Assembly: GCA_040754625.1 (NCBI GenBank)
Contig: JBFMCF010000097.1
Coordinates: 1 to 38,008, forward strand
Origin: a bacterium
GTDB taxonomy: Bacteria; JACRDZ01; JAQUKH01
Length of the DNA: 38,008 bases
Reading direction: 5' to 3'
A program made the position numbers and the translations under genes. Below are positions 1 to 38,008 of this stretch, piece by piece (the stretch's first letter is position 1; each line of letters opens with the position of its first letter). The notes beneath the pieces were generated by a model. It saw nothing but the letters and a program-made list of their open reading frames with translations. It was not told where the DNA came from and searched no databases.

Positions 1-2
1 AA

Positions 3-110
3 TCTATAAGAAAGGTAGTGGATGAATTAAAAGACAAATGGGCAATTACTCTTAAAGATGAAATATCAGGCAATTCCTTAAAATTACTCCTCGATAAAAA
101 ACCGCACTAA
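3..110 (+). CDS. 3' end of an unidentified CDS (5' end outside window)
   Basis: An open frame runs from the window edge to a TAA at 108-110 and encodes about 35 residues ending in LLLDKKPH. The peptide is hydrophilic and helix-like, rich in Lys, Asp and Leu. I do not recognise a family. The open frame downstream (111-347) is in the same phase directly after this stop, so the two may be halves of one gene interrupted by a nonsense codon. Confidence 0.4.
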   Translation, partial: SIRKVVDELKDKWAITLKDEISGNSLKLLLDKKPH

Positions 111-347
111 TTGGCAAACTCGGGAAAATTTACTTTTGCGGATACCCAGACCATTCATTGGATTTTAGGTGAAATATGGTCATTTATTGCACATGAAAAT
201 TGGGATAAAATCCTGTTCAGCGAGCTGGAATTAAAAGATATCCAAAGTATTTTAAAAATAGCTGATGAAATTACCAAACATAAAAAACCGGGCGGAGTAG
301 GCTTAAACCAAATTCATAAAATACTTGAATCTAAGAAAATAAAATAG
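111..347 (+). CDS. Hypothetical protein, 78 aa, possibly the downstream half of an interrupted gene
   Basis: This open frame could begin at a TTG immediately after the in-frame stop at 108-110. There is no other Met, Val or Leu start with a ribosome binding site, and the bases before TTG show no purine-rich Shine-Dalgarno motif. The peptide is mostly helical, with a Trp/Ile-rich central part (HWILGEIWSFIAHENWDKI) and a basic C-terminus ending in KKIK. No family is recognised. It converges with the - strand gene that ends at 361. Independent translation is doubtful; stop-codon interruption of a longer gene is the main alternative. Confidence 0.4.
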   Translation: MANSGKFTFADTQTIHWILGEIWSFIAHENWDKILFSELELKDIQSILKIADEITKHKKPGGVGLNQIHKILESKKIK

Positions 348-360
348 AAGTTGTTTCAAA

Positions 361-777
361 TTATTTTTTCATTTTTATTGTAAACAGCGGTTTGGCTGAG
401 TTTTCTGTGTCTTTTTCCTCTTCGGCAGCTTTATCTTGTTTTTCAATTTTATCCTTTTTATTATTTTCCTTAATAGCATAAACTTTTTTCATTTCTTGTT
501 CCAGAAATATTTCATATTTGGCCCTTGCCAGTTTTTCAGAATATTCTATCTGCGAAACTTTTTTAAAAATGCTGTCTTCATACCACATTTTTAATTCAAT
601 TTCACTTGCTTCCTGGGCTTTTTTCTTTATTTCCTTTTTTAATTTGTAACTCAGGTTGTCTTTTTTATTTGATAATTTTCTGCCGAATTGTATAAAACGA
701 AAAAACAGTGATAATTTAAAATTTAAATATATAAAAAATACGACTAAATATAATAAAAAGAATTTTAAGCTAAACAT
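361..777 (-). CDS. Hypothetical membrane-anchored charged protein, 138 aa
   Basis: Not recognised. Residues 1-30 are strongly hydrophobic and aromatic and read as one membrane anchor or signal anchor. The rest is very rich in Lys and Glu, likely a long helix or coiled coil, ending in a disordered acidic then basic tail. It is the last gene of the - strand run that begins with the V/A-ATPase genes, 39 bp after the 386-aa gene. No Shine-Dalgarno sequence is visible before the ATG, so translation may be weak or coupled. The position suggests co-transcription with the ATPase genes but does not reveal a function. Confidence 0.55.
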   Translation of the reverse strand: MFSLKFFLLYLVVFFIYLNFKLSLFFRFIQFGRKLSNKKDNLSYKLKKEIKKKAQEASEIELKMWYEDSIFKKVSQIEYSEKLARAKYEIFLEQEMKKVYAIKENNKKDKIEKQDKAAEEEKDTENSAKPLFTIKMKK

Positions 778-816
778 TTAGCATCTTAATAAAATAAAAT
801 TTTAATAACAGAATTT

Positions 817-1977
817 TTATGAAAATTTAATAAATGATGCAGGTGGTTTTTTAAATATTTTCTTTTTTTTCGATGAAAAACCTAATGAAAATTTCGGTTT
901 TGGCGGAGTCGGAGCCGACAATAATTCTACTATATAAATTACCAGGCCCTCTAAAATAGGAAATTTATAAGACTGATTATTTTCAAATATTTCTACTTCA
1001 TCGTTATTTTTAAATATAAACGTTTTATCACCAAGAGAATCTTTTGATATTATCACATTCAGGTTTCTTTTTTCCAGCCTTGCGACTTCCAACAGGTTAA
1101 TTGCAAAAGATAACGTTTCTATTTCATCCGGTCTTGATATTAAATTCCCGGCCCGGACATAAGCCGTCAGTTGTGTCCGGTAACTCCTGTCTTTCTTATA
1201 TTCTTTTGCTTCCCTAATCAGCCAATTCAAATATAGCTCCCTGCGGTCTTGTGTGGCGTCGTTTATATAAAATATATTGTGTGAGAAGATATCTTCCTGG
1301 GCCTCCTCTTTTTTAGTGACCACCTTGTTTTCCTGCGCTTCTTTGATGTTGGAACGGACATATGTTTTTATTAATTCCCTGTATTTAGGGTTCTGCAATT
1401 TTTCAGATAATTGCAATAATTTATTGTCATCAATATTTTGTAAATATACCGGTGCTAAATCATGGCCCCTGGCTGCTTCCAGGACCGGTTCTATTTTCTT
1501 AAGAAAACCGTTTATAATAAGTATAATTTTACTGACAATCGCTTTTATCTGTTTTTTAATATCATTAGTATACTTATCTTTTATTAAATCTTCAAAATCC
1601 GCATTTTTATATTCAATTAAAAAAGTATAGGAGTTTACAAAAAATCTCTCTATTTTTTTATTTCCTTTAATTATCTTTAGTTCATTAATTATTTTTTCAG
1701 TGATCCAATATGAATCAATTGAATGGTCTTTTGAAAAAGATTGTATATTTTTAAACGAATAATGGTCATATAAGCCTTCAATGAAAAAATAATTAATCCA
1801 TAATTCGGTGGGAAATTCTTCTATAGGTTTTAAAACGGGATTCTGGAGGTAAAACAAGCTGAATAAATCAGTTTTAAGATTCAATTCATTTATATCGCCC
1901 GAGGGAGACGTATTTACACTATTAAAGATATCTGTTATCTGTGATGTAACGGATACTATAAGCCTGTCCTGTCCCAT
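817..1977 (-). CDS. Hypothetical protein, 386 aa, downstream of V/A-ATPase subunit D
   Basis: Not recognised. The protein has no signal peptide and no clear membrane segment, so it is probably cytoplasmic. The first ~210 residues look helical with several Trp/Tyr/Phe-rich patches. A Lys/Glu-rich linker lies near residues 210-230. The C-terminal third includes a Pro-Lys-rich, highly basic tail (KPKFSLGFSSKKKKIFKKPP region). The start is well supported: GGAGG sits 9 bp before the ATG. It follows atpD by 46 bp on the same strand with no terminator visible between them, so it is probably transcribed with the ATPase operon. An assembly or accessory role is only a guess from context. Confidence 0.7.
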   Translation of the reverse strand: MGQDRLIVSVTSQITDIFNSVNTSPSGDINELNLKTDLFSLFYLQNPVLKPIEEFPTELWINYFFIEGLYDHYSFKNIQSFSKDHSIDSYWITEKIINELKIIKGNKKIERFFVNSYTFLIEYKNADFEDLIKDKYTNDIKKQIKAIVSKIILIINGFLKKIEPVLEAARGHDLAPVYLQNIDDNKLLQLSEKLQNPKYRELIKTYVRSNIKEAQENKVVTKKEEAQEDIFSHNIFYINDATQDRRELYLNWLIREAKEYKKDRSYRTQLTAYVRAGNLISRPDEIETLSFAINLLEVARLEKRNLNVIISKDSLGDKTFIFKNNDEVEIFENNQSYKFPILEGLVIYIVELLSAPTPPKPKFSLGFSSKKKKIFKKPPASFIKFS

Positions 1978-2023
1978 TTAAATATTCCTCCATATTAAAA
2001 TATAAGCAAATTATATAATGTTG

Positions 2024-2671
2024 TTATTTGGATATATTTTTCTTTGTTTTCTCAATAGCTTTTTTCACTTTCTTTAGGCGAAATAAATCTTCCCTGGCCC
2101 GTTCTTCCAGTGTCATTTTAATGTAACTTACCTGTAATCTCAGCGCGGGCACGACAATATGTTCAAGGGCGTTCACACGGCGGTTAGTTTTTTGAATTTC
2201 CTCGCCGAGACGGCGGAGCCTTGTTTCAATATGGGCGTTATCGATAATAACATCCACAATTTTTTCGAATTTTTCAGCTGTTTCACTGATACGGCTGCTC
2301 ACCCCCGTAATACTATATCCTCTTGAAAACTGGTCTCTCAGAGGACTTACCCCTTTAGTCACAACAGGCAGCGGCACACCCATTACCTGGGTCCCCGTAA
2401 TTGTAGCTGTAACATTTGCTTTTGTCGCAAAACTGGCAGACTTTACGGTTATCATTCCATCAACTGCCTGCGCTGTGGCAAGCGCATATTGCCCTTCAGC
2501 CAAAGCGCGCTGTAAAAAATTACTCATACGCAGTGCGTGGTCGAGGACTTTCATAAATTCCATCATCAGGGCATCGCGCTTTTGTTTTAAAAGCTCCTTA
2601 CCCTGGTTCGCCAGGTTTATCTGGGTTTTTTTCTGCAACAGTTCTGTTCTTGTTGGACTGGATTGCTCCAT
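2024..2671 (-). CDS. atpD: V/A-type ATPase subunit D (central rotor shaft)
   Basis: Subunit D is the coiled-coil rotor shaft that turns inside the A3B3 head and couples it to the membrane ring. The N-terminus (PTRTELLQKKTQINLANQGKE) is the family hallmark, and two long helices flank a central variable beta region at about residues 80-120. The length of 215 aa is normal. It starts 9 bp after atpB in the order A-B-D usual for bacterial V/A-ATPase operons. The C-terminal helix is rich in Lys and Arg, as in homologues. Confidence 0.96.
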   Translation of the reverse strand: MEQSSPTRTELLQKKTQINLANQGKELLKQKRDALMMEFMKVLDHALRMSNFLQRALAEGQYALATAQAVDGMITVKSASFATKANVTATITGTQVMGVPLPVVTKGVSPLRDQFSRGYSITGVSSRISETAEKFEKIVDVIIDNAHIETRLRRLGEEIQKTNRRVNALEHIVVPALRLQVSYIKMTLEERAREDLFRLKKVKKAIEKTKKNISK

Positions 2672-2679
2672 GAATATTT

Positions 2680-4077
2680 TTACTCCGTTTTCGCCTTAAC
2701 ACGGTATTTTGCAAGGTGTTCTTTTTTAACTTGTTTTAATTCGCCGTCCGGGTAAATCGAAACTAATTCCCAGCCTAAATTTAACGTCTGCTCGATAGCC
2801 CTGTCGTCGCCCCCCTGTGATATAAAGAACTTCTCAAAATCATCGGCAAATTTTAAATGCTTGCGGTCTAATTCTGAAAGTGCTTCCTCACCGACAATAG
2901 CGACTAACCTTCTTAAATCGCGTCCCTGGGCATAACTCGCATATAACTGGTTCGCGATACCCCTGTGGTCTTCCCTTGTTTTTCCTTCGCCTATTCCCAT
3001 ATTCATTAGACGCGAAAGGCACGGCAAAACATCTATCGGAGGAAACAATCCCCTCCTGAATAATGAACGGCTTAGAACTATTTGCCCTTCTGTTATATAG
3101 CCAGTTAAATCCGGAATTGGATGCGTAATATCGTCATCAGGCATTGTTAAAATAACAAGCTGTGTTATTGATCCTTTTCTGCCTTTGATCCTGCCCGCCC
3201 TTTCATATATTGTTGAAAGGTCAGTATACATGTACCCGGGATAACCGCGTCTTCCGGGGACCTCTTCTCTTGCAGTCGAAATTTCCCTAAGCGCCTCACA
3301 ATAGTTTGTCATATCTGTCAAAATTACAAGGACCTGCATGTCCTGCTTAAAAGCAAGATACTCAGCTACCGTTAAAGCACAGCGGGGTGTGACTATTCTT
3401 TCAATAGTAGGGTCATCGGCAAGGTTTAGGAAAAATACGACCTTCTGTAGGGCGCCTGTTTGTTCAAAATTTTTCTGAAAAAATGACGCTTCCCTGTTTG
3501 TTATTCCCATGGCGCCGAATACAATAGCAAATTCCTCGCCGCTTTTAACTTTCGCCTGTTGTATAATTTGCGCGATTAATTCATTCGCGGGGAGGCCCGA
3601 ACCTGAAAATATCGGAAGTTTTTGCCCTCTGACCAGGGTGTTTAACCCGTCTATGGCTGATATCCCTGTTTGTATAAAATCCCTCGGTTCGGCCCTCGAA
3701 TATGGATTTATCGGGGACCCGGATATTTCAAGCATCTCTTCGGGAATTATTTCAGGGCCGCCGTCAATGGGCTTTCCAAATCCGTTTAATACCCTGCCCA
3801 TCAGGTCCACAGAAACACCTATTTTCGCGACCTCGCCTTTAAATTTAGCAGACGTTTTATCCGCGTCAATACCCTGTGTTCCCTCAAATATCTGCACGCA
3901 GGCCATTTCTTCAGAAATCTCCAGCACCTGCCCGTTTCTCATTTTCCCATCAGGCAGGGTAACCTCAACCATTTCACCGTAAGAAATCCCTTTTATTCCC
4001 TTTAAAAATATTAAAGGCCCTGTCACATAATTAATTGTCCGATATTCGCTTGTAACTAGTTTTATTTTATTTGACAT
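2680..4077 (-). CDS. atpB: V/A-type ATPase subunit B (non-catalytic head subunit)
   Basis: This is the 465-aa regulatory subunit of the A3B3 hexamer. The stretch at about residues 158-167 ([10 protein letters not shown]) replaces the Walker A motif and lacks the P-loop Lys, as is characteristic of non-catalytic B subunits. The N-terminal beta-barrel segment ([11 protein letters not shown]) and the helical C-terminal region are complete. It lies 3 bp after atpA, which implies translational coupling. No abnormality was seen. Confidence 0.97.
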
Positions 4078-4080
4078 TTT

Positions 4081-5841
4081 TTATAATACCTCCAATGCAA
4101 CAATATCTGTGGTTATTTTTTCGGCAAAATGATTCAGCACTTCTTCTGCTTTGTCCAAAGGTATCTCCTTCATTCTCGCGATTTCATTTTTTATCGGCAA
4201 TGAAAATATTTGCTGCAGGGTCACGCCTCGTTCAATCGCTTCAGAAGTCGCGTTATAAAAATTAATAATTACTTTCAGCATTAAATATTGTTTTCTTGGC
4301 GAGCAATATGCGTCTATTTCATGGAAAGCAAATTGCTGAAGGAAATCTTCCCTTAATATTTTTGTGGTCTCCAATATTATCTTTTCTGTTTCAGGCAGGG
4401 CGTCAGGCCCTACTAGCTGCACAATTTCCTGGAGCTCCACTTCTTTTTGCAGGAGGAACATTGCTTTATCTCTTAATTCTTTCCAGTCAGCGGACACATT
4501 TGTTAAATACCAATTCTGCACCTGGTCCACATACAATGTGTAACTTTTAATCCAATTGATGGCGGGGAAATGCCTTCTATGTGCAAGATTCGCGTCTAAT
4601 GCCCAGAATGCCCCGGAAATCCGGAGGGAATTCTGTGTCATTGGTTCAGAAAAATCTCCGCCGGGAGGTGAGACGGCCCCGACTACCGTAATCGAACCCG
4701 AACGTTCACTTTTGCTTGAAAGGCATATGACCCTCCCGCTTCTCTCATAAAAATTGGCAAGACGCGTGGCAAGATAAGCGGGGTAGCCTTCTTCCCCCGG
4801 CATTTCCTCAAGACGGCCTGACACTTCACGCAGGGCCTCACCCCAGCGGGATGTTGAGTCCGCCATCATCGCCACATCATACCCCATGTCCCTGAAATAT
4901 TCAGCCAGGGTTATTCCTGTATAAATAGACGCTTCACGGGCGGCAACAGGCATATTAGAAGTATTAGCAACAAGAATCGTTCTCTGCATTAAAGGAACAC
5001 CTGTTTTAGGATCAACCAGCTGCGGAAATTCAACCAATACTTCGGTCATTTCATTCCCGCGTTCACCGCACCCTACATAAACAATAATATCGGCGTCCGC
5101 CCATTTAGCCAATGACTGCTGTGTCACTGTCTTGCCGCTTCCAAACGGCCCGGGAATAATCGCGTTCCCGCCTTTAGCTATGGGGAAAAAAGTATCAAAA
5201 ATCCTCATCCCTGTTAAAAATGGAAAATCCGGGTCCAATTTCTTTTTATACGGCCTCGCGTTGCGCACAGGCCATTCCTGTTTCATTTTTATTTCAAAAT
5301 TATTATCCAGTACAGCAATTGTATCATTTATCGTATATTCGCCTTTTTTAACTATTTTTACAACCTTGTGCAGTTTTTCCAATGCGGGCGGGACCATTAT
5401 ACGGTGTTCAAAAGTCCCGTTTTCCATAACAATTCCAACCAAATCCCCGCTGCCAATTTCATCGCCTACATTAACTTTGGGTTCAAAAACCCATTTTTTA
5501 TTTATATCCAGGGCGGTAACACTTACGCCTCTTGAAATAAATTCTCCATAACTTTTTGCGATCTCAGGCAGCGGGCGCTGGATCCCGTCATATATGGATG
5601 TTAAAAGACCCGGCCCCAATTCAATCTTTAACGGTTGTTCGGTACTTATAACTGATTCTCCGATAATCAAGCCCGAAGTGTCTTCATATACCTGTATTGT
5701 CGCCTTGTCACCTTCCAGGCGGATGATTTCACCAATCAAATTCATTTCACCTACTTTTACGACATCATACATCCTTGCCCCTGTCATTTCTTTCGCGATA
5801 ACAACAGGCCCTGATATTTTTGATATTTTTCCTTTCAGCAT
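4081..5841 (-). CDS. atpA: V/A-type ATPase catalytic subunit A
   Basis: This is the catalytic ATP-binding subunit of the peripheral head. The P-loop GPFGSGKT lies at residues 231-238. The V/A-specific non-homologous insertion between the N-terminal barrel and the nucleotide-binding domain is present at about residues 110-200, which separates it from F-type beta subunits. The Walker B region ([12 protein letters not shown] onward) and the arginine-rich segment around [12 protein letters not shown] are intact. The length of 586 aa is typical. It sits between atpF and atpB. Direction of operation (synthesis or hydrolysis) cannot be told from this subunit. Confidence 0.98.
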
Positions 5842-5869
5842 ATTTTCCCTTTAATCCTTTAATAAATTG

Positions 5870-6205
5870 TTATGTTTTTCTTAATGAAATATCAAATCCA
5901 ACTGCTTTACGGATCAAACGCGCTAAATAGCTTCGCCGTGCGTCACCGACAGCCTCGATCTTCTCTTTTACAGGCAAAGCGACAACAATTGGTTTATAGG
6001 CGCGGTCAATTTTCTCCTGTGTACGCTGATCTATCGCAGATATAAAGCTTTCATTTAAACCAATAATACCTATTGTATCGTCATTCAGAAGGGTAATAAG
6101 AATACGTTTTGCTTCTTCGCTGTTTGAAGCTTCATATGACTCAATACCGGCCAATCTAAATCCATATACCGTGTCTTTATCGGAAATCACGACAACTTTG
6201 TACAA
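5870..6205 (-). CDS. atpF: V/A-type ATPase subunit F
   Basis: Subunit F is a small Rossmann-like protein that binds the D shaft. The 111-aa product shows the family pattern: a beta strand at the N-terminus (YKVVVISDKDT), a Gly-rich FRLAGIE element, and TIGIIGLNESF near residue 50. The start is a TTG at 6203-6205. An AAGGAG motif 5 bp upstream supports it, and no ATG exists nearby in frame. It lies between atpC and atpA. Confidence 0.93.
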   Translation of the reverse strand: MYKVVVISDKDTVYGFRLAGIESYEASNSEEAKRILITLLNDDTIGIIGLNESFISAIDQRTQEKIDRAYKPIVVALPVKEKIEAVGDARRSYLARLIRKAVGFDISLRKT

Positions 6206-6221
6206 AATTACTCCTTAAATA

Positions 6222-7598
6222 TTATACTAAAACCAATTTATCCCTGATTTTTGTTTCGGGCATGCCGATCTTCTTACAGCGCATAATTATTCGCAGGTTT
6301 ACAACTTCATTGTATTTTCTCCAGATATACCCGATTGGAATACCCACAGATAAAGAATTTTTGTTGTAAATGCTTATGCCTTTTTTTATCAGCATTTCTT
6401 CTATTTTTCTCTCAAGAATTGACATTGAATTATATTCTAAATAACGCTGTAAAACACTCTTTAAAATCACGCCAAAAGATGTAGATTCAAGCTCTTTCAA
6501 AACCTTCTCCACATCCATAATCAGACATAACTTAACAAATTTTTTTTCACTTATTTCCCTGCCGCCATGGACAAAATATTCCCTAATGCTTTTTACCACC
6601 TCAGTTTTATCAAACACTTTTATTTTTTCAAAACCCTCACCGTATATGGTTTTCGGGTCTAAAGCTTTTCTTCTGAAATCCAAACCATTATCAGATTCTT
6701 TAAGCCTCTTGCCGATTAAATCAACGGTATTTTTAAAAATCCTGCTTAAAATGGTAGTCTCTGATTTCGTGGGGAAAATTATTCCTCCCGCCTTTTGTTC
6801 CTTGGTCAGCCTGCTCCAAAATGTATCTTCCTCTTTTGGAATTACATAATCAGATTTGTTTATTTTTGTTTCACCGGACCTTTTCTGCATTAAATCCTCG
6901 AGATCCATTAATTGCAATCTTAATATTGTAATCGTATTGATTGCATCGACTTCATAAGTAATCAAATCTTCCAATATTTTGCAATCATAGCTTCTGTTTT
7001 TTACTATATCAAGAACATATTGATAATACATTTTATAAAGAGACAGTTCAAGAACAGACGGATTATTCTGTTCAATATATTCCTTGTATTTTTTTATCAA
7101 AGCTTTACCGTAAGGCGACCCCCATGTAGCTAAAAGGTCTATTATTTCTTTTACCGTATTTTGCTGGTTTAATTGGTCTAAAAATGGCGTGTCTAATTCT
7201 CCGGCGGGAATAAGGCTTTCAGAAATCTGTTCTTCTGTCGCTTTGATATGCTTGCCTCTAATCAAGGTAATTATATTATGAAGGTCCCATCTTCCAAGCA
7301 AAAGTAAAATTAGATCATGAGGCTCTCCAGCAGTAAAATTTAATATTCTCCTGAAATTGCGAGATAAATTCCTCTTGAGAGCCTCATCGACTCCCGACAT
7401 TCCAGATTTTGAAATAACACATTCATCTATTTCCGTTCTGTATGGTGATTTTTCAAGAAGATTTACAAGGCTCATGAATTCCTTGGTATGCAGCAATTCT
7501 TCATAAAAATCACGGTTAAGCAGAACGCTTTTCATCGCTCTCACGCGCGCGTTTATATATCCGTAGTTGTCAATATGCGCAAGAGATCTAGGCTTCAC
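6222..7598 (-). CDS. atpC: V/A-type ATPase subunit C (AC39-type ring adaptor)
   Basis: Subunit C is the funnel-shaped protein that joins the rotor shaft to the proteolipid ring. The 458-aa, all-helical, Lys/Glu/Ile-rich product fits the ATP-synt AC39 family, with the family N-terminus YGYINARVRAMKS and the C-terminal NLRIIMRCKKIGMP. At 458 aa it is longer than many archaeal homologues, which are near 350 aa. The extra length seems to lie in a charged central region around residues 235-300. It begins at a GTG that overlaps the end of atpE by 11 bp, so translational coupling is likely. Confidence 0.92.
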   Translation of the reverse strand: MKPRSLAHIDNYGYINARVRAMKSVLLNRDFYEELLHTKEFMSLVNLLEKSPYRTEIDECVISKSGMSGVDEALKRNLSRNFRRILNFTAGEPHDLILLLLGRWDLHNIITLIRGKHIKATEEQISESLIPAGELDTPFLDQLNQQNTVKEIIDLLATWGSPYGKALIKKYKEYIEQNNPSVLELSLYKMYYQYVLDIVKNRSYDCKILEDLITYEVDAINTITILRLQLMDLEDLMQKRSGETKINKSDYVIPKEEDTFWSRLTKEQKAGGIIFPTKSETTILSRIFKNTVDLIGKRLKESDNGLDFRRKALDPKTIYGEGFEKIKVFDKTEVVKSIREYFVHGGREISEKKFVKLCLIMDVEKVLKELESTSFGVILKSVLQRYLEYNSMSILERKIEEMLIKKGISIYNKNSLSVGIPIGYIWRKYNEVVNLRIIMRCKKIGMPETKIRDKLVLV

Positions 7599-8178
7599 TG
7601 AAAAGTACCTCGTTGAGCTGTGTTTTCAAAAACTCTTTCGATTTGAATAAACGCGATTCAAGATTGTTCGAAACACGTATTCGATCATTATCAACATTTA
7701 AAGACAAGCCGCCTAAATAATTTTTCCCTGCCGCAACCGGATAACTTAAATTGAGTTCTTTTAGAATACCAGATATCAATTCTTTATCTTTTTGATTTAC
7801 TTCCACAACTATTCTGTCTCCCTTAATCGCATCTAAAGATTCAACCAATAAATTTTTTAATATTTTTTTATAAATTTCTTGATTGTTATGAATATCTTTC
7901 AGATGTTTCTCCAAATCAGAATAAATTTTAGAAATAAATTCTTCCTTGGTTCTTGTAACCGCCTTCTTGCGGTTCAGGTCTGTTTCAATTTGAATTCTGG
8001 CCGCGTCGCCTTTCAGCTTTAAATCCATCTTTTCAATATGAAACATCTTTAAATTATTGGCTTCTTCTTCCGCTTCTTTAATGATTTGCTCGGCGTCTTT
8101 TTGCGCTTTATTAATCAGATCGTCGCGCAAACGCTTAGCTTCCTCTTCAAGTGTTTCAAACACCTTCTCAAGTGACAT
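7588..8178 (-). CDS. atpE: V/A-type ATPase subunit E (peripheral stalk)
   Basis: Subunit E forms the peripheral stalk with subunit H/G. Residues 1-110 are an Ala/Glu/Lys-rich coiled coil (EEEAKRLRDDLINKAQKDAEQ), and the C-terminal half is a mixed alpha/beta head that contacts the A3B3 hexamer (KNYLGGLSLNVDNDRIRVSN is the family-like part). The length of 196 aa is normal. An AGGAG motif 9 bp before the ATG supports the start. The order K-E-C is the common bacterial arrangement. Confidence 0.92.
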   Translation of the reverse strand: MSLEKVFETLEEEAKRLRDDLINKAQKDAEQIIKEAEEEANNLKMFHIEKMDLKLKGDAARIQIETDLNRKKAVTRTKEEFISKIYSDLEKHLKDIHNNQEIYKKILKNLLVESLDAIKGDRIVVEVNQKDKELISGILKELNLSYPVAAGKNYLGGLSLNVDNDRIRVSNNLESRLFKSKEFLKTQLNEVLFSEA

Positions 8179-8201
8179 ATTTTACTCTCCTATTGCATAG
8201 T

Positions 8202-8498
8202 CTATTTTACAAAGAATAGAATCATCGCGCCGACAACAAAACCTAAAACGACCATTGTTTCCGGTATAGCCACCAAAATAAATACCGTACCAGATAATTC
8301 AGGTTTTTCCGCCATGGCTCCGCAGCCAGCCTGGCCGATTTTGCCCTGTGTCATTGCTGTCGCGATAGCTGTTAACGCAACCGATAACATCGCCGCAAAC
8401 GCCACACCTACTTTAAGGACTACGTCCGACATCGCGTACGTACCGACCGCTGCTGCCTGAGTAGCGGCTTCTGCAACTGCTTGTACTGGTTCTGACAT
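8202..8498 (-). CDS. atpK: V/A-type ATPase subunit K (proteolipid c-ring), candidate Na+ site
   Basis: This is the ring-forming proteolipid. The 98-aa protein has two membrane helices, at about residues 27-50 and 70-96, joined by a polar loop containing QGKIGQAG. The ion-carrying carboxylate is E80 in AIPETMVVLGF. The next residue is T81, and Q51 lies at the end of helix 1. A Gln in helix 1 plus Glu-Ser/Thr in helix 2 is the ligand pattern of Na+-translocating rings, so Na+ coupling is possible. The Ala-rich N-terminus is longer than usual. A GGAGGTGA ribosome binding site 7 bp before the ATG is the strongest in the operon, in keeping with the need for many copies. Confidence 0.95.
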   Translation of the reverse strand: MSEPVQAVAEAATQAAAVGTYAMSDVVLKVGVAFAAMLSVALTAIATAMTQGKIGQAGCGAMAEKPELSGTVFILVAIPETMVVLGFVVGAMILFFVK

Positions 8499-8500
8499 AA

Positions 8501-10483
8501 TTATTCACCTCCAATCTTTTTAAAGGGTTTGTATTCCGTATCTGCTGGTTCATAGAATTTCGAAAAACATTCAACCAGGTGTAAACGCAAAGTGTGTATT
8601 GACGGGCTGAATGAGCTTACGATTATGTTGATTGAGTGGAGCAAAATGGCAAGCACCACACCGACAATTTTCATCCCAATGCCGCCCATCCCGCCGATTT
8701 GGATCCCCAGCTGATTGGCAACAACGCCGAGGATCACCCCGGCAAGACCGATTGCCATAATACGGGCGTATGAAAAAGTGTTGCTGAAAGTGCCAAGGAT
8801 CTCTACGATTCCTTTTATCCCGCCGCCCTTCGCGGCAAGAACGACCCCTACAGCTATCATTATCCCGCCTATTGTTTTGAGTATCTCGATTCCGTTCAAT
8901 ATCCCCGCGATTAAAATCACCGGTCCAAGGATAATAGTGGTGAATATCCCGGCTTTTTCATAAGTATGTTCTTTATTATGTTCCCTTATGCCGTTGATCA
9001 TGCCGAATATCAAACCGAAACCGATGTGTATGACACCCATGATAATCGCCAATACCAGGAGCTGGCTCATAAACACCATCCTGTTTAAAGGAAAAGGTAC
9101 CCCAAAAACGTTATAGGTCGGTAAATGTATTTTAAGGTGCTCAAGCACCAGCTCGAGCCCGTTGCCAAACGCTTCGAGGTACATGATACCCCAGATTATT
9201 GCACCGATGGAGGATATTCTCAACACCTTGGAAAACACCATAAAAACATCGTCGCCTTTGGATGCTTTTTTAAGCAGATAAGCAATATACAGCATAATTA
9301 AACCGTAGCCGATGTCTCCCACCATCATTCCAAAAATAATAGGGAAAAATATAGCCATAAAAACTGTCGGATCTATCCCCCCGTATTTTGGTTTTTTCAC
9401 AAAAGAATAAAAGAATTCAAAAGGTTTCGCCCATGCAGGGTTAACAAGCGCGACTGGAGCGTTCTCCAGGTCATGATGCGAATTATCAAGCTTTAATATC
9501 GCGACTTTCCCAAAGAATTCATTAATTAAATCATTTTTACATTTCTCAAATTCTTTTTCAGGTATCCATCCGGTAATAATAAAAGTATGCCCTGTGCTTC
9601 CAAATTGCGGAATGACTTTTATTTCTTCATCTTTGTCCCTTAAAACATTCCTGACGGCAATTACGCGATGGTGCCAGGTAGCGGATATATTTTCCAGTTC
9701 ATTATTGATTCCCTTCAATTCCTCGGGTATTTGTTTTCTTCTTTCATTAATTTTGACAAGCGCGTTTTCAAAAGAATCTTTAGCGACTTCTTCGGGTAGT
9801 TTTATTTCATTGACTTTTTCCATTGAAAAGAAATCGTGGACGGATTTTGAATAAATTTTGTTGTAGATTATGATAATACCTATATTTTTATTATCAACAG
9901 GGGCGGAAACCAGATGGCATTGTTTTTTACATATAATTTCAAGCTCTTCTTTCAGGCCGTCAATAGCGGCCTTGTTTTCTATATCAAGGAGAAGCGCTAT
10001 TGATTCGAAACCTTCGGTAGTGCAAATTTGTTTTGCCAGCGGCTGAATTTTTTCCAATATCGGCTCGTATTTCGAATAAACCGACATCTTGGCTTCCAGG
10101 TCGTTCTTTTTCTCATAAAGCTCCGTGGCTTTTATTTTTACGCCGTCAAATATTATATCAACCTCTTTTAACAAATCGTCAAAGGATTTGTTCCACAATT
10201 CTTTATAATGGGCCCTGGTTTTTTCTCTATCTATTTTTGTGTCTTTTAAGGTTATTATTATGCCGTTTACTTTTGTCAAAGCCGATTCAATTCTTTTCTT
10301 TTTTTCAGCTAAAATCGGTTCAACAACCATTGGGGTCATATAGGATTCTTCTTCATGTGTTTCATTTATTTCACGCGTAATATTTTCAACATGAAGGGTA
10401 CCTACCTGATGCATATAACTTACAACATCGAGAAAAATAGTTTTTGGACCTACGACCTGCACCTTCGCCATTTTTAAATGCAT
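8501..10483 (-). CDS. atpI: V/A-type ATPase subunit I (membrane stator)
   Basis: Subunit I, the counterpart of the yeast 116-kDa a subunit, provides the ion half-channels. Residues 1-350 are a soluble coiled-coil arm. The C-terminal half holds about seven or eight membrane helices, beginning near FMAIFFPIIFGMMVGDIGYG. The essential membrane Arg is R574 in FSYARIMAIGLAG. The length of 660 aa is normal. The chosen ATG (MHLKMAKVQ) has a GGGGG motif upstream; the Met at residue 5 is an alternative. It lies 2 bp before atpK. Confidence 0.96.
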   Translation of the reverse strand: MHLKMAKVQVVGPKTIFLDVVSYMHQVGTLHVENITREINETHEEESYMTPMVVEPILAEKKKRIESALTKVNGIIITLKDTKIDREKTRAHYKELWNKSFDDLLKEVDIIFDGVKIKATELYEKKNDLEAKMSVYSKYEPILEKIQPLAKQICTTEGFESIALLLDIENKAAIDGLKEELEIICKKQCHLVSAPVDNKNIGIIIIYNKIYSKSVHDFFSMEKVNEIKLPEEVAKDSFENALVKINERRKQIPEELKGINNELENISATWHHRVIAVRNVLRDKDEEIKVIPQFGSTGHTFIITGWIPEKEFEKCKNDLINEFFGKVAILKLDNSHHDLENAPVALVNPAWAKPFEFFYSFVKKPKYGGIDPTVFMAIFFPIIFGMMVGDIGYGLIMLYIAYLLKKASKGDDVFMVFSKVLRISSIGAIIWGIMYLEAFGNGLELVLEHLKIHLPTYNVFGVPFPLNRMVFMSQLLVLAIIMGVIHIGFGLIFGMINGIREHNKEHTYEKAGIFTTIILGPVILIAGILNGIEILKTIGGIMIAVGVVLAAKGGGIKGIVEILGTFSNTFSYARIMAIGLAGVILGVVANQLGIQIGGMGGIGMKIVGVVLAILLHSINIIVSSFSPSIHTLRLHLVECFSKFYEPADTEYKPFKKIGGE

Positions 10484-10513
10484 AATAAGCCCCCTTTTTT
10501 ATTTATTATTAAA

Positions 10514-10861
10514 TTAAACGTTCGGGATAATCTCTTTAAGCAAAAATTCATACGCCTTCTTATAATTTTTCTCTGCGATATTTTTAGCTTTTACTGTCTC
10601 ATTATTATCAAATTTATTTTTATCTTTCAGGAGTAAAGAAAACTTTTGCTTATAATATGTTTCTGCCTCTTTTAATGCTTCATCCTTGGCGTTGCTTTTA
10701 ATTTCATTGGATTTCTTTCGCGCGTCGGCGATAATCATTTCGGCTTGTTTTTTTGCTTCAAGGTATTTCCCGCTGAATTCCAATTCTTTTTCTTTAATTT
10801 TTTTCAGCGGACTTTCTGATTTGTGGGGTGGATTTTTATCATGACCGTTATTTTTAGACAT
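10514..10861 (-). CDS. V/A-type ATPase subunit H/G-like peripheral stalk coiled coil
   Basis: This is the first gene of the ATPase operon. The 115-aa product is almost wholly a charged helix (LKKIKEKELEFSGKYLEAKK and onward) with the AhaH-like pattern AEMIIADARKKSNEIKSNAKDEA. It is expected to pair with subunit E as the peripheral stalk. Low-complexity coiled coils give weak homology, so the call leans on position: H-I-K-E-C-F-A-B-D is a familiar order. GAGGAG 7 bp before the ATG supports the start. Confidence 0.82.
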   Translation of the reverse strand: MSKNNGHDKNPPHKSESPLKKIKEKELEFSGKYLEAKKQAEMIIADARKKSNEIKSNAKDEALKEAETYYKQKFSLLLKDKNKFDNNETVKAKNIAEKNYKKAYEFLLKEIIPNV

Positions 10862-10908
10862 TAATCATCTCCTCAATTTTCCCAATTAATTATAAAATAA
10901 AGTTAAAT

Positions 10909-10937
10909 AGTATATCACTATAAAAAATAACTGTCAA
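10909..10937 (-). promoter_or_regulatory. Sigma70-type promoter of the V/A-ATPase operon
   Basis: On the - strand, TTGACA (10932-10937) and TATACT (10909-10914) are separated by exactly 17 bp. Transcription should start near 10902, about 40 bp before the subunit H start codon. It lies just after the ccmD stop codon, so the ATPase operon need not depend on read-through from ccm. No terminator hairpin separates the two operons. Confidence 0.8.
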
Positions 10938-10944
10938 GCTAAAT

Positions 10945-11076
10945 TTAATCTTTATCTTTAATTTTTTCGATTTTTTGAATTATTTTATATTGTTTATTAC
11001 CTATAAAAAACAGGTAAAAACTAATAAAAATCCAGATTAAACTATATGCCGCAAAAAGATATTCAAAATTTTGCAT
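10945..11076 (-). CDS. ccmD: CcmD, small heme-exporter subunit (43 aa)
   Basis: CcmD is the tiny membrane protein of System I that releases heme-loaded CcmE from the CcmABC complex. The 43-residue product has the family start pattern EYLFAAYSLIWIFISFYLF, a single membrane helix, followed by a basic amphipathic cytoplasmic tail (QYKIIQKIEKIKDKD). It starts 11 bp after ccmC with a TAGGAG motif 7 bp before the ATG. It is short enough to be missed by gene finders with a 60-aa cutoff. Position directly after ccmC is the usual one. Confidence 0.9.
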   Translation of the reverse strand: MQNFEYLFAAYSLIWIFISFYLFFIGNKQYKIIQKIEKIKDKD

Positions 11077-11087
11077 TTACCGCGCTC

Positions 11088-11762
11088 CTATTTTTTATTT
11101 TCCAATTCATCTTTGATTAAATCTATACTTACATTAAGTATTATAACTGATAAATAAAGAAAAGTAAATCCAATAATTGAAATAATCAATGTTTTCAGCA
11201 TAACGGGGTCAAGCCCCCCCTTTTTACTCGCTATGACCGCCTGGGGGTGTATTGTTCTCCACCAGCGTATCGACATATATACTATCGGCACATCTATAAA
11301 TCCTATAATCCCGAAAACCGCTGAAGCTTTCGCCCCTTTCACCTCATTTTCAGTAAAAGGCCTTATAAAAATATAAGCCATATATATCATCCATAACACC
11401 AGGGTCGTAGTCAGCCTCGCGTCCCACGACCACCACGCGTTCCAAATCGGACGGGCCCAGATAGGCCCTGTTATTAATACGATAGTACAGAATATTATTC
11501 CTATCTCCGCGGATGAATGGGCGACAATATCCCATATTTTTTCTTTTTTCCATAAAAATATAATGCTTGAAATAAAAACGATAAAAAAGGAAAAAAAGGA
11601 AAGCCACGCGGAAGCGACATGGAAATAGAATATTTTTTGTATAATGCCCATTGTTTCCTCGACAGGCGATAAAATAAAAATATAATAAAGGGAAGCCTCA
11701 ATCGTGACAAATGTAACCCCCAGAAGAAACAAATACAACCTGTAAAAATATTTATTCAGCAT
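11088..11762 (-). CDS. ccmC: Heme transporter CcmC
   Basis: CcmC is the membrane protein that presents heme to CcmE on the outer face of the inner membrane. The Trp-rich heme-handling motif is at residues 103-117 (ARPIWNAWWSWDARLT). Flanking heme-ligand His candidates are H48 in FHVASAW and the His in RWWRTIHP. Six membrane helices are expected, and the 224-aa length is normal. The gene starts 2 bp after ccmB within the ccmABCD block. Confidence 0.95.
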   Translation of the reverse strand: MLNKYFYRLYLFLLGVTFVTIEASLYYIFILSPVEETMGIIQKIFYFHVASAWLSFFSFFIVFISSIIFLWKKEKIWDIVAHSSAEIGIIFCTIVLITGPIWARPIWNAWWSWDARLTTTLVLWMIYMAYIFIRPFTENEVKGAKASAVFGIIGFIDVPIVYMSIRWWRTIHPQAVIASKKGGLDPVMLKTLIISIIGFTFLYLSVIILNVSIDLIKDELENKK

Positions 11763-11764
11763 AA

Positions 11765-12445
11765 TTATTCCTCAATCAAATATTCAAAGGTAAGATAAGA
11801 TACTACTATAAATATTATATCAAAAGCAATAACTAATTTTATCCATGAAGTTATCTCTTCAAGTGTTTTACCTTCTAAAATACCGGACGTTGTTTTTACT
11901 GAAGCTAAAATCACAGGAACCATAATCGGGAACAATAAAATAGGAAGCATGATTTCTCTTGTTCTTGTGTTTACCGCCATCGCGCTTAACGCCGTGCCCA
12001 GTCCTGAAATTCCCGCGATACTCAGAAAAAAGATTAATATTAACTTAGGAAGAAATAAAAAAATATTTATATTATAAAAAACCGTAAATACAGGGAGGCT
12101 TAATCCGACCACTATGAAAATAAACACCATATTGCCTATCATCTTCGCGAGATAAATCGCGCCCCTGTCAATGGGGCTCAGCATAAGCCCTGAAATACAA
12201 TTATTTTCTCTTTCAGGAAGAAAGGTCCGGTTTAATCCTAAAATACTTGAAAAAATATACGCGACCCAGAGTATCCCGGGAGATATTTCATTAATATAGG
12301 ACGCTCCCGGTTCAAAAGTGAAATTAAAAATCACAAACACCAGAATGGTGAAGATAATTATCGAACTTACTGTTTCTTTCGACCTGAATTCGCTGATTAC
12401 ATCTTTATATACTATCGCCCAGATTACATTGAAATAATTTTTCAT
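11765..12445 (-). CDS. ccmB: Heme exporter membrane subunit CcmB
   Basis: CcmB is the ABC-type membrane subunit that works with CcmA and CcmC. The 226-aa protein has six hydrophobic segments. It carries family sequences FRSKETVSSIIIF near the N-terminus and LPERENNCISGLMLSPIDRGAIYLAK in abbreviated form around residue 75. The start codon overlaps the ccmA stop in an ATGA arrangement, so the two are translationally coupled. Confidence 0.95.
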   Translation of the reverse strand: MKNYFNVIWAIVYKDVISEFRSKETVSSIIIFTILVFVIFNFTFEPGASYINEISPGILWVAYIFSSILGLNRTFLPERENNCISGLMLSPIDRGAIYLAKMIGNMVFIFIVVGLSLPVFTVFYNINIFLFLPKLILIFFLSIAGISGLGTALSAMAVNTRTREIMLPILLFPIMVPVILASVKTTSGILEGKTLEEITSWIKLVIAFDIIFIVVSYLTFEYLIEE

Positions 12446-13152
12446 TTTTTATTTATGCATTGCAAATAAAGGTTAAATATATTTTCTTTTCTTATATTGT
12501 TTTTATCTTCCAGCAATTTTATCTGTCCATTGACAAGGATAGCAATTTTTGTCGCTGTTGTCCATCCTTTTTCAAGATCATGTGTCGTGACAATCACGGT
12601 CTTTTTTTCCGTGTGAAAGTTTTGGAGGATATTTGTCAGCAAATCTGACGCCTGCGGGTCCAGGCCGGTATAAGGCTCATCCAGGAATATTATCCTGGGG
12701 TCATGCAATATGGATCTTGCTATCGCGAGCCTCTGGCTCATCCCTCGTGAAAATGTGCGCACTAACGTATCCCTGTGGACCGCCAGGTTAAATTTTTCCA
12801 AAAGACAGCTTACTCTTTCTCCCAGATTATCAATACAATACAATTTCCCGTAAAAAACAAGGTTTTCCTCGGCGGTCAGGTTCCCGTATAAAAAAGAATC
12901 GTGAGAAATAATACCTATATTTTTGCGTATCGACGGTTTATCGTCATTTATTGATATTCCGCATATTTTCACATCACCGCAGGATGGATGCAGAAGAGTC
13001 GACATAATTTTAAGGAGGGTCGATTTGCCGGCGCCGTTTGGGCCGAAAAGGGTGAGAGATTCTCCGTCACATAAATTCAAATTTACACTGTCAAGGGCAA
13101 CTTTTTTACCAAAATATTTTGATACATTTTTGACTTCAATTACACTGTCCAT
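12442..13152 (-). CDS. ccmA: Heme exporter ATP-binding protein CcmA
   Basis: CcmA is the ABC ATPase whose ATP hydrolysis drives release of holo-CcmE. Walker A is GPNGAGKST at residues 37-45, the signature motif is the FSRGMSQR form at about 134-141, and Walker B is IIFLDEP at 154-160. The FSRGM signature resembles the form found in CcmA and related exporters. The length of 236 aa is slightly longer than enterobacterial CcmA. It overlaps the end of the preceding gene by 17 bp. Confidence 0.95.
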   Translation of the reverse strand: MDSVIEVKNVSKYFGKKVALDSVNLNLCDGESLTLFGPNGAGKSTLLKIMSTLLHPSCGDVKICGISINDDKPSIRKNIGIISHDSFLYGNLTAEENLVFYGKLYCIDNLGERVSCLLEKFNLAVHRDTLVRTFSRGMSQRLAIARSILHDPRIIFLDEPYTGLDPQASDLLTNILQNFHTEKKTVIVTTHDLEKGWTTATKIAILVNGQIKLLEDKNNIRKENIFNLYLQCINKK

Positions 13153-13468
13153 TATTCGTTAATATTGTGGTGCCGGGTTTTAAACTTGTTTTTATCTGGT
13201 CTATTTTCTGGTAAATTAAAATAACTTTTGTTTTATATTCTTCTTTTAATTTCGCGAAATCATTATCTGAAATTTTACCTGTTTTATATTCAAATTCTAA
13301 ATCCTTCAATAAATTAAAAATCACCATTTTATGTTCCTGTAACTCTTTTATTTTCTCATCTTCCGGCGCTTCCCGCAAAAATTCATTTTTTGAAGGACCA
13401 AAGAAAATCGGCGAAAGGACATATAATATGCTGATTAGTAAAAGTACTGATAAGATTACTATAACCAT
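13136..13468 (-). CDS. CcmI N-terminal-domain-like membrane protein (110 aa)
   Basis: The protein has one N-terminal membrane helix (residues 2-22) and then a charged helical domain. The stretch LLKDLEFEYKTGKISDNDFAKLKEEY matches the CcmI N-terminal pattern, in which a membrane anchor is followed by a helical hairpin. The TPR domain of full-length CcmI is missing, so this is a short form. In System I, CcmI helps deliver apocytochrome to the CcmF/CcmH ligation complex. It starts directly after ccmH and overlaps ccmA. The function is inferred from motif and position. Confidence 0.72.
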   Translation of the reverse strand: MVIVILSVLLLISILYVLSPIFFGPSKNEFLREAPEDEKIKELQEHKMVIFNLLKDLEFEYKTGKISDNDFAKLKEEYKTKVILIYQKIDQIKTSLKPGTTILTNNGQCN

Positions 13469-13942
13469 TTATTCCCCTCTTTTAAAATTTTCATATTCCT
13501 CATTAAATTTTTTTTCATAACCGGACAGCCCTTCCGAAGTTACTTTTTCCTTTTCCAATTGTGAATTTATTTCACCCCGTTTAATCCACTTTTCTATATA
13601 TATGTATATTATGACAAATACCAGAAGTAACCCGAATATCGGCACTAAATAAGAGGTCCTGCCAAACCCCCTGCCGGTGGCGTTAACCAATGAACTTAAG
13701 CCGTATTGACTTACAAAGGCGTCCAGGATTTCATCTTTTGTCTTGCCCTCACCAACCAGTCTCTGCAATAGAGAAAGCATTTCTTCATGCTTTGGACAGC
13801 CGTGCTGGTGTTCCAAACTTTCCTGGTCATCAGGGCATTTAATCTCTGGAAGCATTTCATCAACTGTAACCGCGGACACCTTATTTTGTGAAGAATAGAC
13901 TGCGAAAAATAATAGAATCAAGAACACCCGTTTTATGTTCAC
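13469..13942 (-). CDS. ccmH: CcmH-like cytochrome c maturation protein with altered Cys motif
   Basis: CcmH normally reduces apocytochrome CXXCH cysteines. This 157-aa protein has a signal peptide (about residues 1-24), a periplasmic helical domain, and a membrane helix at about 98-117. The C-terminal part of the domain (GKTKDEILDAFVSQYG) is the clear family signature. The redox motif is unusual: C36 and C49 are 12 residues apart with His residues between them, instead of the common Cys-x2-Cys or Cys-Pro-Cys-x-Cys forms. The GTG start overlaps the ccmF stop as GTGA, with AGGAG upstream. Redox activity is therefore uncertain. Confidence 0.85.
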   Translation of the reverse strand: MNIKRVFLILLFFAVYSSQNKVSAVTVDEMLPEIKCPDDQESLEHQHGCPKHEEMLSLLQRLVGEGKTKDEILDAFVSQYGLSSLVNATGRGFGRTSYLVPIFGLLLVFVIIYIYIEKWIKRGEINSQLEKEKVTSEGLSGYEKKFNEEYENFKRGE

Positions 13943-15966
13943 TTTATCTCCTGGTTATTTTCTATGTTAAAATTAACGGCGCTATTTACAGCCGGGTTTA
14001 TCTTTTTGCCGTTTGGCCAGAAAGCTATCACAGTTCCTATAAAAATTACTATCCCCCCTAACCACATCCATATAACTAACGGATTTACCAACACTTTAAA
14101 ACTGGCCACTCCTGAATTAAGATTATACCCGCCGAGAATTACATACAAATCCTCAAGCAGTGTTGACGCGATTGATACCTCTGTGGACGGCTGTTCGCTG
14201 TTCGGGAAGAAATTCTTTTCCGGGCGCAGCCTGTATAATGGCTTATTATTTTTATAAACTTTTAACTGCGCGTAAACTATTTCTTTTGTATTAGAGGGCA
14301 AATATTTTATATCTTCATATAATAACTTATACCTGCCTATTTCAAAAGTTTCGCCCGGTTTTATTCCCTTGGTGTCTTTCTCCAGGGAATAAGCCCCTAT
14401 ACCTGTCATTCCTACATACATCATGACTATACCAATGTGAACGATGTAACCCCCGTATCTCCTTTTATTTTTCCATATAAGCGTAAAAAATGAAATAAAA
14501 TAGTTCCTGCCGGTATTTTCTTTTCTCACAACTGTGCCCCTGAACAATTCCATGAAAATAGCCATTATCACAAAAACTATAAAGGCGGCAGGTATTAAAG
14601 CGATTATTTTCCGGACACCCATGGCGTAAAAAATTACTGTTAATACGCCTGAAACAATTATTGGAAAAATAAAATTCTTTTTAAAATTCTGTAATGAAGT
14701 TTTTCCCCATGAAATCAAGGGGCAAATTGCCATCAAAATTAAAAGAATTATCCCGAGCGGGACATTTACCTTGTTAAAATATGATATGCCGAGTGTTAAT
14801 TTGCTTCCCGTGATTAATTCAGAAAAAACAGGGAACATCGTCCCCCAGAATGTTACAAAGAAAATACCTACCAGGACAAAATTATTAAAAAGAAACATGC
14901 TCTCCTTGGATATCATTGATTCCATTTCATTTTGGTTTTTCAGATAATTTTTACGGATTATCAGTAAAAGAAACGGCCCCAGGAGGCATAAAACTATGAA
15001 GCTTATAAAATACGGGCCGACGCCTGTTTCTCCAAAAGCGTGCACTGAGGACAACACTCCGCTGCGGGTAAGAAATGTCCCAAATATGCATAGCGTAAAT
15101 GTTAAAATTATTAAAGCCATGTTCCATATTTTCAACATCTCTTTCTTTTCCTGTATCATCGCGGAATGCAAAAAAGCGGTCCCGACAAGCCACGGCATAA
15201 GCGAGGCGTTTTCAATCGGGTCCCATGCCCAATATCCCCCCCACCCTAATTCAACATACGCCCACTGTGCTCCCAGAAGGATTCCAAGACTCAGAAAGAA
15301 CCATGAAAAAAGGGACCATCTCCTGATACTTTTTATCCATTCATTGTCTAATTTTTTACTTATAAGAGCGGCAATCGCGAAAGCGAATGGGATTGTATAG
15401 CCAACATAGCCTATGAAAAGTGTCGGGGGATGCCATATCATCCCGGGGTTTTGCAAAAGCGGGTTTAAGCCATATCCGTCCGGGGGAACAAAACTTTTTC
15501 CTGTTACCGAATCAAATGTCTTTGAAAACGGGTCGGCGACCCTGATTAGCACAAAAAGGAAAAAAAACTGGACAAAAGACACAATGGAAATAACATAAGG
15601 AAAAAATTCTATGTCTTTTTTCCTGTTTGACAAAATCAACACAGCATTGAACAGGGACAATGTCCACCCCCAGAAAAGAAGCGAACCTTTCTGCCCCGCC
15701 CAGAAGGCTGAAATAGTGTAAGTGAGTGAAAGAGACCTGTTTGAATGCTGATAGATATATTCTATGCTGAAATCCCTTTTGATAAAAGAATAAAGCAATA
15801 AAAGAGAACTCAAAGTGACAAAAACAGAACTGACAATTAAACTGTTTTTTGAACTTTTCACCAGGGGATAAGATTTAAAATTTATACCGAATATTACTAT
15901 GACAAAAGTATACAGGGAAAAAATTGCGGAAATGATCAGCGAGTAATAACCCAATGTTGGTATCAT
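13939..15966 (-). CDS. ccmF: Heme lyase CcmF
   Basis: CcmF is the large membrane protein that ligates heme to apocytochrome c. The 675-aa protein has many membrane helices. Its Trp-rich motif lies at about residues 235-250 (WAYVELGWGGYWAWDPIENA), and conserved His residues include those in MIWHPP near 179 and FLHSAM near 267. A large periplasmic loop precedes the last helix at about 520-635, as in the family. It is directly downstream of ccmE and overlaps ccmH. Confidence 0.97.
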   Translation of the reverse strand: MIPTLGYYSLIISAIFSLYTFVIVIFGINFKSYPLVKSSKNSLIVSSVFVTLSSLLLLYSFIKRDFSIEYIYQHSNRSLSLTYTISAFWAGQKGSLLFWGWTLSLFNAVLILSNRKKDIEFFPYVISIVSFVQFFFLFVLIRVADPFSKTFDSVTGKSFVPPDGYGLNPLLQNPGMIWHPPTLFIGYVGYTIPFAFAIAALISKKLDNEWIKSIRRWSLFSWFFLSLGILLGAQWAYVELGWGGYWAWDPIENASLMPWLVGTAFLHSAMIQEKKEMLKIWNMALIILTFTLCIFGTFLTRSGVLSSVHAFGETGVGPYFISFIVLCLLGPFLLLIIRKNYLKNQNEMESMISKESMFLFNNFVLVGIFFVTFWGTMFPVFSELITGSKLTLGISYFNKVNVPLGIILLILMAICPLISWGKTSLQNFKKNFIFPIIVSGVLTVIFYAMGVRKIIALIPAAFIVFVIMAIFMELFRGTVVRKENTGRNYFISFFTLIWKNKRRYGGYIVHIGIVMMYVGMTGIGAYSLEKDTKGIKPGETFEIGRYKLLYEDIKYLPSNTKEIVYAQLKVYKNNKPLYRLRPEKNFFPNSEQPSTEVSIASTLLEDLYVILGGYNLNSGVASFKVLVNPLVIWMWLGGIVIFIGTVIAFWPNGKKINPAVNSAVNFNIENNQEIK

Positions 15967-15987
15967 AAATTTGTTTTCTTTCTTTTT

Positions 15988-16395
15988 TTAATTTTTCTTG
16001 GCTTCATATTTAGACGGACACTTGGCCAGCAGGGTCTTGGCATGAAATATTTTATCACCTGAGAATTTCCCTTCAACAATAGCCGTTACACCCTCTTTAA
16101 ACGTGTCAGGCAGCGTTCCATGATATTCTATTAACAGCTTCTCCCGGGTTTTTTCATCCTCCATTTCAAATTTCAAATCCAGATTGTCCTCGTTCCAATT
16201 TATAGAATTCTCTGCCACTTTGCCGCCGATACGGATTCCTTTGTCTCCCGGCGATTGGCCTTTTGATAAAACCTCGCTTACCGTGTAATAATAGACCATA
16301 GTATCTCTCATGCCCGCGTATATCAAATATCCAATCGCGATAATGATTATAAGAGAACCAATTATGACTTTTTTTTGTTTAGCTGTTAAATTCAT
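15988..16395 (-). CDS. ccmE: Heme chaperone CcmE, Cys-type (CxxxY)
   Basis: CcmE covalently carries heme in the periplasm. The protein has an N-terminal membrane anchor (residues 9-27) and an OB-fold domain with the family segments RIGGKV and FKEGVTAIVEGKF. The heme-binding site reads LLAKCPSKYE, so the attachment residue is C126 with Y130; proteobacterial CcmE has His here. CxxxY forms are known from archaea and some sulfate reducers (variant System I). I chose the ATG at 16395 (135 aa) over an in-frame ATG at 16443, because the upstream extension would overlap the promoter. Confidence 0.94.
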   Translation of the reverse strand: MNLTAKQKKVIIGSLIIIIAIGYLIYAGMRDTMVYYYTVSEVLSKGQSPGDKGIRIGGKVAENSINWNEDNLDLKFEMEDEKTREKLLIEYHGTLPDTFKEGVTAIVEGKFSGDKIFHAKTLLAKCPSKYEAKKN

Positions 16396-16414
16396 ATAAT
16401 AATATAGAAAATAT

Positions 16415-16443
16415 ATTCTATTATATTCAGGAAACCATGTCAA
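16415..16443 (-). promoter_or_regulatory. ccmE: Sigma70-type promoter of the ccm operon
   Basis: On the - strand, TTGACA (16438-16443) and TAGAAT (16415-16420) are 17 bp apart. A transcription start near 16408 would give a leader of about 13 bases before the ccmE ATG at 16395, with no strong Shine-Dalgarno motif. The position rules out the longer reading frame that would begin at 16443. Confidence 0.7.
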
Positions 16444-16873
16444 TAATTTATTATAAATTAATTTCTGTTAGCGTGACATTAGAATTTTATTAAAATATTC
16501 TAATCTCCGGCTTTTCAATCCTTGTTGCTTAAACAGAAAGTTTATCATGGATTACCTGAAAAAGCAATTGAATTGTGCGGGGGCTGGTCTATAACGCAAA
16601 AAGTATGGTTAATTCATTTTATGCTTTTTTTTGTTTGTCGATGAAATTATGAAGAGCTAGAGGACAGGGGATAAGTCAACTTAGGAAACAACGTCCCTAT
16701 CTTTCCGTCCTATCTTTCCTCCGGCAAATATCAGGGGGAGACCGCAAGCAATAAAATTATTTTTTTGCTATAGGAATAAGTATTTTTACTTGACCTACTT
16801 TCTTATAGGCGTCCCATAAGTGTTTGTAAAATTTCTCTAATCATAGCAAGAAAACCGTCCGATAAAGCAGTTC
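16444..16873. other. Gene-free stretch between ccmE and the signalling genes
   Basis: This 430-bp divergent intergenic region holds no convincing gene. An imperfect inverted repeat lies at 16768-16809 (CTATAGGAATAAGTA facing TACTTTCTTATAG) around a TTGACC that could be a weak -35 element for the downstream + strand gene. One frame stays open for about 46 codons near 16509-16652, but it has no start codon with a ribosome binding site. No tRNA, riboswitch or terminator was recognised. Confidence 0.5.
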
Positions 16874-17821
16874 ATGAGCAATATACATCAAACTAAAATC
16901 CTTGTCGTGGATGATGACCCCGATATAAGAGAAGCTATCAAGCTTACGCTGGATTCTATCGCTTATAACGTCATTGAAGCGGAAAACGGCACCAGGGCAA
17001 TGGAATTGGTGATTGCTGAAGAACCTGACCTTGTTATTCTGGACCTGATGATGCCCGGTATAAGCGGCTTGGAAGTCTGTAAAAAATTAAAAGAAAGCGC
17101 CCTGACATCACATTTACCAATATTAATGCTCACGGCTAAAAACCAGGTGGATGATAAAATAAAAGGGCTGGCTATCGGTGCAGATGAATATCTGGCAAAA
17201 CCGTTTGAACCGCTTGAATTGGAGGCGAGGGTCAAAGCACTTATCCGGCAGGTAAGAAGAGATTTATATGCGAACCCGATGACCAAACTGCCGGGAAACG
17301 TTGCTATTGAAAGAGAACTCCAGACTTTAATCGAAGTTAAAAAACAATTCGCGTTTGCTTACGTGGACATAGATAATTTTAAAGCTTATAATGACACTTA
17401 CGGGTATGCTTCCGGAGATTCTATAATCAAACTCACGGCAAGGGCCATCATTGACAATGTTAAAAATTTCGGGAATCCCGATGATTTTGTCGGGCATATC
17501 GGCGGAGACGATTTTGTTTTCATCACAACACCTGACAAGATAGAAAATATCTGCCAGAAACTGATCCGGACATTTGATGAGTTAGCCCCTTTACAATATA
17601 ACAGCGAAGACAGGAAAAACGGCTTTATCATTACAAAAGACCGCCAGGGTAATATAAGAAAATTCCCGCTTATAACAATTTCCATTGCAATTATTACAAA
17701 TGAAAATCTTGATATTACCCATCATGTTCAGGTAAGTGAACGCGCCGCGGAATTAAAAAATCATTTAAAGACCCTCCAGGGGAGTAATTATCTTAAAGAA
17801 CGGCGGCAAATTAAAGTTTAA
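16874..17821 (+). CDS. Response regulator: receiver plus degenerate GGDEF domain
   Basis: Residues 8-125 are a CheY-like receiver with acidic pocket D13-D15, phospho-acceptor D57 (VILDLMMPG), T87 and K109. Residues 130-300 are a GGDEF-type domain with FAYVDIDNFKAYNDTYG. The signature is GGDDF at 210-214, so the usual catalytic Glu is Asp, and no RxxD inhibitory site is visible. Diguanylate cyclase activity is therefore doubtful; nucleotide sensing is possible. It is followed 18 bp later by a hybrid histidine kinase, its likely phosphodonor. No Shine-Dalgarno motif precedes the ATG. Confidence 0.9.
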   Translation: MSNIHQTKILVVDDDPDIREAIKLTLDSIAYNVIEAENGTRAMELVIAEEPDLVILDLMMPGISGLEVCKKLKESALTSHLPILMLTAKNQVDDKIKGLAIGADEYLAKPFEPLELEARVKALIRQVRRDLYANPMTKLPGNVAIERELQTLIEVKKQFAFAYVDIDNFKAYNDTYGYASGDSIIKLTARAIIDNVKNFGNPDDFVGHIGGDDFVFITTPDKIENICQKLIRTFDELAPLQYNSEDRKNGFIITKDRQGNIRKFPLITISIAIITNENLDITHHVQVSERAAELKNHLKTLQGSNYLKERRQIKV

Positions 17822-17839
17822 ATTTAAAGGAAGTGCGGG

Positions 17840-19498
17840 ATGAAACTTAATATTGTCCAGAAATTAACAGTCGGGTTCCTGGCTGTAGTATTTATTACAA
17901 GCATCGTCGGAAGTATTGCTTACTACAGCCTTTCAATTGTTAATAACCAACTGGCAAATAATTTAAAAGAAGAAAAGCTTTTATTAAAAGAAAACAGAGA
18001 CCTAACCCCCGATATCCAGCATAAAATTATTTTACAATCGGAATACGCGATGAAAACCGCTGATAACGCAAAAACCATTTTATTCTGGTTTATCATTTTG
18101 AGCCTTATAATAAGTATTATTATTTCGTTTTACCTGGCAAATAAACTTACTGACCCAATTATAATTTTGACCAAAAAAGCGTTTGAAATAGGCAAAGGAG
18201 AATACGGGAAAGAAATACATATTGAATCAAAAGACGAAATCGGTGAATTGGCCAATACCTTCAACATTATGTCAAAACTTGTAAAACTAAGAGAAAATGA
18301 ACTTCATTCTGCAAATCAAACTCTTCAAAAACAAAATAAAGAACTGGAAATATTAAGTAATGCCAAAAGCGAATTTGTCTCCATGGTTTCACATGAATTA
18401 CGTACACCCCTGACAGCTATCAAAGCACATATTTCGCTTTTAAAAAGCGGCAAAATGGGCGAATTAAACAACACCCAGATTCACAGCCTGGATGTCGCGG
18501 ACAAAAAAACCGACTTTTTAAATAATCTTATCGGTGATCTTCTTGATTTGGCAAGGATTGAATCCAAAAAATACGGGTTAAAACCGCAAAATACTGATTT
18601 ATACGAACTTGTTAATGTCACACACGCGACATTAGAACCTCTTCTGCAAAAGAAAAATATGAAATTCAATATTAAGCTAAACCCTGACATCCCGGCTTTA
18701 TATTTGGACCAGGATAAAATTATTCAGGTACTGACAAACTTAATCGGGAATTCCATTAAATATACGCCCGCGGACGGAGAAATTACCCTTTCCGCGAGAA
18801 AAATCAGCCCGCAATTCGTAGAGATCTCCGTTAGTGATAACGGTATCGGTATATCTAACGATGATATCGGCAGGGTATTCGACCAGTTTTACAGGGTAAA
18901 CACAAGCAAAGAATACCAGGGAACAGGCCTTGGACTATCAATTGTGAAAAAAATTATAGAGCTTCACGGATGTTCCATATGGGTCGAAAGCGAGCTGGGT
19001 AAAGGCAGTAAATTTTATTTCACACTGCCCATAAGCCAGACAGTGCCTCCTGTTGAAGAAAAACCTGAAACCCTGGTACTGCAGCTACCCAAAAAAGGAA
19101 AAACTGAAAAAATACCTTTAAAAACCGGTGATAGAAGAACAATAATGGTTGTTGATGACGATCAGGAATTAAGGGACATTACTAAAAGTATACTTGAATT
19201 CGAAAAAAAATGGGAGATTATTACCGCGAATAACGGACAAGAAGCGGTGGAAAAAGCAGTCAAAGAACAAATCGACCTTATACTTCTGGATTTACGCATG
19301 CCTAAATTAGACGGATTCGGGGTCATCCAAACCTTAAAAAACAATCCGAAAACCAAAGACATTTCTATTATAATCCTTTCCGCGTCAGGCCAAAAACAGG
19401 AAAGAGAGAAAGGATTCAATATGGGAATCGAAGATTATATCGCAAAGCCGTACCAGCCTGATTTTTTAATCAATAAAGTCAAGGAATTTTTAAATTGA
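17840..19498 (+). CDS. Hybrid sensor histidine kinase with HAMP and C-terminal receiver
   Basis: The domain order is: membrane helix 1 (about 10-33), a short 45-residue extracytoplasmic loop, membrane helix 2 (80-100), HAMP (about 101-155), HisKA with phospho-acceptor H185 in VSHELRTPLTAIKAH, HATPase with N box GNSIKYTP and G boxes SDNGIGIS and GTGLGLSIVKK, then a receiver (about 434-552) with D484. The external loop is too short for a classic ligand-binding domain, so sensing may occur in the membrane or through partners. AAGGAAG lies before the ATG. The preceding response regulator and the following globin protein are likely parts of the same pathway. Confidence 0.95.
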   Translation: MKLNIVQKLTVGFLAVVFITSIVGSIAYYSLSIVNNQLANNLKEEKLLLKENRDLTPDIQHKIILQSEYAMKTADNAKTILFWFIILSLIISIIISFYLANKLTDPIIILTKKAFEIGKGEYGKEIHIESKDEIGELANTFNIMSKLVKLRENELHSANQTLQKQNKELEILSNAKSEFVSMVSHELRTPLTAIKAHISLLKSGKMGELNNTQIHSLDVADKKTDFLNNLIGDLLDLARIESKKYGLKPQNTDLYELVNVTHATLEPLLQKKNMKFNIKLNPDIPALYLDQDKIIQVLTNLIGNSIKYTPADGEITLSARKISPQFVEISVSDNGIGISNDDIGRVFDQFYRVNTSKEYQGTGLGLSIVKKIIELHGCSIWVESELGKGSKFYFTLPISQTVPPVEEKPETLVLQLPKKGKTEKIPLKTGDRRTIMVVDDDQELRDITKSILEFEKKWEIITANNGQEAVEKAVKEQIDLILLDLRMPKLDGFGVIQTLKNNPKTKDISIIILSASGQKQEREKGFNMGIEDYIAKPYQPDFLINKVKEFLN

Positions 19499-19522
19499 AA
19501 TTATTTCTATCCATGATATAAT
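19495..19522 (+). promoter_or_regulatory. Extended -10 promoter giving a near-leaderless globin transcript
   Basis: TTGAAA (19495-19500) and TATAAT (19517-19522) are 16 bp apart, and TG precedes the -10 as TGATATAAT. Transcription would begin near 19529-19531, practically at the ATG at 19532. No Shine-Dalgarno motif lies between them. The -35 overlaps the end of the kinase gene. Confidence 0.6.
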
Positions 19523-19531
19523 TTATCAATT

Positions 19532-20425
19532 ATGAATAATATCTCTCAAATTGAACAACATTACCGTTTTTCAAGCCAGGACCGCGAGAACCTGCAGCGC
19601 CTCCGGCCAATTATGGAGCAGCACAAAAATCAGCTTATTGACCGTTTCTACAATACCCTGCTTCAATCTGAAGAATTATCCAAATTCTTGCCAAATGAAG
19701 AATTGATTGCAAGGCATAAAAAATCTCTCAGTACATGGTTCATGGATTTATTTAACGGCGACTATGACACCCACTATTTGCAAAACATCCAGCGGATAGG
19801 ATATGTGCATGTAAAAATAGGCCTTGACGCGCATTTTATGAACTCTTCAATGTATCTTATCAGGGAATTTTGCATTGAAATAATTGATAAGCACATTAAA
19901 AAATCTGAAGAGCATTTGGAATTAATCAAATCAATGGAAAAAATATTGGATATAAATTTAGAAATCATGTTTTCTTCCTATCGCCGCGAAGAACTTAATA
20001 AAGTTTTTTTGTCCTACCGGTTAGAACACAGCCTTATACGATTGGCTGAACGTTTCAGCTATGGGTTGAACCTCACCCTCATACTTGCCCTAATGGGTCT
20101 TTCAATAGGAATAATGGGTCTTTTGTCCATAGATATCTGGAAATTAGTTTTTGGGAAAATGGAACACGGGATAATTAATGTATTAGGCACACTACTTATG
20201 TTATGGGTTATGATCGAACTCATGGATACCGAAATTGAACACTTAAAAAAGGGAAAGTTTTCAATTACAATATTTGTGGAAGTGGCCCTCGTGGCTTTTA
20301 TCCGTGACGCACTTGTGGCATCGCTTGAACACGGGGATATTTTAAAACAGGTATTTTTAGTGTCTACCATACTCGCCCTGGGATTAGTATACTGGCTTAT
20401 TTCCAAAGCTGACGAAAAAAAGTAA
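19532..20425 (+). CDS. Protoglobin domain fused to PsiE-like membrane domain
   Basis: Residues 1-165 form a protoglobin/globin-coupled-sensor domain: HYRFSSQDRENLQRLRP at the start, a helical core, and RIGYVHVKIGL, where H93 is the likely proximal heme ligand. Residues 175-295 hold four membrane helices. The second and third (MLWVMIELMDTEIEHLKKGK and FVEVALVAFIRDALVA) match the phosphate-starvation-inducible PsiE family. The protein is thus a heme-based gas sensor whose output is a membrane module of unknown activity, not a kinase or cyclase. It follows the hybrid kinase by 33 bp and lies near the ccm operon. Confidence 0.85.
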   Translation: MNNISQIEQHYRFSSQDRENLQRLRPIMEQHKNQLIDRFYNTLLQSEELSKFLPNEELIARHKKSLSTWFMDLFNGDYDTHYLQNIQRIGYVHVKIGLDAHFMNSSMYLIREFCIEIIDKHIKKSEEHLELIKSMEKILDINLEIMFSSYRREELNKVFLSYRLEHSLIRLAERFSYGLNLTLILALMGLSIGIMGLLSIDIWKLVFGKMEHGIINVLGTLLMLWVMIELMDTEIEHLKKGKFSITIFVEVALVAFIRDALVASLEHGDILKQVFLVSTILALGLVYWLISKADEKK

Positions 20426-20431
20426 TTTATG

Positions 20432-21463
20432 TCAGCAAAACTTCCTGCCCTTCAAGTACCGCCAGCTCCTTAAAAAGTCACAAATATTACACAAGGGAAT
20501 TTTATTTCTTTGTCTCCCGATCGCAGTATTTCTTATATTTTCTATCTTCCCGCCCTGCCAGACTTCTTTAATGCTGTTTTCGTTCAAATCGCCCAAAATG
20601 ACCTTCCCCAGCATGTCCTTACAACATAGATGGACCTTGCCGTCATAATTGACCTGTAATGTCGTGAATAAGCGGATACACGGAACATTCAGTTTTTCCT
20701 TGATAAACCTGTGCGGTGGTTTTTTGTGTAATCCGATTTTATCAAATAATTTATTTTTATCAATTGAGCCTGCCCAGTTTTGCATCGCAGTTCCCTGCAT
20801 AAACCTTAAATGAATATTTCTGGTTTTATTTTTCAACAGGTGAAAATTTTTAGATTTATTTATCTCCTTCCGGGACATCAGCGTTTTTACCTGTACTTCG
20901 AATAAATTATGGTTTTTAAGTTTAGCTAAATCAATAAAATCAAGGACATTATTAAACACCACATTGAAATCTTTCCCCTTCACCTTAAAATATAAGTCCG
21001 GTTCAACCTCGTCCAAGCTGATTGTAATCGCGGCTTTATTTTCAATAAGCTTTGCCGCAATTTCTTTATTCAACGCATAGCCATTAGTAAACAAGGAAAT
21101 CGGCAATGTGCTGTTTATTTTCCGGATATAGTCTATCCTGTCAGTAAAATTTTTGTCAACAAAAGGTTCCCCGAATTCCCCGAACAATATCCGCTTATTG
21201 AACTGCCTGTAGTCATAAATAAATTCATTCACGATTTTTTCATAGAGTTCCCTGCCCATTACCCCTTTGCTCTTTATATGTTTATTAGGGCACCAGATAC
21301 ATTTCAGATTGCAGAGATTCGTGGTTGTCAGCGCTAATTCCTGCGGAAACCTGCTGAATATTTTGGCCAGCGGCAGTATTTTTGAATCAAATATTCTGTT
21401 TTCAAATATATATTGACGTAAAGACCAGATACAATAATCTATCGCCTCACTTGGAATAATCAT
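20432..21463 (-). CDS. Radical SAM / SPASM-domain protein
   Basis: The [4Fe-4S] SAM motif CxxxCxxC is at C51, C55 and C58 (LCNLKCIWCPNK), followed by a radical SAM barrel. The C-terminal region has the SPASM-type Cys pattern: CIRLF, HLCCKDMLGKV, and PLCNICDF near the end, with the typical VILGDLNENSIKEVW. Such proteins bind extra clusters and modify peptides, sugars or cofactors. The ATG overlaps the stop of the GT9 gene as ATGA, so it is co-translated with envelope glycosyltransferases. A role in sugar or lipid modification is plausible but not shown. It converges with the globin gene 6 bp away. Confidence 0.88.
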   Translation of the reverse strand: MIIPSEAIDYCIWSLRQYIFENRIFDSKILPLAKIFSRFPQELALTTTNLCNLKCIWCPNKHIKSKGVMGRELYEKIVNEFIYDYRQFNKRILFGEFGEPFVDKNFTDRIDYIRKINSTLPISLFTNGYALNKEIAAKLIENKAAITISLDEVEPDLYFKVKGKDFNVVFNNVLDFIDLAKLKNHNLFEVQVKTLMSRKEINKSKNFHLLKNKTRNIHLRFMQGTAMQNWAGSIDKNKLFDKIGLHKKPPHRFIKEKLNVPCIRLFTTLQVNYDGKVHLCCKDMLGKVILGDLNENSIKEVWQGGKIENIRNTAIGRQRNKIPLCNICDFLRSWRYLKGRKFC

Positions 21464-22509
21464 ATATTAATCATTTCCCCCACTGTTTTTTCCACTTCAT
21501 CAACCTCAATCAATTTCATACAGCTCATATCCTTGCAATCATCGACTTTGCCGCATCCCGCGCAAGAAACATTTTTATAAATCGCTTTATGTGATTCAGA
21601 TACGGGGTTCCAGACAGGGGCCTCACTGGGTTCACATAAACCAATGGTAGGCGTCCCGACAGCCTGCGCGATATGTTTACTTCCGTTAAAATTAGTAACT
21701 AGGAGCCGGCATCTTTCAAGAATCGCTGCCGATTCTTTTATTGAGCTTTTAAAAGATATTACCGGTTTTGTTTTCATCATATTTACAATTGAATTTACAT
21801 AATCTTCCTCTCCCGGTCCTAAAATAAAAATAACCTTTTTATCCGAATTAATCAGCCGGTCACCAAGCTCCGCAAATTTTTCGGGAAACCACCTTCTTTT
21901 TTTTCTTCTGCTCGTCGGGCTGAATGCAATAAGTCCGTCAATCCTGCCTGCCGCGCCGCGGGAACTATTTATACCCTTTTCTTTTAAAAAACATTCAACC
22001 TTATTTTTTGCCTCCTGAGGTATAAAAATATCTAATTTTTCACTTACAGGTTCAATCCCGATTTGCCTGAGCAAATCAAATTTCACCTGGACCACATACC
22101 GCTCGTTGGCATTCAGGGGGACGCGAATATTATAAAAATACTGCCTCAGGGGATAATCAAATCCAACCCTGTGTTTCGCACCGCTTATAAAAGCAATCAG
22201 GCTGCTCCGCGGGTTCCCGTAAAAATCGATCGTCAAATCAAACATGTTATCATGGATTTTTTTAAGGAATTTAACATATTTTTTAAAATCTTTCTTTTCG
22301 TCTTCTTCAAGTAAAATAATATTATCCAAAAAAGGATTCCCGCTTAATACTTCATAGAAGGGTCCCTCGGTTAAAAATGTAATCTCCGCGTCTTTATAAT
22401 ATTCTCTAACTGCTTTTATTGAAGGTGTGCACAGCAAAATGTCTCCAATCCTGCGCAGATGTATCAAAAGTATCTTTTTTATGTTTTTTGCCGATATTTT
22501 ATTTTGCAC
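21460..22509 (-). CDS. Glycosyltransferase family 9 (heptosyltransferase-like)
   Basis: GT9 enzymes add heptose to lipopolysaccharide inner core. The N-terminus ILLIHLRRIGDILLCTPSI is the family start, and the donor-binding half follows with FILGPGEEDY and TNFNGSKHIAQAVGTPTIGL. A C-terminal Cys cluster (CAGCGKVDDCKDMSCM) is shared with the two other GT9 proteins in this window. The start is a GTG 1 bp after the viaA stop, with AGGAAC upstream. The length of 349 aa is normal. Substrate specificity is unknown. Confidence 0.92.
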   Translation of the reverse strand: MQNKISAKNIKKILLIHLRRIGDILLCTPSIKAVREYYKDAEITFLTEGPFYEVLSGNPFLDNIILLEEDEKKDFKKYVKFLKKIHDNMFDLTIDFYGNPRSSLIAFISGAKHRVGFDYPLRQYFYNIRVPLNANERYVVQVKFDLLRQIGIEPVSEKLDIFIPQEAKNKVECFLKEKGINSSRGAAGRIDGLIAFSPTSRRKKRRWFPEKFAELGDRLINSDKKVIFILGPGEEDYVNSIVNMMKTKPVISFKSSIKESAAILERCRLLVTNFNGSKHIAQAVGTPTIGLCEPSEAPVWNPVSESHKAIYKNVSCAGCGKVDDCKDMSCMKLIEVDEVEKTVGEMINI

Positions 22510-22510
22510 C

Positions 22511-23488
22511 TTAATTGTTCCTGGCAGCCAGGTGATTCACTTTTTCAAAAATGTTCCTGGCTATATCATCACTTATTTCATTATGGTTTATTATATCATC
22601 GCAGAATTTCTTCATTATGCCGGGCTTTTGATATTTTGCTCCTATTAAAATGCCATATGTAAGCATATTCCTCTTTTTCCTTGACGCATTAAATTTCTCT
22701 AAAAATTCATTGCTTAAACTGCAAAGATCATCCGTTATAAATACCAGGTCGGCATCGTTAAAATCGGGCCTTTTTCTGAAAGATAACGCGGTACTTAGCG
22801 GCGTCTCAAAATCAGTGCCGCCGCCAATAAATGTTACAGCATATTCAAAAAGCCCTTCTAAAAAATTCAATTTTATTATTTCTTTATTTGCTTTATGTAT
22901 CTCGACTTCCTCTTTATTAAAAATATAAGTCTGCACTTTGCCCCTTCTCCCGAATAAAATACCTATATAATTCCTGTTTTCCACCCTGGCTATCTCTAAA
23001 AGTCCCATGGCGATTGCCTTTGCTGAAATTTCCTGTTTGCCGCACATGGATAAGCTTGTATCTATGCATACAATAATACTTCCTTGCTTTTTATTTTTTT
23101 GAGTCGGCTCTTTAAATTCATATTGAAGTATCCTTTTGTTGATTAAGCGCTGGTAAAAATCATACTGGAAACTGGGATGAGACAAATAATTCATTTCTAT
23201 CGGGTGCATTTTTAATAAATCGTCACCCATAATTACATTATACACTTCTGAAGACAATTCATAGATTTTAGCATAATGTGAAAACAGGGCAAGGTGGCGC
23301 ATGTGCCCGATTATTTTGGCAAGTTCCTGTAAACGAGTGCTTTTTTTGATTTTTTCCGCAAGTTCAATTTTTCTGCTGTAATGCAGTTTTTCAATCGAAT
23401 TAGTTTCCAAATTCCAGCCGCTGCAGATTCTTACTGTGTTTTTTATATTATTTATGTCTTTAACAATTTTATTTGTTTCCCGGGACAC
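22511..23488 (-). CDS. viaA: ViaA-like VWA protein, C-terminal part after a frameshift
   Basis: The frame encodes the C-terminal two thirds of a ViaA-type protein. It has the von Willebrand A metal site DTSLSM at residues 143-148 of this segment (IIVCIDTSLSMCGK), GGGTDFETPL and VFITDDLC, plus the ViaA-like MHPIEMNYLSHPSFQYDFY. The formal start is a GTG at 23488, but it has no good ribosome binding site. The same frame stays open upstream to the T9 run at 23579-23587, where it meets the N-terminal frame. One extra T there yields a single 506-aa protein, close to the size of known ViaA. Function: partner of the RavA ATPase. Confidence 0.85.
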   Translation of the reverse strand: MSRETNKIVKDINNIKNTVRICSGWNLETNSIEKLHYSRKIELAEKIKKSTRLQELAKIIGHMRHLALFSHYAKIYELSSEVYNVIMGDDLLKMHPIEMNYLSHPSFQYDFYQRLINKRILQYEFKEPTQKNKKQGSIIVCIDTSLSMCGKQEISAKAIAMGLLEIARVENRNYIGILFGRRGKVQTYIFNKEEVEIHKANKEIIKLNFLEGLFEYAVTFIGGGTDFETPLSTALSFRKRPDFNDADLVFITDDLCSLSNEFLEKFNASRKKRNMLTYGILIGAKYQKPGIMKKFCDDIINHNEISDDIARNIFEKVNHLAARNN

Positions 23489-23571
23489 CGATTTGGAAAC
23501 CTTATTGCTTAATACTTTAATTGCTCTTTCTTTTCTCCCTTTTTTACTGAATAAATTTTTTATAAACGAAA

Positions 23572-24030
23572 TTATGCTAAAAAAAAACCAGTATTTCTTT
23601 TCTCTAATGAATTCCTGATTACTTCCCTGTTTAAATCCGTATTTTTTTTATGAAAATATTTTATATTTCTTTTCCTGCTGCGCAGGGATTTTAATAATTT
23701 ATCAACATACATTTCTGTCGCCCACAGGGCAGTCGATCTGCTGAAATTTGTTTTTTCTTTTATTGTCTCATACGATGGGTCTAGAATCAGCCCGTTCATT
23801 ATTGTCAGGTTTATAAAATATTTTGGGTCAATTTCCTCTATCGTTTTTACTTTCGGGTTTATCATATATAAACTGCAAAATATGTCACAGACGAGGTTAG
23901 AAAAACCGGGCAGTAATTTTGCGCCCTCCTTTTCTTTTTCCTCTAAAAACTTTGATATCTGCCGCAGTTTATAATATATTTTCCGCAATTCGTCATCGCT
24001 GTTTATTGTGTATAAATATTCAATTGCCAC
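23572..24030 (-). CDS. viaA: ViaA-like protein, N-terminal part (frame ends after T9 run)
   Basis: This 152-aa helical, Lys-rich frame follows ravA by 17 bp and has no VWA motif of its own. It ends in GFFLA then stop, right after nine T residues in the coding strand. Sliding back one base (or adding one T) continues into the C-terminal frame without a stop. Together they give a 506-residue protein. The most likely explanations are a homopolymer error, a real mutation, or slippage-dependent expression. Alone, this piece would lack the metal-binding domain. Confidence 0.75.
   Translation of the reverse strand: MAIEYLYTINSDDELRKIYYKLRQISKFLEEKEKEGAKLLPGFSNLVCDIFCSLYMINPKVKTIEEIDPKYFINLTIMNGLILDPSYETIKEKTNFSRSTALWATEMYVDKLLKSLRSRKRNIKYFHKKNTDLNREVIRNSLEKRNTGFFLA
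23579..23587 (-). other. Homopolymer A9/T9 frameshift site in viaA
   Basis: Nine A bases on the + strand read as T9 in the mRNA sense, within GG-TTTTTTTTT-AGC. The N-terminal frame reads GGT TTT TTT TTA GCA TAA; the downstream frame reads TTT TTT TTT AGC ATA. The run fits the slippery heptamer U-UUU-UUU for -1 ribosomal slippage, and its length also permits RNA polymerase slippage. Confidence 0.7.
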
Positions 24031-24047
24031 GATTTTCCTTTTTATTA

Positions 24048-25307
24048 TTATTCACTTAAATTTTTTTCACCCCAAAATTCCCTGTACGCCGTTGCTGAAA
24101 ATTTTGACAGCAATTTCTGCGGCATGACTTCCATTTTTTTTATATATGTCTCAATTATATTTTTCCCCGCGTTGTTACTGCAATTTTCAAAAAGTTCCCT
24201 TGGCTCAAATAACAAATTGTTAAGGTCTTTTTCAATGCCCTTCAACTTATTCCTTAATATTTCAAATTCCTTAAAATCCTTGACATGGCCTATGTCCTTC
24301 TGCAAATGTATTTCAATTGACCTGACTGTGTCGTTGTATATTTTGCTCGCCTGTTTATAAATCTCGGCGACCCGCATTACTTCCTTGCTTCCTATTGATT
24401 TGTAAATTATTTTTTGAATATTTTCCTTTTCCATCTGGTTTTTGGTCTGCCAGTATATATTTTCCAGTATGCATAAATCGTCGGGCTCTACCTCCTCAAA
24501 ATGATGGTTTAAATAAGCGTATGCTTTTATTGCTTTTACGGATTCCTTATATCTCCTGTCTGACGGCTGAATGTTATGGTTTGTTTTCAAATCTGAACGG
24601 ATATTATTGATAATCTTGTAAATAATCGGCGGGATTTTTATCTTAACGACTTCTTCCTGGAAACCGCATAAATCGTCAAGTGTTATTGTGGTTTGAGGCT
24701 TGAGGACTTCATTTGATATCATTGAGACAAATGGTGAATTTTCGTTATTATTTATTGAAAGATAATCCACCATGTATCTTAAAAGAAACCTGTCGTTTAA
24801 GCCCATAAGTTCTTCCTGGTCTTTCCCGGGAAGCTCGTTGCTCGCACCTATAAGGGTAATCAGGGGGGAATCAATTTCCTCGCCGGGATTAATCGTGCAT
24901 TTACGTTCATGTATCAGCCTGAGAAGCGCGTTAAGTGTGACCGCGCTGCATTTAAATATCTCATCAAGAAACGCGATATGGGCCTGGGGCAGTTTTTTTT
25001 CAGACCTGTTTACAAACCTAATGAGTTTTCCTTTCTGGTCCATTTCCTCTTCAACCATCACTTCGCTTACCAGTAAATCTTTATCAGTCGTGAATTTTGT
25101 CAACAGATGGAAAAAATACTTGGCCCCTTTAATACTTGTGCATAGTGTTTCTACCAGGTTTGTTTTCGCGGTTCCCGGCGGGCCTACAAGAAGAAGATGC
25201 TGTTTTGCCAACAGAGCTGTTAAGGCCCCGTCAACGACCTCACCGCGTTCTTTAAAATAATCTTTCAATTCCGCCCTGAGTTTCTGAAATTGTTCATACA
25301 TTATCAT
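24048..25307 (-). CDS. ravA: RavA/MoxR-family AAA+ ATPase
   Basis: This is a MoxR-type AAA+ ATPase of the RavA branch. Walker A is GPPGTAKT (residues 42-49), Walker B is FLDEIF (113-118), and the sensor region is TLIGASNELP (151-160), followed by LNDRFLLRYMVDYL and PSDRRYKESVKAIKAYAYL, which is typical of RavA. The C-terminal ~120 residues are a charged helical extension. I chose the ATG at 25307 (419 aa), because AAAGGA lies 6 bp upstream; an in-frame TTG at 25322 is less likely. The next gene is ViaA-like, the usual partner. It is 35 bp after a GT9 gene in an envelope cluster. Confidence 0.92.
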   Translation of the reverse strand: MIMYEQFQKLRAELKDYFKERGEVVDGALTALLAKQHLLLVGPPGTAKTNLVETLCTSIKGAKYFFHLLTKFTTDKDLLVSEVMVEEEMDQKGKLIRFVNRSEKKLPQAHIAFLDEIFKCSAVTLNALLRLIHERKCTINPGEEIDSPLITLIGASNELPGKDQEELMGLNDRFLLRYMVDYLSINNNENSPFVSMISNEVLKPQTTITLDDLCGFQEEVVKIKIPPIIYKIINNIRSDLKTNHNIQPSDRRYKESVKAIKAYAYLNHHFEEVEPDDLCILENIYWQTKNQMEKENIQKIIYKSIGSKEVMRVAEIYKQASKIYNDTVRSIEIHLQKDIGHVKDFKEFEILRNKLKGIEKDLNNLLFEPRELFENCSNNAGKNIIETYIKKMEVMPQKLLSKFSATAYREFWGEKNLSE

Positions 25308-25342
25308 TTTGAATCCTTTCAAACATCATTTAAAGGGGTTTT

Positions 25343-26347
25343 TCACAGGATTTCAGATATTTTATCGTAAACGCTTTTAACAGTTATTCTTTCCATACAA
25401 TTATAATACAAACATTTGGCTTTGTGGCATTTAAATTTTTTTTTGCAAATCACCCCCGGCTCAAAAACAATATGCCCTTCGCCATAGGGGCCCCAGCGTT
25501 TTTTGCTCTGCACTTTTATCGGCGAGAATATGGAAATTGTCCTGGTTTTTACCGCGCAAGCCAAATGAAGAATTCCTGTGCTTGGGCAAAATAATAAATC
25601 TGCCTCTGATATTAAGCCGGCAAAAAGAGATAAATCTACTGCTTCATCCAAGACGAGAGGTTTTTCCTCCATTATTTTCATCAAATTACAAATTATTTCT
25701 TTCTCCCCGGGACCGTGGCTGAATAGTAATTTAACGCGTTTCTCCTTTATTAATTTATCCGTCAGCTCCGCGTAATATCTCAACGGCCAGTTTAAAGCTG
25801 AATCTTTCATGCCGGGATGGATAATGATAAATTTTTCATTTTTTGAAATATTATTTTTAGATTTCCAATCCAAGGCAAATCTCTTCGCACCCGGTGAAAC
25901 TGCATAAGCAAGGTTAACCTGTTCCGGTCCAATCCCCAGCGGTACTACTAAATCCAGGTTATATTCTGCTTCATGTTTTAACACGCGGGAACGGTGCTGG
26001 AAAACAGGGCGGTTTAAAAATAACGGGACAAACCATTTATTTGCGGGGCCGATCCGGACAGGAATATTCGCCATAAATATTTTCTTGCAGACATCAAAGC
26101 AGGGAAATAAAACAATGGCCGCTTCAAATTTTCTCTTTTTTAATTCGGAAACCAGATTTTTGTCTTCTATAAAAATCATTTCATTTATATCAGGGTTGTC
26201 TTTCAACACAACCGAGGCATATCTGCTTGTTAAAAAGGAAATAAAAGAACCCGGGTATTTTTTACGCAAAAGGCTGGTGACAGGTGTCGATAATAAGACA
26301 TCACCAATATGATCTGTGCGGCAAACTAAAATATTTTTATAATCCAT
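25343..26347 (-). CDS. Glycosyltransferase family 9 (heptosyltransferase-like)
   Basis: The N-terminus ILVCRTDHIGDVLLSTPVTS carries the GT9 (D/H)-x-x-GD start motif. The C-terminal half has IIIHPGMKDSALNWP and FCPSTGILHLACAVKTRTISIF for nucleotide-sugar binding. It ends in a Cys-rich segment (CKKKFKCHKAKCLYYNCM). At 334 aa it is of normal length. It sits 27 bp after the GT4 gene and 35 bp before ravA. It probably adds a core heptose or related sugar; the specific acceptor cannot be told. Confidence 0.93.
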   Translation of the reverse strand: MDYKNILVCRTDHIGDVLLSTPVTSLLRKKYPGSFISFLTSRYASVVLKDNPDINEMIFIEDKNLVSELKKRKFEAAIVLFPCFDVCKKIFMANIPVRIGPANKWFVPLFLNRPVFQHRSRVLKHEAEYNLDLVVPLGIGPEQVNLAYAVSPGAKRFALDWKSKNNISKNEKFIIIHPGMKDSALNWPLRYYAELTDKLIKEKRVKLLFSHGPGEKEIICNLMKIMEEKPLVLDEAVDLSLFAGLISEADLLFCPSTGILHLACAVKTRTISIFSPIKVQSKKRWGPYGEGHIVFEPGVICKKKFKCHKAKCLYYNCMERITVKSVYDKISEIL

Positions 26348-26374
26348 AAAATTTTAAGACAGTTATATCACCTA

Positions 26375-27469
26375 TCACAATTCCTCATAAATTTTAAAAG
26401 TTTCCCGCGCTGCTTTTTCCCATGAAAACATCTGCGCCCTGTTTAAACCTTTTTCCTTCAAATTTTTCCTTAAATTATCATCCTCCGCCAGGACAAATAA
26501 ATTCCTTGCGATATCAGAAACATCCTCCGGATCAACCAGACAGCCCGCGCTCGCGACAACTTCCGGCATTGAGGCCGTATTTGATACGATTACCGGTGTC
26601 CCGCATGCCATCGCTTCAATTACAGGCAAGCCAAATCCTTCATATAATGAGGGAAACACTAGTGCTTTTGCACCGCAGTATAAAGACACTAATTCTTCAT
26701 TTTTAATGTAACCTGTCAGCTTTACACGTTCATCCAAACCTAATTTTATAATCTCGTCCAATATTTCTTCATTCCCATAGGATAAATTCCCGGCCAATAT
26801 CAAATCGATTGTTTTATTTTTATCCGAAAATATTTTAAATGCTTTTATTATTCTTGAAATATTTTTTCTCAGGGTAATCGCTCCCACATACAAATAATAA
26901 TCCCTTTTTATGGCATATTTCTCTTTCGCGGAGTTTATACTGCTTTCACTTTGTGGTTTAAACATTTTTCTAACACCGGGATATACCACGCGTATATTTT
27001 CTCCCGGGTAAGAAAAATGTTTAATTATCTCTCTCTTTGTAAATTCCGACACGGTTATAACCAAATCAGCCTGTTTTCTGTCCAGCATTTTTTCATAGCG
27101 TTTTTTCATCATATCCTTAAAATGTCCCGATGAATAATTACCTTCCAAAACCACCGAACCGATGTCATGTATGGTAACTATTTTTTTGCACCTGTAAAAC
27201 CCCGGGAGCCTGTCCGCTAAACCATGAAAAATATCAATTTTTAACTGAAAAATAAAGTTAAACGGTTCCTGAATTATTTTTGTTTTTATGTTGTCCTGGT
27301 GTATTTTTAAAATACGCGCCCTGTTTTTTAAATGAGCAAAACGGTAACATAAATAATACAAATTTTCTTTGTCTATTCTTGCGAGATTGGAAACAATATT
27401 TATAATGTAATTTCCCACACCGGTCCAATTCCCACCCGCTATCGGAGAAACATCAAGGCCTATTTTCAT
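26375..27469 (-). CDS. Glycosyltransferase family 4
   Basis: This is a GT-B-fold glycosyltransferase with retaining GT4 features: N-terminal MKIGLDVSPIAGGNWTGVGNY, the donor-site segment YLYVGAITLRKNISRIIKAF, and the EX7E motif in SLYEGFGLPVIEAMACGTPVI. I chose the ATG at 27469 (364 aa) over an in-frame start at 27499, because AGGAGG sits 8 bp upstream and the family sequence begins exactly there. It overlaps the preceding GT9 gene by 17 bp. A role in lipopolysaccharide core or O-chain assembly is inferred from neighbours. Confidence 0.93.
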   Translation of the reverse strand: MKIGLDVSPIAGGNWTGVGNYIINIVSNLARIDKENLYYLCYRFAHLKNRARILKIHQDNIKTKIIQEPFNFIFQLKIDIFHGLADRLPGFYRCKKIVTIHDIGSVVLEGNYSSGHFKDMMKKRYEKMLDRKQADLVITVSEFTKREIIKHFSYPGENIRVVYPGVRKMFKPQSESSINSAKEKYAIKRDYYLYVGAITLRKNISRIIKAFKIFSDKNKTIDLILAGNLSYGNEEILDEIIKLGLDERVKLTGYIKNEELVSLYCGAKALVFPSLYEGFGLPVIEAMACGTPVIVSNTASMPEVVASAGCLVDPEDVSDIARNLFVLAEDDNLRKNLKEKGLNRAQMFSWEKAARETFKIYEEL

Positions 27470-28484
27470 CAAACAGCCTCCTGAAAGCTTTGAATACATC
27501 TTCTGTGGTAATTTCTCTCATGCATTTAAAATGGATTTTTGGGCATTTCCTGTGGCCGTGCCGCCCGCAGGGACGACACTTGAGATCTTTCTCGACAACC
27601 GCGAAACGCGGGCTATACGGTCCAAATCCAAAGCCTGTGATTGTCGGGCCAAATATGGCAACAGCCGGGACATGAAAAGCCGACGCCAAATGCAGCGGCG
27701 CGGTATCGTTTGCGACAAAATACCGGCATTTTGAAATCGCCGACGCTGACTCCCCGATTGATAATTTCCCGGCGGCAATAACCAAATTATTTCCTGTCAT
27801 ATCATTTATCTCTTCCGCCAAATCTTTATCTTCCGACCCGCCGAAAATAATTATTTTTGCGCCAAAATCATCAATCAATCTGTTTATAAGTTCAGCATAC
27901 CTTTCTTTTAACCATCGTTTTGTTGCCCAGACCGAACCAGGGGCAACACCTATTAAACAGTCTTTTCCTGTTATCCCTTTTTCCTTTACAAATCTATCAG
28001 CTTTTTTTATATCTTCTGTATCAAGAAAAATTGGTATTTTTTTATCTTCAGCTTTTTCTTCAATCAAATCAAGGTTTCTTTCCGCTTCATGCTTGTCCCA
28101 TGAATATTTAACGGCCCTCGTTAAAAACATCTTTCCCGCGCTTCTGTCAAAACCAATACGATCGGGTATTCCCGCGTAATAAACGAGCATCGCTGAACGG
28201 ACAGACCTGTGGGGCAAAACAGCAAGGTCATATTTTTGGGTTTTAATTTTTCCAGCCAGTTTTAGAAAATTCTTAAGTCCTTTATCTTTCCCGTTCTTGT
28301 CATAAACAATAATTTCGCTGATATACGGGTTCGCTTTTACTAAATCATACGCCTTTGGCGTAATCAAAAATGAAATTTTGCTTCCATTATATTTATTATA
28401 AACTTTCTCAATCAATGGAAGCGTTAAAATCACGTCACCGATAAAAGCGGTTTGTATGATAATAATTCTTTTATGTTTTCCCAT
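27453..28484 (-). CDS. Lipopolysaccharide heptosyltransferase, GT9 (WaaF-like)
   Basis: This is the most typical heptosyltransferase of the three. The N-terminus is IIIIQTAFIGDVILTLPLIE, followed by YDLAVLPHRSVRSAMLVYYAGI with family His and Ser residues. The donor site includes IGVAPGSVWATKRW and ANDTAPLHLASAFHVPAVAIFGPT. The C-terminal Cys motif is CRPCGRHGHRKCPKIHFKCM. The 343-aa length matches heptosyltransferase II. It begins 4 bp after a 52-aa gene. It should transfer L-glycero-D-manno-heptose to the inner core. Confidence 0.93.
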   Translation of the reverse strand: MGKHKRIIIIQTAFIGDVILTLPLIEKVYNKYNGSKISFLITPKAYDLVKANPYISEIIVYDKNGKDKGLKNFLKLAGKIKTQKYDLAVLPHRSVRSAMLVYYAGIPDRIGFDRSAGKMFLTRAVKYSWDKHEAERNLDLIEEKAEDKKIPIFLDTEDIKKADRFVKEKGITGKDCLIGVAPGSVWATKRWLKERYAELINRLIDDFGAKIIIFGGSEDKDLAEEINDMTGNNLVIAAGKLSIGESASAISKCRYFVANDTAPLHLASAFHVPAVAIFGPTITGFGFGPYSPRFAVVEKDLKCRPCGRHGHRKCPKIHFKCMREITTEDVFKAFRRLFDENRP

Positions 28485-28488
28485 TATT

Positions 28489-28647
28489 TTATTTCTTATT
28501 TTTTTCAGCCGCTTCCATATTTTCAGCCCTTCTATCCCAGCCTGTCACTCTCCGGTCCCAGATCCTGCGTATTTCTTCTTCATTTTTTAATTTCCTCCTG
28601 TCCTTAACAATTTTTCTCCTGTCAGCCATGTTTTCTTTTTCTTTCAT
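28489..28647 (-). CDS. Small highly charged protein, 52 aa
   Basis: This short gene lies just upstream of the WaaF-like gene. The ATG at 28647 is preceded by GGAGG at a 4-bp spacing, and the stop is 4 bp before the next start. The product is rich in Arg, Lys and Glu (NMADRRKIVKDRRKLKNEEE), with two Trp residues in a repeated (I/G)WDRR pattern: RIWDRRVTGWDRR. It has no membrane segment or signal. No family is recognised. A nucleic-acid-binding or chaperone-like helix is possible. The good ribosome binding site and tight spacing support it as real. Confidence 0.65.
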   Translation of the reverse strand: MKEKENMADRRKIVKDRRKLKNEEEIRRIWDRRVTGWDRRAENMEAAEKNKK

Positions 28648-28699
28648 ACAGCCTCCAAATTTTATCTAAAGTATTTTTACTTACCCGCCGATTAACTAT

Positions 28700-28757
28700 A
28701 AAAAAGGCGTTCTGTGCAGAACACGCTTTCCCTCCGCTTACACAGGACGCCTTTTTT
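28700..28757. terminator. Bidirectional rho-independent terminator
   Basis: A 17-bp inverted repeat pairs 28700-28716 (AAAAAAGGCGTTCTGTG) with 28741-28757 (CACAGGACGCCTTTTTT); one pair is G-T. The loop is 24 nt. The A run on one side and the T run on the other give a U tract in both directions. It most likely ends the ilv-leu transcript before the envelope gene cluster. A nested small palindrome (GTTCTGTGCAGAAC) lies in the left arm. Confidence 0.8.
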
Positions 28758-28788
28758 ATTTTTTAAACATATTTTTATCACCTGCATT

Positions 28789-29066
28789 CTAGTGCTCTGT
28801 TCAATTAATTTCAGATAAATAGCAGAGGCTATTTTGCCCTGATTCAAGGTGCGAGGAGCGAGACATACCCTCTGCGGTATGTCCGCGACGAGCAACGCAG
28901 AAGCAGGGCAAAAGAGCCCTGCCCTTCGGGAATGCCCATCTTTGGCCAATTTCTGCGTCACTCCTCCTCGATGTATCGCAGTGGATACACCTTTCGTCGT
29001 CCTTCCTTGAAATTGTCTCAAATCTGGGCATTCTATTTATCTTAAATTAATTGAACAGAGCACTAG
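28789..29066. mobile_element. MITE-like palindromic element, 278 bp
   Basis: The ends are 34-bp inverted repeats: CTAGTGCTCTGTTCAATTAA at 28789 and its reverse complement ending at 29066, with one mismatch in 34. CTAG at both ends may be the duplicated target or part of the repeat. Inside are perfect hairpins: GACATACC/GGTATGTC at about 28861-28882, GCAGGGC/GCCCTGC at about 28902-28922, and a GTATC/GATAC hairpin near 28973. The two halves resemble diverged inverted copies of each other. No transposase is encoded. It sits in the leuA 3' region, and the leuA TAG stop lies in the right CTAG. Confidence 0.75.
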
Positions 29067-30589
29067 CTTTTTGAATTCTCCTTTAATAAAATATACTTAT
29101 TAATTGCGTTCAGATACGCTCTCGCGCTCGCCTCGATAATGTCCGTGCTCACGCCCCGGCCGATAATTCTTTTCCCTTCAATCTCAAGATGAATGGTGAC
29201 TTCCCCCTGGGAATCAAGCCCCGAAGTGATTGAACTTACATTATAAACCAAGAGTTTTGTCTTAATGCCAGTGGCCCTGCTGATCGCGTTGCAAACAGCA
29301 TCGACCTGGCCATCGCCTGAAGCTTGAGCTTCCAGAATTTTTTCTTCCTTTTTTAATTTTATTGAAGCATGCGGCACAGTCCCTGTGCCGCTCGATGTCT
29401 CCATAAATTCGATCGTGAAAGTTTCCTTCTGGGAAACCCTTTTTTCATCCTGTGCGATAGCCTCAATATCATTCTCAGAAATTTCGACTTTTTTGTCAGC
29501 CAGATCCTTGAAGCGGAGAAACGCCCTTTCCAAACCTTCCTCATCAAGAAAATAACCGAGTTCTTCAAGGTGCTTCCGGAACGCGTGCCTGCCCGACGTC
29601 TTTCCAAGAATCAGTTTGCTTTCTTTCAAACCTATCTTCCGCGGGTTCATAATTTCAAAAGTAGTCCTCTCTTTTATCACCCCGTCCTGGTGAATACCGG
29701 ATGTATGCGCGAAGGCATTCAACCCGACAACAGCTTTATTCGGCTGGACCTGGTAGCCTGTCAGGCGGCTTATCAACTGGCTCGTTTTCATTATTTCGGT
29801 TGTTTTTATCCCTGTTGCCGCGTTTAAAAGGTCTTTGCGCGTGTCGATAATCATTACAACCTCTTCCATTGAAGTATTACCGGCCCGTTCGCCGATGCCG
29901 TTAACCGTGCATTCAACCTGGGTCACGCCGTTTTTTATCGCCGCGATTGAATTTGCCACCGAAAGCCCGAGATCATTATGGCAATGCACACTCCATATGA
30001 CCTTGCCGCTCCCTTTGGTATTTTTAATTATTTTTGAAATAAAATCTCCGAATTCCCACGGGAGCGAATATCCAACTGTGTCCGGAATATTTATTGTCCC
30101 GGCCCCGTTTTCAATCGCTATACTTACAAGCTCATAAATAAAATTTATGTCCGCCCTTGTCGCGTCCATGGGCGAAAATTCAACATCCGGGCAAACACTT
30201 CTCGCAAGTTTTACAGCGTCTTCAGTCATTTGTAAAACTTCCCTGTGTGTTTTTTTAAGCTGGTGTTTAATCTGGATATTTGAGCTATTGATAAAAGTGT
30301 GGATCCTCGGCCTTTTACAATTTCGCAAAGCCTCAGCCGCCCGTTCTATATCTTTTTTTACCGCGCGCGAAAGGCCGCAGATAACAGGGCCTTCAACCTC
30401 TTCAGCAATGGTTTTTACCGCCTTGAAATCGCCTTCCGATGTTACAGGGAACCCGGCTTCAATAACATCAACACCCAGGCGCGCCAATTGGACGGCTATT
30501 TCCAATTTATCCTGGATATTCAGGCTTATTCCCGGCGACTGCTCGCCGTCCCGAAGAGTTGTATCAAAAATTATTATATTATTTTTCAT
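29063..30589 (-). CDS. leuA: 2-isopropylmalate synthase
   Basis: LeuA condenses acetyl-CoA with 2-oxoisovalerate, the first committed step of leucine synthesis. FDTTLRDGEQSPG begins at residue 8, with HCHNDLG and NGIGERAGN metal- and substrate-site motifs further on. A C-terminal LeuA dimer/allosteric domain (about residues 375-508) is present, so leucine feedback is likely. I chose the ATG at 30589 (508 aa) where homology starts, rather than an upstream in-frame start at 30628. The TAG stop is made by the terminal CTAG of the MITE. It is the last gene of the ilv-psd-pss operon. Confidence 0.95.
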   Translation of the reverse strand: MKNNIIIFDTTLRDGEQSPGISLNIQDKLEIAVQLARLGVDVIEAGFPVTSEGDFKAVKTIAEEVEGPVICGLSRAVKKDIERAAEALRNCKRPRIHTFINSSNIQIKHQLKKTHREVLQMTEDAVKLARSVCPDVEFSPMDATRADINFIYELVSIAIENGAGTINIPDTVGYSLPWEFGDFISKIIKNTKGSGKVIWSVHCHNDLGLSVANSIAAIKNGVTQVECTVNGIGERAGNTSMEEVVMIIDTRKDLLNAATGIKTTEIMKTSQLISRLTGYQVQPNKAVVGLNAFAHTSGIHQDGVIKERTTFEIMNPRKIGLKESKLILGKTSGRHAFRKHLEELGYFLDEEGLERAFLRFKDLADKKVEISENDIEAIAQDEKRVSQKETFTIEFMETSSGTGTVPHASIKLKKEEKILEAQASGDGQVDAVCNAISRATGIKTKLLVYNVSSITSGLDSQGEVTIHLEIEGKRIIGRGVSTDIIEASARAYLNAINKYILLKENSKS

Positions 30590-30736
30590 AATGTTCCTTT
30601 TTAGGTTATAAAGTAAATCTGCAGACACTTTATAACTTCCAATTTTATTATTTTAAAACTATTTTTATCTTTTTAAAACAGCTTTTGGTTCTAATTGATC
30701 CTTGTTTACCCCGCCCATCCAAGAGAACCCTTTATT

Positions 30737-31543
30737 TTAAACAGGAGATGAAGGACGATTTTTTGTTGCCACATCGATAAAACCTCTGGTCTCATTTTTA
30801 GGATGAGCGGGGTTTACCCCTCTAACGGGTAATGCCGTTTTAACAGGGAAAAGGACAGGGGACAACAAACCGGAAATCAAATATAACAAGGATAATATAA
30901 ATAAAAACATCTGGGGATTAAGGACAACAATGTAAAATCCTATCACCGCGATTACCAGGAGATTAAACGGTTTTTTCCTTTTTAAATCCAATTCTTTAAA
31001 ACCAAAATACCTTAAATTGCTTACCATTAAAAATGATATCAAAATCATCATTATAGGAAGGATTATTTTATGCCCGGACCAATTATAACGGATGGCAATC
31101 AAAACATAAGATATTACTACCGTTGCGGCAGACGGAATCGGCAGTCCTGTGAAAAAATTCTTCTCAGCTTTATCCGTCAAAACATTAAACCTGGCGAGCC
31201 GCAAGGCCCCACCCGCGACAAAAAGAAACGCGACCATCCACCCTATCTTGCCGTATGCGCGAAGTATGTATAAATAAATTAAAAGGGCGGGCGCCATTCC
31301 AAAAGAGGCCAAATCCGACAGGGAATCGAATTCCACGCCAAACCTGCTGTGTGAATTTGTCATACGGGCTATCCTGCCGTCCATCCCGTCAAAAAATGCC
31401 GCAAGGATTATATAATATGCCGCCATTTCAAATTTTCCGTCAAGAGAACAGATTATTGATAAAAATCCGGAAAAAAGATTCCCCAGTGTAAATAAATTCG
31501 GGATAATGTAAATTCCCTTTCCTGTATTATTCTTTTTTTCCAT
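30737..31543 (-). CDS. pssA: CDP-diacylglycerol-serine O-phosphatidyltransferase (PssA)
   Basis: PssA makes phosphatidylserine from CDP-diacylglycerol and serine in the inner membrane. The CDP-alcohol phosphotransferase motif is complete: D52-G53, D55-G56, A59-R60, then G69, D73 and D77. Several membrane helices follow, and the N-terminus IPNLFTLGNLFSGFLSI is family-typical. The length of 268 aa fits the Bacillus-type (class II) enzymes. GGGGGT lies before the ATG. It follows psd, the next enzyme in the pathway. Confidence 0.95.
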   Translation of the reverse strand: MEKKNNTGKGIYIIPNLFTLGNLFSGFLSIICSLDGKFEMAAYYIILAAFFDGMDGRIARMTNSHSRFGVEFDSLSDLASFGMAPALLIYLYILRAYGKIGWMVAFLFVAGGALRLARFNVLTDKAEKNFFTGLPIPSAATVVISYVLIAIRYNWSGHKIILPIMMILISFLMVSNLRYFGFKELDLKRKKPFNLLVIAVIGFYIVVLNPQMFLFILSLLYLISGLLSPVLFPVKTALPVRGVNPAHPKNETRGFIDVATKNRPSSPV

Positions 31544-31597
31544 TATACCCCCTTATACTTAGAAGCGGTTTAAACAGTTTAAACGGTTTGAACTATC

Positions 31598-32256
31598 TCA
31601 ACCGACTACCCCTAAAATACTTTCTCCCGCCCTGACTTTATCCCCAATTTTTACTTTAATTTGAGTATTTATCGGACAAAAAACATCCATCCGCGACCCA
31701 AATTTCATAAGTCCTATACGCTCCCCGGCACTGACATTATCTTCCATGCCCAGCCAGAATACCACTCTGCGGGCGATTAATCCTGTAATCTGGTAAACCA
31801 GAAGATTAAATCTTTTTCCCTCAATTCCAATAATATTTTTCTCGTTTTTATCGGTTGCCTCTTTTTTGCTCGCTATTAGAAATTTACCTTTCTGGTATTC
31901 AAAATACTTTATTTTGCCGCTTACCGGCGAACGGTTAATGTGGACATTAAAGATAGAAAGAAAAATACTAACCTTTAAAGAATCTGTTTTTAAAAATTTA
32001 TCTTCTTTTACTTTTTCTATCTCTATAACCGTCCCGTCAGCCGGTGATAATATTAAATTATCACCCTCCGGTGAAACCCTGTCAGGGTCCCTGAAAAAAA
32101 ACAAAACAAAACCCGCGAAAAACACAAAAATAAAACCCGGTATTTTCAGATTCAGGTAAAATGCGATAATCGCCCCAAATATAAAATAAAACGCTATCTG
32201 GATGCCTTCTTTGGCAACAGGTAATTTTCTTGAAAAATCAGTTTGTCCCGCGCCCA

Positions 32257-32257
<1 letters not shown>
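31598..32257 (-). CDS. psd: Phosphatidylserine decarboxylase (short, Psd-A type)
   Basis: Psd converts phosphatidylserine to phosphatidylethanolamine. This is the short form (about 219 aa) with one or two N-terminal membrane helices (IAFYFIFGAIIAFYLNL; FIFVFFAGFVLFFF). Family sequences are FRDPDRVSPEG and LSPADGTVIEIE. The self-cleavage site is in KFGSRMDVF, where the Ser becomes the pyruvoyl group. I chose the ATG at 32257, which overlaps the ilvC stop as TAATG; an in-frame TTG at 32272 is an alternative. It lies between ilvC and pssA. Confidence 0.94.
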
Positions 32258-33264
<1,007 letters not shown>

Positions 33265-33336
33265 TTACTTAACTTACTTTTTTATTATTTAATTTGTAAA
33301 CTGCGCGCTGACAACTATCAACTAAGAGACTCTTAA

Positions 33337-35013
33337 TCATGCCAGTTCAATCATGTCCGTTATCGCCGCGCCAGCAGGGACCATCGGGAAAACATTTTCC
33401 TCCTGCGCGACATGAAAATCGATTATTGTAGGCCTGTCATTAATTTTCATTGCCTCTTTCAGCGCAGGGACAACCTCTTCCTGTTTTGTAACCAAAATCC
33501 CGTGAGCTCCGTAAGCTTTAGCTAAAGCAACAAAATTCGGATTTCCCGCAAGGCATGTATTTGAATAACGTTTATTAAAAAATAACTCCTGCCACTGCCT
33601 GACCATGCCAAGATAAAAATTGTTTAATATCGCGATTTTAACAGGCAATTTTGAACAAACCGCTGTCCCCAGTTCCTGGATATTCATCTGGATACTCCCG
33701 TCTCCCGCGATATCAAAAACTGTTTTACCCGGGTTCGCCGCCTGGGCGCCAATCGCCGCCGGGAAACCGTAGCCCATTGTCCCAAGGCCGCCTGAACTGA
33801 GAAATCTCCTGGGTTTATCAAATTTATAATACTGCGCGGCCCACATCTGGTTCTGGCCGACTTCGGTTGTAATAATCGCGTCACCCTTTGTTATTTCATA
33901 AATTTTCTCAATAACAAACTGCGGTTTAAGTTTTCCCTTTTCATTTTTATAGGCAAGAGGATGATGTTTTTTCCAATTTTCAATTTTCTTTGCCCAATCA
34001 GAATGGGTTTTTGTTTTTATCTCTTTATGTAATGACTGGAGGACCTGTTTAATATCACCGACAATAGGGATATCGGCCTTCCTGCGCTTCCCGATTTCCG
34101 CCGGGTCGATATCTATATGTATGACCTTTGCGTTTGGGGCAAACGCGGATAGTTTCCCCGTAACGCGGTCATCAAATCTCGCTCCGATGGCAATCAGCAA
34201 ATCGCTTTCCGTAACCGCGTAATTAGCGGCGCGCGTCCCATGCATTCCGAGCATCCCCATTGATAATTCATGTGTCCCGGGAAAACCGCCTAATCCCATT
34301 AACGTCATAGTAACAGGCGCTTCTATTTTTTCAGCAAAAATTTTTAATTCTTCATCCGCACCGGAAATTATGATACCGCCTCCGGCATAAATCACAGGGC
34401 GCTCGGCTTTGCTGATAGCTTCAGCCGCGAGCTTTATCTGCCTTGGATTTCCCTTGAACGTCGGGTTGTAACTCGGTATGTTTATTTCTTTCGGATAGCC
34501 GGCATATTCCATCTTTGCCACTTGCACATTTTTGGGAATATCTATAAGAACCGGACCGGGACGTCCTGTTTGCGCGATATAAAACGCTTCTTTTATGATT
34601 CCCGGCAGGTCCTCGATTTTTTTCACTAAATAATTATATTTGGTAATAGGTATGGTAATCCCGAAAATATCCGCTTCCTGGAAACTGTCATTTCCCAAAA
34701 GGTCGGTACCAACCTGGCCTGTAATCGCGACTATAGGAATTGAATCCATATACGCGGTTGCGATGCCTGTAACTAAATTTGTCGCGCCCGGCCCTGATGT
34801 AGCCACACATACTCCTATCTTACCCGTTGAACGCGCGTAACCATCCGCCGCGTGGGCCGCGCCTTGTTCATGCCGGACAAGGATGTGTCTGATTTTCGAA
34901 TCGTAAATAACATCATAAACGGGTAAAATTGCCCCGCCCGGAAATCCAAAAATTACTTCCACACCTTCTTTTTCCAAGGCGTCCAATAAAATTTCTGATC
35001 CTGATTTCAGCAT
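33337..35013 (-). CDS. ilvB: Acetolactate synthase large subunit
   Basis: The large catalytic subunit makes acetolactate from two pyruvates. The N-terminal catalytic Glu is E49 in [16 protein letters not shown]. The thiamine diphosphate motif starts at G437 ([12 protein letters not shown] ... NN). The FAD-binding central domain is present, and the length of 558 aa is normal. The ATG overlaps the end of ilvN by 7 bp, and its GGGAGG ribosome binding site lies inside ilvN. This order, small subunit gene first, is the reverse of the common ilvB-ilvN order. Confidence 0.97.
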
Positions 35014-35519
35014 GTTGTTCCTCCCTTGCTATTCCTTACCGCGTCCTTGCCTCTCGCGATCGCCACTTTTCCCGTCCGGGCGATTTCTTTTATGCCAAAT
35101 GGATTAAGAAGCTCAATAATCGCCTGTATTTTTCCCTCATCACCGGTAACTTCAATAGTCACCGTTTTCACACTGACATCTACAATTTTCGCCCGGAATA
35201 TATCAGTAATTTCAATAATCTGGGATCTTTTATCTCCTTCCGCCTGCACCTTGATTAAAACCAATTCCCTGTCAACAAAAGGCTGGTCGGTTAAATCCAC
35301 GACTTTGATTACATCTATTAATTTATTAAGCTGTTTAGTCACCTGCTCAATAATTTTGTCGTCGCCGATTGTTACAATTGTCATACGCGAAACTGTTTTA
35401 TCATCCGTTTCGCCTACTGTTAAGCTATCTATATTATATCCCCTCGCGCTGAAAAGCCCCGCGATGTGAGATAAAACACCGGGTTTATTTCTTACCAATA
35501 ATGAGATAGTGTGCCGCAT
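35007..35519 (-). CDS. ilvN: Acetolactate synthase small (regulatory) subunit
   Basis: The small subunit confers valine feedback inhibition and full activity. The N-terminal ACT domain begins [20 protein letters not shown] and includes [10 protein letters not shown]; a second ACT-like domain lies at about residues 80-155. The length of 170 aa is typical. AGGAGA lies 6 bp before the ATG. It precedes, rather than follows, ilvB. Confidence 0.96.
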
Positions 35520-35638
35520 ATCAATCTCCTATTTAATTCAAAAATCAAAATGAAAAAGGCAAAATTTTGGTACTCTGTATTTTATTAATGTCACAAAGTG
35601 ACACTTAAATTTTGAATTTTGAATTTTAAATTTTGCAT
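35520..35638 (-). promoter_or_regulatory. ilvD-ilvN spacer with a short perfect palindrome
   Basis: The spacer between ilvD and ilvN is A+T-rich with ATTTTGAATTTTGAATTTT-like tandem short repeats. TGTCACAAAGTGACA at 35589-35603 has 6-bp perfect arms and a 3-bp centre. It could be an operator or a small processing hairpin. It is not followed by a good T tract on the - strand, so it is not a strong terminator. Confidence 0.35.
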
Positions 35639-37297
35639 TTATTTTAATACCGCCCCTTTACTTCCCGAGGCAACCATTTTTGCATACCTGCTTAAATATC
35701 CTGTTTTAACACCAGGGCCTTTTGGTTCAAAACCGCTGAACCTGTCCTTAATTTCTTCATTCGTTATACGCGCATTTAATTTTCTCGCTGGAATATCTAT
35801 ATCTATTATATCGCCTTCTTTAAGAATTGCCAATGGTCCGCCTGAAGCGGCTTCAGGTGAAATGTGCCCTATGCATGCGCCTCTCGTCCCGCCTGAAAAA
35901 CGGCCGTCGGTCAAAAGCGCGACACTTTCTCCCAGTCCCATACCCATAACGGCGGACGTCGGTGTAAGCATTTCGCGCATCCCGGGGCCTCCTTTCGGCC
36001 CTTCGTTGCGTATGATAACACAATCCCCTGGTTTTATTTTCTTCCCAAAAATCGCTTTTACCGCGGATTCCTCTGATTCAAAAACCCTAGCCTTTCCCGT
36101 AAATTTGAGCATCTTTGAAGAAACAGCCGCTTCCTTCACTACCGCTCCTTCAGGGGCTATGTTCCCAAAAAGCACCGCGAGCCCGCCTGTTTTATGATAC
36201 GGGTTATTTAACGGCCTTATTACTTCATTATCTATTATTTCCGCGCTTTTTATATTCTCTTTCACCTTAACACCTGTCACCGTAATTTCATCAAGATTGA
36301 TTAAATTCTTCCTTGTCAGTTCTTTCATCAAAGCCGGTATCCCGCCGGCCATGTCTAAATCTTCCAGGTGATATTTACCCCCCGGCGACATACTGCAAAG
36401 GTGCGGGGTCTTACCGCTTATTTTGTTAAACTCATTCAATGACAAATCAATACCCACTTCTCTCGCGATTGCGGGAAGGTGTAATGCCGTATTGCTCGAC
36501 CCGCCGAACGCCATATCAACCACCATCGCGTTCCTGAACGCCCCGGGCGTCATAATTTTCCGCGGCGTAATATTTTTCTTTATTAATTCCAATATCTTTA
36601 TACCGGCTTGTTTCGCTAATCTTATACGCCTGCTGTCAACCGCGGGAACTGTTCCGTTTCCCGGCAGGGCCATTCCCATGGCCTCGCTTAAACAATTCAT
36701 AGAATTGGCCGTGAAAAGACCGGCGCATGAACCAGGCCCCGGACACGCGGTATCCTCCCATGCCAATAATTCTTTTTCGCTCATTTGATTCAGCCTGACT
36801 TTCCCGACAGCTTCAAAAGTGCTTATTAAATCCAGACACCTGCCTTTGTAATTGCCCGCGAGCATCGGCCCGCCGCTTATATAAACCGCGGGAATATTCA
36901 ACCTTCCCGCCGCCATGAGCATCCCGGGAATTATCTTGTCGCAATTTCCGACCATAACGAGCCCGTCAAACGGATGCGCCGAGCACATAATTTCTATGGA
37001 ATCCGCGATTATTTCACGGCTTGGCAGTGAATACTTCATTCCATCGTGATTCATTGTAATTCCATCACACACGCCGATAACCCCGAATTCCATAGGTGTT
37101 CCTCCCGCCATTCTTATCCCCGCCTTGACCGCGTCCGCAATCTGTCTTAAATGGATATGTCCCGGTATGATTTCATTGGCTGAATTTGCCACCGCGATCA
37201 AAGGCCCGCGAATTTCAGAATCCGTATATCCCATCGCCTTAAAAAGCGACCGGTGAGGCAGCCTGTCGATACCTTTTTTCATCATGTCACTGCGCAT
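35639..37297 (-). CDS. ilvD: Dihydroxy-acid dehydratase
   Basis: IlvD dehydrates dihydroxy-isovalerate and dihydroxy-methylvalerate. Cluster cysteines are C119 in GNCDKIIPG and C191 in [19 protein letters not shown]. The position that holds a third Cys in [2Fe-2S] enzymes is Gly here ([10 protein letters not shown]), as in the E. coli [4Fe-4S] enzyme. The length of 552 aa and the C-terminal SPEAASGGP motif are normal. The first ATG (MRSDMMKKG) has AAAGG upstream; Met5 or Met6 are alternatives. It is the first gene of the operon. Confidence 0.96.
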
Positions 37298-37344
37298 AGA
37301 TTTACCTTTCTATATTCAGGAAACTTTTTTGAAATTAAATATTT

Positions 37345-37373
37345 ATTATAATCCTCTTTCATTTTTCTGTCAA
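37345..37373 (-). promoter_or_regulatory. ilvD: Consensus sigma70 promoter of the ilvD operon
   Basis: On the - strand, TTGACA (37368-37373) and TATAAT (37345-37350) match the consensus perfectly with 17 bp between them. The start near 37338 gives a leader of about 41 bases. No leader peptide, T-box or attenuator hairpin fits in so short a leader, so regulation by attenuation upstream of ilvD is unlikely. Confidence 0.85.
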
Positions 37374-37421
37374 ATAAATATATTCTCGCTTTATTTAAAA
37401 AGCAATTTTTATTTTTTTTAC

Positions 37422-37449
37422 TTGACACTTCTTAATAATATGCTACACT
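37422..37449 (+). promoter_or_regulatory. Promoter of the HU gene
   Basis: TTGACA (37422-37427) and TACACT (37444-37449) are 16 bp apart. Transcription would start near 37456, leaving a leader of about 87 bases. The leader contains GAAAGGGGGTG, which covers the ribosome binding site 11 bp before the ATG. It is divergent from the ilvD promoter about 50 bp away. Confidence 0.7.
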
Positions 37450-37542
37450 TTTTAAGGTTTTATCAATTAATATACACCTTTACATACGTAAAGGGCCATG
37501 ATAAATTTTAATTTTTGTTTTGAAAGGGGGTGAAACAAATAT

Positions 37543-37815
37543 ATGACAAAAGCTGATATCGTCAATAAAATTTCTGACAGTGTAGGGCTCAGCAAAAAAG
37601 ATGCTACTTCAGCAGTCGACGCAGTGATTGAAGCTATTACAAAGGCTTTATCCAAAGGTGAAAGTGTTCAGTTAGTAGGTTTCGGGTCATTTAACGTCCG
37701 CAAAAGAGCAGCAAGGAGAGGCCGCAATCCTCAAACCGGCGCTAGCATAAAAATAGCAGCGAGAAAGGTCCCTTCTTTCAAAGCCGGAAAAGCATTAAAA
37801 GACGCAGTAAACTGA
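37543..37815 (+). CDS. hup: HU family DNA-binding protein
   Basis: This is a 90-aa histone-like protein that bends and compacts DNA as a dimer. It has the two N-terminal helices ([20 protein letters not shown]), the turn [21 protein letters not shown], and the DNA-binding arm whose Pro is in GRNPQTG, followed by [21 protein letters not shown]. The length and all hallmark residues match HU. It could act on the divergent ilvD promoter region, but nothing in the sequence shows this. It has its own promoter and terminator, so it is monocistronic. Confidence 0.97.
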
Positions 37816-37824
37816 TTTTTATAG

Positions 37825-37872
37825 AAGAGTATCCTGATTTTCTTTTTAGAAAATAAGGATACTCTTTTTTTT
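37825..37872 (+). terminator. Rho-independent terminator of the HU gene
   Basis: The stem pairs 37825-37842 with 37849-37866 in 17 base pairs with one G-A mismatch, a 6-nt loop (TTTTTA), and a run of eight T residues at 37865-37872. It begins 10 bp after the hup stop codon. Confidence 0.9.
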
Positions 37873-38008
37873 ATTTCTTTTCCAGAACTTTGACACCTCG
37901 AAAATAAATTTCTTTATTTGATAAGTAATTAGCTGATTTCAGGCAGACGTAGGCACTACGTTTTCTTTTAGGGAAGAAATAATTTTGGGCGGGATTGCGC
38001 AGCCTGTT

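Follow-up and report, generated by a model that had tools for sequence, protein, structure and literature searches.

In the RavA-ViaA system of Escherichia coli, a MoxR AAA+ ATPase (RavA) is paired with a VWA protein (ViaA), the N-terminal part of which comprises residues 1-319 (PMC9489729). Coding sequences interrupted at homopolymers have been described in several other bacterial systems. In tssM1 of Citrobacter rodentium, transcripts with bases inserted at an A11 run continue in the other frame, and the gene yields about 20% full-length product (PMC4256274). In Buchnera and Blochmannia, indels in long A/T homopolymers interrupt genes whose coding sequence is otherwise intact, and bacterial slippage takes place on runs of nine A or T (PMC5009743). 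Reporter assays in E. coli revealed that RNA polymerase insertion rescued a -1 frame at about 5% on T7 and about 10% on T8, and that the enzyme prefers T runs over A runs for slippage (PMC6260861). Isolated frame breaks that are validated by homologues are mainly errors and recent indels (PMC3711429, PMC8808543; see also PMC5009743).

In this study, a viaA-like gene that is divided between two reading frames at a run of nine T was analysed in a window of 38,008 nt, which is the whole stretch of DNA examined (contig JBFMCF010000097.1 of the draft bacterial assembly GCA_040754625.1). The two pieces of the gene occupy 22511-24030 (1520 nt), and the features of the locus are as follows:

24048..25322, minus strand: RavA-like MoxR AAA+ ATPase, 424 aa as called (Pfam, NCBIfam and the counterpart in the related genome G001)
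23572..24030, minus strand: 5' piece of the viaA-like gene (66% identical to G001 residues 1-147)
23579..23587, minus strand: T9 run, where the coding frame shifts by -1 (sequence and codon-usage scores)
22511..23578, minus strand: 3' piece of the viaA-like gene, 355 codons and the stop, VWA domain with MIDAS (profiles and G001, 72%)
23486..23488, minus strand: first GTG of the 3' frame, 325 aa, candidate re-initiation site (frame listing)

The locus resembles E. coli RavA-ViaA in gene order, in the pairing of a MoxR AAA+ with a VWA protein, in the probable succession of a helix-rich N-terminal part and a C-terminal VWA domain with MIDAS, and in length (506 aa here against 487 profile positions). 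It differs in that the match is distant (about 100 bits against a ViaA cut-off of 500 bits, and 130 against 681 for the RavA partner) and in that viaA is interrupted in the assembly. Like tssM1, the gene is interrupted shortly after a homopolymer; unlike tssM1, in which the A11 run is longer, slippage has been experimentally shown and a similar case is known from a Yersinia tssM (PMC4256274), the run here is absent from relatives. An indel in a long A/T homopolymer of an otherwise intact coding sequence is shared with the poly(A) frameshifts of Buchnera and Blochmannia, but these are reduced, very A+T-rich symbionts in which 12-50% corrected transcripts were measured (PMC5009743), whereas the present genome is a 2.75 Mb draft with about 38% G+C in its sampled part. 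No essential difference was found from the singleton indel or error frameshifts of the GeneTack survey (PMC3711429), which likewise combine one non-conserved frame transition with intact homologues.

On the minus strand, two frames meet at the T9 run (23587..23579). The upstream frame begins with GTG at 24030 and comprises 152 codons (24030..23572); it reads ...AAT ACT GGT TTT TTT TTA GCA TAA at the junction, and its TAA (23574..23572) lies 4 nt beyond the run. The second frame is offset by -1, is open from 23620 through the T9 run (TGG TTT TTT TTT AGC ATA ATT) and reaches its stop at 22511. A codon-usage score derived from the genome's own long open frames fell from +14.9 before the run to -51.0 after it in frame 1 and rose from -35.7 to +15.8 in frame 0, thereby revealing that the coding signal changes frame precisely at T9. 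The joined reading consists of 147 codons, Gly-Phe-Phe-Phe (GFFF) and 355 codons, giving 506 aa, the length of the intact G001 protein. The initial annotation, which had described two frames joining at nine T, an upstream frame ending directly after the run, a downstream frame open back to it and a 506-aa protein restored by one base, was thus accurate on the layout of the locus. The earliest potential start of the 3' frame beyond the run is the GTG 90 nt past it, and the first ATG lies 276 nt past it. Two ordinary adjacent or overlapping genes were rejected since no start lies near the junction, and all other junctions found have one.

The 3' piece matched the NCBIfam ViaA profile NF008230 (PRK10997) over profile positions 183-467 (E 1.2e-28), and its 100.6 bits lie below the curated equivalog cut-off of 500 bits, as do the 99.0 and 94.9 bits of the intact proteins of two relatives. 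The match to Pfam VWA_2 (E 9.7e-5) was below the gathering score. All MIDAS elements are there in the 3' piece (CIDTSLSM, GGGTDFETP and FITDD, containing DTSLS, GGGTD and TDD), their key residues are invariant among the window, G001 and G003 proteins, and the VWA domain with these residues (DxSxS ... T ... D) is C-terminal, as ViaA requires. Judged by these scores, the protein is best described as a distant ViaA relative, rather than a ViaA member by the equivalog standard. The 5' piece alone had no family match in Pfam or NCBIfam and was identified solely through alignment to the intact relatives. The earlier proposal of a ViaA identity and layout, for which both fragments were to be searched against profiles, is correct as to a viaA-like gene; of the two pieces, the 3' one has the ViaA match and the intact VWA metal site, and the 5' one matches no profile. 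An AlphaFold model of an intact relative is helical over residues 1-315, with pLDDT below 50 in that part and a mean pLDDT of 44.2, and hints that the N-terminal part may be helix-rich and the C-terminal part VWA-like; a profile search of the PDB yielded no match. The gene at 24048..25322, immediately upstream and on the same strand, matched Pfam bpMoxR (6.7e-35) and AAA_lid_8 (1.4e-14) and, below the equivalog cut-off, the NCBIfam ATPase RavA profile NF010054 (1.4e-37), and it has an intact counterpart in G001. A heptosyltransferase/glycosyltransferase gene cluster surrounds the pair.

Sixty relatives were scanned altogether, and the comparison set comprised four genomes from the phylum, the window's own included. 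A viaA-like gene was present in three of these four genomes, its own included, and the remaining genomes among the 60 relatives gave no viaA-like match. The gene is continuous in both other carriers, neither of which belongs to the same species as the window: it encodes 506 aa in G001, a member of the same genus (MAG STD1_102, contig JAQUKH010000001.1), and 516 aa in G003, from the same phylum (a Candidatus Desantisbacteria groundwater MAG, JACQWU010000121.1). The names of these relatives make an uncultured bacterium in or close to that phylum the most likely source of the window. Identity between the window and G001 was 66% before the T9 run and 72% after it. At the junction, G001 reads ACG GGA TTT TTC TTT AAT (T5-C-T3) and G003 reads GGT TCT TTT TTA AGC (T6 only), and neither has the T9 run or the split frame. 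The continuous reading of the relatives corresponds to ten T in the window, where the assembly has nine, one base fewer, and the stretch between T9 and the GTG at 23488 aligns in frame to both. The order of ravA-like, viaA-like and glycosyltransferase neighbours is kept in G001; in G003, a ravA-like gene, or at minimum its 3' portion, adjoins the viaA-like gene. The neighbouring glycosyltransferase gene, which contains an A9 run, gave an unbroken alignment to G001 (334 residues, 70% identity). A missing run and an intact frame in both relatives point to a simple mutation, the outcome that the initial annotation had itself set against its slippage proposal.

Homopolymers elsewhere in the same genome were used as controls. 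The draft of 2.75 Mb contains 150 T9 placements on both strands, and such runs are thus not rare. The survey covered 75 pieces with 357 kb, namely, the window and pieces picked around A/T runs of at least nine; this sample, about 13% of the draft and not a whole-genome census, has about 38% G+C, and short frames give only a weak coding signal in it. Ninety-five A/T runs of at least nine were classified, among which 47 lay in a continuous frame, 43 were non-coding on this measure, two were weak and three were candidate junctions. Two of these three candidates were discarded, namely L057, where a gene simply begins behind the run, and L085, whose frame carries no coding signal, and viaA was the sole junction remaining. 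Among all 4,790 homopolymers of at least five in the 357 kb, viaA was also the only frame junction without a nearby start, and every other flagged junction in the survey had an ATG within about 31 nt. Since runs elsewhere keep their frame, the assembly is free of wholesale miscalls, homopolymers are not sites of genome decay and the viaA event is isolated; with 47 A/T runs of at least nine in intact frames, neither widespread miscalling of runs nor general genome decay was seen in the sampled part, and both were rejected. The in-frame runs of at least nine comprised 44 A and three T in the sense strand, whereas the A:T ratio was 66:28 at length eight. Sense-strand T runs of nine thus look avoided in coding frames of the window and the 74 other stretches (L017-L090), and such avoidance would fit the T-run preference reported for slippage by bacterial RNA polymerase.

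The sequence after the T9 run bears marks of constraint. Identity to G001 by codon position was 0.82, 0.88 and 0.51 for positions one, two and three, a pattern that is read here as that of protein-coding sequence under constraint, and about 49% of third positions already differ. Estimates of dN/dS by NG86 and YN00 were largely unusable because synonymous sites are saturated. Lineage-specific changes in the window and in G001 numbered 27 versus 17 in the 3' piece (P=0.17, not significant), 13 versus 12 in the 5' piece and seven versus nine in RavA (not significant), and faster decay of the 3' piece was rejected on this relative-rate result. The 3' frame gave no sign of decay over its 355 stop-free codons. 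About 4-5% of random substitutions in this frame would make a stop, and a stop-free length of 355 codons becomes improbable (P<0.05) once unconstrained drift has reached about 0.06-0.07 substitutions per site. Consequently, either the break is young relative to the divergence from G001, or reading of the frame continues, or the cell never had the break; the assembly alone fits all three cases.

We consider it very probable that the locus is an ordinary conserved ravA-viaA-like pair with a lone homopolymer indel or consensus error, and that no conserved or programmed recoding is involved. One T would have been lost from the ten of the continuous frame, either through a recent replication-slippage deletion in the strain or population or through a consensus error of the draft assembly, two sources to which we assign roughly even odds. 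The conservation of frame at the other runs of at least nine, by which miscalls are not widespread, weakens the case for an error. With a consensus error, the cell would carry an ordinary viaA-like gene. With a real T9, the main product would be a 152-aa N-terminal fragment, and a minority of full-length ViaA-like protein would probably still arise via ordinary, unregulated RNA polymerase slippage. A functional product is conceivable, since bacterial transcription does slip on T9 runs. A T9 that is real and kept in the population would provide another gene partly rescued by polymerase slippage, in a bacterial genome that is not strongly reduced. More generally, a change in the length of a single homopolymer of a draft genome can mimic a recoding site, and two intact relatives together with a same-genome run control suffice to make recoding unlikely.

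A maintained slippery site like that of Citrobacter tssM, at which the addition of a U by RNA polymerase or a ribosomal -1 slip on U-UUU-UUU in a fraction of events gives a short form and full-length ViaA, is the alternative that fares best, yet we regard it as improbable. The run offers U_UUU_UUU in the upstream frame, a slippery homopolymer at the junction, a sense-strand T9 is long enough for bacterial transcriptional slippage (PMC6260861, PMC5009743), and the 3' frame is undecayed. These points are countered by the single-frame genes of G001 and G003, which have no T9. The break, near residue 148, is internal to the N-terminal part, and a short form ending there would contain only a portion of that domain. 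Moreover, no transcription error restoring a frame was found in Buchnera (PMC5574713). No stimulatory stem-loop was detected downstream of T9, where the folding energies were weaker than those of shuffled controls (z = +1.38 and +1.25). Such downstream structure serves ribosomal -1 shifts, and transcriptional slippage needs none. A programmed ribosomal frameshift was accordingly rejected, with no stimulator and a site that is not conserved in homologues. The suggestion that expression depends on slippage and yields a truncated and a full form is not supported, given the run-free relatives, the missing stimulator and a break away from any domain border. It is more doubtful still that T9 recently became a working slippery site, with a fixed minority of transcripts encoding the complete RavA partner and the others a truncated N-terminal form that tunes RavA.

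Phase variation, in which reversible changes of T-run length from one generation to another would toggle viaA expression within the population, appears very unlikely, although length variation of a homopolymer within a coding region is a usual switch mechanism (PMC8808543). The T run is not kept in relatives, and many similar A9 runs occur in the same genome without a switching layout. To our knowledge, contingency genes do not typically encode a cytoplasmic ATPase cofactor. Two established polypeptides, an N-terminal fragment and a 325-aa VWA protein re-initiated at the GTG at 23488, are scarcely credible: 325 codons do follow that GTG after the upstream stop, and the isolated N-terminal part of the E. 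coli protein still binds RavA, while its isolated C-terminal part still gets to the membrane (PMC9489729), but such distant starts are unlike those at all other adjacent-gene junctions in this survey, the split lies away from the domain border and the stretch before the GTG is aligned in frame with the relatives.

Elsewhere in the window, the minus strand at 817-1977 encodes another ViaA-like protein (386 aa; BLASTP to the G001 ViaA, E 4e-19, 24% identity). This protein is without the MIDAS motif, and its gene immediately follows a V-type ATPase cluster, in which subunit I (8501-10483) is followed by E, C, F, A, B and D between 8178 and 2024. The gene is also found in G001, again beside subunit D, and a homologue is present on a short contig of G003. 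A MIDAS-less ViaA relative tied to a V-ATPase operon may merit separate study. On the plus strand, against the orientation of most of the window, a receiver-containing hybrid histidine kinase (17840-19498) adjoins a GGDEF response regulator (16874-17821).
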